A DNA stretch of 64,000 nucleotides from Bacteroidia bacterium (GTDB taxonomy: Bacteria > Bacteroidota > Bacteroidia > Flavobacteriales_D > Sanyastnellaceae), in the NCBI GenBank assembly GCA_030427925.1, contig JAUICJ010000013.1:1-64000 (forward strand), in the 5' to 3' direction. The position numbers and the translations under genes are program-made. Shown in pieces: positions 1 to 64,000 of this stretch (its first letter is position 1; every line of letters begins with the position of its first letter). The notes under the pieces are model-generated. The model was given only the letters and a program-made list of their open reading frames with translations, was not told where the DNA came from and did no database searches.

Positions 1-698
1 TGGTGCGGGGTGATGGGGCGGTTTGGGAGGGGGCGGAGCTGGTGTTGCGGGGTGTGGGGGGAGCGATTTGGTTGCGCGCGGTGCAGGGGGCGGATTGGAT
101 GCCGTTGGATGGGGTGCCGCTGGAGGATCAATTCTCGGCGGTGGTGAATGCGGAGGTGCCGGGGAATGGGGTGTTGGAGTTGAGGCGGTTGTCGGATGGG
201 CGGACGATGCGGTTGCCGGTGCGTTCGGGCGTGCCGTTCGTTTTGAACTTGTTGGCGCTCGAGTTGATGGGGGAGCTGGACTTGGTGCAGTGGGAGGACA
301 CGACGCAGTTGGCGGAGCCGTTTTCTTCGGTCCAAATCCTGTTCGCTCCCAACGCCACGGCGCTGGACGAATTGGGGGAGGCCGAATTGGCTCGGTGGTG
401 GGACCGCTGGACGGGCGATGCTTCGGGGCCCATCACGGGGGAACTGATCGTGACGGGGTTCGCGGATGCTTCGGGCACGTCGGCGCGGAATGAGCGGGTG
501 AGCCGGTTGCGTGCGGAGGCCGTTCGGGACTGGTTGGTGGCGCATGGGGCGCCCGCGGACCGGGTGATCGTTCGGGCGCAATCGGATCGGAATCCCTTGC
601 CCGATGCAGGGTGGGAGCGGGTTGCGCGGCTGCAGCCGCGGTATGCGGGGCAGGTGCCGTGCGAGCGGCGGGTGGAGGTCCGGTGGGGGGCGTGGTGA
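1..698 (+). CDS. OmpA-family C-terminal domain protein (5' partial)
   Basis: The frame is already open at the left edge (first full codon at base 3) and no convincing start is present, so the N-terminus lies outside the window. About 231 residues are visible. The last ~115 form an OmpA-like peptidoglycan-binding domain: a strand ending VQILFAPNAT, then GFADASGT followed by the helix NERVSRLRAEAVRDWL, the usual GHTDxxG...N..LS.RRA..V..YL pattern with F in place of H. Such domains anchor outer-membrane proteins or lipoproteins to the cell wall in the periplasm. The upstream ~100 residues are not recognised and may be a carbohydrate-binding-like or barrel-linked region. The stop is 51 nt before panD, which has its own promoter, so the two are probably separate units. 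The gene is very rich in GGG/GCG codons. Confidence 0.75.
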   Translation, partial: VRGDGAVWEGAELVLRGVGGAIWLRAVQGADWMPLDGVPLEDQFSAVVNAEVPGNGVLELRRLSDGRTMRLPVRSGVPFVLNLLALELMGELDLVQWEDTTQLAEPFSSVQILFAPNATALDELGEAELARWWDRWTGDASGPITGELIVTGFADASGTSARNERVSRLRAEAVRDWLVAHGAPADRVIVRAQSDRNPLPDAGWERVARLQPRYAGQVPCERRVEVRWGAW

Positions 699-737
699 GA
701 TTTGGCCTGCAACTGCCTGCTCGAGCTTGAGATGCCC

Positions 738-745
738 TAATTTTG
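738..745 (+). promoter_or_regulatory. Bacteroidetes -7 box for panD
   Basis: TAATTTTG matches the Bacteroidetes -7 consensus TAnnTTTG exactly and ends 4 nt before the panD ATG at 750. Transcription would begin at or next to the start codon. No clear -33 TTG at the usual distance is seen. Confidence 0.5.
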
Positions 746-749
746 CACC

Positions 750-1103
750 ATGTTAGTGAACATGATGCGGGCGAAGCTGCACCGCTTGACCATCACGGAG
801 GCCAACCTCAATTACATCGGAAGCATCACCCTCGATCCGGACCTGATTGAGGCGGCGGGGTTGCTCGACGGTGAACGCGTCCAAATCGTGAACGTGAACA
901 ACGGCGAACGGCTTGAGACCTACATCATCACGGGGGAGCGCGGTTCCGGCGAGGTGTGCCTCAACGGTCCAGCGGCGCGCCGGGTGCAGGTGGGCGACGT
1001 CATCATCGTCATCGCGTACGGGATGATGGAGCTCGAGGAGGCGCGGTCGTTCAAGCCCACGGTCCTCTTTCCTGAAGAAGGCACGAACCGATTGACGTCA
1101 TGA
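750..1103 (+). CDS. panD: Aspartate 1-decarboxylase
   Basis: Converts L-aspartate to beta-alanine for pantothenate and CoA synthesis in the cytoplasm. The 117-residue product matches the family from end to end: KLHR near the N-terminus, then the self-processing site YIGS with Gly24-Ser25, where cleavage makes the pyruvoyl cofactor on Ser25. [12 protein letters not shown] and the EEA motif near the C-terminus are also family features. The ATG at 750 is preferred over the nearby Met5/Met6 because it puts the cleavage site at residues 24/25, as in the E. coli enzyme, and because the -7 box sits just in front. Its stop overlaps the next ATG (ATGA), so the three genes from here to 2547 form an operon. 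coaX at about 46.5 kb acts later in the same CoA pathway. Confidence 0.97.
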
Positions 1104-2077
1104 ATGCGAAGAAGGCCGTGACGTATTTGGCCTTCTTGGGCATCGGAGCGCTGCTGTTTTACCTCGCGGCGGCGGCGGTGGAGGATTGGGACGCGCTGAA
1201 GCGCGACATGCAATCGGCGTCTTGGCCGGGCATTGCGGCTTCGTTTGTGATGGGCTACCTCGCCATTGTGAGCCGTGGGATGCGGTGGTTGCTCCTGCTC
1301 GATCCCCTCGGGCACAAGCCGAAGGGCGCGCACAGCGTGCACGCGGTGGCCTTCGCTTACTTCGCGAATACGTTTGTTCCCCGCTCGGGTGAATTGGCCC
1401 GATGTGCGGCCTTGAACCAAACCGACAACATCCCCGTGGACCAGCTCTTCGGGACGGTCATCAGCGAACGGGTCATCGATTTCGTCTTCCTCTTTCTTCT
1501 GACGGCCATCGCGGTAGTCGGTAACCTCGATGCGTTTGCGCTGTTGTTGGAAACGATGGAGCTTCCTGCCGGCCAAGGGTTGTTCTTGGTGGGCGGTTTG
1601 GGGGTGGTGGGGGCTGGGCTGTTTTGGGCCTTTCGGAAGCCGCTGATGAAATGGGGGCCGGTGGCGAAGGTCGTGGCGTTTTTATTGGGCGTTTGGGAAG
1701 GGCTGATCAGCATTCGGCACATGCGCCGCAAGGGCCTGTTCATTGCGCACACGGCCTTCATTTGGACGATGTACTTCTTGATGGCGTACGTGATTTTCCA
1801 AAGCATCGACCGGTTGGCGGGCATCGGGGTGTTGGAGGCCGTATTCGTCATGGTGGCGGGCGGTTTTGGCATGGTGATGCCGGCTCCGGGAGGCATTGGG
1901 GCGTACCATTGGGCCGTGAAATTGGCGTTTGTGGCGTTGGGGTATGAGGGCGATTTGGGATTTGCGGTGGCGAATGTGGTTTGGTTCACGCAAACTGCGA
2001 TGATCATCCTCACCGGGGGCATTGCCTACTTGGCTTTGTTGTGGTTCCGCGTGCGCAAGGACCAAACCGCGCAATGA
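1100..2077 (+). CDS. Flippase-like / LPG synthase transmembrane-domain protein
   Basis: A 325-residue integral membrane protein with about eight hydrophobic segments, matching the LPG_synthase_TM family (YbhN/AglD type, formerly UPF0104). Visible family marks are an early conserved Arg-rich turn ([10 protein letters not shown]), a central [18 protein letters not shown] segment, and the late [12 protein letters not shown] motif. This family contains the membrane part of lysylphosphatidylglycerol synthase and proteins thought to move or modify lipid-linked sugars. This protein lacks the soluble aminoacyl-transfer domain, so it is not MprF itself. It lies between panD and rfaE2 with ATGA overlaps on both sides, so it is translationally coupled. 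Proximity to heptose synthesis hints at an envelope role, but the substrate cannot be told. Confidence 0.85.
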
Positions 2078-2547
2078 CCATCGAAGAACGCGTCGCCGCA
2101 TGGAAAGCGGAAGGGCTCCGCGTGGTCTTCACGAACGGGGTGTTCGACTTGCTTCACCGCGGTCACGTGACCTACCTCGCGGCGGCACGCGCCCTCGGCG
2201 ATCGGTTGGTGGTGGGCGTGAACGATGATGCGAGCGTGAAGCGGTTGAACAAGGGGCCAGAACGCCCCATCAACGTGGTGGAGGACCGGTGCTTCGTGCT
2301 GGAAGCGCTGAGCGCCGTGGACGCCACTGCGGTGTTCTCCGAGGACACCCCCGCGGCCCTCATCGCGGCCCTTGAGCCGGACGTTTTGGTGAAGGGCGGC
2401 GATTACGACCCGGACGAAACGGACCCGTCGAATCCGCGCTACCTCGTCGGCCGCGATGCGGTGCTCGCCCGCGGCGGCTCAGTGGTGGCCATCCCCCTCG
2501 TGGCAGGCCATTCCACCACCGGCATGATCCGCCGCTCGAAGGCATGA
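2074..2547 (+). CDS. rfaE2: D-glycero-beta-D-manno-heptose 1-phosphate adenylyltransferase
   Basis: Cytidylyltransferase-fold enzyme that transfers AMP to heptose 1-phosphate, giving ADP-heptose for the LPS inner core. The 157-residue product shows [17 protein letters not shown], containing the HxGH nucleotide-binding motif (here HRGH), then [21 protein letters not shown] and VKGGDY. The C-terminal GHSTTGMI corresponds to the family's ISTT signature. Only the adenylyltransferase half of HldE is present; the kinase half (rfaE1) is not in the window. The frame is open further upstream, but the ATG at 2074 overlaps the stop of the previous gene (ATGA), which fixes the start. A strong hairpin terminator follows immediately. 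Confidence 0.93.
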
Positions 2548-2548
2548 A

Positions 2549-2577
2549 AAAAGCCGGCCCTGAACGGACCGGCTTTT
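2549..2577. terminator. Bidirectional hairpin terminator, rfaE2 / accC
   Basis: A run of A, the stem AAAAGCCGG with its complement CCGGCTTTT, and a short loop lie between the convergent rfaE2 (stop at 2547) and accC (stop at 2596). A-rich and T-rich flanks on both sides let it act in both directions. Confidence 0.8.
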
Positions 2578-2595
2578 CCCTCGAAGCACTCGGCT

Positions 2596-3930
<1,335 letters not shown>

Positions 3931-3941
3931 GGCGTGGCGGT

Positions 3942-4463
3942 TCAGCTCGGGTCGACGAGGAACAACGGCTGGTCGTATTCGACCGGCGTGTTGTCGTCCA
4001 CGAGGACCTTGACGATTTTACCGGAGACCTCGCTTTCGATTTCGTTGAAGAGCTTCATCGCTTCGATGACGCACAGCACGGAGCCGCTGCTCACGGTGCT
4101 GCCGACTTCCACGAAGCTCGGCTTGTCTGGCGAGGGCTTGCGGTAGAAGGTGCCGATCATCGGCGACTTCACGGTTACGTAGTTGTTTTCTTTTTCGTCC
4201 TTCGGTGCAGCAGCGGCGGGTGCAGGTGCTGCTGCAGGAGCGGGTGCAGGAGCTGCAGCCGGTTGCGGCGGCATCATGGCCACCTGCGGCATTTGCATCG
4301 GGATGTGCGGCATCATCACATCTTCGCCCTTGCCCTGAGCGCCACGGCGCTTCGGCAATTCGGATTTGATGGTGATTTTGAAGTCTTTCTTTTCGATTTC
4401 AACCTCGGTCACGCCGGCTTTGGCGATGAACTTGATGAGGTCTTGGATTTCGCTGATGGTCAT
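3942..4463 (-). CDS. accB: Acetyl-CoA carboxylase, biotin carboxyl carrier protein
   Basis: 173-residue carrier that holds biotin for AccC and the carboxyltransferase. An N-terminal domain (about 1-40) is followed by a long Ala/Pro linker (about residues 50-90) and the C-terminal biotinyl domain (about 95-173). The biotinylation motif is EAMKLFNEI, with the acceptor Lys at about residue 137. The upstream region on this strand contains TAATTTCG, a near match to the -7 box, about 22 nt before the ATG, so accB-accC may be transcribed apart from fabH. fabH, accB and accC together start fatty-acid synthesis. Confidence 0.96.
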
Positions 4464-4541
4464 GGTTCTCGGCGATTTAGTGTTCGGGCGAAATTACGGC
4501 ACAGCCGTGCGTTTCCCCCAAGAGTAAACAGTTGAATTCGT

Positions 4542-5531
4542 TCAGGCTTCGGCCGTGTAGGCCCACTTCAAATAGACAGCACCCCAGGTGAATCCACCAC
4601 CGAATGCAGCGAGGACGAGGTTGTCGCCTGCCTTGAGTTGCGACTCCCAATCGCGCAGGCACAACGGAATGGTGGCTGCGGTGGTGTTTCCGTAGTCCTG
4701 GATGTTGATCATCACCTTCTCATGGGGCAGGCCCATTCGACGCTGCGTGGCATCGATGATGCGCAAGTTGGCTTGGTGAGGCACCAACCAAGCCACGTCT
4801 TCAGGGGCCAAGTTGTTGCGCTCCATGATTTCGTAGCTCACATCGGCCATGCCCTTGACTGCCGCTTTGAATACGGGTTGTCCATCTTGGAACACGAAGT
4901 GCTCTTTGGCATCGATCGTTTCGTGCGTCGGAGGATGCAACGAGCCGCCGGCTTTCTGGCGCAGGTAATTCACGCCGCTGCCGTCGGTCTTCAAGAGCGA
5001 GTCCTGAACTCCGAACTCCTCATGCGGTTCGAGCAACACGGCAGCTGCCGCATCGCCGAACAGCACGCACGTCGTGCGGTCGGTGTAGTCGATGATGGAG
5101 CTCATCTTGTCGGCTCCGACGATGACGACCTTCTTGTGTTTGCCCGACTCGATGAATTGGGCACCGGTCGTCAAGGCGAACAAGAATCCCGAACAAGCGG
5201 CGTTCAAGTCCCAGCCCCATGCATTGGTGGCACCGACCTTATCGGTGATGAGGTTGGCCGTGGCGGGGAAGGGCATGTCCGCCGTCACCGTCGCGCAGAT
5301 GAGCAAGTCGATTTCCGTCGGATCGATGCCGCGCTTCTCGCACAACGTCTTGACGGCCTCGGCGCCCATGTCGGATGTGGCCTTCGTCGGATCTTTCAAA
5401 ATGTGACGCTGACGAATGCCCGTACGGGAAACAATCCATTCGTCGTTCGTGTCAACCATCTTTTCGAGGTCTGCATTGGTGAGCAAATCCTCGGGCACGT
5501 AGCCCGCAACGGCAGTGATGGCGGCTTTCAT
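4542..5531 (-). CDS. fabH: 3-oxoacyl-[acyl-carrier-protein] synthase III (KAS III)
   Basis: Condenses acetyl-CoA (or a branched primer) with malonyl-ACP to start fatty-acid chains. The 329-residue thiolase-fold protein shows the full Cys-His-Asn triad: Cys113 in NAACSGF, His252 in LVPHQANLR, and Asn282 in YGNTTAA. The glycine-rich [11 protein letters not shown] near the C-terminus is also typical. It lies 78 nt upstream of accB. A strong terminator separates it from rpmF, so it probably has its own promoter in the ~97 nt upstream, where TATCTTAG is a weak -7 candidate. plsX, which sits between rpmF and fabH in E. coli, is not present here. Confidence 0.97.
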
Positions 5532-5628
5532 CGGCAGGTTTTGTGCCCCCAGCGGGGCGATTTGAGCGGGCTAAGATACACACCTTCACCGACACCCTGT
5601 CGCCCCAGTTCAATTCCGGGGCTTAGAC

Positions 5629-5657
5629 AAAAAAAAAGGGAAAGCCGAAGCCTTCCC
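5629..5657 (-). terminator. Terminator downstream of rpmF
   Basis: On the minus strand a stem GGGAAGGC / GCTTTCCC closes over a TTCG tetraloop and is followed by an uninterrupted run of T. This is a classic intrinsic terminator for the pdxA-yceD-rpmF transcripts, 27 nt after the rpmF stop. Confidence 0.85.
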
Positions 5658-5683
5658 TGTGGGTTGCGTTTCGAAGCGGCGAA

Positions 5684-5872
5684 TTAAGCCTCCGCCTTCT
5701 CCATCACCACCTTGCCCTTGTAGTAGAGCTTGCCTTCGTGCCAGTGGGCACGGTGGAAGAGGTGAGGTTGACCCGTTGTCGGGCACGTGGCCACGTTCGC
5801 GGGGGTCAGGGCGTCGTGCGTGCGGCGCTTGCGCGTACGCGTCTTACTTTGACGTCGTTTAGGATGTGCCAT
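5684..5872 (-). CDS. rpmF: 50S ribosomal protein L32
   Basis: 62-residue basic protein starting [19 protein letters not shown], the standard bL32 N-terminus, and ending in the Bacteroidetes-type tail with [17 protein letters not shown]. Only one Cys is present, so the zinc-binding form is not expected. It follows yceD by 9 nt, the usual yceD-rpmF pairing, and ends just before a strong terminator. Confidence 0.97.
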
Positions 5873-5881
5873 GACAATGGA

Positions 5882-6391
5882 TTATTTCAGTTCTTTCAAT
5901 GCGTTCCAACGAGGATCCATCGGTTCTTCATCATCGCCTCCTCCCTCGGGGCCATCCAACCGGTCGAGCATGTCCGGGTCGCAATCCGCTTCATTCGCGT
6001 GAATGCGGCGGGTAGGCAAGGCCAAATGAGCGAACTCGAAAATCGGCTGGCTCAAATCCAATTCATGGACTTCCGAACCGAGGATCCAGACATCGCTGTC
6101 CAAATCCGTCGTTTCGCCCAACTTGGCGATGACCCGATCTTCAAAATGGACCGGCAAATCGAACGGTCCCAAACACCGATCGCAGGCCACTTCAATGGTC
6201 CCGTCGAGGGTGATTTGGGCATTCAATTGAGAGCCCACCTGCTCAAAGTGCACGTCCACCGATAAGGCGGCCTGCTGGATTTCTGAGAGGGGAAACAAGG
6301 AAAAGAACGTCGAATCCACCTCCATCTGAAAACGGTGGGGCCCTGGCTTCAATCCCTCAAAGGCAATTCGATAAGGGGCCAAGTAGTCCAC
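5882..6391 (-). CDS. YceD/DUF177 family protein
   Basis: Member of the DUF177 (YceD) family linked to rpmF in most bacteria and implicated in large ribosomal subunit or 23S rRNA metabolism. The signature CDRCLGPFDLPV lies in the middle, and the C-terminus is acidic. The start is unusual: from the pdxA stop (6476) to this gene's body there is no in-frame ATG. Candidates are TTG at 6430, TTG at 6400 or GTG at 6391. A perfect -7 box (TACCTTTG, 6413-6420) lies inside the longest version and would exclude the TTG at 6430 from that transcript, so GTG 6391 (169 residues) is chosen here. Read-through from pdxA could still allow the longer form. Confidence 0.8.
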   Translation of the reverse strand: MDYLAPYRIAFEGLKPGPHRFQMEVDSTFFSLFPLSEIQQAALSVDVHFEQVGSQLNAQITLDGTIEVACDRCLGPFDLPVHFEDRVIAKLGETTDLDSDVWILGSEVHELDLSQPIFEFAHLALPTRRIHANEADCDPDMLDRLDGPEGGGDDEEPMDPRWNALKELK

Positions 6392-6412
6392 TGCGTCCAA
6401 ATTTCGGGAGGG

Positions 6413-6420
6413 CAAAGGTA
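6413..6420 (-). promoter_or_regulatory. -7 box candidate for yceD-rpmF
   Basis: TACCTTTG on the minus strand is an exact TAnnTTTG match, 21 nt before the GTG at 6391. It lies in the short space after pdxA and helps decide the yceD start. Confidence 0.45.
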
Positions 6421-6475
6421 CGTCGAGCAATTCAAAAAGCCAACACTTGGGTGTTCGTTTCTGAATTTCAGCAGG

Positions 6476-7570
6476 TTACTCGCCCCTGCGCCGGCTCGCG
6501 TAGTCGTCGCTACGACGCTCCTTCTTTTTGATTTCCAATGGGTTGGAGGTTAGTTCCCGGTGCTCAATCCGGTTGCGTCGGATGTCACGGGCCGCAAAGA
6601 GCGCCGAGCGCAACGAGTCGGGGTTTGCGGAACCTTGCCCTGCAATGTCGAATCCGGTGCCGTGGTCGGGGCTGGTGCGGACCACCGGCAATCCCGCGGT
6701 GAAGTTCACGCCCGCACCGAAGCTCAGGGCTTTGAAGGGAGCGAGCCCTTGGTCGTGGTACATGGCGAGGACCCCGTCGAACTGCTTGAACGCGCCCGAA
6801 CCGAAGAAGCCGTCTGCGGCGTACGGCCCGAAGACGAGCTTGTTCTCGGCAGCCAGTTCCCGCACCACGGGCTGGATGATCCGCTTTTCTTCGTCGCCCA
6901 TCAATCCGTTGTCGCTGGCATGGGGGTTCAGTCCCAACACCGCAATCCGCGGATTTGCGACGCCGAAGTCCCGCAAAAGCGATTCGTGCAGCAAGTTGAT
7001 TTTCGTGCGGATCAGCGAGGTGGAGAGGGCAGCTGACACCTCCTTCAAGGCGATGTGGCCGGTGGCCACGCCCACCCGGAGACTTCCCGCGATGAGCAGC
7101 ATCAAGACGTCGTCAACGTTGGCAAAGTCGGCGAGGTATTCCGTGTGGCCGGGGAATTTGAAGGAGCCGAGCTTCATGGCGTCCTTGTGGATGGGGCAGG
7201 TGACGAGCACTTCCACCCGAGTGGCCGCGAGGTCTTGGACGGCGCGTTCGAGGGATTGGAAGGCGAAGGTGCCGGCTTCGGCTGTGATTTGGCCCCAATT
7301 CAATTCCCAGGCGCTCTCCTGAATCGCCACCACGTTCAATTGATTCGGCTTCGATTTCTCGGCGCCATCCACCACCGCCCACTTCACGCGTTCCGACAAT
7401 TCCGTCAGCGCCAACGCCGCCTCAACGAGGTTCGGAACCGCGTAGAGCACGGGGGTCACTTCGGTGAACATGCGCTCGTCGGCGAAGGCCTTCACCACGG
7501 TCTCGATGCCGATGCCGTTGGGGTCGCCGGCGGAAATCGCCACGCGCGTTGGGGAATTTTTGGAACTCAT
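6476..7570 (-). CDS. pdxA: 4-hydroxythreonine-4-phosphate dehydrogenase
   Basis: NAD-dependent, metal-using enzyme of the DXP-dependent pyridoxal phosphate pathway. The product has 364 residues, and the family is usually 330-350. Its metal and substrate motifs are intact: the start ISAGDPNGIG, CPIHKDAM with KFPGHTE, GLNPHASDNG, MYHDQGL and SPDHGTGFD. An upstream TTG at 7582 is in frame, but ATG 7570 is chosen because a perfect -7 box lies 9 nt in front of it. The C-terminal tail is rich in Arg/Lys and longer than usual. The gene diverges from the T9SS cargo gene at 7622. Confidence 0.95.
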   Translation of the reverse strand: MSSKNSPTRVAISAGDPNGIGIETVVKAFADERMFTEVTPVLYAVPNLVEAALALTELSERVKWAVVDGAEKSKPNQLNVVAIQESAWELNWGQITAEAGTFAFQSLERAVQDLAATRVEVLVTCPIHKDAMKLGSFKFPGHTEYLADFANVDDVLMLLIAGSLRVGVATGHIALKEVSAALSTSLIRTKINLLHESLLRDFGVANPRIAVLGLNPHASDNGLMGDEEKRIIQPVVRELAAENKLVFGPYAADGFFGSGAFKQFDGVLAMYHDQGLAPFKALSFGAGVNFTAGLPVVRTSPDHGTGFDIAGQGSANPDSLRSALFAARDIRRNRIEHRELTSNPLEIKKKERRSDDYASRRRGE

Positions 7571-7579
7571 GATGCGGTG

Positions 7580-7587
7580 CAAAGTTA
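7580..7587 (-). promoter_or_regulatory. -7 box for pdxA
   Basis: TAACTTTG on the minus strand matches the consensus exactly and ends 9 nt before the pdxA ATG, predicting a leader of only a few bases. Confidence 0.5.
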
Positions 7588-7621
7588 CGGGATGCGCAGG
7601 GTGAACTAACTTGCTCCTTCA

Positions 7622-10318
7622 ATGGGAGGCCAACAATTCACAGCGTGGGGCAAGCGGAGCGCGGTTTTCGTGCTGATGCTGTGGGCTGCGGTGTCCGTGG
7701 TTTGGGCCACCCACAACCGGGCCGGCGAAATCACGTACACCCACGTCGAAGGCCTCACCTACGAAGTCCTGATCACCACGTACACGAAATCCACGGCCCT
7801 CGCGGACCGACCGTGGCTGTTTCTCACGTGGGGAGATGAATCCGGACCGGACCTCGACAGCTTGATGCGCGATGCCGACAACATCCTCATTTTGCCGGGG
7901 GAAGTTCAGGTGAATTTTTATCGCGGAACCCACACCTACGGCGGTCCAGGAGAATACGAAATCGCCGTGGAGGACCCCAACCGCAACGACGGCGTCCTCA
8001 ACATCGAGGGGTCGGTGGATGTGCCGTTTGCCATCCGTACGCTGTTGGTCATCAACCCGCTCGCGGGGCACAACAATTCGGTTCAGCTCTTGAACGCCGC
8101 TCAGCAGAATGCGTGCCGCGCCCAGCCGTGGATCCACAACCCGGGCGCACACGACCCGGACGGCGACATCCTCACTTACGAATTGGTTCCTTGCCGGGGC
8201 TTCAATGGCGACTTCATCCCCGGATACCAGTACCCCGACGAGATCAGTCCCGCCGATGACGTGTTTGCCATCGACGCGAGCACCGGAGACGTGACCTGGG
8301 AGGATCCCCAAATCGTCGGCGAGTACAACATCGCCATCCGCATCCAGGAATGGCGATGGGTGGACGGGGGATTGGTTCGGGTCGGTGAAGTCATCCGCGA
8401 CATGCAGATTGCGGTGGAACAATGCACGAACGAACCGCCGGTCATTGCCGACGTCAACGACACCTGCATCGTTGCAGGAACCTTCTATTCCCAAGCCTTT
8501 ACGGCATCCGATCCCAATGGCGACCCGCTGGGCATGACCGCCGTGGGTGGGCCGATTTCGGAGGTGGAGCATCCGGCGGTTTTCACCTACCAAGGCGGTG
8601 GAAACGCGACGTTGAATTGGTTTCCGCAATGCGACGAGGTGCGTGCCGAGCCGTACACGGTGGTGGTGAAGGCGGAGGACGTTTCGACGCAGGTGGATTT
8701 GGCGGATTTGGAGACGGTGTCCATTCGGGTGGTTTCGCCCGCTCCGGAGGCGCTGGCGGCGGAAGCGGTGGGAAATGCGGTGCTGGTGTCGTGGTTGCCG
8801 GCCGAGTGCGGGGCCGATTTGCCTTTGTGGAAGCGCGAGCAGGGGGTGTACCGCATCTACCGCCGGGTGGGGGAGGACGCGTTCGAGGCCACCGCATGCC
8901 AAACCGGAGTTCCCCCCGAATGGGGCTACACGGCGATTGCCGAGGTCAGCGACCTCAATTCGACGGGGTACGTCGACGAGGACCTCCTGGCCTTCGGAGC
9001 CACCTACTGCTACCGCATCGTCGCTGAATGGCCGGGCAGCGGCGAGTCCATCGCGAGCGACCCCGTGTGCGCCACCATCGTGAAGGACGTTCCCGTAATG
9101 ACCACCGCTTCGGTGGAGGTCACGGACGGCTCGGACGGTGAAGTCGCGGTCGCTTGGTCGCCCCCGACCGACGCGGACACCACCGTCTTCGCCGGCCCGT
9201 ACTGGTACCGCGTGGAAGGACGCCGCCCCGCCGATGGCCCCGATTGGTCCGAAGTCCACACCTCAGCCACCAGTCCGTGGCTCGGCACCTCGGACACCCT
9301 GTTCACTCACGCGCCCGCAGGGACGGCGGCTTCCCCGTGGCAGTACCGCGTAGAGGCTTGGTCCAACAACGACCTCATCGGCACCTCCACGCCCGCCACC
9401 ACGCCGTGGCTCGTCCTCACCCCCAACGACAACCGCCTCGAGCTCACCCTGGAGTACGCAGTGCCGTGGACGAACACCGCTTTCGAATTCTTCCGGGCCG
9501 AGCCCGACGGGACGTGGCTGAGCTTGGGCACGGCGACGGAACCGCTGTGGGTCGATTCGGGTTTGGTCAACGGCACCAACTACTGCTATTATGCCGTGAC
9601 CACCGGCGAGTACGATGCCCCGGGCACCTTGTCGCCCATTGTGAATCGGTCGCAAGAAGCCTGCGGCCGGCCCTTCGATCTGACGCCCCCGTGTGCCCCC
9701 CGTTTCGCAATCGAACCCGATTGCGAAGCGGCGACGAACACCTTGACGTGGAGCGATGTGCCCGGCTGCGCGGACGACGTGATGGGCTACACCATCTACT
9801 GGGCGCCGTTCTTGGGCGACACCTTGAAGCCCTACCTCACCCTCGAGGGCGCACCCGCCGAACCGTTCGCATTCAACGCGGAAGGGGCGGAGGGGACCAT
9901 CGCAGGCTGCTTCGCGGTGACGGCGCTGGACAGCCTCATGCTGGGCCCCGGCGGGGAACTGCGGCGCAACGAAAGCGCGTTCAGCGACACGTTGTGCGCG
10001 GACAACTGCCCGTTCTACTTCCTTCCGAACGTGTTTTCGCCCAACGGCGATGACCGCAACGACCGATTCGAAGCGTTTCCTTGGAAGTTCATTGAGCGCG
10101 TGGACTTCCGCGTGTACAACCGGAACGGGGAGGAGGTGTACTTCACCGAGGACCCGTCCATCAACTGGGGCGGGGAGCACCGCGACGGAGGGCTCTGTGC
10201 AGACGGCGTGTATTTTTATTCGGCTCGCGTGTTCACCATTCGGCTCGAGGGCCTTGTGGAAGAGCAGTTCAGCGGGACCATTCAACTCATCGATGGGCTG
10301 CCCATCAATCCAGAATGA
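7622..10318 (+). CDS. Secreted T9SS type B cargo with CHU_C gliding-associated C-terminal domain
   Basis: An 898-residue secreted protein. A signal peptide covers about residues 1-29 (Arg/Lys, then a hydrophobic run ending VWA). The middle is a chain of beta-sandwich modules resembling cadherin/PKD-type and fibronectin III repeats: DPDGDILTYEL and SDPNGDPLGMTAVGG early on, and repeated EP/W-Y-R-V strands later. The C-terminal ~90 residues are a CHU_C (gliding motility-associated, T9SS type B sorting) domain with FLPNVFSPNGDDRNDRF, VYNRNGEEVY and DGVYFYSARV. Such proteins cross the outer membrane through T9SS and are attached to or released from the surface. Ligand and role cannot be told; adhesion is a reasonable guess. 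It diverges from pdxA, and ribE starts 3 nt after its stop. Confidence 0.88.
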   Translation: MGGQQFTAWGKRSAVFVLMLWAAVSVVWATHNRAGEITYTHVEGLTYEVLITTYTKSTALADRPWLFLTWGDESGPDLDSLMRDADNILILPGEVQVNFYRGTHTYGGPGEYEIAVEDPNRNDGVLNIEGSVDVPFAIRTLLVINPLAGHNNSVQLLNAAQQNACRAQPWIHNPGAHDPDGDILTYELVPCRGFNGDFIPGYQYPDEISPADDVFAIDASTGDVTWEDPQIVGEYNIAIRIQEWRWVDGGLVRVGEVIRDMQIAVEQCTNEPPVIADVNDTCIVAGTFYSQAFTASDPNGDPLGMTAVGGPISEVEHPAVFTYQGGGNATLNWFPQCDEVRAEPYTVVVKAEDVSTQVDLADLETVSIRVVSPAPEALAAEAVGNAVLVSWLPAECGADLPLWKREQGVYRIYRRVGEDAFEATACQTGVPPEWGYTAIAEVSDLNSTGYVDEDLLAFGATYCYRIVAEWPGSGESIASDPVCATIVKDVPVMTTASVEVTDGSDGEVAVAWSPPTDADTTVFAGPYWYRVEGRRPADGPDWSEVHTSATSPWLGTSDTLFTHAPAGTAASPWQYRVEAWSNNDLIGTSTPATTPWLVLTPNDNRLELTLEYAVPWTNTAFEFFRAEPDGTWLSLGTATEPLWVDSGLVNGTNYCYYAVTTGEYDAPGTLSPIVNRSQEACGRPFDLTPPCAPRFAIEPDCEAATNTLTWSDVPGCADDVMGYTIYWAPFLGDTLKPYLTLEGAPAEPFAFNAEGAEGTIAGCFAVTALDSLMLGPGGELRRNESAFSDTLCADNCPFYFLPNVFSPNGDDRNDRFEAFPWKFIERVDFRVYNRNGEEVYFTEDPSINWGGEHRDGGLCADGVYFYSARVFTIRLEGLVEEQFSGTIQLIDGLPINPE

Positions 10319-10321
10319 ACC

Positions 10322-10915
10322 ATGTTTACAGGCATCATTGAATCGTTGGGCACGTTGGAGGCCTTGGAGTGGGAAGGGACGAACGTGCATTTGACCTTGT
10401 CGTGCGACTTCACGTCGGAATTGAAGGTGGACCAAAGCCTCGCCCACGACGGCGTCTGCCTCACGGTCATTGCCCTCGAAGGCAACCGCTACACCGTGAC
10501 GGCCATCGACGAAACGATGAAGCGAACGAATTTGGGCGAGCGCGTGGTGGGTGATCGCGTCAACCTCGAGCGCTGCACCCGCGTGGGCGATCGGCTCGAC
10601 GGGCACATCGTTCAAGGCCACGTGGACACCACGGCGGTGTTCGAGCGGGTAGAGCCTCAGGACGGAAGTTGGAAGCTGTACTTCCAGCATGCAGTGGGGC
10701 GGGAGTTCGTGACGGTGGAAAAGGGCTCCATCACGGTGAACGGCGTGAGCCTGACGGTGGTGGATTCAGCGCCGGATGGGTTTTCCATCGCCGTCATTCC
10801 GTACACGTGGGAGCACACGAATTTGGGGAAGTTGAAGCCGGGCCAACGGGTGAACATCGAGTTCGACGTGGTGGGGAAGTACGTCGCTCGGATGCTCGGG
10901 GAGCGGGTCGGTTAA
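10322..10915 (+). CDS. ribE: Riboflavin synthase, alpha chain
   Basis: Dismutates two 6,7-dimethyl-8-ribityllumazine molecules into riboflavin. The 197 residues fall into two lumazine-binding barrels. The family start MFTGIIE is present, followed by DGVCLTV and [12 protein letters not shown] in the first half and NGVSLTVV and PYTWEHTNL in the second. The ATG is 3 nt after the stop of the CHU_C gene, so it is probably co-transcribed with it or expressed from a promoter inside it. No FMN riboswitch-like structure is seen. The 3' end overlaps the convergent lptB by 4 nt. Confidence 0.96.
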
Positions 10916-11664
10916 GGGCGCTCGATTCGGGGACGCAGGATGAAGTTTTGGCCGAGGTAGACGCGGCGGACGGTTTCGTCGGCGGCGAGGTCTTCGGCGG
11001 TGCCGTGTTTGAGGATGCGGCCTTCGAACAGCAGGTACGCGCGGTCGGTGATGTGCAGGGTTTCCTGGACGTTGTGGTCGGTGATGAGGATGCCAATGCC
11101 CCGGGCGCGCAGCTGTTCCACGATGCGCTGGATGTCCTCTACGGCGATGGGATCGACGCCGGCGAACGGCTCATCGAGCAGGATGTAGGCGGGGTTCGTG
11201 GCGAGGGCTCGGGCGATTTCCGTTCGCCGCTTTTCCCCGCCGCTGAGGACGTCGCCTCGGGACTTGCGCACCTTCGTGAGCTGGAATTCCTCGAGGAGGG
11301 TTTCGAGCCGGTCGCGTTGTTCGGCCCGGCTCAAGGGCTGGAGTTCGAGGATGGCCGCGATGTTGTCTTCGACGCTCAGCTTGCGAAAGACCGAAACTTC
11401 TTGCGGGAGGTAGCCAATGCCTTTGCGGCTGCGGAGGTACATCGGTTCGCGGGTCAGGTTTTGGCTCCCGATGAAGATTTGGCCTGCATCCGGCTGAATC
11501 AGGCCCACGACCATGTAGAAACTCGTCGTCTTGCCAGCGCCATTCGGCCCCAAAAGCCCCACGACCTCACCCGGCGCGACCTCGAAGCTCACGTCGTTCA
11601 CTACGCGGCGAGCGCCGTACTGCTTGACTAGGCCTTCCGCTCGAAGGAGTGCATCGCTGGACAT
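10912..11664 (-). CDS. lptB: LPS export ABC transporter ATP-binding protein
   Basis: 250-residue ATPase that powers LPS extraction from the inner membrane by LptFG and transfer through LptC-A to the outer membrane. All ABC motifs are present: Walker [10 protein letters not shown], the Q-loop near LPQEVSVF, signature LSGGEKRR, Walker [14 protein letters not shown] and the switch His in ITDHNVQE. LptB is told from other ABC ATPases by [20 protein letters not shown]. The lptC gene lies about 31 kb away in this window. Its -7 box is only 4 nt before the ATG. Confidence 0.95.
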
Positions 11665-11668
11665 GGGC

Positions 11669-11676
11669 CAAAGTTA
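11669..11676 (-). promoter_or_regulatory. -7 box for lptB
   Basis: TAACTTTG on the minus strand is an exact consensus match and ends 4 nt before the lptB ATG, in the 26-nt gap after the DUF5686 gene. It predicts a leaderless lptB transcript. Confidence 0.5.
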
Positions 11677-11690
11677 CGGCGCAACCGCCC

Positions 11691-14150
11691 TCAGAATTCC
11701 GCCGAAAAGCCGATGCGCCACCCCCACGTGCCCAGCGTGGGATCCACCGCCCCGTCCATGCGCCGCACCGCGTCCACGCGCAAGAAGTTGAAGATGTTCT
11801 CGATGCCGGCGTTGACTTCCCAATACGTTCCGTGCAGTCCCGTCGTGGTCTCTGGCAACTCGAGCAGCGCCTCGTGGCGATCGCTCCAACTTCCGACCAC
11901 CCCTTGCACCCCGACCACCTCCCGCCAACCCAATCGGCGCAACCCCGGCAAGTGATTCAAGACGAGCCCCTCGGCGTGCCACTCCCCGCCACCGCGCACC
12001 CATTCGTCCGCGACGAGTTCGTAAAAGTTCAGGAGGTTGAAGGCGTCCGAAGTCAACAACACGGTTCCGCTCGCGGGCACCACCTCCATGAACGGGAAGG
12101 GAGCGCTGCCCCAGTACTTGCCGGCATTGCCGTACCATTCGAGCCGCCCCGCCACGCCGAGCCGCCACCGGTCGTTGAAGGTCAGTTCCGCGCGCGTGTA
12201 ATCGTACGAACTGTCCCAAACCCCACGGAACGACCGCGTCACCCCCAGCATCCACATCGCCCGTTCCGAACCCAGGCTGTACCGGTCGAATTCCCCGCCC
12301 ACGTGCCGTTCGCCCGGAGCAAATCGCAGCCGCACCGTCGCTTCCGTCGCAATGAGCCGGTCGAGCGCCTCGCCCGTTGACGGATCGATGAAGGCCAGCG
12401 ACCCCCGGCCCGCAACGCGCCGGTGCACCCCCTCGGCGAACACGCTCCATCCCGTGCTGAACTCCTTCAGCACATTCGCTTCGAACCGCTCCACTTCCGA
12501 GAGCGTCGTAGAGGTCGCCGTTTGCAGGGCGTTCGTCAGGACGGCCCCTTGGTCGAGGAGGCCGTTCATGCCGATTTGTTCCATGTCGCGCTGCACCTTC
12601 AGCCGCACCTCGGTGCGCGGCGTTTTGCGCACCACCCAACGCATCGAAGTGCCCGCTTTCCACCGTCCGTCCAAGCGCCCGTAGGCCGCGTAAACGCTCG
12701 GTGCCCAGCGGGTGCTGAAGGCGTTGCTGGTGCGCAGGTCCACCCGGAGTCGGTTGCCTTCAATGGGATTGTACGTGCGCGCCGACCACCAGGCTCCCCA
12801 TTCGAGCGGTCCCGTTTGGATGAAGCCGGTTCCGAGGAAGTACCCGGTTTTCTTCAGGACCTGCCATTGCCACATGTTCGTTACCGTGTCGACGAGCGTG
12901 TAAATGCCGGCCTCGCGCGGTAGGAGCGGAATCGGACGGTCCGCTTCCCTCCAATTCGACAACGAGTCCGGCGTTTCCAACACCCCCTCTGCGTAGATGC
13001 GCGCTCCACCCGGCGCCCAAACCGAATCCGGCCACGGGACCGACGTCCGCTCGAATTCGCTCCGGTGCAAGGTGCGCCGCAAATACGCGCCGAGCGACCG
13101 GTCCGAGGTGCTCAGGTCCATTAGCCCCTCGTCTTGCACCAGCACCCACGCCGAATCGAGCCGTTCATAGCGTTGATCCCAGCGCAACTCCCTCACCCAG
13201 TTCAGGTTCGCACCTTCGCTCACGTGGGCCTGCACGCGCGCCATGCCGAGGGTGAGCGTGTCGATCCACAGCTCACCTTCGAAGGTCATTTCGCCTTGCC
13301 GTCGGGGAACGAAGGCCAAATGAATCGTGCCCCGCCCCGCCACGTCCACCGTGTCCAGGATGTAGTAGCGGTAGTGCGCGTTGCCGTGGTCGTGCAGGGG
13401 CGATGTGAAGGCCCGGTCGAGCAAGAGCAACCGGTTTTCGTACAGGTTGACGTTTGCGAACCGGTCCGCCAATTCGCCGGGGGTCGCGTTCGTGCCGAGG
13501 CCGCTCACCCGGGTGTCGAGGACGGTGGTTTGGGTGCGCGGACCGTTGAGGGCTGTGCGCACTTGGGCATCGGTTTCCGCGATGAGCAGGGGCAGGGCCA
13601 CCCGCGCCTCGCTGCTGTCGAGGTCGTCGAAGGCGAAGCTGAAGGGGCCCCAGTACCAGCGATTCGCTTGGGCGTGGCTGATGTCGTTGACGTCGAGCTC
13701 CAGCTTCGTGTACTCGCGGTAGGCCAAACCCCGCACCCGCGCCGGATCGTTGTCCGCCTTCGCCTCGGCCACGCGCTGCATCAGCGGCTTCGCGGGGTTC
13801 ACTTCGCGGCGGTCGGGCCGGACTTCGGCGATGCCCAGGGCGATGGCGGCCGGTTCGAGGGCGAAGTTGCGGGTGCTCGACACGCCCCGCATGACCTCCC
13901 ATTCCTGGGTTTCGTAGCCGACGAAGCTGACGCGGAGCTGGCCGGGCCGTTGGTCGGTGGAGAGTTCGAAGTGGCCGTCGGGGTCGGTGGTGGTGCCGTC
14001 ACCGGATGCGGTGAACGCGACCGTGACGAAGGGGAGGGGCTGGCCGGTTTCGGCGTCGAAGACCAGGCCTTCGACCCGCGTGATTTGGCCCGTGGCGCTG
14101 CTCCACATCAGGAGGAGGCTGGCCCAAAGGAGCAAACAGCGCGGGTTCAT
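11691..14150 (-). CDS. DUF5686 protein with carboxypeptidase-regulatory-like domain
   Basis: An 819-residue outer-membrane-type protein. The signal peptide is at residues 1-21 (MNPRCLLLW, then a hydrophobic run ending SATG). A CarboxypepD_reg-like beta-sandwich follows at about 22-105 (VEGLVFDAETGQPLPFVTV and VSFVGYETQEW), then a DUF5686 body that ends in alternating beta strands and a terminal Phe, as expected for a beta-barrel. The family is widespread in Bacteroidetes and uncharacterised. The open frame continues 5' across tatC, but the ATG at 14150 forms an ATGA overlap with the tatC stop and begins a good signal peptide, so it is chosen. It is the last gene of the kdsD-tatC unit. Confidence 0.85.
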   Translation of the reverse strand: MNPRCLLLWASLLLMWSSATGQITRVEGLVFDAETGQPLPFVTVAFTASGDGTTTDPDGHFELSTDQRPGQLRVSFVGYETQEWEVMRGVSSTRNFALEPAAIALGIAEVRPDRREVNPAKPLMQRVAEAKADNDPARVRGLAYREYTKLELDVNDISHAQANRWYWGPFSFAFDDLDSSEARVALPLLIAETDAQVRTALNGPRTQTTVLDTRVSGLGTNATPGELADRFANVNLYENRLLLLDRAFTSPLHDHGNAHYRYYILDTVDVAGRGTIHLAFVPRRQGEMTFEGELWIDTLTLGMARVQAHVSEGANLNWVRELRWDQRYERLDSAWVLVQDEGLMDLSTSDRSLGAYLRRTLHRSEFERTSVPWPDSVWAPGGARIYAEGVLETPDSLSNWREADRPIPLLPREAGIYTLVDTVTNMWQWQVLKKTGYFLGTGFIQTGPLEWGAWWSARTYNPIEGNRLRVDLRTSNAFSTRWAPSVYAAYGRLDGRWKAGTSMRWVVRKTPRTEVRLKVQRDMEQIGMNGLLDQGAVLTNALQTATSTTLSEVERFEANVLKEFSTGWSVFAEGVHRRVAGRGSLAFIDPSTGEALDRLIATEATVRLRFAPGERHVGGEFDRYSLGSERAMWMLGVTRSFRGVWDSSYDYTRAELTFNDRWRLGVAGRLEWYGNAGKYWGSAPFPFMEVVPASGTVLLTSDAFNLLNFYELVADEWVRGGGEWHAEGLVLNHLPGLRRLGWREVVGVQGVVGSWSDRHEALLELPETTTGLHGTYWEVNAGIENIFNFLRVDAVRRMDGAVDPTLGTWGWRIGFSAEF

Positions 14151-14977
14151 CGGTTCGCAGCAGCGGCTTTGCGTTCGACGCGTCGGGCGATGGCGATGCC
14201 GATTTCGTAGAGGACGAGGACGGGCATCGACACCAGGATTTGGCTCGTCAAATCCGGCGGAGTGATGATGGCCGACACCACCAAGATCGCGACCAGCGCG
14301 TGCTTCCGGTAGCCCTTCAAGCCGTCCGCCGTGACCAGCCCTGCCTTCGCGAGGAAGTAGACGAGCACGGGCAGCTGGAAAATGATGCCTGCCGCCAGCG
14401 AAATGCTCGCCACCGTCTTCATGTACGACATGACGGATATGCGCGCCTCCACGTCGCCGAGCTCGTAGTTCCCAAGGAATTGCAGGGAGAGCGGCGCGAT
14501 GACGAAGTAGCCGAACAACACCCCGAGGAAGAACAGGACCGACGTGGCCGCCCCGACGCCCCGAGCGGCCTTGACTTCGCGCTCCTTCAAGGCCGGCCGA
14601 ACGAACAGCCAAAACTGCCGGAACACCACCGGAAATGCGATGACCAACCCGCCGATGGCCGACACGAGGATGTGCGTCGTGAAGTTGCCGAGCATCGTCG
14701 TGTTGATGAGCTCGTACCCGATTTCCTGAACGCACAGCGCGTCGCCCGCCCCGATGGTCTGCGACAACCAGCACCACGCGCGGTAGCTCACAAAGTCGGG
14801 GTTGCGCGGCCCGAATAAAATCGTGTCAAACAGGAAGTCCTTCGCAACGAACAGCGCGATGCCCCCTGTGAGGATGGCAGCGGCTGCGTAAAACAGCCTG
14901 CGCCGCAGCTCCTCGAGGTGATCGAGGAACCCCATTTCCTTCTCGTGGGTCGCTTCGTCGAGTTGATCCAGTGGCAT
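14147..14977 (-). CDS. tatC: Sec-independent (twin-arginine) protein translocase subunit TatC
   Basis: 276-residue inner-membrane protein with six hydrophobic segments. It recognises twin-arginine signal peptides of folded substrates. Family marks are the N-terminal FLDHLEELRRRL, the periplasmic loop and FWLFVRPALKEREV. The C-terminal segment has ITPPD, a usual TatC feature. tatA/tatB are not in the window. The tail is Arg/Ala-rich and overlaps the start of the DUF5686 gene by 4 nt, so the two are translationally coupled. Confidence 0.95.
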   Translation of the reverse strand: MPLDQLDEATHEKEMGFLDHLEELRRRLFYAAAAILTGGIALFVAKDFLFDTILFGPRNPDFVSYRAWCWLSQTIGAGDALCVQEIGYELINTTMLGNFTTHILVSAIGGLVIAFPVVFRQFWLFVRPALKEREVKAARGVGAATSVLFFLGVLFGYFVIAPLSLQFLGNYELGDVEARISVMSYMKTVASISLAAGIIFQLPVLVYFLAKAGLVTADGLKGYRKHALVAILVVSAIITPPDLTSQILVSMPVLVLYEIGIAIARRVERKAAAANR

Positions 14978-14984
14978 GCGGGTG

Positions 14985-14992
14985 CAAAGATG
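14985..14992 (-). promoter_or_regulatory. Weak -7 box before tatC
   Basis: CATCTTTG on the minus strand matches TAnnTTTG at six of eight informative or neutral positions (C replaces T at the first) and lies 7 nt before the tatC ATG. kdsD ends 38 nt upstream, so tatC may instead be read through from kdsD. Confidence 0.25.
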
Positions 14993-15015
14993 CGGCGATT
15001 CCGTGGGATTTGGCC

Positions 15016-15996
15016 TTAAAAAATGCCCTCACGCAGCAGGTCGTGCAAGTGGACCAAACCCACGTACCGACCGCCTTCGCGCACAATCACCTGCGTGATC
15101 GAAGCCGCCTCCATCACCTGAAACGCCTCCACCGCCAACGCCTCGGCCTCCATGATGCGCGGCGAACGCCCCATCACCTCACCGGCCACCGCATCCTGAA
15201 CGGCTCCGCGCTCCAGCGCCCGCCGCAAGTCCCCGTCGGTGATGATGCCGGCGATGTCCTCGCCCTCCAGCACGACCGCCGCTCCCGCCCGCCCGGCACT
15301 CATCGCGAGGATGACGTCCGTCATGGGGGCGCTCGGCGCCACCGCAGGCCGCCGCTCCCGATCGACGAGGTCGCCGAGCGTGGTGTAGAGCTTCTTGCCC
15401 AAGGCGCCCCCGGGGTGGTAGGTCGCAAAGTCCCTCGAGGTGAACCCCCGCGCTTCCATCAGGCACATGGCAAGGGCATCGCCCATCGCGAGCTGGGCCG
15501 CGGTGCTCGCGGTCGGAGCGAGGTTGTGCGGACACGCCTCGCGGTCCACGGTCGTGTCGAGCACCCCATCGGCGTGCGTGGCCAGGTGGGAGTCCATCGC
15601 GCCCGTCATCGCGATCAACGGGTGGCCAAGGCCCTTGATGAGCGGGGTCAATGCCTTGATTTCCGGTGAGTTCCCGCTTTTTGAGATGCACAGGATGACG
15701 TCGCCTTTTTGGACCAAACCCAAATCCCCATGGATCGCCTCCGCCGCGTGCATGAACCCCGCCGGAGTTCCCGTGGAGTTCAAGGTGGCCACCAACTTGT
15801 TCGCGATGTGCGCGCTCTTCCCGATGCCCGTGATGATGAGCCGTCCGGGCGCGTCGAGGATGCGGCGCACGACCCCGATGAACTCGTTTCCGATGCGGTC
15901 CTTCAAGGCGGCGACGGCTGCGCTTTCCACGTCCAACGTCTCCAACGCCCTGCGCTTCAGCTGGTTTTCATCAAATCGAACCTCTCGGGGGTGCAT
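15016..15996 (-). CDS. kdsD: D-arabinose 5-phosphate isomerase (KpsF/GutQ family)
   Basis: Interconverts ribulose 5-phosphate and arabinose 5-phosphate, the first step to Kdo of LPS. The 326 residues contain an N-terminal SIS sugar-isomerase domain (about 30-185) with ITGIGKSAHIANKLVATLNS and SKSGNSPEIK, then two CBS modules (about 205-325). The motif TASTAAQLAMGDALAM is typical of KdsD. It could in principle be a GutQ-type paralogue, but with rfaE2, lptB and lptC in the window the LPS role is favoured. It diverges from recQ. Confidence 0.92.
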   Translation of the reverse strand: MHPREVRFDENQLKRRALETLDVESAAVAALKDRIGNEFIGVVRRILDAPGRLIITGIGKSAHIANKLVATLNSTGTPAGFMHAAEAIHGDLGLVQKGDVILCISKSGNSPEIKALTPLIKGLGHPLIAMTGAMDSHLATHADGVLDTTVDREACPHNLAPTASTAAQLAMGDALAMCLMEARGFTSRDFATYHPGGALGKKLYTTLGDLVDRERRPAVAPSAPMTDVILAMSAGRAGAAVVLEGEDIAGIITDGDLRRALERGAVQDAVAGEVMGRSPRIMEAEALAVEAFQVMEAASITQVIVREGGRYVGLVHLHDLLREGIF

Positions 15997-16103
15997 AATT
16001 AAAGAAAGGTTAAAATTTTCGCCTGCGGTTGCGCCTCAGGGCCTATCTTTAGGTTGCGCAAGTTAAACCAAACCGCCGCTCGTCGGCCTCGCCAGCACGC
16101 TAG

Positions 16104-18302
16104 ATGAAGATTGAGGACATGACGCCCACCGAGGCGCTCAGCCATTTTTTTGGGTTCGATGAATTCAAGGGAGAACAAGAAGCTGTCATTCAGGCGGTGC
16201 TCCATGGCGAGGACGCGTTCGTCATCATGCCCACGGGAGGAGGGAAGTCGCTGTGCTACCAATTGCCCGCGCTGATGTTGCCGGGGACCGCGATCGTGGT
16301 CAGTCCGTTGATTGCGCTGATGAAAAACCAAGTGGATGCCATTCGGGGGCACCACGAAGACCGCGCCATCGCGCACTTTCTCAATTCGAGCTTGAACAAG
16401 GCGGATGCGCAGCTGGTGCGCGAGGACGTCATCGCCGGCCGCACGAAGTTGCTGTATGTGGCGCCGGAAAGCCTGACGAAGGACGAGAACGTGCAGTTTT
16501 TGAAGTCGATTCAGCTCAGCTTCGTGGCGGTGGATGAGGCGCACTGCATTTCCGAGTGGGGCCACGATTTCCGACCCGAATACCGCCGCATTCGAAGCAT
16601 CGTCCAGCAAATTGCCGATGTGCCCATCATCGCGTTGACGGCCACGGCGACGCCCAAGGTGCAGGCGGACATTCAGAAGAACCTCGGGATGCGCGATGCG
16701 AAGCTGTTCAAGGCGTCGTTCAACCGACCGAATTTGTACTATGAAGTGCGCCCGAAGAAGGACGCGCTCCAGCAGATTGTTCGGTACGCCCGGAATCACA
16801 TCGGCAAGAGCGGCATTGTGTACTGCTTGAGCCGGAAGAAGGTGGAGGAGATTGCGGAGGTGCTGCGGGTAAATGGCGTGCGGGCTTTGGCCTATCACGC
16901 GGGCATGGACGCGGGGCTGCGGAGTCGGATTCAGGACCAATTCCTGATGCAAGATGTCGACGTCATCGTGGCCACCATTGCTTTCGGCATGGGGATTGAC
17001 AAGCCCGATGTGCGGTTTGTCATCCATTACGACATGCCCAAATCCCTCGAGAGCTATTACCAAGAGACGGGCCGCGCAGGCCGCGACGGGGGCGAGGGCC
17101 ATTGCATTGCATTCTACAGCCACAAGGACATTGAGAAGCTCGAGAAGTTCTTGCAGGGCAAACCGATTGCCGAGCAAGAAGTGGGTTTCCAGTTGCTCCA
17201 AGAAGTCACGGCGTTCGCGGAAACGGCGATGTCCCGCCGCAAGTTCCTGCTGCATTACTTCGGTGAGGAATTCGACGAGGTGAACGGTCCGGGTTCGGAC
17301 ATGTGCGACAACATGCGCTACCCGAAGCCGATGCGCGACGGGCAAGAGGACGTCCACATGATCCTGGGCATGATCCTCGAACACAAGCAGGCGTTCCGCA
17401 TGCCGTTCTACACCGGCGTGCTGTGCGGCGAAGCGAACCGCGAAATCGTGGACTATCGGGGAACGGAGAGCTCCTTTTGGAAGCGCGGGGCGGAGCACGA
17501 TCAGCACCATTGGAAGGCCGTTTTGCGCCAAATGGTGGTGCTGGGTTTCGTGCGCAAGGAAGTGGAGAGCTACGGAACGCTGAAGTTGACGGCGAAAGGG
17601 GAGCAATTCCTGACCGCGCCACATCCCGTTCAACTCGTGGAGGAGCGGGATTTCTCGGACGTGGATTCCGGGGATTCGATGAACCAAACCCGAGGCCATG
17701 GCGGCGGTGCAGCCGACCCCAAGCTCCGCAAGTTGCTCACCGACCTGCGCAAAGACGAAGCCAAGCGCCTCGAATTGCCGCCGTACGTCATTTTCCAAGA
17801 ACACTCCCTCGAGGAGATGGCCATTCATTACCCGCTTACGCACGACGAGTTGATCCGGGTGAACGGCGTCGGGTCGGGCAAGGCGAAGAAGTACGGGGAG
17901 CCGTTTTTGGCCCTCATCAAGCAATACGTCGAGGAGGAGGGCATCGAACGCGCCGACGATTTGCTGGTGCGATCGACGCAAACCCGCGGCAATTCGAAGG
18001 TCCACATCATCCAGCGCATCGACCGCCAAGTCGACCTCGAGGACCTCGCGAAGGAACTGTCCATGAGTTCCGAAGAGCTCATTGCGGAGTTGGAGGCCAT
18101 CGTGGCGGCGGGGACGAAAGTGAATTTGGACTACTTGCTCGACGACATGCTGGGGGAAGAGGGCATCGAAGAGCTGTTCGATTTCTTCCGCGAGAGCGAG
18201 GACGCGGGCACGGAGGCGGTGGTCGAGGAATTCGGAGACGTCTACACCGAGGAGGAACTTCGCCTCGCCCGCATCAAGTTCCTGAGCGAGTTCGCGAACT
18301 GA
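16104..18302 (+). CDS. recQ: ATP-dependent DNA helicase RecQ
   Basis: 3'-5' helicase of recombination and replication-fork repair. The 732 residues run: helicase core 1-340 with Walker A PTGGGKS (Lys48), DEAH box in VDEAHCISEWGHDFRPEYRR and motif VI ETGRAGRDG; the RQC region (about 340-520); an HRDC domain (about 550-630) ending RVNGVGSGKAKKYGE; and an acidic extension (about 640-732). E. coli RecQ has 609 residues. The zinc module is degenerate: the RR helix begins SRRKFLLHYFGEE instead of C-RR, and the following loop GPGSDMCDN keeps only one of three Cys. A candidate -7 box TATCTTTA lies at 16044-16051. Confidence 0.94.
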   Translation: MKIEDMTPTEALSHFFGFDEFKGEQEAVIQAVLHGEDAFVIMPTGGGKSLCYQLPALMLPGTAIVVSPLIALMKNQVDAIRGHHEDRAIAHFLNSSLNKADAQLVREDVIAGRTKLLYVAPESLTKDENVQFLKSIQLSFVAVDEAHCISEWGHDFRPEYRRIRSIVQQIADVPIIALTATATPKVQADIQKNLGMRDAKLFKASFNRPNLYYEVRPKKDALQQIVRYARNHIGKSGIVYCLSRKKVEEIAEVLRVNGVRALAYHAGMDAGLRSRIQDQFLMQDVDVIVATIAFGMGIDKPDVRFVIHYDMPKSLESYYQETGRAGRDGGEGHCIAFYSHKDIEKLEKFLQGKPIAEQEVGFQLLQEVTAFAETAMSRRKFLLHYFGEEFDEVNGPGSDMCDNMRYPKPMRDGQEDVHMILGMILEHKQAFRMPFYTGVLCGEANREIVDYRGTESSFWKRGAEHDQHHWKAVLRQMVVLGFVRKEVESYGTLKLTAKGEQFLTAPHPVQLVEERDFSDVDSGDSMNQTRGHGGGAADPKLRKLLTDLRKDEAKRLELPPYVIFQEHSLEEMAIHYPLTHDELIRVNGVGSGKAKKYGEPFLALIKQYVEEEGIERADDLLVRSTQTRGNSKVHIIQRIDRQVDLEDLAKELSMSSEELIAELEAIVAAGTKVNLDYLLDDMLGEEGIEELFDFFRESEDAGTEAVVEEFGDVYTEEELRLARIKFLSEFAN

Positions 18303-18311
18303 TCGCCGCGC

Positions 18312-18707
18312 TCAGGACCCTTTGCCCCACAACTCCAGCGCGGCCTTCCAAAACATCCGGCCCGCAGCGTACAGCATGAAGGTGGAGAACACCAGCTTCA
18401 CCACCGTCGGGGAGAGCTTCAACGTCCACTTGCTGCCGAAATACGCTCCCACCACGAATGTTCCCGCCAAGATCAAGGCATAGCGCCAATTCCATGCGCC
18501 TTCTTGCGCGTAGCTCATCACGGCCAGCACCCCGATGGGCGGCAGCATCATCGCAAGCGACGTGCCTTGCGCCATGTGTTGCCCCATGCCGAGGAAGTAA
18601 ACCAGTGCGGGAACGATGATCATGCCGCCGCCGATGCCAACGAATCCACTCACCACGCCAGCGACGAGGCCGATGGCCAACAGAATGAGCAAGGTGGAAA
18701 GGTCCAT
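18312..18707 (-). CDS. Small TauE/SafE family membrane protein (half-size)
   Basis: 131 residues with about four transmembrane segments. The N-terminal repeat of the TauE/SafE (sulfite exporter-like) family is recognisable: GVVSGFVGIGGGMIIVPALV, then GTSLAMMLPPIG. Full-size members have two such repeats in about 250 residues, and this one has a single repeat, so it would have to work as a dimer. The transported substrate, perhaps a sulfur-containing or organic anion, is unknown. The start at 18707 gives the canonical N-terminus and lies 17 nt after the stop of the large barrel protein upstream, with which it is probably co-transcribed. Confidence 0.8.
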   Translation of the reverse strand: MDLSTLLILLAIGLVAGVVSGFVGIGGGMIIVPALVYFLGMGQHMAQGTSLAMMLPPIGVLAVMSYAQEGAWNWRYALILAGTFVVGAYFGSKWTLKLSPTVVKLVFSTFMLYAAGRMFWKAALELWGKGS

Positions 18708-18724
18708 GGGAGGAAGTTTAGGGC

Positions 18725-21700
18725 TCAAAAGTCGAGGCTGAATGAGAAGTTGAACACGCGCCGTTGAAACCGACCATCGTCCACGCCATAGCCCCAGTCC
18801 GCCCGCACCCAGTACCCCATGAGGCGGGTGCGCACGCCCCAACCGAGGGCCCATAAAATCGGCTCGTGGTTGTTGTCGATGGTCACGGTGATGGGGTTCG
18901 CGGAAACGGTTTGGAAGTTGAAACCGTTTTCATCGGCGTACGGGTGAGGCCCGTTCCAAGCGGATCCGCAATCGAGGAAGCTCACTGCTTGGAGGTGGCG
19001 CAGGAAGTCGGTGGGAATCGGGCGGCGTGTGAATGTGGTGACAAGCGGCAAGCGAAGCTCCGCGTTGATGAGGGCCAAGTTGGCGCCGTTGCGGGCGTTG
19101 TTGCGGAAGCCGCGGAGGGGCGTGATGCGCGTTTGGTAGGCGTAGGAAACGTCCGGATCGATGGGCGTGCCGGTGTTGGGCGTCAGCGAAAGCACGTTGT
19201 CCACCCCGCCCAACAGGTGCAGCAGGCGGTCGCGCCCGATGGACCAATCCCCCGCCGCGCGGAATGCGAAGAGGAAGTCCCGGTAAATCGGGCGGTAATG
19301 CCGGAAGTCGAAGCCCACCGTCCCGAAGGTGGCGGCCGCTTCATCGGTGTTCAGGTAGAACTCGCCCCAAACCTTGTACCGCGTGCCGTCGCGCAGGTTG
19401 ATGTCCCGCTCGCGGGTCGCGTCGTAAACGTAGCTGAGCACGCCACCGATTTGGCTCGTCACTTCATTCGGCAAGGCCAAATTGTAAGCGTCCGTGGTCA
19501 TGTAAGCTGCCCGATCGAACCGGTAAATCCCCTCCATCCGCACGCTACGCACCTCGTCAATCGGGTACGAGAGCCGGTAACGGAACGTGTGGATGTGTGT
19601 TTCAATGAGCGACCGGTTGTCCGCCGAAAGGCGCTGCTGGCCCTGACGCGCAACGCTCACGGTGCGGTCCAGCCGCCCCGTCAAATCCGAATACGAAAGC
19701 GCGTACAAGCTGTTGCCCAGGTTTCCGGACAGCCGGAACCCCGCGATGAAACGCCGGTCCTCGAACAGGTCGCTCATGCTCACGCGCGTCAACCCGCCCA
19801 GTCCAGGCTGTGCCGAAATCACCCCATTGTACGGCTGATAGAACGCCGAGTTGAAGGTGTTGTCGAGTTGGGAGGTGATGGACTCGATGGCGTAGTTGAG
19901 TCGGTAGTTGCTCGCTTTGGGCAGGACCACCGGAGCGGGCGCAGCCGCTGAATCGGTGGAAGCGTCATCCTGCACCTCGACGGGGGCCTCCATCCCAAGT
20001 GGCCCGAACACGTAATCCCGAAAGTCCACTTCCCCCACGCCCGGTCGCCACTCCCAGTCTTGCTCCCATTCGCCCAGGTCGCCGCCCACCACAGATGCGG
20101 CGTTGCGCACGCCCGGTTGCTGCTGGTTGGCGGCGGCAAACCGCAGGTGCGGGTGCCCCATCAGTTCGTGGGCGTACAGCACCGTGCCCGCCTCGGGATG
20201 CAAACGGAAGTCCGTGACCGGCGCGTTCAGTTGTTCGACCACGCGGGTCTGGGTGAAGAACCGGTAGTGAATGGCCGTGTCGATGGATTCCACCACGCTG
20301 TCGCGCCAAGCGAGGACGCGCTCTTGCGGATGCCCGGGCCGCTCGCTGAGGAACGTCACCCGGCCATCGGGCAGGGGTTGCGGCAGCCGTTCATCGATGC
20401 CCGGAGTTTCCGTCAGCCGGGTGAAGGCCAAATCATCTCCCAGCCGAACCGAATACACGTCCATCCGGCTGCCCGCCGAAGCCCATTCATCGCCGTCTCC
20501 CGGGGCCGATTCCGGCCGGTTCGAAGCGAAGACGATGGACTGGCCGTCCTCGCTGAATCGCCCGTCCAAGTCGTCGTATCCATCGCGCCAAAGCGGCCGC
20601 TGCGTATTTCCCAACAGCTGGTAGAGGTAGAGGTCGGAGGCGCCACCCTGCAGTCCGGTGAACAGGATTTGGCGTCCGTCCGGAGCGAAGTCCATCGCGC
20701 GGATGCCGTCGAGTTCGGCGATGTCGCGGACCGCTTGTTCGCCGCGCTCGAGGTCGACGGTGACGAGCTGGACCGCTCCTTTCGATTCCAAGGTGTAGGC
20801 GAACAACTGGCTGTTCGGGTGCCACGCGAAGACGGGGAACAAGCCGCTGGAGGAGCGGTCGATGCGGTGCCCGTGCTTTCCGATGCGCTCGTGCTCTCCG
20901 GTTGCGGTGTGGTAGACGGCTACGCGGATTTGGGAGCGTTCCTCGGTGGCGTAGGCCCAGTGCGCCCCGTCCGGGGACAGCGACCAGGCGATGAGGTTGC
21001 GGTCGAGCCGAAGCCGAACCGGGAGTTCGCCCGCGTCGCGGCGAGCGCTGCGGCGGGAGGGCCGATCGTCCACGGCGGGCAGGAGCTGGGCGAGCGGTTC
21101 TGCGGACCGCAGGTGGTAACGCGTCACCTCCGCGAGCAGTTCATCGAGTCCTAGACCCGTCGCGAACTGGAAGCCGCCCTCCATCGTTTTGCTCACCCGG
21201 GCCATGTAGAGGATGTTCGCCACCACCGGTTCGCCGAACACGTCCACCACGTACTTCCACACCCCGTGCCCGAGTTCGGCCGCGGGGAGGGAGCCGCTGA
21301 GTTCGATGCGTTCGAAGGCCCCACTGCGCGCGTGGTCGAAGATTTGGGCGGCGTGCCGGGGCGACCAGGGTTCCGCCGCGTAGCGGTACAGGCCTTCGGT
21401 GAACCAATCGGGAAAGGTGATGAGCGCGTTGTTGCGCACGGCGTCTTGCCAGCTGCCGCCGAACAGGATTTGGTTGAACAGGACGCGGGCGAGGCCGTCG
21501 CGAAGGGCCGCTTCGAGTTCGCGGCTGTCGCCGGTCCCGTAGACGAACAGCTTCGTACCGATGAGGGTCGCCGTGCCGCCGATGTTGTTGTCGTCGCTGA
21601 TTTGGGCGCCGATGTTCGATTGCCGGAAGGCCTGGTGGTCGGTGTAGACGAGGATTTGAATGGGGCCTTCGAGCGTGCGGTCGAAAAGCTGCTCGACGCG

Positions 21701-21949
21701 TTGACGGGCCGCGGGCAGGATTTGGCCTACTTGCTGCGCCAAATCCTGGCCTCCCGGATAGAAATACACGTCGAACGTCTCCATCGGGTAGTGCATCCAG
21801 AAGAACTCCTGGTACTGCACGCGGTTCTTGCCAAACGTGACGTTCGACCCATCATAGAACTGCGCAGCGGACGGCCCGGCAAGGGCCAGAACGGCGAGGA
21901 GCCAAGCGCTGCGGAGCGCAATCAACAGGGGGGAGGAGGGCCGGAGCAT
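18725..21949 (-). CDS. Peptidase-MA-like, TolB-propeller and BamA-like barrel fusion protein
   Basis: 1074-residue envelope protein with a signal peptide (residues 1-29, ending SAA). Residues 30-290 resemble a gluzincin of the peptidase MA family: strands, an LVYTDHQAF turn and PDWFTEGLYRYAAEPW, the usual second motif. The place of the zinc HExxH reads ALRDGLARVLFNQ, so the zinc ligands are missing and it is probably not a protease. Residues 320-600 are a TolB/WD40-like propeller (LSPDGAHWAYATE, FAPDGRQILFTG, FSEDGQSIVFASNRPE). Residues 700-1074 resemble a BamA/surface-antigen beta-barrel ending FNFSFSLDF. The order suggests an outer-membrane barrel with a periplasmic or surface binding head. 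Precise function is unknown. Confidence 0.75.
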   Translation of the reverse strand: MLRPSSPLLIALRSAWLLAVLALAGPSAAQFYDGSNVTFGKNRVQYQEFFWMHYPMETFDVYFYPGGQDLAQQVGQILPAARQRVEQLFDRTLEGPIQILVYTDHQAFRQSNIGAQISDDNNIGGTATLIGTKLFVYGTGDSRELEAALRDGLARVLFNQILFGGSWQDAVRNNALITFPDWFTEGLYRYAAEPWSPRHAAQIFDHARSGAFERIELSGSLPAAELGHGVWKYVVDVFGEPVVANILYMARVSKTMEGGFQFATGLGLDELLAEVTRYHLRSAEPLAQLLPAVDDRPSRRSARRDAGELPVRLRLDRNLIAWSLSPDGAHWAYATEERSQIRVAVYHTATGEHERIGKHGHRIDRSSSGLFPVFAWHPNSQLFAYTLESKGAVQLVTVDLERGEQAVRDIAELDGIRAMDFAPDGRQILFTGLQGGASDLYLYQLLGNTQRPLWRDGYDDLDGRFSEDGQSIVFASNRPESAPGDGDEWASAGSRMDVYSVRLGDDLAFTRLTETPGIDERLPQPLPDGRVTFLSERPGHPQERVLAWRDSVVESIDTAIHYRFFTQTRVVEQLNAPVTDFRLHPEAGTVLYAHELMGHPHLRFAAANQQQPGVRNAASVVGGDLGEWEQDWEWRPGVGEVDFRDYVFGPLGMEAPVEVQDDASTDSAAAPAPVVLPKASNYRLNYAIESITSQLDNTFNSAFYQPYNGVISAQPGLGGLTRVSMSDLFEDRRFIAGFRLSGNLGNSLYALSYSDLTGRLDRTVSVARQGQQRLSADNRSLIETHIHTFRYRLSYPIDEVRSVRMEGIYRFDRAAYMTTDAYNLALPNEVTSQIGGVLSYVYDATRERDINLRDGTRYKVWGEFYLNTDEAAATFGTVGFDFRHYRPIYRDFLFAFRAAGDWSIGRDRLLHLLGGVDNVLSLTPNTGTPIDPDVSYAYQTRITPLRGFRNNARNGANLALINAELRLPLVTTFTRRPIPTDFLRHLQAVSFLDCGSAWNGPHPYADENGFNFQTVSANPITVTIDNNHEPILWALGWGVRTRLMGYWVRADWGYGVDDGRFQRRVFNFSFSLDF

Positions 21950-22026
21950 GTTGGAATTCTCCGAAAATTACGATTTCATTGGCAATGGCGGGTGGTGGGG
22001 CGGGGGTTGGTTGCGAAATTTGGCGA

Positions 22027-22689
22027 ATGGAATTGAAGCATTGGACGTTTGGGCCGTTTCAGGAGAACACGTGGTTGATCCGTTCGGCGGACGGTCGGGG
22101 CATCGTCATCGATCCGGGCATGTCGAATGCTGCGGAGGAGGCGCGGTTTGAGCGCGATCTGGAGGACGTGGAAGTGGTCGGGTGCTGGTTGACGCATGCG
22201 CACCTCGATCATGTGGCGGGGGCGGCCTACATCGCTCGGAAGTTCGGGTGCGTGCCGCAGGTGGCGAAGGCGGATGCGGCGACGTACCAGCAAGCGCCGC
22301 TGGCGGGTCGGGTTTACGGGTTTGAAATTGCGGACTTGCCGGAGCCGACGTGGTGCGATTGGTCGGGGCGCCAGGTGCTGGACTGCCTCGGGGAGGCGGT
22401 TGAGGTCCGTTTTGCGCCGGGGCACGCTCCGGGGCACGTGGTGTTCGTGCACCACGAGGCGCAGTGGGTGATCGCAGGGGACGTGCTGTTCCGCGAGAGT
22501 GTGGGGCGGACGGACTTGCCCGGTGGCGACGCGGAGGTGCTCCGGCGTTCCATCGAGCGCGAGTTGTTCGACCTGCCCGAGGAGTTCGCGGTGCACTGCG
22601 GCCACGGCCCTTCGACGACCATCGGACACGAGAAGGCGCGCAATCCGTTCGTCAATGCGGCGGGGTCCGGGATGATGCAGCGGGGCTGA
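22027..22689 (+). CDS. MBL-fold metallo-hydrolase (glyoxalase II-like)
   Basis: 220-residue metallo-beta-lactamase-fold hydrolase. The binuclear metal motif is THAHLDHVAG, followed by APGHAPGHVVF, AGDVLFRESVGRTDLPGGD and HCGHGPSTTIGHEK, the pattern of small YcbL/glyoxalase II-type proteins. Likely reaction is thioester or ester hydrolysis in the cytoplasm; the substrate is unknown. The frame is open from 21979, but that region is Gly/Trp-poor in family similarity, and the start MELKHWTFGPFQENTWL at 22027 matches the family. It diverges from the barrel gene at 21949 and abuts the sensor kinase stop at 22690. Confidence 0.88.
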   Translation: MELKHWTFGPFQENTWLIRSADGRGIVIDPGMSNAAEEARFERDLEDVEVVGCWLTHAHLDHVAGAAYIARKFGCVPQVAKADAATYQQAPLAGRVYGFEIADLPEPTWCDWSGRQVLDCLGEAVEVRFAPGHAPGHVVFVHHEAQWVIAGDVLFRESVGRTDLPGGDAEVLRRSIERELFDLPEEFAVHCGHGPSTTIGHEKARNPFVNAAGSGMMQRG

Positions 22690-23739
22690 TCAGGCTTTCT
22701 TGAGGCGGAAACGGAAGGTGGTGCCCTTGCCGAGCGTGCTGTTCACGACGATTTGGTCTCCGTGCGCTTCGACGATGTGCTTCACGATGGCGAGGCCCAA
22801 ACCCGAGCCGCCCGCCGCCCGCGAGCGGCTCGCATCCACCCGGTAGAACCGCTCAAAAATTCGGGGCAAACTCGCCTCGGGGATGCCGATGCCGTTGTCT
22901 TCAACTTCGACGACGAGGTGCGCATCGGCGTCGCGCAGCCGGACGGTGGTGTTCCCGTTGGGATTCCCGTAGCTGATGCTGTTGCCGATGAGGTTCGTGA
23001 GCACTTGCCCCATGCGCTTTTCATCTCCGAGGGCGAACAGGGATCGGGCGCCTTCGGTGTCGAGGACGAGCTTGATGGCGGACCGCTTGGCTTTCGGGTC
23101 GAGGGTGTCGATGATTTCATCGGCCAAGGCGACGAGGTCGAACCGCTCCATTTTGAGTTCCAGCACGCTGCTTTCGATGCGGGAGATGGCATCGAGGTCG
23201 TCGATGAGGCCCGTCATGCGGTCGATGTTGCGAACGGCCTTCAGGAGGAACCTCCGGGCAAATTCAGGGTCGTCGATGGCGCCTTCGTGCAAGGTGTACA
23301 CGGCGCCTTGGATGCTCTGGACCGGCGTCCGCAATTCGTGGGCGAGGTTGCCGATGAATTCCTTTCGGAAGTCTCCGATTTGTTTCCACTTGCTCACTTC
23401 GGTGCTCTGCATGGTGGACCAGGTTTTCGCCAACGTGCGCAGCGTCCCGGGCCAATCATCCCGCATGTGCAACCCATCCCCCCGATTCTTTTTCGGTTGC
23501 ATGCGGTCGATGGCTTCCATCGTGTCCTTCAAAGGCCGAAAAATCAACAGGTGGAAAATCGCTGCATTCAGGGCGCCGATCGTGGCGCCGAAGCCGGCGG
23601 ACCAAGCGGCAATGATTCCCCACGACGGCCCTTCTCCCAATCCCGTGGCGAACACCAAAATGCCCGCAACCAACAGCGCGGAACCGACGCCCGTCCAAGC
23701 CGCCACCATGGCGGGTGATCGTTGCCGGTTCCAGGCCAT
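22690..23739 (-). CDS. PhoR-like sensor histidine kinase
   Basis: 349-residue two-helix membrane kinase. Two transmembrane segments lie at about 11-33 and 40-67 with almost no periplasmic loop, so an external signal must be sensed by the membrane part or by a partner. The HisKA domain has the phospho-acceptor His134 in FIGNLAHELRTP, and the catalytic domain has N-box NLIGNSIS, G1 VEDNGIGIP, F-box RIFERFYRVD and G2 GGSGLGLAIVKHI. The gene is 2 nt downstream of its response regulator. No PAS domain is visible. A role like PhoR in phosphate response is possible, but no pst/pho genes are near. Confidence 0.93.
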   Translation of the reverse strand: MAWNRQRSPAMVAAWTGVGSALLVAGILVFATGLGEGPSWGIIAAWSAGFGATIGALNAAIFHLLIFRPLKDTMEAIDRMQPKKNRGDGLHMRDDWPGTLRTLAKTWSTMQSTEVSKWKQIGDFRKEFIGNLAHELRTPVQSIQGAVYTLHEGAIDDPEFARRFLLKAVRNIDRMTGLIDDLDAISRIESSVLELKMERFDLVALADEIIDTLDPKAKRSAIKLVLDTEGARSLFALGDEKRMGQVLTNLIGNSISYGNPNGNTTVRLRDADAHLVVEVEDNGIGIPEASLPRIFERFYRVDASRSRAAGGSGLGLAIVKHIVEAHGDQIVVNSTLGKGTTFRFRLKKA

Positions 23740-23741
23740 GC

Positions 23742-24413
23742 TCAGGGTTCGAATTTGTACCCGACGCCTTTGACGGTTTTGAATCGCTTGTCTCCGAGCT
23801 TTTCACGGAGCTTGCGGATGTGCACGTCGATGGTTCGGTCGCCGACCACCACGTCGTTGCCCCAAACGCTCGACAAGATCACCTCCCGCGTGAAGACACG
23901 ACCGGGCTGCGATGACAACAAACTGAGCAGCTCGAACTCCTTCTTTGGCAGGGTCATCTCTTGCCCTTCTCGCATGACCACATACCGTTCGCGGTCGATG
24001 ACGATGCCCGAATCCGTGGCGGATTCATCCGACTTCACTTCTCCCCGCCGCAGCAGGGCCTTGATCCGGCTCACCAGCACGCGCGGCTTGATGGGCTTCA
24101 TGATGTAATCGTCGGCGCCGGCGTCGAACCCAGCGATTTGGCTGTAATCTTCGCCCCGCGCGGTCAGGAACGCGATGATGGTGTCCTTGAGTTGCGGTTC
24201 CTCCCGGATCTGCACGCACGTCTCCATGCCGTCCATTTCCGGCATCATCACGTCGAGCAGGATCAGATCCGGCAGCATTTTCCGCGCCAACTCCACGCCC
24301 TCACGGCCATTCGACGCCGCGTGCACGATGAAGCCTTCCTTCTCCAGGTTGTACGACAGGATGTCCAGGATGTCCGGTTCGTCGTCTACGAGGAGGATGG
24401 TGTGCTGCGCCAT
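23742..24413 (-). CDS. PhoB/OmpR-type response regulator
   Basis: 223-residue transcription regulator. The receiver domain (1-120) has the acidic pocket ILLVDDEPD, phospho-acceptor Asp54 in LILLDVMMPEMDG and the conserved Lys in DDYIMKPIKP. The winged-helix DNA-binding domain (about 130-223) has LPKKEFELLSLL and DRTIDVHIRKLREKLG. The pair with the kinase at 22690 is a complete two-component system, with the regulator first in the operon. The insertion REEPQLKDTIIAFLTARGED is typical of the PhoB group. The regulon cannot be read from the window. Confidence 0.94.
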   Translation of the reverse strand: MAQHTILLVDDEPDILDILSYNLEKEGFIVHAASNGREGVELARKMLPDLILLDVMMPEMDGMETCVQIREEPQLKDTIIAFLTARGEDYSQIAGFDAGADDYIMKPIKPRVLVSRIKALLRRGEVKSDESATDSGIVIDRERYVVMREGQEMTLPKKEFELLSLLSSQPGRVFTREVILSSVWGNDVVVGDRTIDVHIRKLREKLGDKRFKTVKGVGYKFEP

Positions 24414-24494
24414 GATCGGTGGTTTGCCGCGAAGTTCGTGTCGTCAGGGTTTACGCAATGTAAAGCAAACGTGAGGGTTTTGTCACGCGTGGAC

Positions 24495-25565
24495 TCAATC
24501 CTTGATGCGGCTGAAGCGCAACGCTTTGAGCATCCACTTGGGCAAGGGGCCGTCGGGATCGCGCTTTTTCACGTCCAAAAACAGCCCCCACTTCTCCACA
24601 ATCGGCACCTTGTGCACCTCGATCAACTCGATCCAGCATTCGTCGGGGTCGTCGATGTACGTGCAATGCACCTTCGTTTCCCCCATGCCGATGGCGTCGT
24701 TCGAATCGCATCGGAACCCGAAGCCCGCCGTGTCCAGCTCCGCCCCCAAGGCCTGCATGCCGCGCACGTCAAATCCGAGGTGCGCAATGCCCGTGTCGCA
24801 CCAAATCCGATCTTCGAAGATGAACCGTCCCGTGCGGTCGAGGGCTTGGACCAGCTCGATGTAAGTTTGGCCGGTCACCGGTCCGAATCCACCGGCGCCC
24901 GGGTTGGGCTGCGTCAACCGAACGCGGCGATAGCGCTCCTTCCCACCGGGCAAATGCGCCCAATCTTCGAACACGCCCTCCTCGTCGAACAGCACCACGG
25001 AGTAGTCCAATTTGTCCGCATACAGCCTCAAGGCTTTTTCGATGCTGCTCACCCCCACGGTGCACCCCATCACGCCCCCCGAAGGATGCTTCGGCCGTTC
25101 GAACCAATCGTCCGCCTCCAGCACCTGAAACAGCGTATCGTCCGGGTCCCGCAAATAAAACGTCTTCGCACCCCACGGCGTTTCCCGCAGTTCCGCGTCC
25201 ACCCGGGCGCCCTCCGTGGCGAGCGCGTGCGCGTGCATCCGCTCGATGTTCGGCGTTTTCATTTGGACGGTGGTCAGTCCCAAGTCGCCTTGCGCGATGG
25301 TCCATCCCGCGGGCTTGGGCTCGAACGAAGTCGGACGCAAGACCTCGAAAGCGCAACCGCCTTGCAGGTTCATCACCATGGAGGCGCGTTTCGTGATCGT
25401 TTCGCCGCGTGTGTGGCTATCCATCAACGGCGCTGCTTGCACCGAGTCGAAGAACGGAATGTTCATGCCGAAGAGCCGGCGATACAGCCGCAGCGTGCGG
25501 TCCATGTCGGTGATGGCGATGCCGATGTGTTGCATCCCTTGGATGCGGTAGCCGGGGTTGCTCAT
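24495..25565 (-). CDS. Two-domain VOC family protein
   Basis: 356-residue vicinal-oxygen-chelate protein with two glyoxalase/bleomycin-resistance-like units. Potential metal ligands are His in MQHIGIAITDMD and Glu in FEVLRP in the first unit, and His in GIAHLGFDV and Glu in CWIELIEVH in the second. Members include dioxygenases, glyoxalase I and epimerases, and the reaction here is not clear. The open frame extends 39 nt upstream, but ATG 25565 makes an ATGA overlap with the acyltransferase stop and is chosen. It is the last gene of pheT-acyltransferase-VOC. Confidence 0.8.
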   Translation of the reverse strand: MSNPGYRIQGMQHIGIAITDMDRTLRLYRRLFGMNIPFFDSVQAAPLMDSHTRGETITKRASMVMNLQGGCAFEVLRPTSFEPKPAGWTIAQGDLGLTTVQMKTPNIERMHAHALATEGARVDAELRETPWGAKTFYLRDPDDTLFQVLEADDWFERPKHPSGGVMGCTVGVSSIEKALRLYADKLDYSVVLFDEEGVFEDWAHLPGGKERYRRVRLTQPNPGAGGFGPVTGQTYIELVQALDRTGRFIFEDRIWCDTGIAHLGFDVRGMQALGAELDTAGFGFRCDSNDAIGMGETKVHCTYIDDPDECWIELIEVHKVPIVEKWGLFLDVKKRDPDGPLPKWMLKALRFSRIKD

Positions 25566-26887
25566 TGCTTCGAAGATTCGATGGTGTTCACGTAAGCGGT
25601 CCATGCCGCGGCTCGTTTTTTGTCAGCCCAAAACCGCTTCGCCCGCCGCCGCCCGCGCTCATCCAACGCATTCCCGTACCACCACACGCCCAATCGGCTC
25701 GCGATGGCTTGGCCCGCCAAGGCAAAAACGAACGTCCACCCCCCGCCCAGTTCGGCAGGCGGCGCGACCGCGGCCAGCACGGCGGCCACCGCGGCCCAAA
25801 GGACGGGATACAGCACCATGCCGGTGGCGCTCTTGAACGTGCTGACGAAGCAAATGTCCTTGACGCGCTTGCGGGCCTGCGCCTGCAGCAAAAGCGAAAG
25901 CAGGGCGTTCAAGGCGTTGGGCACGACGATGAAGGGAGCCAACGCCCACACCCATGCGGTGCCTTTTCGCGCCTCTTCGGGCCGGGTACCGAGGTCCTCG
26001 GGCCGCACTTCCGAACCGACACCGGCCGCTTCGGCGTTTGCCCAAGCGGCGGCCACCGCGTCAAGCTGGGGCTCCGAAAGCGATTCCAACGCTGCGATGC
26101 GCTCGCGGGTGCGCGGCCAGGAATCGGCTCCCTGTTCCGTGCTGCGCAGGGCTTGAACGTAGGGGTTCAGGACGCCGTAGTGTTTGGCCGGCTGCACGTT
26201 GACCATCAAGGCGTCCAAGGCCATGGCGATGGCTCGGCTTGCTTGGTTCGCGGGGATGGTGCCCGTCTCGGAGTCGATCCATGAGGCCCAATCGAGCGGG
26301 GCGCCGAACCGGAGGCGGAGTCGGCGCCGCAACGACCCGTAATCTTCGTAATCGATGCCGACCGGCAGCAAGACCAGGTCGTTTTTGAGGCGCTCGTGCG
26401 TGGTTTGGGACAAATTCAAAAGGTCAATCACCCCGCGCTTCAACGGCCGCAGCGACCGCTCCCCATTGTGATTTCCCTCGGGATACAGCCCGATGACCGC
26501 CCCGATGTTCAAGCGCTCCACGCAGATCTCGAAAATTCGCTGGTTCCGTTCCCCGATGTCGGCGAGCCGATCCCGCCGGCGGAAAATCGGCAACATGTTG
26601 AAGCTGAACAGGAAGAACCGGACGATCGGCTTGTAAAAGATGTCGGACCGGGTCAGCCAATGAATTTGGTGGCGCGAAAGCAACGAGCAGAGCACCAGCG
26701 GGTCCATCAAGCCGTTCTGGTGGTTCGCGACGATGATGAGCGGCGTCCCGGGCGCCGGTACGTGCTCCAAGCCTTCCGCGCCTTCAATTCGATGGAAACG
26801 CGTGATGGCGGCGGACACCCACGGCAGGGCAAGTCCGTAGCCGAGGTGACGGCTTTGAATGGGCGGTTCGTGAAAAGGCTTGCTCAC
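25562..26887 (-). CDS. 1-acyl-glycerol-3-phosphate acyltransferase-like protein (PlsC superfamily)
   Basis: 441 residues. The N-terminal half carries the PlsC motifs: NHQNGLMDP (the His...Asp catalytic pair, with a five-residue spacing seen in this subfamily), NMLPIFRRRDR and GLYPEGNHNGERSLRPLKRG (the EGxRS-like block). The C-terminal ~140 residues hold two or more hydrophobic segments (APFIVVPNALNALLSLLLQ and WAAVAAVLAAVA), so it is a membrane enzyme longer than normal PlsC. Likely transfers acyl groups to a lysophospholipid or related acceptor in the inner membrane. It follows pheT by only 3 nt. Confidence 0.85.
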   Translation of the reverse strand: MSKPFHEPPIQSRHLGYGLALPWVSAAITRFHRIEGAEGLEHVPAPGTPLIIVANHQNGLMDPLVLCSLLSRHQIHWLTRSDIFYKPIVRFFLFSFNMLPIFRRRDRLADIGERNQRIFEICVERLNIGAVIGLYPEGNHNGERSLRPLKRGVIDLLNLSQTTHERLKNDLVLLPVGIDYEDYGSLRRRLRLRFGAPLDWASWIDSETGTIPANQASRAIAMALDALMVNVQPAKHYGVLNPYVQALRSTEQGADSWPRTRERIAALESLSEPQLDAVAAAWANAEAAGVGSEVRPEDLGTRPEEARKGTAWVWALAPFIVVPNALNALLSLLLQAQARKRVKDICFVSTFKSATGMVLYPVLWAAVAAVLAAVAPPAELGGGWTFVFALAGQAIASRLGVWWYGNALDERGRRRAKRFWADKKRAAAWTAYVNTIESSKQ

Positions 26888-26890
26888 GGT

Positions 26891-29359
26891 TTATCTCAGT
26901 TGGGCACCAGTTTCTTGTTCGATGGCGAGCCGAATGCGCTCCACCGTCTTGTCGATTTGCTTGTCGGTCAGCGTTTTATTCGGGTCCTGAAGCCGCAGGG
27001 ACAGCGCGTAGCTCAGCTTGCCTGCGGGCAATTTATCGCCTTGGTACACGTCGAACAAATTCACTTCACGCAGGATCTTGCGCTCGGTGTTCCGTGCGAT
27101 GCGCTCCAGCTCGCTGAAGGCCACGTGTTCATCGAGGATGAAGGCCAAATCCCGACGCACCGCCGGGAACTTCGGCAACTCCTCCGCCTTGATCCGCCGT
27201 CCCCCCATCCACTGCATCACCGGCTCCAACCGCACCTCCGCGGCATAAACGGGCGCGTCCACGTCCGTGACCTTCAGCGCCTCCGGGTGAACCGCTCCCG
27301 CCCGCGCCACCACCTCGTCTCCCAACTTCCACGTCACGCCGCCCACCAGCAGCCCCTCCGTTCCACGTTCCATCGTCAGCGCCTCGTGAACCCCCAGCGC
27401 GCCAAAAACCGCCTCAACCTCCCCTCGAAGCGCGAAGAAATCCGCATCCTCCTTCCCGTTGTTCCACCGCTCGGGCGCCTTCCGCCCCACCATCCAAAGC
27501 GCCAACCACTCGGTCTCCTCGAACCCGCCGTCGCGTCGCGCATACGTCCGCCCCAACTCGAACAACCGCATGTCCTTCCGCTGCACGTTCCGGTTCCGCG
27601 CCACGTTCTCCAAGCCCTGAACGAGCAGCGACCCCCGCATCACGCCCAGGTCTTGGCTCAAGGGGTTCAGGATTTCGATGGCGGTGGAGGGGTCGAGCGC
27701 AGCTTCTCCCGTGGCGGCGTGCAGGGTCTCCGCGTAGGCCTTGCGGGTCAGCGAATTGTTCATGACCTCGTGGAATCCCCGGCTCACGAGCGTGTGCGCG
27801 ATGCGCGTGCGCGGTGATTCGCGGTCTACGCCGCGACGGATTTGGGCCGTGCTCGCCATGCGCTTCGGCAGCGGCACGTGGTCGAATCCGTGGATGCGCA
27901 GCACTTCCTCGACGACGTCTGCGGGCCGGGTTACGTCGGTCCGATACGCCGGAACCCGCAGGTGCAGGGCGGTTTCGGTTTCCTGTTCAATGGCCAGGTC
28001 GAGCGAAGCACAAATCCCGCGCACCCGATCCCGTTCAATCGCCACGCCGATGAGCCGATCCAACGCCTCCCATTCCAACGTCACTTCCGCTCCCTTCGGC
28101 AGCCCTTCCGATTCCGCGGCGAGGTAGCCTCCGACCACGTGACCGCCGGACCACGTGCAAATCAAATCCGCCGCGCGTTCCAACGCAGTCACCGTCGCCT
28201 CGGGGTCCACGCCGCGCTCAAACCGGAACGAAGCGTCGGTGGACAACCCGTGGCGCTTCGCGGTTTTCCGCACCGTTACGGGTTCGAACCAAGCGGACTC
28301 CAAGAAAATGCGGGTGGTCGCTTCCGAAACGCCGCTTTCCGCCCCACCGAAGACGCCGGCCAAGCACCGCGGGCCTTCCGCATCGGCGATGACGAGGTCC
28401 GCGGGGTCGAGGGTGCGTTCGATGCCGTCGAGGGTCGTCAGGGTTTCGCCAGGCTGGGCGCGGCGGACGTGGACGGCGCTTCCGCGCATTTGGTCCAAAT
28501 CGAAGGCGTGCAACGGCGTGCCCAGCTCGTGCAGCACGTAATTCGTGGCGTCCACGACGTTGTTGATGGCGCCCACGCCGATGGCCTCAAGGCGCTGGCG
28601 AACGGCCTTCGGGGACGGCCCCACTTCGACGCCCTCGATGACGAGTCCGAGGTAGCGCGGAGCTCCGTCCGGGGCTTCAACCTGCAGCGCAACCGCGGGG
28701 TGCGTGTCGACGCGTTGAAGCGTGGGCGCGGCCGGGTGCGTGAGCTGCAAGCCTTCGGCTGAGATGCCGTCGACGGTACCGTGTTCAAGCCCCGCTCGGA
28801 GGTCCCGTGCCACACCCCAGTGGCTCATGCCGTCCGTCCGGTTCGGGGTCAGCCCGATGCCGATGACGTGGTCGCTCCCCACGCCGTAAACGTCCGCCGC
28901 GGGCGTTCCAGACTTCCACGTGTCGGGCAGTTCGATGATGCCATCGTGGGACGTGCCCACGCCGATTTCGTCTTCTGCACAAATCATCCCCATGGAGACC
29001 TCCCCGCGGATTTTGCCCTTCTTGATTGTAAACGGTTCGCCTTCGGTCGGGTGCAGGGTGGCACCGACGGTGGCGACCACGACGGTCAGGCCCGCGCGGG
29101 CATTCGCTGCGCCGCAGACGATGCTCAGGGGCTCCGCCTCGCCGACGTCGACGGAGCAGACTTGCAAGCGGTCGGCGTCGGGGTGGGGGGCTGCGGACAG
29201 GATTTGGCCCACCACCAAACCGCGCAAGCCTCCGGGCACATCTTCGACCTCGTCAACGCCTTCTACTTCCAAGCCCGTTGCGGTCAGCACAGCGGCCACC
29301 TCCTCAACCGGGACTTCGACGTTGATCAACTCCTTGAGCCAGCGAAATGAAATGTTCAT
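26891..29359 (-). CDS. pheT: Phenylalanine-tRNA ligase beta subunit
   Basis: 822-residue beta subunit of the (alpha-beta)2 PheRS, which charges tRNA-Phe. In order: an N-terminal OB/EMAP tRNA-binding domain (about 40-150, with GLVVGQILSAAPHPDADRL and VCSVDVGEAEPLSIVCGAAN), the B3/B4 editing domain (about 205-390), the B5 domain, a catalytic-like core (about 480-690), and a C-terminal anticodon-binding ferredoxin fold (about 725-822, beginning LPKFPAVRRDLAFIL). Its partner pheS is on the other strand 2 kb away, so the two subunits are not co-transcribed here. Confidence 0.97.
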   Translation of the reverse strand: MNISFRWLKELINVEVPVEEVAAVLTATGLEVEGVDEVEDVPGGLRGLVVGQILSAAPHPDADRLQVCSVDVGEAEPLSIVCGAANARAGLTVVVATVGATLHPTEGEPFTIKKGKIRGEVSMGMICAEDEIGVGTSHDGIIELPDTWKSGTPAADVYGVGSDHVIGIGLTPNRTDGMSHWGVARDLRAGLEHGTVDGISAEGLQLTHPAAPTLQRVDTHPAVALQVEAPDGAPRYLGLVIEGVEVGPSPKAVRQRLEAIGVGAINNVVDATNYVLHELGTPLHAFDLDQMRGSAVHVRRAQPGETLTTLDGIERTLDPADLVIADAEGPRCLAGVFGGAESGVSEATTRIFLESAWFEPVTVRKTAKRHGLSTDASFRFERGVDPEATVTALERAADLICTWSGGHVVGGYLAAESEGLPKGAEVTLEWEALDRLIGVAIERDRVRGICASLDLAIEQETETALHLRVPAYRTDVTRPADVVEEVLRIHGFDHVPLPKRMASTAQIRRGVDRESPRTRIAHTLVSRGFHEVMNNSLTRKAYAETLHAATGEAALDPSTAIEILNPLSQDLGVMRGSLLVQGLENVARNRNVQRKDMRLFELGRTYARRDGGFEETEWLALWMVGRKAPERWNNGKEDADFFALRGEVEAVFGALGVHEALTMERGTEGLLVGGVTWKLGDEVVARAGAVHPEALKVTDVDAPVYAAEVRLEPVMQWMGGRRIKAEELPKFPAVRRDLAFILDEHVAFSELERIARNTERKILREVNLFDVYQGDKLPAGKLSYALSLRLQDPNKTLTDKQIDKTVERIRLAIEQETGAQLR

Positions 29360-29379
29360 GGTTCCTCAAATGTGGTGTG

Positions 29380-29387
29380 CAAAGGTA
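29380..29387 (-). promoter_or_regulatory. -7 box for pheT operon
   Basis: TACCTTTG on the minus strand matches TAnnTTTG, 20 nt before the pheT ATG. It would drive pheT, the acyltransferase and the VOC gene. Confidence 0.45.
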
Positions 29388-29448
29388 GCAGGACGGCCGG
29401 GATTCGCGGTGGACAAACAGCCGCTTCGCAGCGGGACGAAATTTTCGG

Positions 29449-29477
29449 TTGAGTTCAAAGAAATTGGATTAACTTCG
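29449..29477 (+). promoter_or_regulatory. Promoter for tRNA-Pro
   Basis: A TTG at 29449-29451 is separated by 18 nt from TAACTTCG (29470-29477), a one-mismatch -7 box. The tRNA begins 39 nt further on. This is the clearest paired -33/-7 arrangement in the window. Confidence 0.5.
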
Positions 29478-29516
29478 CCGTCCCAAATCGGCAAGCGCAA
29501 GCTTCCGATGGAACAA

Positions 29517-29589
29517 CGGGATGTAGCTCAGTTGGTAGAGTACGCGTCTGGGGGACGTGTGGTCGCTGGTTCAAGTCCAGTCATCCCGA
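29517..29589 (+). tRNA. tRNA-Pro (anticodon GGG)
   Basis: Full cloverleaf by eye: acceptor CGGGATG pairs perfectly with CATCCCG, D-arm GCTC...GAGT, anticodon stem CGCGT/ACGTG with loop CTGGGGG giving anticodon GGG (reads CCC and CCT), T-arm GCTGG/CCAGT with loop TTCAAGT, and discriminator A. CCA is not encoded. A hairpin terminator follows at once. Confidence 0.93.
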
Positions 29590-29594
29590 CATCA

Positions 29595-29625
29595 GGAAAA
29601 CCCGGAGCCTGCGCTTCGGGTTTTC
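29595..29625 (+). terminator. Terminator after tRNA-Pro
   Basis: Stem GAAAACCCG / CGGGTTTTC with a 12-nt loop, the 3' arm itself ending in TTTTC and followed by TTG. It separates the tRNA from the gene starting at 29644. Confidence 0.7.
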
Positions 29626-29643
29626 TTGTCAAACGACCAGCAC

Positions 29644-29991
29644 ATGGATTATGCTTTTGAACGGGATTGGCAGACGCTGCTGCGGCTGATGGAGGAGCGA
29701 TTCGGCGAACAGCCGGACATCACGTCCATGATTTTTGCGGTGGGCTTGCAGGAATGCGGCCAAGGCTACGGCCGATTCAAGAAGGACGCGAAGGTGGACA
29801 TCATGCACGTCGGAGTTTGCACGTTGCTGATTCCGTTCGGCATTTACGAGGAGTTGGGAACGGACGACGACGGGTGGCCGCATTTTCGACAGCTCGCGCC
29901 CATTGCGGCCTCGACCAAGGAGGAGCAGGAGTTGATGATGCGGCGAGCGCTGGTCGACTACTTCCAAGCGTGGATTGACGGAGCGAAGTGA
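29644..29991 (+). CDS. Conserved uncharacterised Bacteroidetes protein (115 aa)
   Basis: 115-residue soluble, probably all-helical protein. Salient stretches are LMEERFGEQPDITSMIFAVG, LQECGQGYGRF, KDAKVDIMHVGVC and DDDGWPHFRQL. I recall similar short proteins in many Bacteroidetes, always without assigned function. It has no signal peptide, no membrane segment and no catalytic motif that I recognise. The ATG at 29644 begins the plausible protein; an upstream open stretch crosses the tRNA and its terminator and is not coding. The protein would be cytoplasmic. The gene stands alone between the tRNA terminator and another hairpin. Confidence 0.75.
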   Translation: MDYAFERDWQTLLRLMEERFGEQPDITSMIFAVGLQECGQGYGRFKKDAKVDIMHVGVCTLLIPFGIYEELGTDDDGWPHFRQLAPIAASTKEEQELMMRRALVDYFQAWIDGAK

Positions 29992-29999
29992 AAACAAAA

Positions 30000-30024
30000 C
30001 GGGCGGACCTTCATGGCCCGCCCG
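30000..30024 (-). terminator. Terminator for the 30051-30428 lipoprotein gene
   Basis: GC-rich stem CGGGCGGACC / GGCCCGCCCG (one mismatch, loop TTCAT). Read on the minus strand it is followed by GTTTTGTTTT, a T-rich tail. It lies 26 nt after the lipoprotein stop and close to the stop of the convergent gene. Confidence 0.7.
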
Positions 30025-30050
30025 TTGTGCAATGCTGCGGTGTGCACCGC

Positions 30051-30428
30051 TCATTCAATGAAGACCGTGGCTTCGCTCAGGGTCTGTTCTTCGATTTTGA
30101 TCAGGCCGGTGCCATAGAGGGCGGCCTTGCTGGCCTCGATGTCGAGGACGGCAAACCCCGCTTGACCCGCCACGTAATAGTCCGAAAAGTTGAACGTCAC
30201 CATGCCCGCGGCGTTCGAAACCGCGGTGGTGTCAAACCGGGGCTCGCCCACGAAATCTTGGTCCACGGAACCAAAGGCATACAGGCGAACGGTGGCCCCT
30301 TGAACGGGTGCTCCGAGCTCATTCAGCACGATGACGTTCGCAATCGTTTCCTCCACTTCGTAGCAACCGGTCAAGCCGATCGTGCCGATGAGGGCAACAA
30401 GAAGGGCGTAGAGGTGGTTCTTTCGCAT
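30051..30428 (-). CDS. Small lipoprotein, carboxypeptidase-regulatory/Ig-like
   Basis: 125 residues with a lipoprotein signal peptide: MRKNHLYALLVALIGTIGLT, then GC with the lipobox LTGC and lipidated Cys22. The mature part is a single beta-sandwich-like domain (VIVLNELGAPVQGATVRLYA... TTAVSNAAGMVTFNFSDYYVAG), resembling the CarboxypepD_reg or Big-type modules common in Bacteroidetes lipoproteins. It is likely anchored in the outer or inner membrane facing the periplasm. No function is assigned. It diverges from the cyclophilin gene with a 48-nt gap, and its own hairpin terminator is downstream. Confidence 0.8.
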   Translation of the reverse strand: MRKNHLYALLVALIGTIGLTGCYEVEETIANVIVLNELGAPVQGATVRLYAFGSVDQDFVGEPRFDTTAVSNAAGMVTFNFSDYYVAGQAGFAVLDIEASKAALYGTGLIKIEEQTLSEATVFIE

Positions 30429-30476
30429 ATCCGATTCTAAATTTGCAGACTGACTAGGGTCCAAATATCCGATAAA

Positions 30477-31208
30477 ATGACGAATATGAAACGTTCCTTG
30501 AACCTCTTTGGTTGCGTGGCGCTCGCGGTGGTGTTGATGTCGGCTTCGAATTGCTCGCGGCCGGAGGTGCCCGGAGGGGTGATCGTGGAGCGAGGCGGTC
30601 CGCGTTTGGCCCAAATCTCCACCCGTTTCGGCGACATGATCGTCCAATTGTCGGACAGCACCCCACAGCACCGCGATAACTTCGTGAAACTCGCGGAAGA
30701 GGGCTTCTACGACAGCCTGCTGTTTCACCGCGTCATCCGGGGCTTCATGGTGCAAGGAGGCGACCCGACCAGCCGCAATGCAGCACCGGGCGCTCGCCTC
30801 GGATCCGGCGGCCCCGGCTACACCATTCCCGCGGAATTCAACGCCGATCACCTGCACTATAAAGGCGCCCTCTCGGCGGCACGTCAAGGCGATCAGGTGA
30901 ACCCCCAACGCGCTTCCAGCGGCAGCCAATTTTACATCGTCCAGGGAAAGCGCGCGCCGAAATCGCAACTGCTCAACTTCGAGGCGACCATCAACCGCAA
31001 GAATCCCGGGCTGAATTTCCGGTACAGCGACGAGGCCGTCCAACGCTACGATTCGCTCGGCGGCACGCCGTTCCTCGACATGGACTACACCGTGTTCGGC
31101 TACGTCATCCAAGGGCTGGACATCATCGATTCCATTGCTGCCGTGCCGACGGCTCCAGGGGACCGGCCAGTTGACGACGTCATCATGACGGTGAAGATGC
31201 TGAACTGA
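30477..31208 (+). CDS. Exported cyclophilin-type peptidyl-prolyl isomerase
   Basis: 243-residue protein with an N-terminal export signal and a cyclophilin domain (about 45-243). The domain shows FHRVIRGFMVQGGDP (active-site Arg and Phe/Met), SGSQFYIVQGK and LDMDYTVFGYVIQGLDII. An insertion between the two active-site strands (about residues 150-195) is seen in Bacteroidetes PpiA-like lipoproteins. The signal peptide ends ...MSASNC, so it may be lipidated at Cys, but Asn before the Cys is atypical for a lipobox. A second in-frame ATG lies at 30486. The last base of its stop is shared with the pheS start, so pheS depends on this gene's transcript. Confidence 0.9.
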   Translation: MTNMKRSLNLFGCVALAVVLMSASNCSRPEVPGGVIVERGGPRLAQISTRFGDMIVQLSDSTPQHRDNFVKLAEEGFYDSLLFHRVIRGFMVQGGDPTSRNAAPGARLGSGGPGYTIPAEFNADHLHYKGALSAARQGDQVNPQRASSGSQFYIVQGKRAPKSQLLNFEATINRKNPGLNFRYSDEAVQRYDSLGGTPFLDMDYTVFGYVIQGLDIIDSIAAVPTAPGDRPVDDVIMTVKMLN

Positions 31209-32224
31209 TGATTGAATTGCTGAATACCCTGCGCGCCGAAGTGGATGGCGTGGCCTTCGACGGTCCCGAGTCGGTGGAAACCTTCCGTGTGGCTTGGCTT
31301 GGTCGCAAGGGGCGAATGAAGGACTTGCTCGCCCAGTTCAAGGACGTGCCCGGTCCCGAGAAACGCGAAGTCGGTCAAGCGCTGAATGCGTTGAAGTCGT
31401 TGGTCGAGGAGAAGGTGGCCGCCGCTTCGGCGTCGGCTTCGTCGGTGGAAGTCCCCGCTTGGGGCGATTCCACGCGACCGGCGGGTGGCGTGTCCGTGGG
31501 GACGCACCACCCGTTGGCTGTGGTGCGCCGCGAGATCGTGGAGATTTTTGAACGGTTGGGATTTGCAGTGTCCGAGGGGCCTGAAATTGAAGACGATTGG
31601 CACGTGTTCAGCGGATTGAATTTCCCGCCCGAGCACCCGGCTCGCGACATGCAGGATACGTTTTTTGTGGGACGCGAGCCCGATTGGCTGCTGCGCACGC
31701 ACACCTCTTCGGTCCAAGTCCGCGAGATGGAAGCCCACGAGCCCCCGATGCGCCTCATCATGCCGGGCCGCGTCTTCCGCAACGAGGCGATTTCTGCCCG
31801 GGCGCACTGCATGTTCCACCAAATCGAAGGCCTTTACATCGACGAGGGCGTGTCCTTCGCCGACCTCAAGCAAACGCTCTTGCAATTTGCCCAAGCCTTC
31901 TTCGGCCCCGACACGAAAATCCGCTTGCGCCCCTCGTATTTCCCCTTCACCGAGCCCTCTGCGGAAGTGGACGTTTACTGGGGCTTGAAGACGGAGGTGG
32001 ACAAGCGCATCACGAAGGGCACGGGGTGGCTCGAAATCCTCGGATGCGGCATGGTGGATCCCGCGGTGTTGGAGGCCTCGGGCATCGACTCGACGAAGTT
32101 CAGCGGGTTCGCATTTGGCATGGGCATCGAGCGCATCACCATGTTGCGTTACCAAATCGGAGACCTCCGGGCCTTTTTCGAGAACGACTTGCGCTTCCTG
32201 GAACAGTTCGCGGGCGAGGCCTGA
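31208..32224 (+). CDS. pheS: Phenylalanine-tRNA ligase alpha subunit
   Basis: 338-residue catalytic subunit of PheRS. An N-terminal coiled-coil (1-85) contacts tRNA; the class II core has motif 1 (HPLAVVRREIVEIFERLGF), motif 2 with RVFRNEAISARAHCMFHQIEG, and motif 3 with GFAFGMGIERITML. The coiled-coil is somewhat short and Ala/Ser-rich (AAASASASS). The ATG overlaps the stop of the cyclophilin gene by one base (TGATG). Its partner pheT is at 26891-29359 on the other strand. The gene ends one base before the stop of the convergent TPR gene. Confidence 0.97.
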   Translation: MIELLNTLRAEVDGVAFDGPESVETFRVAWLGRKGRMKDLLAQFKDVPGPEKREVGQALNALKSLVEEKVAAASASASSVEVPAWGDSTRPAGGVSVGTHHPLAVVRREIVEIFERLGFAVSEGPEIEDDWHVFSGLNFPPEHPARDMQDTFFVGREPDWLLRTHTSSVQVREMEAHEPPMRLIMPGRVFRNEAISARAHCMFHQIEGLYIDEGVSFADLKQTLLQFAQAFFGPDTKIRLRPSYFPFTEPSAEVDVYWGLKTEVDKRITKGTGWLEILGCGMVDPAVLEASGIDSTKFSGFAFGMGIERITMLRYQIGDLRAFFENDLRFLEQFAGEA

Positions 32225-34084
32225 TCAGTTGCCGAGCGGCAGGGTGATGGTCAGGCGTTCGCGCGTGCTGTTCAGCCGTTCGACCACCACGCGCGCGGCG
32301 AGTTTTTGGAGCTGGTCATACAGCCCTTGCCACCGCGAAGTGCCCGATTCTTTGCCTGCGAACAAGCTGCTCATTTCCCGAGAAGTGCGCGTGTGGTCGG
32401 ACGTCACGCTGAATTTCCATTCGAGTTCGTGCTGGACGACCTCGACGTTGATGGGCGTTTTTCCTTCGCCCCAGTCTTTGAATTGGCGGAGGAGCGTGCG
32501 CAAGGTTTCCCGCACTTCGTCGTTTACGGCGAGGTTGATGTTGGTCGGAACGTCCCATGTGATGGGATAGGCCAACTCCGCATCGAGCTGCTTCAAGAAC
32601 GAGGCGATGTGCTGGTATTCGGGGTGGGATTCGTCCGTTAGGCCGGGGTGAAATGCCCAGTGGGCGCCGCCGTCGATTTCGGAATCGCTCAACCGGGTGT
32701 GGGGTTTGTCTTGAACCGGCAAACGACCGACCGGGATGAGTGAGCGCAGGCGGATGATGCGGCTTCGTTCAGTGCGCAGGCTTCGGCGCATTTCGCGGTT
32801 GTGCAGGGCCAGGGTCAGCAAGCCCAGCGCGAGCAACGCCACGACCCAAGGCCACGCTCCGGTTTGCTGTGCGGCGTGCGAATCCGCCCCGAGTTGAAGG
32901 GCTTGATCAAAGGGATCCGGCTCGTTCAACGTCCCGATGGTAAACCGCTTGATCGGCCGGTTGTTCTGGTTCGCATACGAACTCGCGATGGCCAAATTCA
33001 CGCTGTCGAGCGCCCGATACGATTGGATGGCTTGCTCCGTGTCGTTCCGTCCAGCCTGGTACGCGGCTTGTTGCCTCAACACCTCCGCCAGCAGCCACTT
33101 GTTGCCGGATAATTCCGCTCCCTCCTTGGCGTCGTGGAAGTGGAGTATGGCGATGCTTTGCGATCCCGTGCGTTGGGCACAACGGGCCACTTCGAGGGAG
33201 GCCAAGGCGTATTCTTCGCGGTGATCACGGGGAATGATGGCGCGCAGGCTCCGGGCCCATTCGAGGGCATCCAACACCAAGGAGGACTCGCTCTTCAGGA
33301 TCTTCAAGACGTCTTCCCGGTGCTTGATGCGCTGCTCCAACGGCAGGGGCGCCAGCGCCACGAGCAATTCGTTCTGAATGGAGTCGGGAAAGGCGTGGTT
33401 CTTCTTGATGAAGCTTTGCGCGCTCATGGTTTGGAGCCAGGCCAAATTCTGGTCCGTCGCCCCCTCCAGCTGGATCGTTTCAAAAATCGCTTCGATGGCT
33501 TCGTTCGTCGCGAACCAGTCGCCTTGGATGAAGGCGATGCGCGCGAGCAACGCCCGCAGCTCAGGGTGTTCGGGGTGCAGCTGCAGCTCCGCGCGCACCA
33601 ACCGTTCCGCCGTTTCTTCTTGCCCCAGGTGGATCTGAATTTCGACGAGTGCCTTGACCAGTTCGAGCCGCGTGTCGTTGTCGCACGCGTTCAGGTGCAC
33701 TTCGGCTTGCTCCGCCGCCACACGGGCGTCCGCCAAGTTAAGGGTACGGGCGTGAGCTTGGGCGATGCCGCGGTAAGCGAGCGCGAGTTGGCAAGGCGCG
33801 TACGTGCGCTTCTCCACCTTGCGAAACATGGCCAAGGCAGCGGCCGGTTTTTCGGCCAAAAACAGCAAGGAGTCCCCCAAGGTTTGCATGCGCTCTGCCT
33901 CGACGCTCCACACGTCAGTGATGGCTTGTTGGGCTGCGCTTTCGTGGGGGGCAACGCCGTTTTCTCCCAAGACATGAATGCCTTCCTGGGCGCGGTTTGG
34001 GCTGAAAACCAAACCACAAAGCGTGAACCACAAAGCGAAGCGTTTCCCGCCTGAGCGGAAACCGATTCGAGGACCTAGTTGCAT
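32225..34084 (-). CDS. TPR protein with one transmembrane segment and a degenerate histidine-kinase-like C-terminus
   Basis: 619 residues. An N-terminal hydrophobic segment (FALWFTLCGLVF) may be a signal or anchor. Residues 60-390 are helical repeats of TPR type (ALAMFRKVEKRTYAPCQLALAY and ALLARIAFIQGDWFATNEAI). A transmembrane helix is at about 408-427 (WPWVVALLALGLLTLAL), followed by a basic stretch. Residues 480-619 have the strand/helix order of a HATPase_c domain (INLAVNDEVRETLRTLLRQF where an N-box would be, and the final RLTITLPL), but no phospho-acceptor His box and no G1/G2 glycine motifs are seen. It looks like a pseudo-kinase derived from the TPR-kinase family. No response regulator is adjacent. 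Confidence 0.7.
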   Translation of the reverse strand: MQLGPRIGFRSGGKRFALWFTLCGLVFSPNRAQEGIHVLGENGVAPHESAAQQAITDVWSVEAERMQTLGDSLLFLAEKPAAALAMFRKVEKRTYAPCQLALAYRGIAQAHARTLNLADARVAAEQAEVHLNACDNDTRLELVKALVEIQIHLGQEETAERLVRAELQLHPEHPELRALLARIAFIQGDWFATNEAIEAIFETIQLEGATDQNLAWLQTMSAQSFIKKNHAFPDSIQNELLVALAPLPLEQRIKHREDVLKILKSESSLVLDALEWARSLRAIIPRDHREEYALASLEVARCAQRTGSQSIAILHFHDAKEGAELSGNKWLLAEVLRQQAAYQAGRNDTEQAIQSYRALDSVNLAIASSYANQNNRPIKRFTIGTLNEPDPFDQALQLGADSHAAQQTGAWPWVVALLALGLLTLALHNREMRRSLRTERSRIIRLRSLIPVGRLPVQDKPHTRLSDSEIDGGAHWAFHPGLTDESHPEYQHIASFLKQLDAELAYPITWDVPTNINLAVNDEVRETLRTLLRQFKDWGEGKTPINVEVVQHELEWKFSVTSDHTRTSREMSSLFAGKESGTSRWQGLYDQLQKLAARVVVERLNSTRERLTITLPLGN

Positions 34085-34111
34085 GGTGTCCGAAACCTAG
34101 CACACAAAACC

Positions 34112-34126
34112 GACGCTTCGCGCGTC
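34112..34126 (-). terminator. Weak hairpin after the M28 peptidase gene
   Basis: GACGC / GCGTC stem with loop GCGAA on the minus strand, followed by GGTTTTGTG. The stem is short and the T tract weak. It sits between the M28 stop (34167) and the start of the TPR gene (34084). Confidence 0.35.
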
Positions 34127-34166
34127 AGGTCGGGTGGGTTTTCGGCTTGAGGACGTTGAAAACTGT

Positions 34167-35192
34167 TCAGTCGTTCCAGACCACGTCCATGACGACTTCG
34201 CCCACCGCCCGGAGCGTCTCCTTCGAAATGATGTCGAGGTTGTCCGAGTGGGTGTGGTGGTGTGGCCCGTAGCCCATGGGGAGCACGCGCATGCGGTAAT
34301 GCACGATGTTCACGCTGGGAATGCCGGCGAATTGGCTGACGAAGAGGTTGTCGTCGATGGTTTGGGGCGTGACTTCGGTGGTGAACAACTCCGCATGCCC
34401 CAGCCGTTCCGCCGTCTTCCAAATGTGCTTCACCTTCGCCGGAGCGAACGCCATCGAAGTCCCTTCCATGTTGAACCGAGCGTCCTTGGCGCCGACCATG
34501 TCCAACAGGATGCCGTACTTCGCTTGGTAGCCAAAAACATGGGGCTCGTTCGCCCAAAATTGGCTGCCCAAGCACCACGTCAACGAACTGTTCGACGAGG
34601 GCGGTGCCCATTCGGGCGCGCCGTAATCCTCCGCGTCGAAAAAGATGATGTCGATGCCGACATCCGGAGCCTGCTTCCCAATGTTCCGTGCGATTTCGAG
34701 CAGGACCCCAACCCCCGACGCCCCGTCATCCGCGCCGTCGATGGGCTCTCGTTGCCGCAACGTGTCTTTGTCCGCAAAGGGCCGCGTATCCCAGTGGGCG
34801 AACAACAGCACCCGGTCCGCCCGCTCGGGGGCAAAGGTTCCGATGATGTTCCGGATGCCCAAAACCGTCCCGTCAAACGCCCGGGCCCGCCCTTCTTGCA
34901 CCGTCACTTGCGCTCCATGGCGCTCCAATTCACGTTCGAGCCAGTCCCCACAAGCCGCGTGCTCGGGCGTGTTCGGAACCCTCGGCCCGAACCCCACTTG
35001 CGCGGCGACGTAGGCATAGGCGGAATCCGCGTTGAACGGCGGAACTTCAACGCTCGCTCGCTCCGCGCCCTCCCCGCCATCGGGTCGCTCAAAGCGCTGT
35101 TCGAATTTCGGGGCCCCTGCCGGTTCGGGATCGCATCCCGAAAGCAAGAGCAACGCCCCGACCAGTCCCGCAATCCCTGCTGCGAGGCGCAT
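34167..35192 (-). CDS. M28-family lipoprotein peptidase / glutaminyl cyclotransferase-like
   Basis: 341-residue zinc hydrolase of the M28 family, lipid-anchored. The signal MRLAAGIAGLVGALLLLSGC has a perfect lipobox LSGC. Metal ligands are visible in order: His and Asp of FAHWDTRP, Asp of GADDGASG, Asp/Glu of FFDAEDYG, and His in HHHTHSDN. The fold and WCLGSQFWA stretch resemble bacterial glutaminyl-peptide cyclotransferases as well as aminopeptidases, and the two cannot be separated by eye. The start 35192 is chosen over ATG 35210 because it forms TAATG with the cysS stop and gives a clean lipoprotein signal. It is co-transcribed with cysS. Confidence 0.88.
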   Translation of the reverse strand: MRLAAGIAGLVGALLLLSGCDPEPAGAPKFEQRFERPDGGEGAERASVEVPPFNADSAYAYVAAQVGFGPRVPNTPEHAACGDWLERELERHGAQVTVQEGRARAFDGTVLGIRNIIGTFAPERADRVLLFAHWDTRPFADKDTLRQREPIDGADDGASGVGVLLEIARNIGKQAPDVGIDIIFFDAEDYGAPEWAPPSSNSSLTWCLGSQFWANEPHVFGYQAKYGILLDMVGAKDARFNMEGTSMAFAPAKVKHIWKTAERLGHAELFTTEVTPQTIDDNLFVSQFAGIPSVNIVHYRMRVLPMGYGPHHHTHSDNLDIISKETLRAVGEVVMDVVWND

Positions 35193-36676
35193 TACCCTTC
35201 GATGTTCCATGTGCTGCCTTCCTTGCTGTCTTTGATGGTCACTCCCAAGGCCGTCAACGCATCGCGGATGGCGTCGGCCGTGCTCCAGTCCTTGTTCGCT
35301 TTCGCGTCGCCCCGAAGCTTGACGAGCAAATCCAGCAACGGTGAAGTCAGCCCTGCGTCGTTGCCGCCGGGTTCTGGAAGGCCCAGACCATCGAGCCCCA
35401 TGATGTCAAACGCGCATTCGCGGAACGTCCTGCGCAGGAGGTCCAATTGGTTTTCTGCCAGCGACAGTTGGCCCGTGGCTGCTGCGTTGGCCCATTTCAC
35501 CCCCTCGAACAGCGTGGCGATGAGTTTGGGGGTGTTGAAGTCGTCGTTCATGGCGTCGAAGCAGCGCTCCCTCCAGGCCTGCTCGTCGACATCCGCTGGT
35601 GCTGGACCCGGTTGGACGGTTTCCAACGCGGCCATGGCTGCCATCATGCGCTCGTAGCCCTTTTCGGCGGCTTGCAACGCTTCGTTCGAGAAGTCGAGGG
35701 TGGAGCCGTAGTGCCCGCCCAGCATGAAGAAGCGCACCACCATCGGGCTGTACCCGCGCTCGAGGAGCTTGTGGTTGCCGGTGATGAGCTCTTCAGGCGT
35801 GAAGCCGTTGCCTTCGGATTTGGCCATCTTCCGACCGTTCACCGTCAGCATGTTGCCGTGCATCCAAAAATTGACCGGTCGCGCTTCGCCGTTGGCGCCC
35901 ACGTTTTGGGCAATCTCACACTCGTGGTGCGGAAACTTCAAATCCATGCCCCCACCGTGGATGTCAAAGCGCTCGCCCAGGTACTTCGTGCTCATCACCG
36001 AGCACTCCAAGTGCCACCCGGGGAAGCCCTCGCTCCACGGCGACGGCCAATGCATCAAGTGCGTCGCATCCGCCTTCTTCCACAGCGCAAAGTCCAACCC
36101 ATCCCGCTTTTCGTCCTGCCCGTCGAGCTCGCGCGTGGCGGTCATGAGCTCGTCGATCTTGCGGCCGGACAGCTCGCCGTACGGGTAGTCCGCCGCGAAC
36201 TTGCGCACGTCGAAGTACACGCTGCCGTTCGATTCGTAGGCGTAACCGCGGTCGAGGATGGCTTTGATCATCTCGATTTGTTCCACGATGTGCCCGGTGG
36301 CGCTCGGCTCGATGGACGGCGGCAGGATGTTGAACATCCGCATCACGTCGTGGAAGTCGTTCGTGTAGCGCTGCACGACCTCCATCGGCTCGAGGTTTTC
36401 GAGCCGCGCCTTCTTTGCCACCTTGTCTTCGCCTTGGTCGCCGTCGTCGGTCAAGTGGCCCACATCGGTGATGTTGCGGACGTAGCGCACCTGGTAGCCG
36501 AGGTAGGTCAAGTACCGGTAGACGATGTCGAAGGTCAAAAACGTGCGGACGTTGCCCAAGTGGACGTTGCTGTACACGGTCGGGCCGCACACGTACATGC
36601 CGACATGCGGCGGGTGAATGGGCTGGAAGGCCTCTTTTTCACCCGTCAAGGTGTTTTGGATGAGCAAGGGTTGCAT
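35192..36676 (-). CDS. cysS: Cysteine-tRNA ligase
   Basis: 494-residue class I synthetase. It shows MYVCGPTVYSNVHLGNVRTF (zinc Cys and the HIGH-like HLGN), PGWHLECSVMS, HGGGMDLKFPHHECEIAQ, the KMSKS-like KMAKSEGN, and a C-terminal DALR-type domain with TPKLIATLFEGVKWAN. Start ATG 36676 is selected; the frame extends 7 codons upstream without similarity. A box TTTCTTTG (TAnnTTTG-like) lies 7 nt in front of the ATG. The stop overlaps the ATG of the M28 gene by one base. Confidence 0.96.
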   Translation of the reverse strand: MQPLLIQNTLTGEKEAFQPIHPPHVGMYVCGPTVYSNVHLGNVRTFLTFDIVYRYLTYLGYQVRYVRNITDVGHLTDDGDQGEDKVAKKARLENLEPMEVVQRYTNDFHDVMRMFNILPPSIEPSATGHIVEQIEMIKAILDRGYAYESNGSVYFDVRKFAADYPYGELSGRKIDELMTATRELDGQDEKRDGLDFALWKKADATHLMHWPSPWSEGFPGWHLECSVMSTKYLGERFDIHGGGMDLKFPHHECEIAQNVGANGEARPVNFWMHGNMLTVNGRKMAKSEGNGFTPEELITGNHKLLERGYSPMVVRFFMLGGHYGSTLDFSNEALQAAEKGYERMMAAMAALETVQPGPAPADVDEQAWRERCFDAMNDDFNTPKLIATLFEGVKWANAAATGQLSLAENQLDLLRRTFRECAFDIMGLDGLGLPEPGGNDAGLTSPLLDLLVKLRGDAKANKDWSTADAIRDALTALGVTIKDSKEGSTWNIEG

Positions 36677-36683
36677 GGATTTA

Positions 36684-36691
36684 CAAAGAAA
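36684..36691 (-). promoter_or_regulatory. Weak -7 box before cysS
   Basis: TTTCTTTG on the minus strand differs from TAnnTTTG at the second base and lies 7 nt before the cysS ATG. Confidence 0.3.
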
Positions 36692-36727
36692 ACGCATGCG
36701 GGGCTTGCATCCGCGAAGTTGCGGGGC

Positions 36728-37699
36728 TTATTGCGCCTTCGTGGCGTGGGAGGGGGCCAAACGCTGTTTCCACGCAGCCAGCATGACCTCCACCAACCCT
36801 TCGACGTCCACCTCGTGCTTCCAGCCCCAATCCCGGCGCGCAGCCGAATCGTCGATGCTCGCAGGCCAGCTGTCGGCGATGGCCTGTCGGGAATCCGGTG
36901 CGTAGGCGATGGCGAAATCGGGTTCCCGCTGCCGAATGGCGTCCGCGAGTTCCTCGGGCGTGAAGCTCATGGCCGCGAGGTTGTACGCGGTGCGGATGGC
37001 GACCGATTCCGAAGGGGCGTCCATGAGTTCCAGGGTCGCTCGGACGGCGTCCTCGATGTACATCATCGGGAGCGGCGTGTCCTCGCTGAGGAAGCAGGAA
37101 TACGTTTCGCCCCGGGCGGCCGAGACGAAGATGTCCACCGCGTAGTCCGTCGTGCCGCCACCGGGCAGGGAACGGTGGCCGAGCAGCCCCGGATACCGGA
37201 GGCTCCGCACGTCCACGCCGTACTGGGCGTGGTAATACCGGCACCAGCCTTCCCCGGCCACCTTCGAGATGCCGTAGACGGTGGTGGGATCGAGGGGCGC
37301 GTCTTGCGGCACGTCGTGCTTCGGGGTCGCCGGCCCAAACACCGCGATGGAACTGGGCCAAAACACCCGTTCCACCAGCCCTTCGCGCGCGCATTCCAAC
37401 ACGTTCAGGAGCGAAGTCATGTTGAGGTCCCATGCGGCGAGGGGCCGTTTTTCGCCCACCGCCGAGAGCATGGCCGCGAGGTGGTAGACGGTGGCGTACG
37501 TGTCGCTTTGGAACACGGCGCGCATCGCGTCCCGATCGGTCGCGTCGAGGTGAACAAACGGGCTGCGGAGCACGCCTTCGTCCTCCGGAGTTCGGATGTC
37601 GGCTACGATGACGTTTTCGGGGCGGTGTTTGGCCTGCATCGCCAAAACCAGTTCCACGCCCAGCTGACCGGCGGCGCCGATGACCAAATGCTTCTTCAT
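36728..37699 (-). CDS. L-threonine 3-dehydrogenase, SDR type
   Basis: 323-residue NAD-dependent short-chain dehydrogenase/epimerase-fold protein. The Rossmann motif is GAAGQLG near the N-terminus, and the catalytic Tyr-Lys pair lies in VYGISK. The stretch LRYPGLLGHRSLPGGGTTDYAVDIF is characteristic of the UDP-galactose-epimerase-like threonine dehydrogenases known in Flavobacteria. It would oxidise threonine to 2-amino-3-ketobutyrate, which a glycine C-acetyltransferase (not in the window) splits to glycine and acetyl-CoA. The frame stays open far upstream (to 38944), across the antisense of queA, but the ATG at 37699 with a -7 box 6 nt in front sets the start. Confidence 0.88.
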   Translation of the reverse strand: MKKHLVIGAAGQLGVELVLAMQAKHRPENVIVADIRTPEDEGVLRSPFVHLDATDRDAMRAVFQSDTYATVYHLAAMLSAVGEKRPLAAWDLNMTSLLNVLECAREGLVERVFWPSSIAVFGPATPKHDVPQDAPLDPTTVYGISKVAGEGWCRYYHAQYGVDVRSLRYPGLLGHRSLPGGGTTDYAVDIFVSAARGETYSCFLSEDTPLPMMYIEDAVRATLELMDAPSESVAIRTAYNLAAMSFTPEELADAIRQREPDFAIAYAPDSRQAIADSWPASIDDSAARRDWGWKHEVDVEGLVEVMLAAWKQRLAPSHATKAQ

Positions 37700-37705
37700 G
37701 CGGAG

Positions 37706-37713
37706 CAAAAGTA
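37706..37713 (-). promoter_or_regulatory. -7 box for threonine dehydrogenase gene
   Basis: TACTTTTG on the minus strand is an exact TAnnTTTG match, ending 6 nt before the ATG at 37699. Confidence 0.5.
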
Positions 37714-37756
37714 GGCAAGGAGCGGGCGTAATTTTACGCTCCCAAACCCCGAGCTC

Positions 37757-38950
37757 ATGACTTCCGTTGACGACTTCGATTACACGCTGCCCGATGCGGC
37801 GATTGCGCGGCATCCGGTCCATCCGCGTTCTGCGGCGCGCATGCTGTTCGTGCCGGCAGGGGGCGAACCGCGGCACTTGCGATTTACGGACTTGCCGGGA
37901 TTGATGGCGGAGGGGGATCAGCTTTGGCACAACAACACGCGGGTGTTGCGGGCGCGGCTGATGTTGGCGAAACCGACGGGGGGGCGGTTGGAGCTGTTTT
38001 TGCTCGAACCGGCGGGGGCGACGATGGAGGAGGCGCTGGCGGCGCGGGGTTCGGGGGAGTGGCGGGTCATGGTGCGCGGGGGGAAGCGGTGGAAGGATGG
38101 GTGGGCCGAGGTGACGTGGTCGGGGGGGGAGCGGCGGTTGCGTGCGGAGCGGGTGTCGGCGGGGGAGGAGGCGTGGGTCGTGCGGCTGAGTTGGACGGGA
38201 GAAGCGTCGTTCGCGGAGGTGATTGAGGAGTTGGGGGCCGTGCCGCTGCCGCCTTACCTGGGGCGGGATGCGGAGGATTCGGATGTGGAGGATTACCAAA
38301 CGATTTACGCGGAAATCCCGGGGAGCGTGGCGGCTCCGACGGCGGGGCTGCACTACGACGAATCCCTTTGGGCGGACCTGCGTGGGGCGGGGGTGGATCC
38401 GTGGGCGGTGACGTTGCATGTGGGGGCGGGGACGTTCAAACCGCTGGGGCAGGGCGGGGTGGAGGACCACGCGATGCATGCCGAGCGGTGCATTGTGAGC
38501 CGGGAGGCGGTGGAGGCGCTGGCCCGCCCGGGGCTGCGCCGTTGGGGGACGGGGACGACCACGCTCCGGACGCTGGAGAGCTTGTTTTGGTACGCGGTGC
38601 TTTGGCGCCAAACAGGTGCGCCTCCCAATGCGGTGCCGCAATGGGTTTGGAAGGAAGATGCTGCGCTTCAGGAATGGGGCTGGCATCGGCTCGAGGACGC
38701 CGCACGTTGGCTGCTGGAACAGCCATTCGAGGGGTTGGATTTTGCTACGGGCATCATGATCATTCCCGGCTACAGGATCCGATCCATCGACGCCCTCGTT
38801 ACGAACTTCCACATGCCGAAAAGCACGTTGCTGTGCTTGATTTCGGCGGTGGTGGGCGACCGATGGAAGGCGCTTTACGAAATGGCGCTTGCCGAAGGGT
38901 ATCGCTTCCTCAGTTACGGAGACGGCAGCGTGCTTGAGGTGCACCGATGA
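37757..38950 (+). CDS. queA: S-adenosylmethionine:tRNA ribosyltransferase-isomerase
   Basis: Transfers and isomerises the ribosyl part of SAM onto 7-aminomethyl-7-deazaguanine of tRNA to give epoxyqueuosine. The 397 residues show the QueA start DFDYTLPDAAIARHPVHPRSAARML, YAEIPGSVAAPTAGLHY, LHVGAGTFKPL and, near the C-terminus, LVTNFHMPKSTLLCLISA. E. coli QueA has 356 residues; the longer form with inserts in the central region is familiar in Bacteroidetes. It is possible that a second, short QueA paralogue exists elsewhere. The coding strand is extremely G-rich from about 37930 to 38560, with runs of 7-8 G. A strong terminator follows. Confidence 0.93.
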   Translation: MTSVDDFDYTLPDAAIARHPVHPRSAARMLFVPAGGEPRHLRFTDLPGLMAEGDQLWHNNTRVLRARLMLAKPTGGRLELFLLEPAGATMEEALAARGSGEWRVMVRGGKRWKDGWAEVTWSGGERRLRAERVSAGEEAWVVRLSWTGEASFAEVIEELGAVPLPPYLGRDAEDSDVEDYQTIYAEIPGSVAAPTAGLHYDESLWADLRGAGVDPWAVTLHVGAGTFKPLGQGGVEDHAMHAERCIVSREAVEALARPGLRRWGTGTTTLRTLESLFWYAVLWRQTGAPPNAVPQWVWKEDAALQEWGWHRLEDAARWLLEQPFEGLDFATGIMIIPGYRIRSIDALVTNFHMPKSTLLCLISAVVGDRWKALYEMALAEGYRFLSYGDGSVLEVHR

Positions 38951-38959
38951 GGCGCAACG

Positions 38960-38989
38960 AAAAAGGGCGGCCCTTGGGCCGCCCTTTTT
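38960..38989. terminator. Bidirectional terminator, queA / ppiD
   Basis: A-run, stem GGGCGGCC / GGCCGCCC with loop CTTG and T-run, forming a nearly perfect 13-bp hairpin between the convergent queA (stop 38950) and ppiD (stop 39008) genes. A/T tracts on both sides allow action in both directions. Confidence 0.88.
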
Positions 38990-39007
38990 CTGTCGCTGAC
39001 TGAAGGG

Positions 39008-41056
39008 TCAGTTCCGCATGTCTTGAAGTTCCTCTTCCTCCAACATGGCGTTCAGGACGCGCTGCGGGAACGCCCCGCGTGCCCGTGCCAACAAGCTTGT
39101 TTGCTCGCTCAAAAAGTCGTCCTTCGCCGGCGCCTCGCTCACGCTCTTGGTGGAGATGACCCACACCCCGTTTTCGCCGACAATCGGACCCACAACGGCT
39201 CCAATCTCTGCACCAGCCGCCGTGCCCACCACCACGGGCTCGGCTTTCGCACCTGCACCGCGAATGGTCGGGAATTTCAGGGCCACTTTGCCCGAGTTGC
39301 GCACGTCCACGCCCTGAGCAGCAGCGATGGAGGCCAAATCCGAGCCGACCATAGAAGCCACCAACTTCTCCGCTTTCGCTTCTTGGAGCGCACCTGCGCG
39401 CATCGCCTCTTCGACGTGTTCGAAGCGCGGTTCTCCAGCTTGTTTCACACGGTCAAGGAAGGCAACGACGTAGGTGTTGTCGGCCAAAATCGGGTTCGAA
39501 ATGTCCCCTTCTTCCGCACTCCATGCCCAGCTGACCAACTCGCCTGCTGTGCGAAGTCCTGCGATGGTCTTTGCGTTGCGGGCAATGTCCGTGGCCACGT
39601 TCGTCGGGAAGCCCTGTTCGCCGGCTTTCGCCATGAAGCTCTCCCGGTCGGTGACGCCGATGGCGAATTCGCTGGCGCTTTGGTAGGCATTGCGCACCGT
39701 TTCCGAAGACGGTTCGACGGCTTGTTCGATGATCGCCACGCTCACCCGTTCGACGGGCTCGGTTTGGCCTTCCACTTTGATGATGTGATAGCCGTACTGC
39801 GTTTCCACCACCCCGGTCGAGCCCGGCGCGTTGTCGAAGCAGAAGTTCTCGAAAGGTGCCACCATGCGACCACGAGGGAAGAAGTCGTAGAACCCTCCCT
39901 TGTCCTTCGAGCCGGGATCGTCGCTGAACCGAGCCGCCAAGTCCTCGAAGTTGGCACCGCGGCGAACGGCGCGCAACAAGCTGTCGGCGCGCGTTTTCAA
40001 TTCCGCCAATTCGGCCTCGTCGCCTTGCGTTTCCGGCATCAGCAAGATGTGACGGCACGATGCGCTGTCAGGGCGCGAGGTGAATCCAGTGACTTTCGCC
40101 AAACGGTACATGTTGCCGATGCGGTAGGGACCGACGAGGTCGCCCTCTTGCGCTTCAAAGAAGGACGCTTCGGAAGCATTCGTCTCGGTCTCTGCGCGGG
40201 TCAATGACCGCTCGTTGTAGTTGAGTCCTTGCTCTGCGAAAAAGGCCGAATCGTTCGTTGCCGCGCTCCAAGCATTCTTCGTGGCGGTGAGCGCTTCGTT
40301 GATTTTCGCAGCGTCTTGGGCAGTGGCCTTAACGGAAATGCGAGCGAACGTCACGTCGCGGCCCGCCTTCTGCTGAAATTCCGCATCGTTTTTGTGGGCG
40401 CTGAAGTAGCTGCGCACGTCGCGGTCGCTCACGTCTACGCTGGCATCGTCTACGCTCGCGTAGGTCACCAAGACGTAGTCGAAATCGACTTTCTTGTTGG
40501 CGGCGAGGTGGTCGTACTTGCCTTCCAATGAATTCGTGTAGACCCCGGCGGTCAGCAGCGCGTCGTATTTCTCGCGGATGCGCTTGTCGCTGATGAGGTT
40601 CTTGTACTCCATGAAGGAGGCGCGTCCTTCAGGCGTGCTCAACATCGCGGAGAAGTTCTGCTGCCAGTACTGCTTGTTCTGAGCGTTGGAGAAGAAGGCC
40701 CGATTCAGGTAGTCCGACTTTCCCGTGCCAAACAACAGTTCCTGGTATTCATCGTCCGTGACGGTCAAGCCCAAGGCGGCAATGCCTTCGCTCAACACGG
40801 CACCTTCGGTCAGGTCTTTCCACACTTCATCGGCCAAGGTTTCACCGGAGAAGCCCAACCGGCGGCGGTTTTGGACTTCGTTTTGGTATTCCATTGCGGT
40901 GATGCTGATGCCAGCGACTTCGCCCACTTCCGGGTTTTGGCCTCCACCAAACATCGCCATTACGGCGTCATACGGCACGAGGAATCCAAGCATCCCGATT
41001 CCAATCATGACCATCAACAATCCTTGGCGGTCTCGAATTTTTTCAATCAACGACAT
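39008..41056 (-). CDS. ppiD: PpiD/SurA-type membrane-anchored peptidyl-prolyl isomerase
   Basis: 682-residue periplasmic folding factor. One N-terminal transmembrane helix (about 12-34, MVMIGIGMLGFLVPYDAVMAMF) is followed by a SurA_N-like chaperone region (about 40-260), a parvulin domain (about 320-440) with CRHILLMPE, FEDLAARFSDDPGSKDKGG and ETQYGYHIIKVEG, and further helical chaperone segments to the C-terminus. It assists folding of exported and outer-membrane proteins. Upstream, TATCTTCG is a -7 candidate with a TTG about 22 nt before it. It is the last gene of the long minus-strand run from mutY and is closed by a strong terminator. Confidence 0.9.
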   Translation of the reverse strand: MSLIEKIRDRQGLLMVMIGIGMLGFLVPYDAVMAMFGGGQNPEVGEVAGISITAMEYQNEVQNRRRLGFSGETLADEVWKDLTEGAVLSEGIAALGLTVTDDEYQELLFGTGKSDYLNRAFFSNAQNKQYWQQNFSAMLSTPEGRASFMEYKNLISDKRIREKYDALLTAGVYTNSLEGKYDHLAANKKVDFDYVLVTYASVDDASVDVSDRDVRSYFSAHKNDAEFQQKAGRDVTFARISVKATAQDAAKINEALTATKNAWSAATNDSAFFAEQGLNYNERSLTRAETETNASEASFFEAQEGDLVGPYRIGNMYRLAKVTGFTSRPDSASCRHILLMPETQGDEAELAELKTRADSLLRAVRRGANFEDLAARFSDDPGSKDKGGFYDFFPRGRMVAPFENFCFDNAPGSTGVVETQYGYHIIKVEGQTEPVERVSVAIIEQAVEPSSETVRNAYQSASEFAIGVTDRESFMAKAGEQGFPTNVATDIARNAKTIAGLRTAGELVSWAWSAEEGDISNPILADNTYVVAFLDRVKQAGEPRFEHVEEAMRAGALQEAKAEKLVASMVGSDLASIAAAQGVDVRNSGKVALKFPTIRGAGAKAEPVVVGTAAGAEIGAVVGPIVGENGVWVISTKSVSEAPAKDDFLSEQTSLLARARGAFPQRVLNAMLEEEELQDMRN

Positions 41057-41164
41057 GACAACGTCTTTATTAAGGTGCGCGAAGATAACGAATTCAGGCG
41101 AAGGACATGCAACCCTGCCCTGGCCGACCGATACGATTGCAAGGGGGGAGGGGTTTCGTTTATG

Positions 41165-42454
41165 TTAAGATTCCTCCTCGGGCAGGTGGATGCGCAAGGT
41201 TTCGATGCGGTTGGACTCCACGGCTTCCACTTCAATGATGGTGTCGGCGATGGAAAGGGTGAGGCCGGGGGTGGGAATGGTTTCGGTTTGGTGCAAGACC
41301 AAACCGCCCAGCGTTTCGTACGCGTCGTGCAGCGGCAAGCGCAGGCCGTAGCGTTCGTTCACGGTTTCGACGTCCTGCCGTGCGGAAAACCGCCAAATCC
41401 CGGGCTCGATTTCCTCCTCGATCAACGCTTCCACATCGTGCTCATCCTCGATGTCGCCCACGATTTGCTCGACGATGTCCTCCATGGTCAGGATGCCACT
41501 GGTTCCGCCAAATTCATCCACGACCACCGCGAGGTGTTTCCGGCGCCGGATGAATTGGCGCAGGACCTCATCCGCCGGCATGGGCTCGGGAATGACGAAT
41601 GTGGAGTGCAGGATGGACGTGAGTTTGTCGGGGCGTTTGAAGAGGTCACGGGAGTGAACGTAGCCCACGACATTGTCGATGTCACCGCGGTAAATGACGA
41701 TCTTCGAAAGTCCGCTTTCGACGAACAGTTCCCGCAGTTCCTTCATCTCCGTATTGAGTTCGAGCGCCACCACTTCGTTGCGCGGGATGAGGCAGTCGCG
41801 CGCGCGCACCTTGTTGAATTCCAGTGCGTTCTGCATGATTTGCAGTTCGTGCTCAAGCTCCTGTTCGGGCTCCATCCGCCCGCTCATTTCGCGGATGAAG
41901 TGGTCCAAATCCGTCGCCCCCATCGGCTCCCGCGCGTCCCCATCTTGGGCACGCCCCATCAACCGAATCGACAGCGTGCTCAAGCCCACCACCAGCAGTC
42001 CGGGAAGCAGCAGGACATAGTGAGCCAACGCGAGCGGCACCGAAAGCAACTTCAGCCAGCGATTCGGGTTGGCATGGAAAAAACTCTTGGGCAAAAATTC
42101 CGCCAAGACCAAAACGATGAGGGTCGTGAAAACCGTTTGGCTGCCGAGCGCCAACACCGGTGATGCCGCTTCGTTCCAATCGCTTACACCGAAAAGCCAG
42201 TTGGCGATGAGCTCTCCCGACTCCATGCCGCAGAACACCAGGGCAAGGTTGTTGCCCACAAGTAGCGTCGCAATGATCCACTGAGGCCGCTTCGAAAGGT
42301 GGGCCAAAAGCACGCCCTGCCAGGTCTGTTTGGCGTCCAACTCCAACTGCAATCGGTTCGCAGAAACGAAGGCGATTTCCATGCCAGAGAAGAAGGCAGA
42401 GGCCACAAGTGAGGCCAAAATGATGAGCAAACTACTCGCCGGGTCTGGGTCCAT
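41165..42454 (-). CDS. CNNM/CorC (hemolysin family) membrane protein
   Basis: 429 residues in the order CNNM transmembrane domain (about 1-190, four hydrophobic helices, with FFSGMEIAFVSANRLQLE), two CBS domains (about 205-330; VVVDEFGGTSGILTMEDIVE), and a CorC/HlyC C-terminal domain (about 345-425). Family members are Mg2+ or Co2+ efflux-linked proteins; 'hemolysin' is a historical name. GldE (47436-48770) is a paralogue about 6 kb away. In this block it follows a small membrane protein and lptC. Whether it is a second Mg2+ transporter or an envelope factor is not known. Confidence 0.88.
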   Translation of the reverse strand: MDPDPASSLLIILASLVASAFFSGMEIAFVSANRLQLELDAKQTWQGVLLAHLSKRPQWIIATLLVGNNLALVFCGMESGELIANWLFGVSDWNEAASPVLALGSQTVFTTLIVLVLAEFLPKSFFHANPNRWLKLLSVPLALAHYVLLLPGLLVVGLSTLSIRLMGRAQDGDAREPMGATDLDHFIREMSGRMEPEQELEHELQIMQNALEFNKVRARDCLIPRNEVVALELNTEMKELRELFVESGLSKIVIYRGDIDNVVGYVHSRDLFKRPDKLTSILHSTFVIPEPMPADEVLRQFIRRRKHLAVVVDEFGGTSGILTMEDIVEQIVGDIEDEHDVEALIEEEIEPGIWRFSARQDVETVNERYGLRLPLHDAYETLGGLVLHQTETIPTPGLTLSIADTIIEVEAVESNRIETLRIHLPEEES

Positions 42455-42480
42455 GGGTCAACGATTCTGAGCGGCGGGGC

Positions 42481-42699
42481 TCAACCTTGTTGTTTTTCCA
42501 AGCGTTTGCGAAACCGTCGTCGGAAACCGTACCAAACACTGGCCACTGCGGGGATGATGAGCACGGTTCGTCCAGCCTCCCAGCCCTCCGTGTAAATGGC
42601 GTGTACGGCCGCAACCAAGGCAACGACGATGGCAGCAAGCCAAAACCATTCCGCGATGCGATGTGCGCGAATCTGCGCCGAAGAAACAGACGGGTCCAT
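42481..42699 (-). CDS. Small membrane protein (72 aa), unassigned
   Basis: 72 residues with two predicted transmembrane helices (about 17-37 and 45-59), an acidic/polar head and a strongly basic tail ending RRFRKRLEKQQG. No family is recognised. The ATG at 42699 is 4 nt after a -7-like box TATCTTCG; the frame extends a further 11 codons upstream without support. It sits in the lptC-CNNM/CorC interval, 29 nt after lptC and 26 nt before the CNNM/CorC gene, in the same direction. The basic tail predicts a cytoplasmic C-terminus. Confidence 0.65.
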   Translation of the reverse strand: MDPSVSSAQIRAHRIAEWFWLAAIVVALVAAVHAIYTEGWEAGRTVLIIPAVASVWYGFRRRFRKRLEKQQG

Positions 42700-42703
42700 G
42701 GGT

Positions 42704-42711
42704 CGAAGATA
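42704..42711 (-). promoter_or_regulatory. -7-like box for the small membrane protein gene
   Basis: TATCTTCG on the minus strand (one mismatch to TAnnTTTG) ends 4 nt before the ATG at 42699. The same TTCG variant appears before ppiD, ald and the tRNA. Confidence 0.4.
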
Positions 42712-42728
42712 AGGCGTTTTCGTTCGCG

Positions 42729-43313
42729 TCAACGCGGGTCGGGAACGGTCAGTTCTCCCGTGGGTTGAAGGATGCGGTAGCGTTCAAACCGCCCGTCGGA
42801 TTCCAGCCCCTGACCGTGCAAGACCCCATCCTCGGTGTAAATCGTCACGGCGCGGTTCGTGTACACCCGGTTCGAGTCCTCATTCCAAACCAAGTACTCC
42901 GTCTCCAAGCGGTCCCCCGCGGCATTCTCCAGCACAACGTCGTCCTCCGCCACCAACCGCAACGACGCTTCATCCAACGTCCCGCGCAGCGCGGTCAGGG
43001 TGCTGCTGTGCTCGTGTTCGTCCCCCCCGAGGTACAGGGTGAATCCGCCGTCGACCTCGATGAAGTCCGTGGCTTTCTCCTTCCCTTCGGTCCCCGTCCG
43101 CGTCAAATGGCGCGCCACAAGGACATGCTGCACGGCCCCGCGTTCGCTGTACGACAACCGCACATCTTCCATGAGCAACGGCGGGGGCGGGGGCGCCGAT
43201 TCGGCCTCAGGCGCAGGAGCGGTCGCTCCGGTGCATCCTGCAACCGCAACGACCGCTCCCAGCAAGGCGATGGACGCCTCAGCGAACCCGAATGCGCGTG
43301 GTCTCACCCGCAC
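42729..43313 (-). CDS. lptC: LPS export ABC transporter periplasmic protein LptC
   Basis: 194 residues. A lipoprotein-like signal (ALLGAVVAVAGC) gives a lipidated Cys at about residue 27, followed by a Pro-rich linker and an LptC/OstA-type beta-jellyroll with the repeated strand pattern MEDVRLSYSERGAVQHVLVA and DDVVLENAAGDRLETEYLVW. It would bridge LptB2FG to LptA. The lipobox is a Bacteroidetes feature, unlike the membrane anchor of E. coli LptC. No ATG exists: the start is GTG at 43313 or 43307, both inside the 3' end of the TPR gene, so the overlap is about 35 nt and translation is coupled. Confidence 0.85.
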   Translation of the reverse strand: MRVRPRAFGFAEASIALLGAVVAVAGCTGATAPAPEAESAPPPPPLLMEDVRLSYSERGAVQHVLVARHLTRTGTEGKEKATDFIEVDGGFTLYLGGDEHEHSSTLTALRGTLDEASLRLVAEDDVVLENAAGDRLETEYLVWNEDSNRVYTNRAVTIYTEDGVLHGQGLESDGRFERYRILQPTGELTVPDPR

Positions 43314-44688
43314 AAGGACAGCCTGAAATGGAACCGACTTTAAAGGAATCGCCAGCGGCTTTCCCCACGGTGAAGATGTCGTCCACCGTTGGGAATTGCT
43401 TTTCGCAGTTGGCGATTTTCTTCGACGCCCGAGCGCTCACTTCTTCGTCACCCAAAGAACGAGCCCGTGCGTAGTAGTCGGCCGCAACCCAGTAAGCCGC
43501 GCGCATGCCCAAAGCCCCGTCATCGCAAGCCTTTGCGGCTCCGGCAATGGCGTCGCCGATGAGCATGTACGCTTCTGCGCTTTCCGGATCGATTTCGAGC
43601 AACTGGTTCGCGTAGTTCTTCGCCTTGTACGCGTTGCCCAAGAACGACGCGACCTGGCCCGCCTTCAAGATGTACGTCGCGCGGTCACCGCAATCGGGGC
43701 AAAGCTCCACCGCCTGTTCGAGGTAGTTGAAGGCTTCGCTGTAGTTCTCGGCTTTCGCGTAGTTGATGCCGATGCTGTAGGCCGAAGTGGAGCTCGGTGA
43801 AGCCGCGTGCACCGCCGTAGCCACGGGCAGGTACAACTCGTTGTCCGTGCATTCCTTCTTGTTGAGGAGGCGGAGGATCTTCTCCAAAAGCACCATGTCT
43901 TCCGAGGACTCGTCGTATTTGGTCTGGAGGACAGGCACCATTTCTTCGCAATTGGCAATGGTCACGAAGACTTGGTCGATGTTCCCCTTGACCTTCTCGT
44001 AGATGCCTGCATTGCGCTCGTCACCGGCTTCCTTGGCAGCGGCAATGGCGGCGTCGCAGTAGTCGGCCAACGTCAGGTACTCCGTGAGCATTTCCGCCAA
44101 CTTCGCCTTTGCGGCATCGCCCTCCATGTTCTTCATGGCGTAGAACGACGTGATGTAGTAGTTGCTGAGCGTCTTGGCGTCGGCTTCTGCCCCCAAGCAG
44201 TCCACGGCCTCTTTCAGCCAAGCATTCGCCACCGCAGCACTGTCCTTGCCGTAGAAGTCGTAGTAATCGTTCGCCTTGTCCGCGAGCACTTCGCAGCGGT
44301 TGTTGGGGTGCTTGCTGGTTGAAGGGAAGTTCTCCATGTACCAATCGTACACCATCAAGATGCTGTCTTGCAGGGCGACAACGCGCTCTGTTTGGCCCTC
44401 CTCATCCGCTGCTTTCAAGATTTTATCGAACATCCGAAGGCCATAGGCGTAGAAGCTCTCAGAGGCGTCTGCAGGGCAGCGCTCGTTGACCTTGTTCCAC
44501 TGGATGTACGCTTCGTTGTAGTCCTTCTGCTTGTAAAAGCTGATGAAGTTGTTCAGCGATTCTTTGCAAAGTTCTTGCTGCTCGGGCGTCTCCCCATATT
44601 TTTCTTGGGCTTGAGCGTTACCGATCCACAGCATCAGCGCGGCCGCCGTCGTGAGGAACAGCGCGAAAGGGTTCGTGTTCGTTTTCAT
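43279..44688 (-). CDS. Exported TPR-repeat protein
   Basis: 469 residues. The signal peptide (MKTNTNPFALFLTTAAAL...GNAQA) is followed by tetratricopeptide repeats across the whole protein (EAYIQWNKVNERCP, AYSIGINYAKAENYSEAFNYLEQAVEL and ANQLLEIDPESAEAYMLIGDAI). It is rich in Cys, with at least nine, mostly paired within repeats. It is probably a periplasmic scaffold acting with the OMP gene just upstream. An in-frame ATG at 44721 overlaps that gene's stop by 8 nt and could be used through coupling. The downstream LptC overlaps its 3' end. Such OMP-TPR-LptC sets are common in Bacteroidetes, but I know of no function. Confidence 0.8.
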   Translation of the reverse strand: MKTNTNPFALFLTTAAALMLWIGNAQAQEKYGETPEQQELCKESLNNFISFYKQKDYNEAYIQWNKVNERCPADASESFYAYGLRMFDKILKAADEEGQTERVVALQDSILMVYDWYMENFPSTSKHPNNRCEVLADKANDYYDFYGKDSAAVANAWLKEAVDCLGAEADAKTLSNYYITSFYAMKNMEGDAAKAKLAEMLTEYLTLADYCDAAIAAAKEAGDERNAGIYEKVKGNIDQVFVTIANCEEMVPVLQTKYDESSEDMVLLEKILRLLNKKECTDNELYLPVATAVHAASPSSTSAYSIGINYAKAENYSEAFNYLEQAVELCPDCGDRATYILKAGQVASFLGNAYKAKNYANQLLEIDPESAEAYMLIGDAIAGAAKACDDGALGMRAAYWVAADYYARARSLGDEEVSARASKKIANCEKQFPTVDDIFTVGKAAGDSFKVGSISGCPCAGETTRIRVR

Positions 44689-44713
44689 GTCCTTGAGTTC
44701 TTGCGTTTTTTGG

Positions 44714-46156
44714 TCAATCATACAACCGGGGAATCAGCCAATTGTTCTTGAGGAATGGAGAAAGGGATAGGCCAAACTGGAATCGGATGTAGCGTTCTTC
44801 AAGCGCACCTTCATTGGCTGTGGTCCGCGTTCCAAATTCTGTACCAAAATGGAATTGCGATGCCGAGCGGCTGCCGAGCATGGGAATGCTGATGCCTGCG
44901 GTGAGCGTTTCAAAGGTCAGCGGTTCGCCATTGAATGCCATGCCGAGGGTGCCGCTTCCCGCGCCCAAACGGTAGGTGCTCAGCGACCAAACGTTGGTGC
45001 GTTGATTCGATCGCGCAGGGGTCCACTCCACGCCCATCCGCACCGCTGTGGCGCGATCCCATTCCACCCCGTCGGACAGGAGGTTCACGGACTGTTCCGT
45101 GGCAACGGCTCCCCAATCCTGCAGCACCCAATCGCCGATGAGGACGAACCTCCGGCCGTTGCCGTTGTTGAAGTGGAGCGCGCCGCCGAGCCCGAGGCGA
45201 GCGGGGATGAGGCCGGAGGCACTCACTTGGTCGTTGAAAAACGCCGTGTCGAGTGGGGTGACGATGCCCCCGAGGGTTTGCGTGGTTTCGACGATGCGGA
45301 TTTGGTCCGTGCTGAGGTAGGCTGCGGGGCTGTACGTTGAGCCGAAGCGCAGGGAGGTGCTGCGTTGGAACTCGAGTTGGTCGTTGTATTTCGCCCGCAA
45401 CAGCCATTCGTATTGCATGCCCAGTTCCAGTCCGGGCGAGCGGTGTTGGTCGGTGGTGCGGGTTCGGTTGTCGAGGAAGGTGGGGTCGAGGATGTCGAGC
45501 CGAGTGGTCCGCTGGATTTGGCCAAAAACGTACCGCAAACGCGCCCCGAGGAACAGCTGGTGTTTCTGCACCTTGATGCTGTCGGCAGTTCCGGCTGCAA
45601 TCCATCCCCCGCGCTCGAAGGAACGCGCGAGGCCGAGGTGCAGTTGGGTCAAACCGCCTTCACCGTCGTACGTTTCGCGCACGAGGCCCATGCCGTCGGC
45701 AGAATACGTTCGCGTTGCAGCAAATCCCGAGGTGCTGTAGGGGGCCATGCCCAGATTGAACGCCGACTTCCCGCCCTGCCGTTTCACAGCCAAGGAGATC
45801 GGCGTGGTGTTGCCGAACGTGCCGTCGGCGCGTTGGTCGCCGAGCCGCAACTCTTGCAAAATGGCTGCTCCACCCACTTCGAAGGTGGTCTTGAGCAGGC
45901 CTGCGATGGACGCCGGGTTTTCCGTGTTGATGAATCCTGCAGGAGCCGCAGCGGTGCCGCTTCCCGCCAAACCGATGAGTCCGGTGGTGGTGGTGGGATT
46001 CAGCAACCCCAATCCGTTGCGGGAGTAGGGAGAAAACTCCGTGATTTGGCCTTGAGCAGCGGGAATTCCCCATGCCAAGCTCGCGAGCAGCGTGCCCCAA
46101 ACCAGGGCGAATCGGGCAGCAGCGGGCACGTTAGATGAGGCGTTTGAGAATGGCAT
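44714..46156 (-). CDS. Outer-membrane beta-barrel protein (porin/FadL-like), unassigned
   Basis: 480 residues with a signal peptide (about 1-36, hydrophobic run then AQGQ). The body has alternating strands with Gly and aromatic girdle residues (SPYSRNGLGLL, SIRFGSTY-type and TLTAGISIPMLGS), ending YIRFQFGLSLSPF...RLYD, consistent with a porin-like or FadL-type barrel. No ligand can be named. It overlaps the 3' end of coaX by 26 nt and the start of the TPR gene by 8 nt, so it is tightly coupled in the envelope operon. It may sort with the TPR protein as a complex. Confidence 0.78.
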   Translation of the reverse strand: MPFSNASSNVPAAARFALVWGTLLASLAWGIPAAQGQITEFSPYSRNGLGLLNPTTTTGLIGLAGSGTAAAPAGFINTENPASIAGLLKTTFEVGGAAILQELRLGDQRADGTFGNTTPISLAVKRQGGKSAFNLGMAPYSTSGFAATRTYSADGMGLVRETYDGEGGLTQLHLGLARSFERGGWIAAGTADSIKVQKHQLFLGARLRYVFGQIQRTTRLDILDPTFLDNRTRTTDQHRSPGLELGMQYEWLLRAKYNDQLEFQRSTSLRFGSTYSPAAYLSTDQIRIVETTQTLGGIVTPLDTAFFNDQVSASGLIPARLGLGGALHFNNGNGRRFVLIGDWVLQDWGAVATEQSVNLLSDGVEWDRATAVRMGVEWTPARSNQRTNVWSLSTYRLGAGSGTLGMAFNGEPLTFETLTAGISIPMLGSRSASQFHFGTEFGTRTTANEGALEERYIRFQFGLSLSPFLKNNWLIPRLYD

Positions 46157-46877
46157 GGTACCCCTTGAGGGTCAAATTTGAGTCCGCAAAAATGAGCCCG
46201 GAATCCCGTTCGTGCAAATATTCGGCGTCGCCGCCCGTCCAAAACTCCTGCAAATCAGGCCAACGTTTGCGAAATTCAGCGATGCGCCCTTGGATCTCCG
46301 TTTGCGCTCCGCCCCAAGCTCCGGCCACGAGGCTTCCGATGGTGTCGGTGCCGATGTGTTCGGGAAGCGTGCTGGTGGGGGCGCTCAATCGGTCGCGCCA
46401 ATCGTCGACGAGTGGCAAGTTCGCGGTGCCTGCGTACATGGCCCGAAACCGCAGGTCAATTCCCGGTGCGATGCTGCCTCCGTAAAATGTCGCGTCCGCC
46501 ACGAGGTCCACCGTGATGCACGTGCCCGCATCCACAATGACCGCCACAGAATCGGGATGCAAGGCCGCCACAGCGGCAGCATTGGCAATCCGATCCCAAC
46601 CCAGCGTTTCCGGTGTTTCGTAGTCCAAATTCAGCCCGCATTCGTGGCGGTCCTGCAAATGGCGCGTGGGGTAGGAATTGAGCACGGCCTCGACCGCTTC
46701 ATCGAGCACGCCACTGGCCGCCACCAGAACGTGCTCCGGCGATTCCGCAGGTTCTGTCATCCAGTCCAAGGCGGCCTCGTCGTGCAGCACTTGGGTCAAT
46801 TCCTCCCCGACGAACACGCCCAGCTTGAGCCGGGTGTTGCCCTGATCGACCACCCAAGCCCTCACCGTGCCGTCCAT
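46131..46877 (-). CDS. coaX: Type III pantothenate kinase
   Basis: Phosphorylates pantothenate, the first committed step to CoA. The 248-residue ASKHA-fold protein has the N-terminal phosphate loop VDQGNTRLK (usually DxGNT), ETLGWDRIANA, VDAGTCITVDL and YGGSIAPGIDLR, all diagnostic of the CoaX type. Type III kinases are not inhibited by CoA and use monovalent cations. The start overlaps the gldD stop by 16 nt. With panD at 0.75 kb, two pantothenate-pathway steps are in the window. Confidence 0.94.
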   Translation of the reverse strand: MDGTVRAWVVDQGNTRLKLGVFVGEELTQVLHDEAALDWMTEPAESPEHVLVAASGVLDEAVEAVLNSYPTRHLQDRHECGLNLDYETPETLGWDRIANAAAVAALHPDSVAVIVDAGTCITVDLVADATFYGGSIAPGIDLRFRAMYAGTANLPLVDDWRDRLSAPTSTLPEHIGTDTIGSLVAGAWGGAQTEIQGRIAEFRKRWPDLQEFWTGGDAEYLHERDSGLIFADSNLTLKGYHAILKRLI

Positions 46878-47443
46878 TTGAGCGTTTCGAGCAGGTGCCG
46901 CGTGTCCTCGCGAACCCGTTCCAACGAGGGGCGCAGGCTGTCGGGATTGGGAACGTGGTTGAAATACAGCGAACCGCGGATGAAGTGGTCGGTGGAATCC
47001 GTGGCGTAGAATTGAAGCGGTGATGCCACCGGGCCATCCAGTTCGAACAGCACGCCGTACACGCCATGCTCCGGGAATGCGAAGCGCTTTCTGCCGATTC
47101 CCAAAGCCTTGATGTCGTGGGAAAATGCCATTTGGTGAGCATCCTCAATGAGCACCGATAAGTCAGCGTCCTGCAAGGGCACCATCGTCACGTGCCAACG
47201 GGCTTGCAAGGTTGGGAACACCACGTTGAACCAGCAAGTGCCATCCGTGCTTTGCTCTCCGATGACCCGCTCCACGGCTGCGAACTGTGGAAGCTCGAAA
47301 GAGGCGTCGCATTCGGGCTGGACGGTGCGGTAGGTGGGAGCGGGATGCTCAATGCGGAAGTAACCCCGGGGCTTCGGGATGGCCTCAGGGCGACACGCTC
47401 CCAACCCCAATGCAGCCACGATACCGACCAGGGCCTTATTCAT
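46862..47443 (-). CDS. gldD: Gliding motility lipoprotein GldD
   Basis: 193-residue lipoprotein with signal MNKALVGIVAALGLGAC (Cys17). The diagnostic GldD motif PKPRGYFRIEHP follows the Cys immediately, then a Cys in ECDASF and a C-terminal helix WTAR. GldD is required for gliding and T9SS-dependent secretion in Flavobacterium, where it acts with GldE. Here it overlaps gldE by 8 nt, as expected for the pair. Presence is evidence for a T9SS/gliding apparatus, not proof that the cells glide. Confidence 0.93.
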   Translation of the reverse strand: MNKALVGIVAALGLGACRPEAIPKPRGYFRIEHPAPTYRTVQPECDASFELPQFAAVERVIGEQSTDGTCWFNVVFPTLQARWHVTMVPLQDADLSVLIEDAHQMAFSHDIKALGIGRKRFAFPEHGVYGVLFELDGPVASPLQFYATDSTDHFIRGSLYFNHVPNPDSLRPSLERVREDTRHLLETLKWTAR

Positions 47444-48770
47444 CCCCGTGATTTTCTGGCAACGTGATTTTTACCCGCAGCAGCTTGCGCGAATTCGCCG
47501 CATCCACCTGCAAGTCCACCCCCGCGAATGAAATCCGTTCTCCGCTTCGGAGGATGCGCCCCGCCTGCTCGGTGATGAATCCACCCAGCGTGTCGCTTTC
47601 GCCTTTCGCGGATTCCCATTCCTCCTCATCCAGGTCCAGCACCCGATAGACGTCGATGAGCGCCGTTTTCGCTTCGAACAAGAAGGTGCGGTCGTCGAGG
47701 CGTGAGTAGGCCAAATCTTCCTCATCGAACTCATCGGCGATCTCGCCAACGATTTCTTCAATGACGTCCTCAAGCGTGATGAGTCCGCTGGTGCCGCCGT
47801 ACTCATCCACTACGATGGCGATGTGCGTTTTGCGCTCCTGGAAGTCCCGCATCAAGTCGTCGATCTTGCGGTTTTCTGGAACGAAAAAGGCTGGGCGAAT
47901 GAGGTCTTGCCACGCCACATGTTCCTCCTCGATGCGGGGAAGCAGGTCCTTGATGTGCAAGATGCCCACGAGGTCATCCGGGCTCCCCGAGTGCACCGGA
48001 ATTCGGGAGTACCCGCTTTCCACGACGTGCGCCCGGAGCACTTCCCAATCCACGTCGTGCCCGATGGCTTCCATGTCGGTGCGCGCCGTCATCACCTGCT
48101 TCGCGTCTTTCGATCCCAGGGTGACGATTCCTTCGAGGATGCGCTGTTCCTCTTCCGTGCGCTCCCCATCGGCCGTCAATTCCAGGGCTTGCTCCAGATC
48201 TTCCACGGACAGCTCCCGCGTGGTGTTCACCCTCCGGTCGAGCCAACCGCCCAATCGCACCAGCGGCCGCCAAACCGGCGTGAGCAACTGCTGCGCCAGC
48301 TGCAGCCCGCGAGCCGTGCGCTCTGCGAAGGCCATGCCGTTGGTCGTGGCGTACACTTTGGGGATGACCTCTCCAAACAAGACGATGAGGAAGGTGACGG
48401 CCACCACATGCAGTGACCATTGCATCCAAGGTTCGAGGCCTTCGCTGGGGAACAACCGCTCCATCACCACCGTGGAAATCAAGATGATGCCGATGTTCAC
48501 CAAGTTGTTCAATACCAAAATGGTGGCGAGCAAATGACGCGGTGCTCGCTCCGAGTCGGGATGCTTCAAGAGGCGGAGCACGCGTTCCGCCCTTGGCTCG
48601 CTTTCGCTGCGTTCTTCGAGCGAATGGAGGTCGGTGGGAGAGAGCGAAAAGAAGGCCACCTCCGAGCCGGAAATGAGGGCGCTCACGAGCAGCAGCAGGG
48701 CCACCGAAATCCACGGCAGCCAGGAGCTGGGTTCGGCAGGGATTTGGGCCAGGACCAAACTCATGGACAT
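47436..48770 (-). CDS. gldE: Gliding motility-associated protein GldE (CNNM/CorC family)
   Basis: 444 residues: CNNM transmembrane domain (about 12-195) with SGSEVAFFSLSP, two CBS domains (about 205-335, ending VVDEYGGTSGLITLEDVIEE), and a CorC_HlyC domain at the C-terminus. In F. johnsoniae GldE partially substitutes for GldD. The start ATG 48770 is used; TTG 48785 would overlap ssb and has no support. Position between ssb and gldD is the known Bacteroidetes order. The second CNNM/CorC protein (41165-42454) is its paralogue. Confidence 0.93.
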   Translation of the reverse strand: MSMSLVLAQIPAEPSSWLPWISVALLLLVSALISGSEVAFFSLSPTDLHSLEERSESEPRAERVLRLLKHPDSERAPRHLLATILVLNNLVNIGIILISTVVMERLFPSEGLEPWMQWSLHVVAVTFLIVLFGEVIPKVYATTNGMAFAERTARGLQLAQQLLTPVWRPLVRLGGWLDRRVNTTRELSVEDLEQALELTADGERTEEEQRILEGIVTLGSKDAKQVMTARTDMEAIGHDVDWEVLRAHVVESGYSRIPVHSGSPDDLVGILHIKDLLPRIEEEHVAWQDLIRPAFFVPENRKIDDLMRDFQERKTHIAIVVDEYGGTSGLITLEDVIEEIVGEIADEFDEEDLAYSRLDDRTFLFEAKTALIDVYRVLDLDEEEWESAKGESDTLGGFITEQAGRILRSGERISFAGVDLQVDAANSRKLLRVKITLPENHGDE

Positions 48771-48785
48771 GGGTTCAGTGAGCAA

Positions 48786-49247
48786 TCAAAAGGGGACGTC
48801 CCCTTCCGGTTCCGGGGCGATGGGGGCCTCGGGTTGAGCTGCAGGCGCCGAGTTGGCAGGCTGGGCGTCCGCGGTTTCAGCGGGGTGGGGCGGGCGGTTG
48901 CCACTGCCTTCACTCGGGCGGTCCAAGAACTGCATCACGTCCGCCACGATTTCAGTGGTGTAGCGCTTTTGGCCGGTTTGGTCTTCCCACGAACGCGTTT
49001 GCAACTTGCCTTCGATGTAGACCTGAGATCCCTTGCGGAGGTACTGATTTGCTGTTTCTGCGAGGCCGCGCCAGAGCACGACGTTGTGCCATTCGGTTTG
49101 CGTAATGCGCTCACCGGAGTTGCGGTCTTTGTAGGTTTCCGAGGTCGCCATCGGGAAGTTGCACACGGGCACTTGGCTTTGCGTGTAGCGCATTTCCGGG
49201 TCGCGGCCCAGGTTGCCTACGAGGATGACTTTGTTGATGCCTGCCAT
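48786..49247 (-). CDS. ssb: Single-stranded DNA-binding protein
   Basis: 153 residues: an OB-fold (1-112) starting [18 protein letters not shown], with [15 protein letters not shown] and [18 protein letters not shown], then a flexible Pro/Ala-rich linker and the acidic interaction tip EGDVPF (DDDLPF-type). It protects ssDNA in replication and repair; mutY lies 67 nt upstream in the same direction. The -7 box is 4 nt before the ATG. Confidence 0.96.
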
Positions 49248-49251
49248 GATT

Positions 49252-49259
49252 CAAAGGTA
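49252..49259 (-). promoter_or_regulatory. -7 box for ssb-gldE-gldD block
   Basis: TACCTTTG on the minus strand, an exact TAnnTTTG match ending 4 nt before the ssb ATG, predicting a leaderless ssb mRNA that heads the gld/lptC block. Confidence 0.5.
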
Positions 49260-49314
49260 GGCCAAACCCCAAATCGCCTGACCCGATTCGGAGCCGTTTT
49301 GTCCACAATTTGGC

Positions 49315-50391
49315 TCAGTCGAGGCCCGCCGTGGCGCGCAGTTCGTCCCAGATCCGTTCGGTCATTCGGGGCCAGGGTTTGGCCTGCGCCTCCTCCCACG
49401 TCAACCAGGCCCAATCCGCCCCCCAATCCGCCCCCGGCCCGTCCACCTCCCACACCCCAAATCGCCCCCAAACCCGCCGGTGGCTCAGCACATGCGCCCT
49501 CCCCGGCACCACCTCCCCCCGCCACGTCGCCCCGGCAACCGGCGCCCGCCACTCCCCACCCGACGATTGCCCCTCCGTCCACGCCCCCGGAAACTCCCAC
49601 AGCCCGCCCCAAATCCCCGCCTCCGGCCGCACCCGCACCGCGACCCGCTCCCCATCGGTCAACACGTGCCCCACCGCGGTCACCTCCACCACCTTCGCCT
49701 TCCCCGCCTTCACCGGTCGCCGCGCGGCCGCTTCCGCCTCACCCGCCGATGCGCACCCTCCCGCCAGCGGGCACTCCCCGCATTTCGGCGCCCGCGGCGT
49801 GCACACCAACGCACCCAATTCCATCATCGCCTCGTTGTGCCGCCCCGGCGCCCGCCGATCCAGCAGCCCCTCCGCGGCCGCCTCCACGGCCCGCCGACCC
49901 GCCGGCCGGTCCACCGGCTCGTCCAGCCCCACGAACCGCGCCACCACCCGATTCACGTTCCCGTCCACCGCAGCCACAGCCTCGCCAAAGCAAATCGAAG
50001 CCACCGCCGCCGCCGTGTACGGTCCGACTCCCGGCAATTCCCGCCAGCCCGCGGCCGTCTCGGGAAACACCCCGTCGAGCTCCTCAACGACCCAGCGCGC
50101 CGCGCGATGCAGGTTCCGCGCACGGCTGTAATACCCCAGCCCCTGCCACAGCTTCAACACCTCGCCCTCCTCTGCGCGCGCCAACGCCTCCACCGTGGGA
50201 AACGCCTCCATGAACCGATGCCAATATGCCGTACCTTGATCGATGCGCGTTTGCTGCATGATGACCTCGCACAGCCACGTTCCGTAAGGGGTCGGAGCAG
50301 CGCGCCAAGGGAGTTCCCGGCGGTGTTTTGAGAACCAATCGTTTAGCGCTTGGGTGGCGGCTTCGACGGGAACATTTTCAGTTTGTTGCAT
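49315..50391 (-). CDS. mutY: A/G-specific adenine DNA glycosylase MutY
   Basis: Removes adenine mispaired with 8-oxoguanine. The 358 residues contain the HhH-GPD core (about 25-190) with LPGVGPYTAAAVASI and the catalytic Asp in AVDGNVNRV, the 4Fe-4S cluster Cys set C-x6-C-x2-C-x5-C in CTPRAPKCGECPLAGGC, and a C-terminal NUDIX-like 8-oxoG-recognition domain (about 225-350). The frame continues upstream across the HU antisense; ATG 50391 (MQQTENVPVEAATQALNDWF) is taken as the start. The coding strand is very G-rich, and Gly/Ala/Arg codons often end in G. It diverges from HU. Confidence 0.95.
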   Translation of the reverse strand: MQQTENVPVEAATQALNDWFSKHRRELPWRAAPTPYGTWLCEVIMQQTRIDQGTAYWHRFMEAFPTVEALARAEEGEVLKLWQGLGYYSRARNLHRAARWVVEELDGVFPETAAGWRELPGVGPYTAAAVASICFGEAVAAVDGNVNRVVARFVGLDEPVDRPAGRRAVEAAAEGLLDRRAPGRHNEAMMELGALVCTPRAPKCGECPLAGGCASAGEAEAAARRPVKAGKAKVVEVTAVGHVLTDGERVAVRVRPEAGIWGGLWEFPGAWTEGQSSGGEWRAPVAGATWRGEVVPGRAHVLSHRRVWGRFGVWEVDGPGADWGADWAWLTWEEAQAKPWPRMTERIWDELRATAGLD

Positions 50392-50420
50392 CACCTGTTT
50401 CGTTTTCAGCCGGATAACCT

Positions 50421-50428
50421 TATTTTTG
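50421..50428 (+). promoter_or_regulatory. -7 box for HU gene
   Basis: TATTTTTG, an exact match to TAnnTTTG, 56 nt before the HU ATG. Unlike most genes here, HU would have a real 5' leader of about 50 nt, possibly used for regulation. Confidence 0.5.
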
Positions 50429-50484
50429 CACCCCTCAATTTCAATCCATTGGGGCCTTTTGGTACCGACAAACCTACAAGCAAG

Positions 50485-50778
50485 ATGACGAAAGCAGACA
50501 TTGTGACCCGCATTGCAGATCAAACGGGCATGGAGAAACAGGATGTTCAGAACACGGTGGAGGCGTTCATGACGACCGTGCGCGAGTCCGTTGAAAGTGG
50601 TGAAAACGTGTACTTGCGAGGCTTCGGAAGTTTCGTTGTGAAGACGCGTGCTGCAAAGACCGGCCGCAACATCAAAGCGAAGCAGTCGATTCAAATTCCC
50701 GCGCACAACATCCCGTCGTTCAAGCCCGCGAAGGAGTTCGTGGATCACGTGAAGGCAAAAGTTCCCGTACAGGGATGA
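50485..50778 (+). CDS. hup: HU family DNA-binding protein
   Basis: 97-residue nucleoid protein. MTKADIVTRIADQTGM begins the N-terminal dimerisation helices, YLRGFGSFVVKTRAAKTGRN leads into the beta arm, and the arm has AKQSIQIPAHNIPSFKPAKEF. It bends DNA and compacts the nucleoid. An upstream open stretch in the same frame is the 5' leader. ATG 50485 is the family start. Its stop overlaps the next ATG (ATGA), so it is coupled to the TPR gene. Confidence 0.95.
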   Translation: MTKADIVTRIADQTGMEKQDVQNTVEAFMTTVRESVESGENVYLRGFGSFVVKTRAAKTGRNIKAKQSIQIPAHNIPSFKPAKEFVDHVKAKVPVQG

Positions 50779-51389
50779 GTTTGAACAAGGGACAGATTGC
50801 CCTGTTGGTCGCGGGCGCTGGGGTGTTTGCTGCGGTGTTGCTCTTGGAGCGCAAGCCGTCGAGTTCAGCCGATGCCGCCATCGCCGAGGTGCAGGCGTTC
50901 GAGTCGGACACCACCCTGTCCCCGGTTGACCGAGCCGTTGCGCTGGTCAATGGCCCGAACCCGATGGAAGGGGTGATGATGTTGCGGGAATTGGCGGAGT
51001 CGGATCCGCCCGAAGTGGATGCGGTCGTTTGGTTGGGCATTTTCTCCGTCCAAAGCGGCCAAATCGACAAGGCCCGCGAGCGCTTCACCCAGGTGCTCGG
51101 GCTCGAGCCCGGTCACTTCGAGGCAACGTTTCAACTCGCCTTGCTCGACATGGAAGACCAAGCGTACGAACGCGCCATCTCGGGCTTTGAAGCGTGCATG
51201 GAAAGCGACCCCACGTTCCACAGCGGGTTGTTCTTTGTTGCGCGATGCTATGACTTTATGGGCCAACGGGAAGCGGCGTTGAGCCGTTACCACGCCTACC
51301 TGCCCTTCGCTCCTGACACCGCGGTGACGGCGAGCGTTGAGGGCTTCATTCAACGATTGGAAGCCGGAGAATCCGGTTCATCAGACTAA
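50775..51389 (+). CDS. Membrane-anchored TPR protein
   Basis: 204 residues. An N-terminal hydrophobic helix (about 8-24, IALLVAGAGVFAAVLLL) acts as signal anchor; the rest contains about three tetratricopeptide units (VVWLGIFSVQSGQIDKARERF, VLGLEPGHFEATFQLALLD and LFFVARCYDFMGQREAALSRY). This is a scaffold-type protein facing the periplasm or, if the anchor is inverted, the cytoplasm. Partner unknown. Linked by ATGA to HU and followed by the small basic protein and RNase G, so these four genes form one unit. Confidence 0.8.
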   Translation: MSLNKGQIALLVAGAGVFAAVLLLERKPSSSADAAIAEVQAFESDTTLSPVDRAVALVNGPNPMEGVMMLRELAESDPPEVDAVVWLGIFSVQSGQIDKARERFTQVLGLEPGHFEATFQLALLDMEDQAYERAISGFEACMESDPTFHSGLFFVARCYDFMGQREAALSRYHAYLPFAPDTAVTASVEGFIQRLEAGESGSSD

Positions 51390-51401
51390 AACCATACAGC
51401 T

Positions 51402-51491
51402 ATGCCAAGCGGAAAAAAACGGAAGCGCCATAAAATGGCCACGCACAAGCGCAAGAAGCGTCTGCGTAAGAATCGCCACAAGAAGAAGTAA
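51402..51491 (+). CDS. 29-residue Arg/Lys-rich protein, ribosome-associated candidate
   Basis: A complete ORF of 29 residues, MPSGKKRKRHKMATHKRKKR then LRKNRHKKK, in which 20 residues are Lys, Arg or His. It begins 12 nt after the TPR gene stop and ends 67 nt before RNase G. Very short, uniformly basic proteins of this type are kept near this locus in Bacteroidetes as far as I recall, and the KRHKMATHKRKKRLRKNR pattern resembles the AURKAIP1/COX24 (mitoribosomal mS38) motif. An rRNA-binding small ribosomal protein is the best guess. Too short for most gene finders, so often missed. Ribosome association is inference only. Confidence 0.7.
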   Translation: MPSGKKRKRHKMATHKRKKRLRKNRHKKK

Positions 51492-51558
51492 GGCATAGCT
51501 CGGGCTGCGGCAATGGGTCGTGGCCCGGGCGTCTTGCCTTGCGCAAACCGATTCGCGC

Positions 51559-53109
51559 GTGAGCAAAGAATTGGTCATCAACTCGACGCCTGCGGGTGTC
51601 GAAATCGCCTTGGTCGAAGATGGTGTGCTCACAGAGCTGCACCGGGATCAGGGAGGGACGGATTATGCTGTCGGAGACATCTATCTCGGACGGGTTAGAA
51701 AGGTATTGCCCAGCCTCAACGCCGCGTTTGTGGACGTGGGGCATGAGCGCGATGCCTTCTTGCATTACTTGGATTTGGGGCCTCATTACCGCACGCAGCA
51801 ACAGTATGTGAAGCGGGTGATGGGGGGAAAGCAGCCGGTTTCGGATTTGGCCCATTTCAAAAAGGAGCAAGAGCTGGATAAAAAGGGCAAGATCAAGGAC
51901 GAAGTCAGTGCTTCGCAATTGGTGCTTGTTCAGGTGGCAAAGGAGCCCATCAGCACGAAGGGTCCGCGCCTCACAGCAGAGGTGACCCTGCCGGGCCGAT
52001 ACCTCGTTCTCGTGCCATTCAGCGACAAGGTTTCGCTTTCTTCCCGCATCAAAGGGGAGGAAGAGCGCACCCGGTTGCGCCGGTTGATGCAGAGCATTCA
52101 GCCTCCCGGATTCGGAATCATCGTCCGCACGGTGGCCGAAGAGAAGGGCGCTGCGGACTTGCATGCGGACTTGGAGGACCTCGTGAACCGGTGGGCTGAA
52201 CTGCACAAGCGGTTGCGCCACGCGAAGCCGGGGAAGCGGGTGCTCGGTGAAATCGACAAGACGAGCGCCGTCCTCCGGGATGTTTTGGCGCCCGATTGCA
52301 CCGCCATCCACGTCAACGAGGTCAAGTTGGCCGATGACGTGCGCAATTACCTGCGGAGCATTGCCCCCGAGAAGGAGGAAATCCTGAAGGTTTCAAAGGA
52401 CAAGGATTTGTTCAACTCCCGGAGCATTCACCGCCAAATCAAGTCGGCATTTGGCCGGCAAGTGAACTTGCGCAGTGGAGCTTACCTCATCATCGAACAA
52501 ACGGAAGCCATGCACGTCATCGACGTGAACAGCGGCGGAAGGAAGGCCGGTGCGAAGGACCAGGAGGAGAACGCGCTGCACACGAACCTGGAATGCGTGG
52601 ATGAAATTGCGCGCGTGTTGCGGTTGCGTGACATGGGCGGCATCATTGCCATCGACTTCATTGACATGGCCAAGCGCGAGCACAACAAGCAGCTCACCGA
52701 TGCGCTGAAGGCGGCCATGGCGAAGGACAAGGCGAAGCACAACATCCAACCGCCGAGCCGATTTGGCGTGGTCGAGATGACCCGTCAACGCGTGCGTCCG
52801 GTCGCGAAGATTAAAACGGCCGAAAAATGCCCCACCTGCAACGGTACGGGCGAGGTCGGCGCTTCCATCCTGATCACCGACACCATCGAGAACAGCCTGA
52901 ACTACCTGACCCAGGCGGAAGGGCATCGGACGTTGACGCTCGTGGTGCATCCGATTGTGGAAGCCTACTTGAAATCCGGTTGGTGGAAATCCCAAATCCG
53001 CAAGTGGCGGAAGCAGTTCGGAGCCACCATCCAATTGGAGTCCAACAGTTCGATGGAATTGTTGGAATACCACCTGTTCAACCAGCTCGGTGAGGAGCTG
53101 ATTACCTGA
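51559..53109 (+). CDS. rng: Ribonuclease E/G family endoribonuclease
   Basis: 516-residue RNase G-type enzyme for rRNA and mRNA processing. An S1-like RNA-binding domain (about 35-125) is interrupted by an extra loop (about 70-110); then follow the sensor region, the DNase I-like catalytic part with HVIDVNSGGRKAG and MGGIIAIDFIDM (catalytic Asp residues), and CPTCNGTG, the paired-Cys zinc link of the E/G family. The frame opens 39 nt upstream, but GTG 51559 is chosen because SKELVINS aligns with the family start. No RNase E C-terminal scaffold is present. It is the last gene of the HU unit. Confidence 0.93.
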   Translation: MSKELVINSTPAGVEIALVEDGVLTELHRDQGGTDYAVGDIYLGRVRKVLPSLNAAFVDVGHERDAFLHYLDLGPHYRTQQQYVKRVMGGKQPVSDLAHFKKEQELDKKGKIKDEVSASQLVLVQVAKEPISTKGPRLTAEVTLPGRYLVLVPFSDKVSLSSRIKGEEERTRLRRLMQSIQPPGFGIIVRTVAEEKGAADLHADLEDLVNRWAELHKRLRHAKPGKRVLGEIDKTSAVLRDVLAPDCTAIHVNEVKLADDVRNYLRSIAPEKEEILKVSKDKDLFNSRSIHRQIKSAFGRQVNLRSGAYLIIEQTEAMHVIDVNSGGRKAGAKDQEENALHTNLECVDEIARVLRLRDMGGIIAIDFIDMAKREHNKQLTDALKAAMAKDKAKHNIQPPSRFGVVEMTRQRVRPVAKIKTAEKCPTCNGTGEVGASILITDTIENSLNYLTQAEGHRTLTLVVHPIVEAYLKSGWWKSQIRKWRKQFGATIQLESNSSMELLEYHLFNQLGEELIT

Positions 53110-53130
53110 TGAAGGGGACGCCGCATCCGC

Positions 53131-54372
53131 TCACGAGGCACGTGTGGCGTCCACTTCTTTAGGGTAGCACAAGAACGATTTTGCAACCACCAAATCCGAG
53201 GCGTTCCGCGTGTCGTCCAAGGCGTCTGCCAAGTCGGCCACGCGGCCGTCTTTGAACAGGACTTGAATCCCTCCTGGCTTGTAAGCCTGGTTGCGAACCC
53301 GGTCGTTCAACACGAACCGGCTGGCGGTTTCCTCGTCAATGCCCCACGCGTCCGCCACCGCTTTCACTTTCGCTTGAACCTCTTCAGCGCTGAATGATTG
53401 AGCCCGCAATTCAATGCGGAACAAGCGCCGACCGATCAACCGGTCCGCCAAGGTGCGCAGCGTGAAATCCTCGTGGTTTCGCCACGACTTCAAGGCCGAC
53501 AAGATGTCGCTGTCGTCCAAATCCGAGAAGCGATCCAGGATTTCCGGGTCGGCCAAAAAGCGCGTCCGGTCGAGGCGGTTGCGCAGGAACAATCCGAGCG
53601 CGGGCGTCGCAAACAACGGTTCGCCCGCTTCCCCCAATTCGTGGGCGCGTTTCAGGCACTGCATCAACATGTACTCTGCGCTCAACACCGTTCGGTGCAA
53701 GTAAACCTGCCAATACATCAGCCTGCGCGCCACCAAGAATTTCTCGATCGAGTAGATGCCCTTTTCTTCGATGACCAAATTGCCATTCACCACGTTCAGC
53801 ATCTTGATGATGCGCTCGCTGCCGACCTTGCCTTCTGCCACGCCCGAATAGAAGCTATCCCGGGCCAGGTAATCGAGCCGATCCATATCGAGTTGCGACG
53901 AAACGAGTTGGTGCAAAAAGGCCTTCGGATGGTGGTCGTTGAAGATGTCAATCGCCAAATCCAAGGCGCCATTCAACTCCTCGTTCATCCGGTTCATCAT
54001 CAGCACCGACAAGTCCTCGTGGTGCACCCCCTCCACCAAGCTGTGTTCCAAGGCATGGCTGAACGGCCCGTGTCCGATGTCGTGCAGCAAAATGGCCGCA
54101 CAGGCCCCCTCCGCTTCCTGTTCCGTGATGTCGATGCCTTTCTCTCGAAGCGTGTCGATGGCCTCCTGCATGAGGTACATGGCGCCGACCGCGTGGTGGA
54201 ACCGGTTGTGAACGGCGCCAGGGTAGACCAAATGCGATAACCCCAACTGGCTGATGCGCCGCAACCGCTGCATGTACGGGTGGTCCATCAGGTCGAGCGT
54301 GAGGCCGTACCGGAGCGAAATGAAACCGTAGACCGGATCGTTGAGGATTTTGCGTTTGTTGGGTGGTGCCAT
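53131..54372 (-). CDS. HD-domain phosphohydrolase (dNTPase-like)
   Basis: 413-residue member of the SAMHD1/dGTPase-like HD family. The metal motif is split as usual: His in NRFHHAVGAMYLM, the HD pair in LLHDIGHGPFSHALE, and Asp in DMDRLDYLARD. The start MAPPNKRKILNDPVYGFISL is family-typical (DPVYGFI precedes the first helix). It probably hydrolyses dNTPs or related nucleotides; substrate not certain. ATG 54372 is used; the frame runs further upstream without similarity. It converges on rng and diverges from porX. Confidence 0.88.
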   Translation of the reverse strand: MAPPNKRKILNDPVYGFISLRYGLTLDLMDHPYMQRLRRISQLGLSHLVYPGAVHNRFHHAVGAMYLMQEAIDTLREKGIDITEQEAEGACAAILLHDIGHGPFSHALEHSLVEGVHHEDLSVLMMNRMNEELNGALDLAIDIFNDHHPKAFLHQLVSSQLDMDRLDYLARDSFYSGVAEGKVGSERIIKMLNVVNGNLVIEEKGIYSIEKFLVARRLMYWQVYLHRTVLSAEYMLMQCLKRAHELGEAGEPLFATPALGLFLRNRLDRTRFLADPEILDRFSDLDDSDILSALKSWRNHEDFTLRTLADRLIGRRLFRIELRAQSFSAEEVQAKVKAVADAWGIDEETASRFVLNDRVRNQAYKPGGIQVLFKDGRVADLADALDDTRNASDLVVAKSFLCYPKEVDATRAS

Positions 54373-54509
54373 GGGGTATGAATTGCCCGCAGGATGTCGT
54401 TTCTTCGTGCAAGGTAAGTTGCCTGCTCCACCTGCCGCGCGTGAATGTGTGAGCGTGGGCCTCAAATTTACCGTCGCATCTTCCATTCAACTTGAACGCC
54501 TACGCCCGC

Positions 54510-56075
54510 ATGACGCACCGCAAGCCACACATTCTTTGGGTCGATGATGAAATCGATTTGCTCCAACCGCACATTTTGTTCCTGGAGAAAAACGGGTACG
54601 AACTCGTCTCGGTGAACAACGGATTGGAGGCGGTGGAACGGGTGTCTGAGGGCGTGTTCGATTTGGTCTTCCTCGATGAAAACATGCCGGGGATTCAGGG
54701 CATTGAGACCCTCCGGCGGATCCAAGCGCTGCGGCCCCACCTGCCCGTGGTGATGATCACGAAGAGCGAGGAGGAACACACGATGAACGAGGCGTACGGC
54801 GCGAGCATCAGCGACTACCTCATCAAGCCGGTGATTCCGCAGCAATTGCTTGCGGTGCTCAAGCGATTCCTGCACGTAAACCAGTTGCAAAGTGAGCAGT
54901 TGCTGACGGATTTTCAGCAGGCTTATCGCACCATCACGATGCGCCTGATGGACCGGCTGGACGCCCGTGATTGGATGGGGATTTTCCAGCAAATCGTTCG
55001 ATTTCAATTGAAATTGACGGATGCGCAAGACACCGGCATGCTCGACATGCTCGATGCGCTGACGACCCAAGTGGACCAAGCGTTTACCAAGTTTTACGAG
55101 CGGAATTTAGAGGAGTGGATGGCCGGGCCAGGCGATGACGTGCCCACGCTATCGCACCGGTTGCTGCCGGAGCGGTTGACGCCGCTGTTGGAGTTGGCTG
55201 GGGAACGGCCCATTTACTTGATTGTCATCGACAACTTGCGGCTGGATCAATGGGAGCTCATCGAGCCCATGCTGCAGGACAAGTGGCGCGTCAAGGCCAA
55301 ATCGCCGTACTTCTCCATCCTCCCCACCGCCACCCAATACGCGCGCAACGCCCTGTTCGCTGGACTCAATCCCGCGGAAATTGCGCGCGTCCACCCACAA
55401 TGGTGGAAGGATGAGCGGGACGATGCCGGCAAGAACCTCCACGAGCAGGAATTGTTTCAGGCATTTTTGAAGCGAATCGGATACGAACGCCGATCCGATT
55501 ATTTCAAGGTCACCCGGCACGAACACGGATTGAAGTTCGTGGACCAACTGCACACCACGAAAGGGAACGGCGTCACGGCTGTCGTCTACAATTTCGTCGA
55601 CCAGCTTTCGCATGCACGAACCGACAACGACGTCATCAAGCAGCTCACAGAAGGGGAGGCGGGCTACCGTTCGCTCACGGCTTCGTGGTTCAAGAACAGC
55701 ACCTTGAGGGAGGCGATGGATTGGATGGCGGAGCAGGGGGCTTGGGTCATCGTGACCACCGATCACGGCACCATTCGGGTGGAAGATCACGTGGTGGTGC
55801 GCGGGGAACGGGATACGAACACGAACCCCCGATACAAGGTGGGCAAGAACCTGGGGTACGATGCGAAGCACGTCTTTGAAGTGCGGAATCCGGAGGCGTT
55901 TGGGCTGCCGAGGCGGAATTTGGCCGATTCCTACATCTTTTCCCGCGGGCACGACTTCTTGGTGTATCCGAACAACCAAGGCGAACACGTCCGTCGGTTC
56001 AAGGGGACGTTCCAGCACGGTGGAATTTCGATGGATGAGGTGATCATTCCGTGGGTGGAACTCGAGCCGCGCTGA
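54510..56075 (+). CDS. porX: PorX-type response regulator with PglZ domain (T9SS regulator)
   Basis: 521 residues: CheY-like receiver (about 1-125) with ILWVDDEIDLL, phospho-acceptor Asp in LVFLDENMPG and a conserved Lys in YLIKPV; a helical linker (125-210); and a PglZ/alkaline-phosphatase-like domain (about 210-520) with IVIDNLRLDQWE, PTATQYARNALFAG and TTDHGTIRV, which carry zinc-ligand and Thr nucleophile positions. PorX controls T9SS function with sensor PorY and a sigma factor in Porphyromonas and Flavobacterium; the domain hydrolyses cyclic or linear oligonucleotides in the published homologue. ATG 54510 is chosen over TTG 54492. PorY is not in the window. Confidence 0.94.
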   Translation: MTHRKPHILWVDDEIDLLQPHILFLEKNGYELVSVNNGLEAVERVSEGVFDLVFLDENMPGIQGIETLRRIQALRPHLPVVMITKSEEEHTMNEAYGASISDYLIKPVIPQQLLAVLKRFLHVNQLQSEQLLTDFQQAYRTITMRLMDRLDARDWMGIFQQIVRFQLKLTDAQDTGMLDMLDALTTQVDQAFTKFYERNLEEWMAGPGDDVPTLSHRLLPERLTPLLELAGERPIYLIVIDNLRLDQWELIEPMLQDKWRVKAKSPYFSILPTATQYARNALFAGLNPAEIARVHPQWWKDERDDAGKNLHEQELFQAFLKRIGYERRSDYFKVTRHEHGLKFVDQLHTTKGNGVTAVVYNFVDQLSHARTDNDVIKQLTEGEAGYRSLTASWFKNSTLREAMDWMAEQGAWVIVTTDHGTIRVEDHVVVRGERDTNTNPRYKVGKNLGYDAKHVFEVRNPEAFGLPRRNLADSYIFSRGHDFLVYPNNQGEHVRRFKGTFQHGGISMDEVIIPWVELEPR

Positions 56076-56077
56076 GG

Positions 56078-56527
56078 ATGGAACGGAAGGTGATTTGGCA
56101 GGTGGAGGTGCCGGATGTAGCGGCCGTGGAACGGTGGGCGCCTGAGCTGGCGGAGCGGTTGCCGGAGGTGGGCGTTGTGGCGCTTCACGGGCCGATGGGG
56201 GGGGGGAAGACGACGTGGGTGGGGGCGATGTGCCGGCACTGGGGCGTGGCGTTGGGCAGCGCGAGTCCGACGTTTGGATTGGTGCATTCGCATGAGCGCC
56301 CGGGGCGTTCCGAAGTGGCGCATTGGGACCTGTATCGGCTGCGTTCTGAGGAAGAGGCATGGGATGCAGGGGTCGAGGATTCGTTCCTTCAACCCGTTTT
56401 GAACTTGGTGGAATGGCCGGAGCGCGCGCCTTCTTTGTTGCCGGAAGAAGCGTGGTTGATTCGGTTCGAGTGGGTGGAAGGCATGCGCCGGGTGAGCTTG
56501 GAAGTTCCGGTGACGGTGATGCCGTGA
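56078..56527 (+). CDS. tsaE: tRNA threonylcarbamoyladenosine biosynthesis ATPase TsaE
   Basis: 149-residue P-loop protein of the TsaBDE complex that makes t6A37 in tRNA. The P-loop is GPMGGGKTTWVGAMC (usually GELGAGKTTF). The family stretch SPTFGLVHSHE (SPTF-VNEY) and HWDLYRL with the conserved Asp are present, as is EWPERAPSLLP. The P-loop Met-Gly-Gly-Gly codons form a run of 10 G (56197-56206). Starts 2 nt after porX, so it is co-transcribed and probably coupled. The partner genes tsaB/tsaD are not here. Confidence 0.92.
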   Translation: MERKVIWQVEVPDVAAVERWAPELAERLPEVGVVALHGPMGGGKTTWVGAMCRHWGVALGSASPTFGLVHSHERPGRSEVAHWDLYRLRSEEEAWDAGVEDSFLQPVLNLVEWPERAPSLLPEEAWLIRFEWVEGMRRVSLEVPVTVMP

Positions 56528-56534
56528 ACTTTCC

Positions 56535-56542
56535 TAATTTCG
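56535..56542 (+). promoter_or_regulatory. -7-like box for ald
   Basis: TAATTTCG (one mismatch to TAnnTTTG), 7 nt before the ald ATG at 56550 and just after the tsaE stop. Confidence 0.4.
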
Positions 56543-56549
56543 GCGGAAC

Positions 56550-57767
56550 ATGGAAGGACAGCGCAAAGGCATTCAGTCGCTCGCACGGGAGGCGGCTTTG
56601 CTCCCTCAGGAGGCCCTGAAAAAGACCGCGGCCCGCGGCAAGGAGTTGGTCATCGGCATTCCGAAGGAAGACAGCTTGCAGGAAAAGCGGGTGGCCTTGG
56701 TGCCTGAAGCCGTGGCCTTGCTGGTCGCACGCGGGCACCAAGTGCTTGTTGAAACGGGTGCGGGTTTGGAGGCGCATTACACCGATTCAGATTACAGTGA
56801 GTCGGGCGCGCGCATCGTGTACGACCGCCGTCAAGTGTTTCAAGCGGCGCATGTGGTGAAGGTGGAGCCGCCCTCGCTCGAAGAGGTGCAATTGCTCAAC
56901 AACCGCAGCATCCTCATCAGCGCCCTGCAATGGAGCGTGCAGCAGGAGGGCTTGCTCGAAGCGTTGATGGCCAAACGCATCACCGCCATTGCCTGGGACT
57001 TCATCCAAAACGACAACGGCATTTTCCCGCTCGTCCGGGCCATGGGCGAAATCGCGGGCAACACCTCCATGTTGGTGGCCGGTGAATTGCTGTCGGGACC
57101 GTTCGGTCGCGGCACCATGCTCGGGGGAGTTTCGGGCGTGCGCCCGTCCGAAGTCGTCATCATCGGAGCGGGCACCGTAGCGGAATTCGCCACCCGCGCC
57201 GCCCTGGGTCTCGGCGCGACGGTGAAGCTGTTCGACAACAGCCCCCACCGCTTGATCCGGCTCCAAAACGCCATCGGCCAGCGCTTGTGGACGTCGACCA
57301 TCCAGCCCTCGGTGCTTCAGGACGCGCTGCGTACGGCGGACGTGGCCATCGGCGCGCTCCGAGGAAACGGCCCCCGTTCTCCGCTCATCGTTTCGGAGCC
57401 GATGGTTTCGGGCATGCGCAAGGGCGCGGTCGTGGTGGACGTGACCATCGACCGCGGTGGCTGCTTTGAAACGAGCCGGGTGACTTCGCACGAGCGGCCC
57501 ACGTTCATCGAGATGGACGTCATCCACTACTGCGTTCCGAACATTCCGTCGCGCGTGAGCCGAACCGCTTCAAAAGCTTTGAGCAACATTTTTGCCCCGC
57601 TTTTGCTGGAGTTGGGAGACGACGGCGGTGTGGAATCGGCTGCGCGCCAAAACCGCGTTGCGCGTTCCGGAATCTACCTGTTCAATGGCGTTGTGACGCA
57701 CGAGGGCATCGCCCGGGAGGCGGGGTTGCCGTTCAAGAACCTGGATTTGTTGCTCGCGGCGCTCTAA
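56550..57767 (+). CDS. ald: Alanine dehydrogenase
   Basis: 405-residue NAD-dependent enzyme interconverting L-alanine and pyruvate plus ammonia. It shows IGIPKEDSLQEKRVALVPEAV (N-terminal ligand domain with conserved Arg), the NAD Rossmann motif VVIIGAGTVAEFATRAA and the conserved VVVDVTIDRGGCFETS followed by HYCVPNIPS. About 30 residues precede the usual start; an internal start near residue 34 is possible but the -7-like box supports 56550. The ald gene next to porX-tsaE seems usual in this phylum. It ends 4 nt into the convergent mutS. Confidence 0.92.
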   Translation: MEGQRKGIQSLAREAALLPQEALKKTAARGKELVIGIPKEDSLQEKRVALVPEAVALLVARGHQVLVETGAGLEAHYTDSDYSESGARIVYDRRQVFQAAHVVKVEPPSLEEVQLLNNRSILISALQWSVQQEGLLEALMAKRITAIAWDFIQNDNGIFPLVRAMGEIAGNTSMLVAGELLSGPFGRGTMLGGVSGVRPSEVVIIGAGTVAEFATRAALGLGATVKLFDNSPHRLIRLQNAIGQRLWTSTIQPSVLQDALRTADVAIGALRGNGPRSPLIVSEPMVSGMRKGAVVVDVTIDRGGCFETSRVTSHERPTFIEMDVIHYCVPNIPSRVSRTASKALSNIFAPLLLELGDDGGVESAARQNRVARSGIYLFNGVVTHEGIAREAGLPFKNLDLLLAAL

Positions 57768-60382
57768 GCTTTCCCGCTGACCGCTTTGCGGATTTGGTGC
57801 AGCTTCATCAGCGCATCGACTGGGGTGAGGTGGTCGATGTCGAGGTCCAAAATCTGTTCCCGAACGTCTTCCAACACCGGATCGTCCAGCTGGAAGATGC
57901 TCATTTGCATGGACGGTTCGACGTGCGGTTGCGGCTGCCAATTTGGCCCGCCTTCTGCTGCTTGCGTTTCCGACGATTCCCGCCGCGCCTCCAAGGTGCT
58001 CAGCACTTCTTCGGCGCGCTTCACCACCGACGCGGGCATCCCCGCAAGCCGGGCGACGTGGATGCCGAAGCTGTGGTTGCTTCCGCCCGGAACGAGTTTC
58101 CTCAAGAAGACGATGTGCTTGCCCATTTCCTTGACGCTGACATTGAAGTTTCGGATCCTCCGGAACCGTTCGCTCATGTCGTTCAATTCGTGGTAATGCG
58201 TGGCGAACAGCGTCAGTGGACGGAACCGAGGATGTTCGTGCACGTACTCAGCGATGGACCAAGCGATGCTCACCCCGTCGTACGTGGAGGTGCCCCGTCC
58301 GATTTCATCGAGCAAGACCAAACTCCGATCCGTCAAGTTGTTCAGGATGGACGCGGTCTCGTTCATTTCAACCATGAACGTGGATTCGCCACTTGAGATG
58401 TTGTCCGACGCGCCGACACGGGTGAAAATGCGGGTGCACAGCCCCAGTTGAGCAGCATCCGCAGGCACGAAGCTGCCGGCTTGGGCGAGCAAGGAGATCA
58501 GGGCGGTTTGGCGCAACAGGGCGCTTTTACCCGCCATGTTGGGACCGGTGATCATCAGGATTTGGTTCGCATCCGGGTCGAGTTGCACATCGTTCGCGAC
58601 GTACGTTTGCCCTGGCGGCAGCGACTGCTCAATGACCGGGTGACGCCCCGCAACGATGTTCATCCCCCAACCACCGTGCAATTCCGGCCGCGCATAGCGG
58701 TGGTCGCGGGCCACTTCCGCGAACCCGTGCAGCACGTCCACGTGAGCGAGCACCCGCGCGTTCGCCTGAAGCGCTCCAATTTCCGCAGCCACTGCGACGA
58801 TGAGGTCGTCGTATTTCCGCTGTTCGAGCACTTCAGCTCGGGTCTGAGCGTCGACGATGCGCTCCTCTAGGGCCTTCAGTTCCTCGGTGATGTAGCGCTC
58901 CGCTTGGGTCAGCGTTTGCTTCCGAATCCACGTGGCAGGAACCTTGTCCTTGTGTGCGTTGCGCACTTCGAGGTAGTAGCCAAAGACGTTGTTCGAGGCA
59001 ATTTTCAGGCTGGGAATACCCGTCGCTTCGGCCTCTCGGGTGCAGATGTCATCGAGCGCTTGGCGGGCGTTGCTCCGCAAGTCGCGCAGCTCGTCGAGTT
59101 CTTCGAATATGCCGGGACGGATCACGGTTCCCTTGCTTACGGAGAGGGCCGGTTCATCGGCCAAATCCCGTTCCAGCCGTCCCAGCAAAGCATCGCACGG
59201 CGTCAGTTGCTCCAAAAACGGAAGCAACGCATCCATCCCTTCGACCGCCGCTGCCAACTCATGGACGCACCGAAGCCCGACCCGCAACTGCGCCAGTTCG
59301 CGCGGCGTGATGCGCCCGGTGCTCGCTTTCGAAGCGAGTCGCTCCATGTCCCCGACGCGGCCGAAGAGGCTCCTCAGCGAGCCGAGCGCGTCCGGTGCTT
59401 GCAGCAAGGCATCGATGGCGTCGTGCCGCTGCTGGATTTGGCCCAAATCCGTAGACGGCATCATCAACCACCGCCGCATCATGCGGGCGCCCATCGGCGA
59501 GGCAGTCCGATCCAACACCTCCACCAAAGCCCGGCCATCGGCCGAAGTCGGTTGCAGCACTTCCAAATTCCGGAACGTGAACCGATCCATCCACAGCACG
59601 CCTTCCTCCGCAATGCGGCCCACCTGGCGCAGGTGTCCCCGTCGCGCATGCTGCGTCGTGTCGAGGTAGTGCAAGATGGCCCCGATGGCGACCCCCGCCA
59701 ACGGCGCATCGGCCAGCCCAAACCCCTTGAGCGACGCCACCCCGAACTGCTTCTCCATCGCCTCCATCGCCCACTCCTCGCTGAACACCCAATCCTCCAG
59801 ACGGCTCCGATGCGCATCGGTCTTTACCAGCCCAAACACGTCGTTTTCATGCCCTCTTTGGTACACGATTTCCGACGGGGAAAACGACCGAATGACGCGC
59901 TCAATGAAATCGCTGTCCCCTTGGCCGGCTTGGAAATCGCCCGTGCTCACATCGAGGAAAGCAATGCCCAACGCCTTCCGCGTCCAGTGCACGGCGCAGA
60001 GGAAGTTGTTGGATTTCGATTGCAGCACATCATCGTGGAGCGTGACACCGGGGGTGACCACTTCGGTCACGCCGCGTTTCACCAAGCCTTTCGCCGCTTT
60101 CGGATCTTCGAGCTGGTCGCAAATCGCCACGCGATGCCCCGCCCGCACCAATCTGGGCAGGTAGTTGTCCAAGGCGTGGTGCGGAAAGCCGGCGAGTTCG
60201 ATTTCGGAGGCGCTGCCGTTTCCTCTTTTCGTAAGGGTGATTTCGAGGACTTTCGATGCGCGAATGGCGTCTTCCCCGAACGTTTCGTAAAAATCCCCCA
60301 CGCGGAACAGCAAAATGGCATCGGGATGCTGCCGCTTCGCTTGGTCGTACTGTTGCATCAAGGGGGTGGAGGCTCGTGCCAT
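57764..60382 (-). CDS. mutS: DNA mismatch repair protein MutS
   Basis: 872-residue mismatch sensor. Domain I has the mismatch-contact FRVGDFYETFG (Phe and Glu of the FxE motif); the core and clamp regions follow; the ABC ATPase has Walker A TGPNMAGKSALLRQ, the signature region and Walker B LVLLDEIGRGTSTYDG. The HTH C-terminus is present (LDIDHLTPVDALMKLHQIR). The longer open frame upstream of ATG 60382 lacks similarity. A TACTTTCG box lies about 30 nt before the ATG. MutL is not in the window. Confidence 0.96.
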   Translation of the reverse strand: MARASTPLMQQYDQAKRQHPDAILLFRVGDFYETFGEDAIRASKVLEITLTKRGNGSASEIELAGFPHHALDNYLPRLVRAGHRVAICDQLEDPKAAKGLVKRGVTEVVTPGVTLHDDVLQSKSNNFLCAVHWTRKALGIAFLDVSTGDFQAGQGDSDFIERVIRSFSPSEIVYQRGHENDVFGLVKTDAHRSRLEDWVFSEEWAMEAMEKQFGVASLKGFGLADAPLAGVAIGAILHYLDTTQHARRGHLRQVGRIAEEGVLWMDRFTFRNLEVLQPTSADGRALVEVLDRTASPMGARMMRRWLMMPSTDLGQIQQRHDAIDALLQAPDALGSLRSLFGRVGDMERLASKASTGRITPRELAQLRVGLRCVHELAAAVEGMDALLPFLEQLTPCDALLGRLERDLADEPALSVSKGTVIRPGIFEELDELRDLRSNARQALDDICTREAEATGIPSLKIASNNVFGYYLEVRNAHKDKVPATWIRKQTLTQAERYITEELKALEERIVDAQTRAEVLEQRKYDDLIVAVAAEIGALQANARVLAHVDVLHGFAEVARDHRYARPELHGGWGMNIVAGRHPVIEQSLPPGQTYVANDVQLDPDANQILMITGPNMAGKSALLRQTALISLLAQAGSFVPADAAQLGLCTRIFTRVGASDNISSGESTFMVEMNETASILNNLTDRSLVLLDEIGRGTSTYDGVSIAWSIAEYVHEHPRFRPLTLFATHYHELNDMSERFRRIRNFNVSVKEMGKHIVFLRKLVPGGSNHSFGIHVARLAGMPASVVKRAEEVLSTLEARRESSETQAAEGGPNWQPQPHVEPSMQMSIFQLDDPVLEDVREQILDLDIDHLTPVDALMKLHQIRKAVSGKA

Positions 60383-60423
60383 GCGCTTCGCTGATTCTCG
60401 GGGAACCCTCGAAAGTACCAAGC

Positions 60424-60452
60424 AAAACGCCCCCGGCACGTGGCCGAGGGCG
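60424..60452 (-). terminator. Terminator downstream of clpX
   Basis: On the minus strand a stem CGCCCTCGGC / GCCGGGGGCG (one G-T pair) with loop CACGT is followed by TTTTG. It lies 25 nt after the clpX stop and just ahead of the mutS promoter region. Confidence 0.75.
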
Positions 60453-60477
60453 CTGTGTTTTTCACAAGGCGTTCACA

Positions 60478-61710
60478 TCACGCCACGCGCAAGTTCTTGG
60501 CATCGCTGCCTTCGAATTGCTGCGCAGCATAATCGCGGGTCACCGTCAGTTCTTTCGTCTTCGACCCGGGCAGTTCAAACATTGCATCCCGCAAAATGGC
60601 TTCGCAAATGCTCCTCAATCCCCGCGCGCCCAACTTCAGGTCGATGGCTTTCTCCACCATGTAGTCCAAACCGCTGGCATCGAATTTCAAGGCGATGCCG
60701 TCGAGCTCAAAGAGCCGAACGTATTGCTTGATCAGCGCGTTCTTCGGCTCGGTGAGGATCTGGCGCAAGGCATCTGAGTCCAAGGGCTTCAGGTGCGTCA
60801 ACACCGGAAAGCGGCCAATGAGTTCGGGGATGAGGCCAAACGTACGAAGGTCTGCTGCGCTCACGTAAGACAACAGGTCGTCCTCCTGGCGGGTGGCCGC
60901 TGTGCCCTTTTGGTAGCCGATGGCGGACCGGTTGATGCGCCGCTCGATGATTTGGTCAATGCCGGCGAACGCCCCTCCACAGATGAACAGGATGTTCTTC
61001 GTGTTGATGTTGACGAGCTTCTGCTCCGGGTGCTTCCGACCGCCTTGTGGGGGAACGTGAACTTCCGCGCCTTCGAGCAACTTCAAAAGGGCCTGCTGCA
61101 CGCCTTCTCCGCTGACATCCCGCGTGATGCTGGGGTTGTCGTTCTTGCGTGCGATTTTATCGATTTCGTCAATGAACACGATGCCGCGCTCCGCCGCCTC
61201 AACGTCGTAGTCCGCCGCTTGGAGCAGCCGGGAAAGGACGCTTTCTACATCTTCGCCTACGTATCCTGCCTCGGTCAGCACGGTGGCATCGGCAATGCAG
61301 AACGGCACTTCGAGCATGCGAGCGATGGTTCGGGCGATGAGGGTTTTGCCCGTGCCGGTTTCACCTGTGAGGATGACGTTGGACTTTTCGATCTCGACGG
61401 ATTCGTTTTCTTTCGCGGGGTGCAGCAGCCGTTTGAAGTGGTTGTAAACGGCCACACTGACCGTGCGCTTGGCGTCTTCTTGGCCGATGATGTATTCGTC
61501 GAGTTTCGCCTTGATCTCAGCAGGTTTCAACAACTTGAGCTGCTTTGAGAGGCTGGACTTGGCGTGTTGCTTCTGTTCTTCCTCAATGATGTTTTCCGCC
61601 TGTGCCACGCACAAGTCGCAGATGTGGCCTGTGATGCCCGCGATGAACACGTTCACCTCGTCCTTGCTCCGTCCGCAAAAGGAGCAGGTGATGTTTTTCT
61701 TGGAACTCAT
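60478..61710 (-). CDS. clpX: ATP-dependent Clp protease ATP-binding subunit ClpX
   Basis: 410-residue AAA+ unfoldase. The N-terminal zinc-binding domain has the four Cys (CSFCGR and CDLC); Walker A is GETGTGKT, Walker B and sensor regions include [13 protein letters not shown], and the RKH-loop and IGF-type loop for ClpP docking are expected in [23 protein letters not shown]. It delivers unfolded or tagged proteins to ClpP. It follows clpP by 16 nt, so both are in one transcript. Confidence 0.97.
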
Positions 61711-61726
61711 GAGGGAATCGCCAAGA

Positions 61727-62404
61727 TTACTTGCGCTCGAGCACTTCGTCGATCATGCCGTATGCTTTCGCTTCGGCAGCGATCATCCAGTGGTCGCGAT
61801 CGGCATCAGCCCAAACCTCGTCATACGGCTTGCCGCTGTGGTGGGCGATGATTTCGTACAGCTCTTTTTTCAGCTTCTGGATCTCACGTGCCGTGATTTC
61901 GATGTCCGAAGCCTGGCCGCTTGCACCTCCCAACGGCTGGTGGATCATGACGCGGCTGTGCTTCAACGCCGTCCGCTTGCCGGCGGCACCTGCGCAGAGC
62001 AGCACCGCACCCATGGAAGCAGCCATGCCCGTGCAAATGGTGCTCACGTCGGGGCGGATGTACTGCATCGTATCGTAGATGCCCAGCCCCGCGTAAACGC
62101 CTCCGCCCGGCGAGTTGATGTAAATCTGGATGTCCTTCGAGGGGTCGGTGGATTCCAAGAAAAGCAACTGCGCTTGGATGATGTTGGCGACGTAGTCGTC
62201 GATGCCGGTGCCCAAGAAGATGATGCGGTCCACCATCAAACGAGAGAACACGTCCACCTCACGGAACGGCATGGGCCGCTCTTCAATGACCGTCCGGGTC
62301 ATGTTTTCGGGGCCATACGCAGCCGAGATGTAGCTTTCGACGGTATTGCTGCTCAAGCCGCGGTCCTTGACGGCGTACTTGAGGAATTCTTTGCGTTCGG
62401 TCAT
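61727..62404 (-). CDS. clpP: ATP-dependent Clp protease proteolytic subunit ClpP
   Basis: 225-residue serine protease that forms a tetradecamer. The catalytic Ser is in [11 protein letters not shown], His in MIHQPLGG and Asp near DRDHWM. It has a ~25-residue N-terminal segment before the conserved body that may be a propeptide. An exact ATG at 62404 is 4 nt after TAATTTTA. Works with ClpX just downstream; tig is upstream, the usual tig-clpP-clpX order. Confidence 0.96.
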
Positions 62405-62408
62405 GGGA

Positions 62409-62416
62409 TAAAATTA
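62409..62416 (-). promoter_or_regulatory. -7-like box for clpP-clpX
   Basis: TAATTTTA (last base differs from TAnnTTTG) ends 4 nt before the clpP ATG, after the tig terminator. It predicts a leaderless transcript separate from tig. Confidence 0.4.
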
Positions 62417-62501
62417 CAGTGTAAATCCTCCACCGTCCTAGAAGCTTTGTGAATGCAGGACGGGAATTTGTGAACGGTGGGCATTGAAGAACTGGGAAAT
62501 C

Positions 62502-62531
62502 AAAAACGCCCGGCGTGAACCGGGCGTTTTT
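62502..62531. terminator. Terminator after tig
   Basis: Near-perfect hairpin AAAAACGCCCGG / CCGGGCGTTTTT, 19 nt downstream of the tig stop (62550) on the minus strand. The symmetry of its A and T tracts allows action in both directions. Confidence 0.85.
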
Positions 62532-62549
62532 CGCACAAGGCTTTCGCGC

Positions 62550-63905
62550 TCAACGCACTTCGGCGGCGAGCTTGGCGAATTCTTCGTAGGAAACGGCTTT
62601 GTCCTTGATGGTCACGCGCGTTTTCAAGTCGTCCACCACCTTGCGTTCGATGATCACGTCCGCGATGCGGCGGCGCTCCTCTTCATTCGCCAAGGCGTTT
62701 TGGGCAAACGACTCCAAGTATTCTCCTTCTATGGGCATCCCGTACTGGGCGTATTGAGCGCCGATCATGCGCTTGGCTTCTTCGAGGAGTTCCTCTTGGC
62801 TCACCCGCATTTCCGTGGCCTTCATGACCGCGGATTGGATGAGCTGCCAGCGGAGCGATTCCGCGTAAGCTGGGTACTCTTGGTTGACTTGCTCTTCGGT
62901 GATTTCCTGCTCGTTGGCCACTTGGATCCAACGCTTCATGAAGTCATCGGGCATCGGCAGCTGGAGGTGCTCCAACAGGTCCACGACAAACCGACGGCGG
63001 AACACCCATTCCGCATCCCGGTCGAATTGCGCTTCGATTTCCTCCTTGACCTTGGCTTCGAAGGTTTTGGCGTCGGACACCACGTCTTTGCCGAGCACCT
63101 TGTCCCACAACTCTTGGTTGTTTTCGTGCAGGTGCATGCGCTTGATTTCCTTCACTTCAAATTGAAATGAACCCTTCAAGTCGTGCACTTGGTCGTGCGA
63201 GATGTTGAGCATTTTGCCCAAATCATCGTGACCGTGGCTGACCAAATGCGGATCCACCGTCACCACATCGCCCACCTTCAAGCCTTGCAACGCCTTCTTC
63301 GTCTTCTTGTCGGAAATGTGTTCGATGGAAATGTTCGCGTCGTTCGCAATGCCCCCTTCGAGGACCGCTCCCGCGTCATCGAGTTGGGCCATGTGCCCCA
63401 CGAGCAAATCCTTTTCGCCGGAAACCTCCTCGTCGGTGAGTTCGCCGTGGCGCCGGCGGTGGTCTTCGACGGCAGCTTCGATGGCTTTTTTGTCCACTTT
63501 GATGGAATGCCGGGTGAACACGGCCTTCTTGCCGAATTCGAGTGAAATCTCCGGAGCCAATCCAATGTCATACGCAAACTGGAAATCCCCAGGTTGGTCG
63601 AAATTGCCGCTGTCCTGTTCGTCCTCAGCCGGAATGGGTTGGCCCAATACGTTCAACTGCTCCTCGTCGAGGTACTTGCCGAGGGACTCCTGCAGCAGCT
63701 TGTTGATTTCGTCCACGAGCACGGGCGTTCCGTACTGCTTTTTGATCAAAGCCATGGGCACCTTGCCCTTGCGGAATCCGGGAATGGTCGCGGATTTGCG
63801 GTAGTCATTGAGCACTTGCTCCACGCGCGGCTGGTAGTCGCCGGGTTCGAGCTTCACTTTCACACGGGCAGTCAATTCGCCCGAGGTTTCGCGTTCAATC
63901 TGCAT
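62550..63905 (-). CDS. tig: Trigger factor
   Basis: 451-residue ribosome-bound chaperone and prolyl isomerase. The ribosome-docking signature appears as GFRKGKVPMALIKKQYG near residue 45; the FKBP-like domain (about 150-240) is present but divergent; the long helical C-terminal arms follow (about 250-451). It folds nascent chains. It stands before clpP and has its own hairpin terminator. Its sequence is more acidic and Lys-rich than E. coli Tig. Confidence 0.94.
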   Translation of the reverse strand: MQIERETSGELTARVKVKLEPGDYQPRVEQVLNDYRKSATIPGFRKGKVPMALIKKQYGTPVLVDEINKLLQESLGKYLDEEQLNVLGQPIPAEDEQDSGNFDQPGDFQFAYDIGLAPEISLEFGKKAVFTRHSIKVDKKAIEAAVEDHRRRHGELTDEEVSGEKDLLVGHMAQLDDAGAVLEGGIANDANISIEHISDKKTKKALQGLKVGDVVTVDPHLVSHGHDDLGKMLNISHDQVHDLKGSFQFEVKEIKRMHLHENNQELWDKVLGKDVVSDAKTFEAKVKEEIEAQFDRDAEWVFRRRFVVDLLEHLQLPMPDDFMKRWIQVANEQEITEEQVNQEYPAYAESLRWQLIQSAVMKATEMRVSQEELLEEAKRMIGAQYAQYGMPIEGEYLESFAQNALANEEERRRIADVIIERKVVDDLKTRVTIKDKAVSYEEFAKLAAEVR

Positions 63906-63977
63906 GGATTGCGATTTGGTTGTTCAAAGCTTCTAGGCCAAAACCCATGCCCGCCGGCATGCGCATCAGCTCCAAAG

Positions 63978-64000
63978 TGCGGGTGAAGGGACTCGAACCC
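63978..64000 (-). tRNA. tRNA, partial (3' end only, cut by window edge)
   Basis: Read on the minus strand, the last bases give part of a T-stem (GGG ... CCCTT) around loop TTCGAGT, then the 3' acceptor strand CACCCGC and discriminator A. The 5' acceptor should be GCGGGTG. The anticodon lies outside the window, so the amino acid cannot be told. No CCA is encoded. Confidence 0.75.

Follow-up and report, generated by a model that had tools for sequence, protein, structure and literature searches.

The window analyzed here, a stretch of 64,000 nucleotides, carries on its plus strand a set of genes that appear to form an operon. The first of these encodes a 97-amino-acid (aa) HU-family DNA-binding protein (positions 50485 to 50778; PF00216, E value of 2.6e-30) and is followed by genes for a 204-aa TPR protein (50775 to 51389; PF14559, E value of 1.2e-12), a 29-aa putative bS22 protein (51402 to 51491), and a 516-aa RNase E/G family protein (51559 to 53109; PF10150, E value of 2.5e-91). 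The HU and TPR genes overlap by 4 nt, and gaps of 12 nt and 67 nt separate the small open reading frame (ORF) from the TPR gene and from the RNase G gene, respectively. The GTG at 51559 was chosen as the start of RNase G; an alternative in-frame start is located upstream at 51520. The Pfam matches, all on the plus strand, agree with the original prediction, which had placed the small ORF among genes for HU, a TPR protein, and RNase G. Motif enrichment in the window pointed to TATTTTTG at 50421 to 50428 (plus strand) as a candidate for the -7 box of the promoter of this operon. The motif TANNTTTG occurred 15 times in the window compared to 6.5 expected occurrences, and none of 100 shuffled sequences reached 15. 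The reading of TATTTTTG as a candidate promoter box is based on TAnnTTTG, which we take to be the -7 box consensus. Upstream of HU, two divergent genes are found on the minus strand, encoding an HhH-GPD/NUDIX glycosylase (49315 to 50250), presumably MutY-like, and SSB (48786 to 49247).

The small ORF runs from the ATG at 51402 to a TAA ending at 51491 and comprises 29 codons specifying the peptide MPSGKKRKRHKMATHKRKKRLRKNRHKKK, of which 17 of 29 residues are Lys or Arg. This basic fraction of 0.59 was the highest among the 689 ORFs of at least 25 aa in the window (the runner-up reached 0.44). It also exceeded that of all 222,744 ORFs that arose when the window was simulated 200 times with an order-1 Markov model; their maximum was 0.48, and none reached 0.50. 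The extreme basic composition that had been claimed for this tiny ORF was thus confirmed.

The window peptide was used to search the sequences of PDB chains (E value up to 10), and three distinct sequences matched. These were 9i5v_10 (27/29 residues identical; E value of 1.6e-10), named AURKAIP1/COX24 domain-containing protein; 7jil_5 (26/29; 5.5e-10), named 30S ribosomal protein S22; and 8fmw_V (20/28; 9.9e-6), named 30S ribosomal protein bS22. The matches spanned 28 to 29 residues, i.e., the whole length of the window peptide, so that full-length matches to ribosome-structure chains (7jil_5 and 8fmw_V) are combined with a size and composition (29 aa, 17/29 Lys plus Arg) that fall within the limits set for bS22 (about 28 to 35 aa, with Lys and Arg making up more than half). 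A profile built from 47 distinct relatives recovered the same three PDB sequences (E values of 9.8e-15 to 1.8e-11) and nothing beyond them; mycobacterial bS22, mS38, and eL41 were not reached by sequence. On the basis of these sequence matches, the ORF at 51402 to 51491 is almost certainly the gene for bS22, which is a basic 30S subunit protein of small size. The 30-residue sequence represented by 7jil_5 (entries 7jil, 9oz9, 9ozn, 9ozz, and 9p0e) is listed in the PDB both as 30S S22 and as 50S L38, and one of the two names looks like a mislabel.

The peptide matched no family in Pfam and NCBIfam at E values up to 10. The COX24_C profile (PF08213; membership requires more than 23 bits) was silent on the ORF, and its sole match in the window's own genome (13.8 bits) was located elsewhere; membership in COX24_C was therefore rejected. 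Accordingly, the proposed resemblance to AURKAIP1/COX24 (mS38) holds for the binding site of mS38 as described in the literature and for the name of one PDB chain but not for the profile. The original prediction had left open whether the peptide is an additional ribosomal protein or an RNA chaperone for RNase G. Its ribosomal half was supported by the 26/29 identity to 7jil_5, but bS22 was known before, as PMC10618245 describes it for ribosome structures from Bacteroidetes, and the window gene is a correct sighting of something known. For annotation, the ORF at 51402 to 51491 deserves the name bS22, which two profile libraries miss.

Conservation was assessed in a phylum sample of 296 genomes that were at least 90% complete, with an E value of up to 0.01 counted as a match. 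bS22 was matched in 288 of the 296 genomes and in 139 of 140 genera, so the conservation in relatives on which the prediction depended was found. The window's own genome contained a single copy (one match in the genome search), and the gene was single copy in nearly all matching genomes (two were listed with 2 matches), as expected for a conserved chromosomal gene. We inspected 72 loci, a nonrandom draw consisting of the 30 best matches, 22 picked among weaker matches, and 20 picked by family. They encoded 47 distinct peptides of 29 to 35 aa with Lys-plus-Arg fractions of 0.54 to 0.65, starting with ATG at 70 loci and GTG at 2. The 47 peptides shared 15 invariant columns, and the lowest identity to the window peptide was 79%. 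One further candidate, L053 (44% identity; E value of 3.61), was discarded as non-bS22. At 14 loci, including the window, the 29 aa were exactly identical; among the 87 bases compared, the other 13 showed 13 to 23 differences from the window gene, while only 51 of the 261 possible single changes in the window gene are silent. These loci were selected for identity, so that the lack of residue changes among them is given by construction. A chance ORF would be compatible with the very short length and with the lack of matches in the Pfam and NCBIfam libraries. However, an equally basic ORF appeared in 0 of 200 simulations, all of which stayed below 0.59, and the gene is present in 288 of 296 genomes; together with the PDB chain matches, these results led us to drop this explanation, the probability of which is practically nil.

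The second half of the prediction, that the peptide serves as an RNA chaperone for RNase G, was evaluated by synteny, comparing 19 loci from the class to which the window belongs, drawn from families f1 to f6 and f8 to f11, with 53 loci outside this class. RNase G was encoded directly downstream of bS22 on the same strand at 19/19 loci of the window's class, which, together with the strongly basic nature of the peptide, would suit a chaperone or cofactor produced beside RNase G for that purpose. In contrast, there was no RNase G in reach of bS22 at any of the 53 out-of-class loci, where the protein is equally conserved; a gene kept with RNase G wherever it is found would not show this pattern (19/19 versus 0/53). 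Moreover, related sequences are present in ribosome structures, and RNase E/G is still present in 8/8 genomes without bS22. An HU gene was detected upstream of bS22, within a search reach of about 1.5 kb, at 19/19 in-class and 37/53 out-of-class loci, and a recognizable TPR gene was detected upstream at 12/19 and 4/53 loci, respectively. HU is thus the old neighbor of bS22 in the phylum, and RNase G is a newcomer that joined in the window's class only, which argues against a dedicated RNase G chaperone. This role was rejected on synteny and is very improbable, and the reading of the operon is corrected in that the old partner of bS22 is HU, not RNase G. The old link to HU could hint at an additional role of bS22 outside the ribosome, e.g., in the nucleoid or as an antimicrobial, and growth inhibition by the C. 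acnes bS22 peptide is reported in PMC10085706. Gene neighborhood, however, indicates coexpression at most, and we regard such an extra role of the ribosomal protein as unlikely.

Eight of the 296 genomes yielded no bS22 match, neither in the initial search nor with a profile that recovered bS22 in 5/5 control genomes, so that bS22 can be dispensed with in some genomes. Two of the eight (G248 and G295) are assemblies of 310 and 450 contigs, and their missing bS22 may reflect an assembly gap. Another three (G147, G195, and G199) make up the complete sample of genus g97 in family f35 and were without a match, including by profile. The remaining three (G227, G274, and G286) belong to genus g77 of the Balneolaceae (f23). 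In the g77 genomes G081 and G250, the gene order is HU, bS22, a gene for a 216-aa protein on the opposite strand, and a gene for a 530-aa protein. The same neighbors are 118, 95, and 171 nt apart in the three bS22-less species, compared to 290 and 293 nt in G081 and G250, and no basic ORF was found between them (L298, L299, and L300 versus L295 and L297). The three g77 species have thus undergone a clean loss of bS22 from an otherwise intact locus, with no match elsewhere in their genomes. This loss in three species of one Balneolaceae genus may be new and, if it holds, provides natural bS22-less species for asking about the role of bS22 in h44 and in subunit bridging.

According to PMC10618245 and PMC10085706, bS22 of other species is a bent helix in a pocket formed by the 16S rRNA helices h2, h27, h44, and h45, and it touches H68 of the 23S rRNA (H67 in another paper). 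In the mS38 literature, this site is connected with the stability of h44 and with the decoding center, and bS22 is said to contact h45 immediately upstream of the anti-Shine-Dalgarno (anti-SD) sequence (PMC6582356). In these other species, bS22 thus clamps h44 at its top, close to the decoding center, and adds a bridge between the ribosomal subunits, and we infer the same ribosomal role in the window's organism. The protein would be expressed there from the HU-TPR-bS22-RNase G operon and would probably be translated without a Shine-Dalgarno (SD) sequence. The window leader contains no SD sequence, paired with the canonical 16S tail at -2.0 kcal/mol, and lacks the extended SD sequence expected for rpsU-type autoregulation; the leaders at the 19 in-class loci ranged from -2.4 to 0.8 kcal/mol. 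PMC9976891 describes A-rich leaders in Flavobacterium johnsoniae, that of tuf with four adenines; the window leader, with three of these four (at -6, -12, and -13, the one at -3 being absent), comes close to them.

Different leaders were observed in Balneolia. For this comparison, the last 22 leader bases, with starts taken as the first ATG, were paired with GGAUCACCUCCUUU, and pairing at -8.5 kcal/mol or stronger, a threshold chosen after the leaders were known, was called strong. Four genomes yielded a 16S tail sequence, which was GGATCACCTCCTTTC in three of them and CCTCCTAGG in the fourth; four others, including the window's, gave no match to the tail pattern, and the canonical tail was assumed for them. 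A first set, picked by peptide and not by leader, comprised 77 named loci of Balneolia (from 80 stretches listed out of 90; L106 to L185). Strong pairing was found there for 37/77 bS22 leaders compared to 16/424 other ORFs and 32/424 mock windows at the same loci. A second set of 30 further genomes (28 of f23 and 2 of f21; L196 to L225), of which 29 were counted, gave 21/29 for bS22 versus 0/34 for other ORFs and 0/34 for mocks. The two sets partially overlap, and the relatives in them are not independent. The motif GGTGA was present in 40/77 and 27/29 bS22 leaders, and many of the leaders lacking it lie closely behind another gene. An upstream gene ending at the TGA within GGTGA was rejected as an explanation, as 0/52 GGTGA leaders were preceded by a 60-codon open frame. 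A strong SD sequence was also rejected as a phylum-wide mark of bS22, since none of the 19 in-class leaders fell below -2.4 kcal/mol, and was kept for Balneolaceae only. Compared with the local genes in 20 regions of 20 kb, the bS22 leader took first place in 11 regions, a number biased upward because most regions were picked after the leaders were known. In f3 and f17, it came last or almost last, and in f13 and both f24 regions, it took only fifth or sixth place.

Other ribosomal protein genes were included in the leader comparison. The rpsU start (bS21; L226 to L255) was found in 27/29 Balneolaceae genomes, and 20 of these leaders were of an extended SD-like type, pairing at -11.4 kcal/mol or stronger, while 7 were not; the rpsU leader of the window's genome showed no strong pairing (-2.4 kcal/mol). 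For bS18, the start of which was found in 15/30 genomes, the strongest leader reached -7.3 kcal/mol. Strong pairing is not confined to bS22, as 11/127 ORFs around rpsU and rpsR reached -8.5 kcal/mol, compared to 3 mocks. A tentative model, which we consider doubtful, is that bS22 synthesis in Balneolaceae is controlled through the 16S tail, like that of bS21 in Flavobacterium. In this model, the bS22 mRNA, which differs from most other mRNAs in having a leader that pairs with the tail, would be favored by ribosomes in which the tail is freed. By contacting h45 beside the anti-SD sequence, bS22 would damp its own synthesis. If the Balneolaceae observations hold, control via the 16S tail would have a second candidate among the ribosomal genes, and the natural deletion in g77 would offer ready-made bS22-less ribosomes for comparison. 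The strong pairing of bS22 leaders in Balneolaceae may be new; like the loss in g77, it is worth a note rather than a claim. The main text of PMC9976891 does not mention bS22, Balneol-, or Rhodotherm-. Among the matches listed, no title or abstract on bS22 or on Balneola combined with Shine-Dalgarno dealt with leader pairing or bS22 loss, which is not proof of unpublished status.

The closest known counterparts of the window protein are found among the ribosome structures. The window peptide shares its full length with 9i5v_10 (also 9i5x), the differences being S3N, R22K, and one extra residue. It likewise shares its full length with 7jil_5, which we take to be F. johnsoniae bS22, with three substitutions (M12V, L21A, and K23A) and a PDB chain that is longer by one residue at its end. 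The F. johnsoniae protein is named bS22 in PMC10618245. Borrelia burgdorferi bS22 (8fmw_V; organism according to the same source) is more diverged (20/28 identical), starts with GUG, and was placed in the h2/h27/h44/h45 pocket (PMC10618245). In ribosome structures of mycobacteria and Bacteroidetes, it is bS22 that occupies this pocket (PMC10618245), and one common small-subunit pocket is described for actinobacterial bS22, mitochondrial mS38 (AURKAIP1/Cox24), and eukaryotic eL41 in PMC10618245, PMC10085706, and PMC6582356. For the latter three proteins, the likeness in site is taken from these papers, and our PDB, Pfam, and profile searches gave no sequence match. With respect to regulation, the system for comparison is F. 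johnsoniae rpsU (bS21), which is autoregulated via an extended SD sequence. The bS22 gene of the window has no such leader (-2.0 kcal/mol), and the pairing of Balneolaceae bS22 is weaker than that of rpsU and mostly involves GGTGA and the 5′ part of the tail; however, Balneolaceae bS22 likewise combines a strong anti-SD match with SD-poor surroundings.
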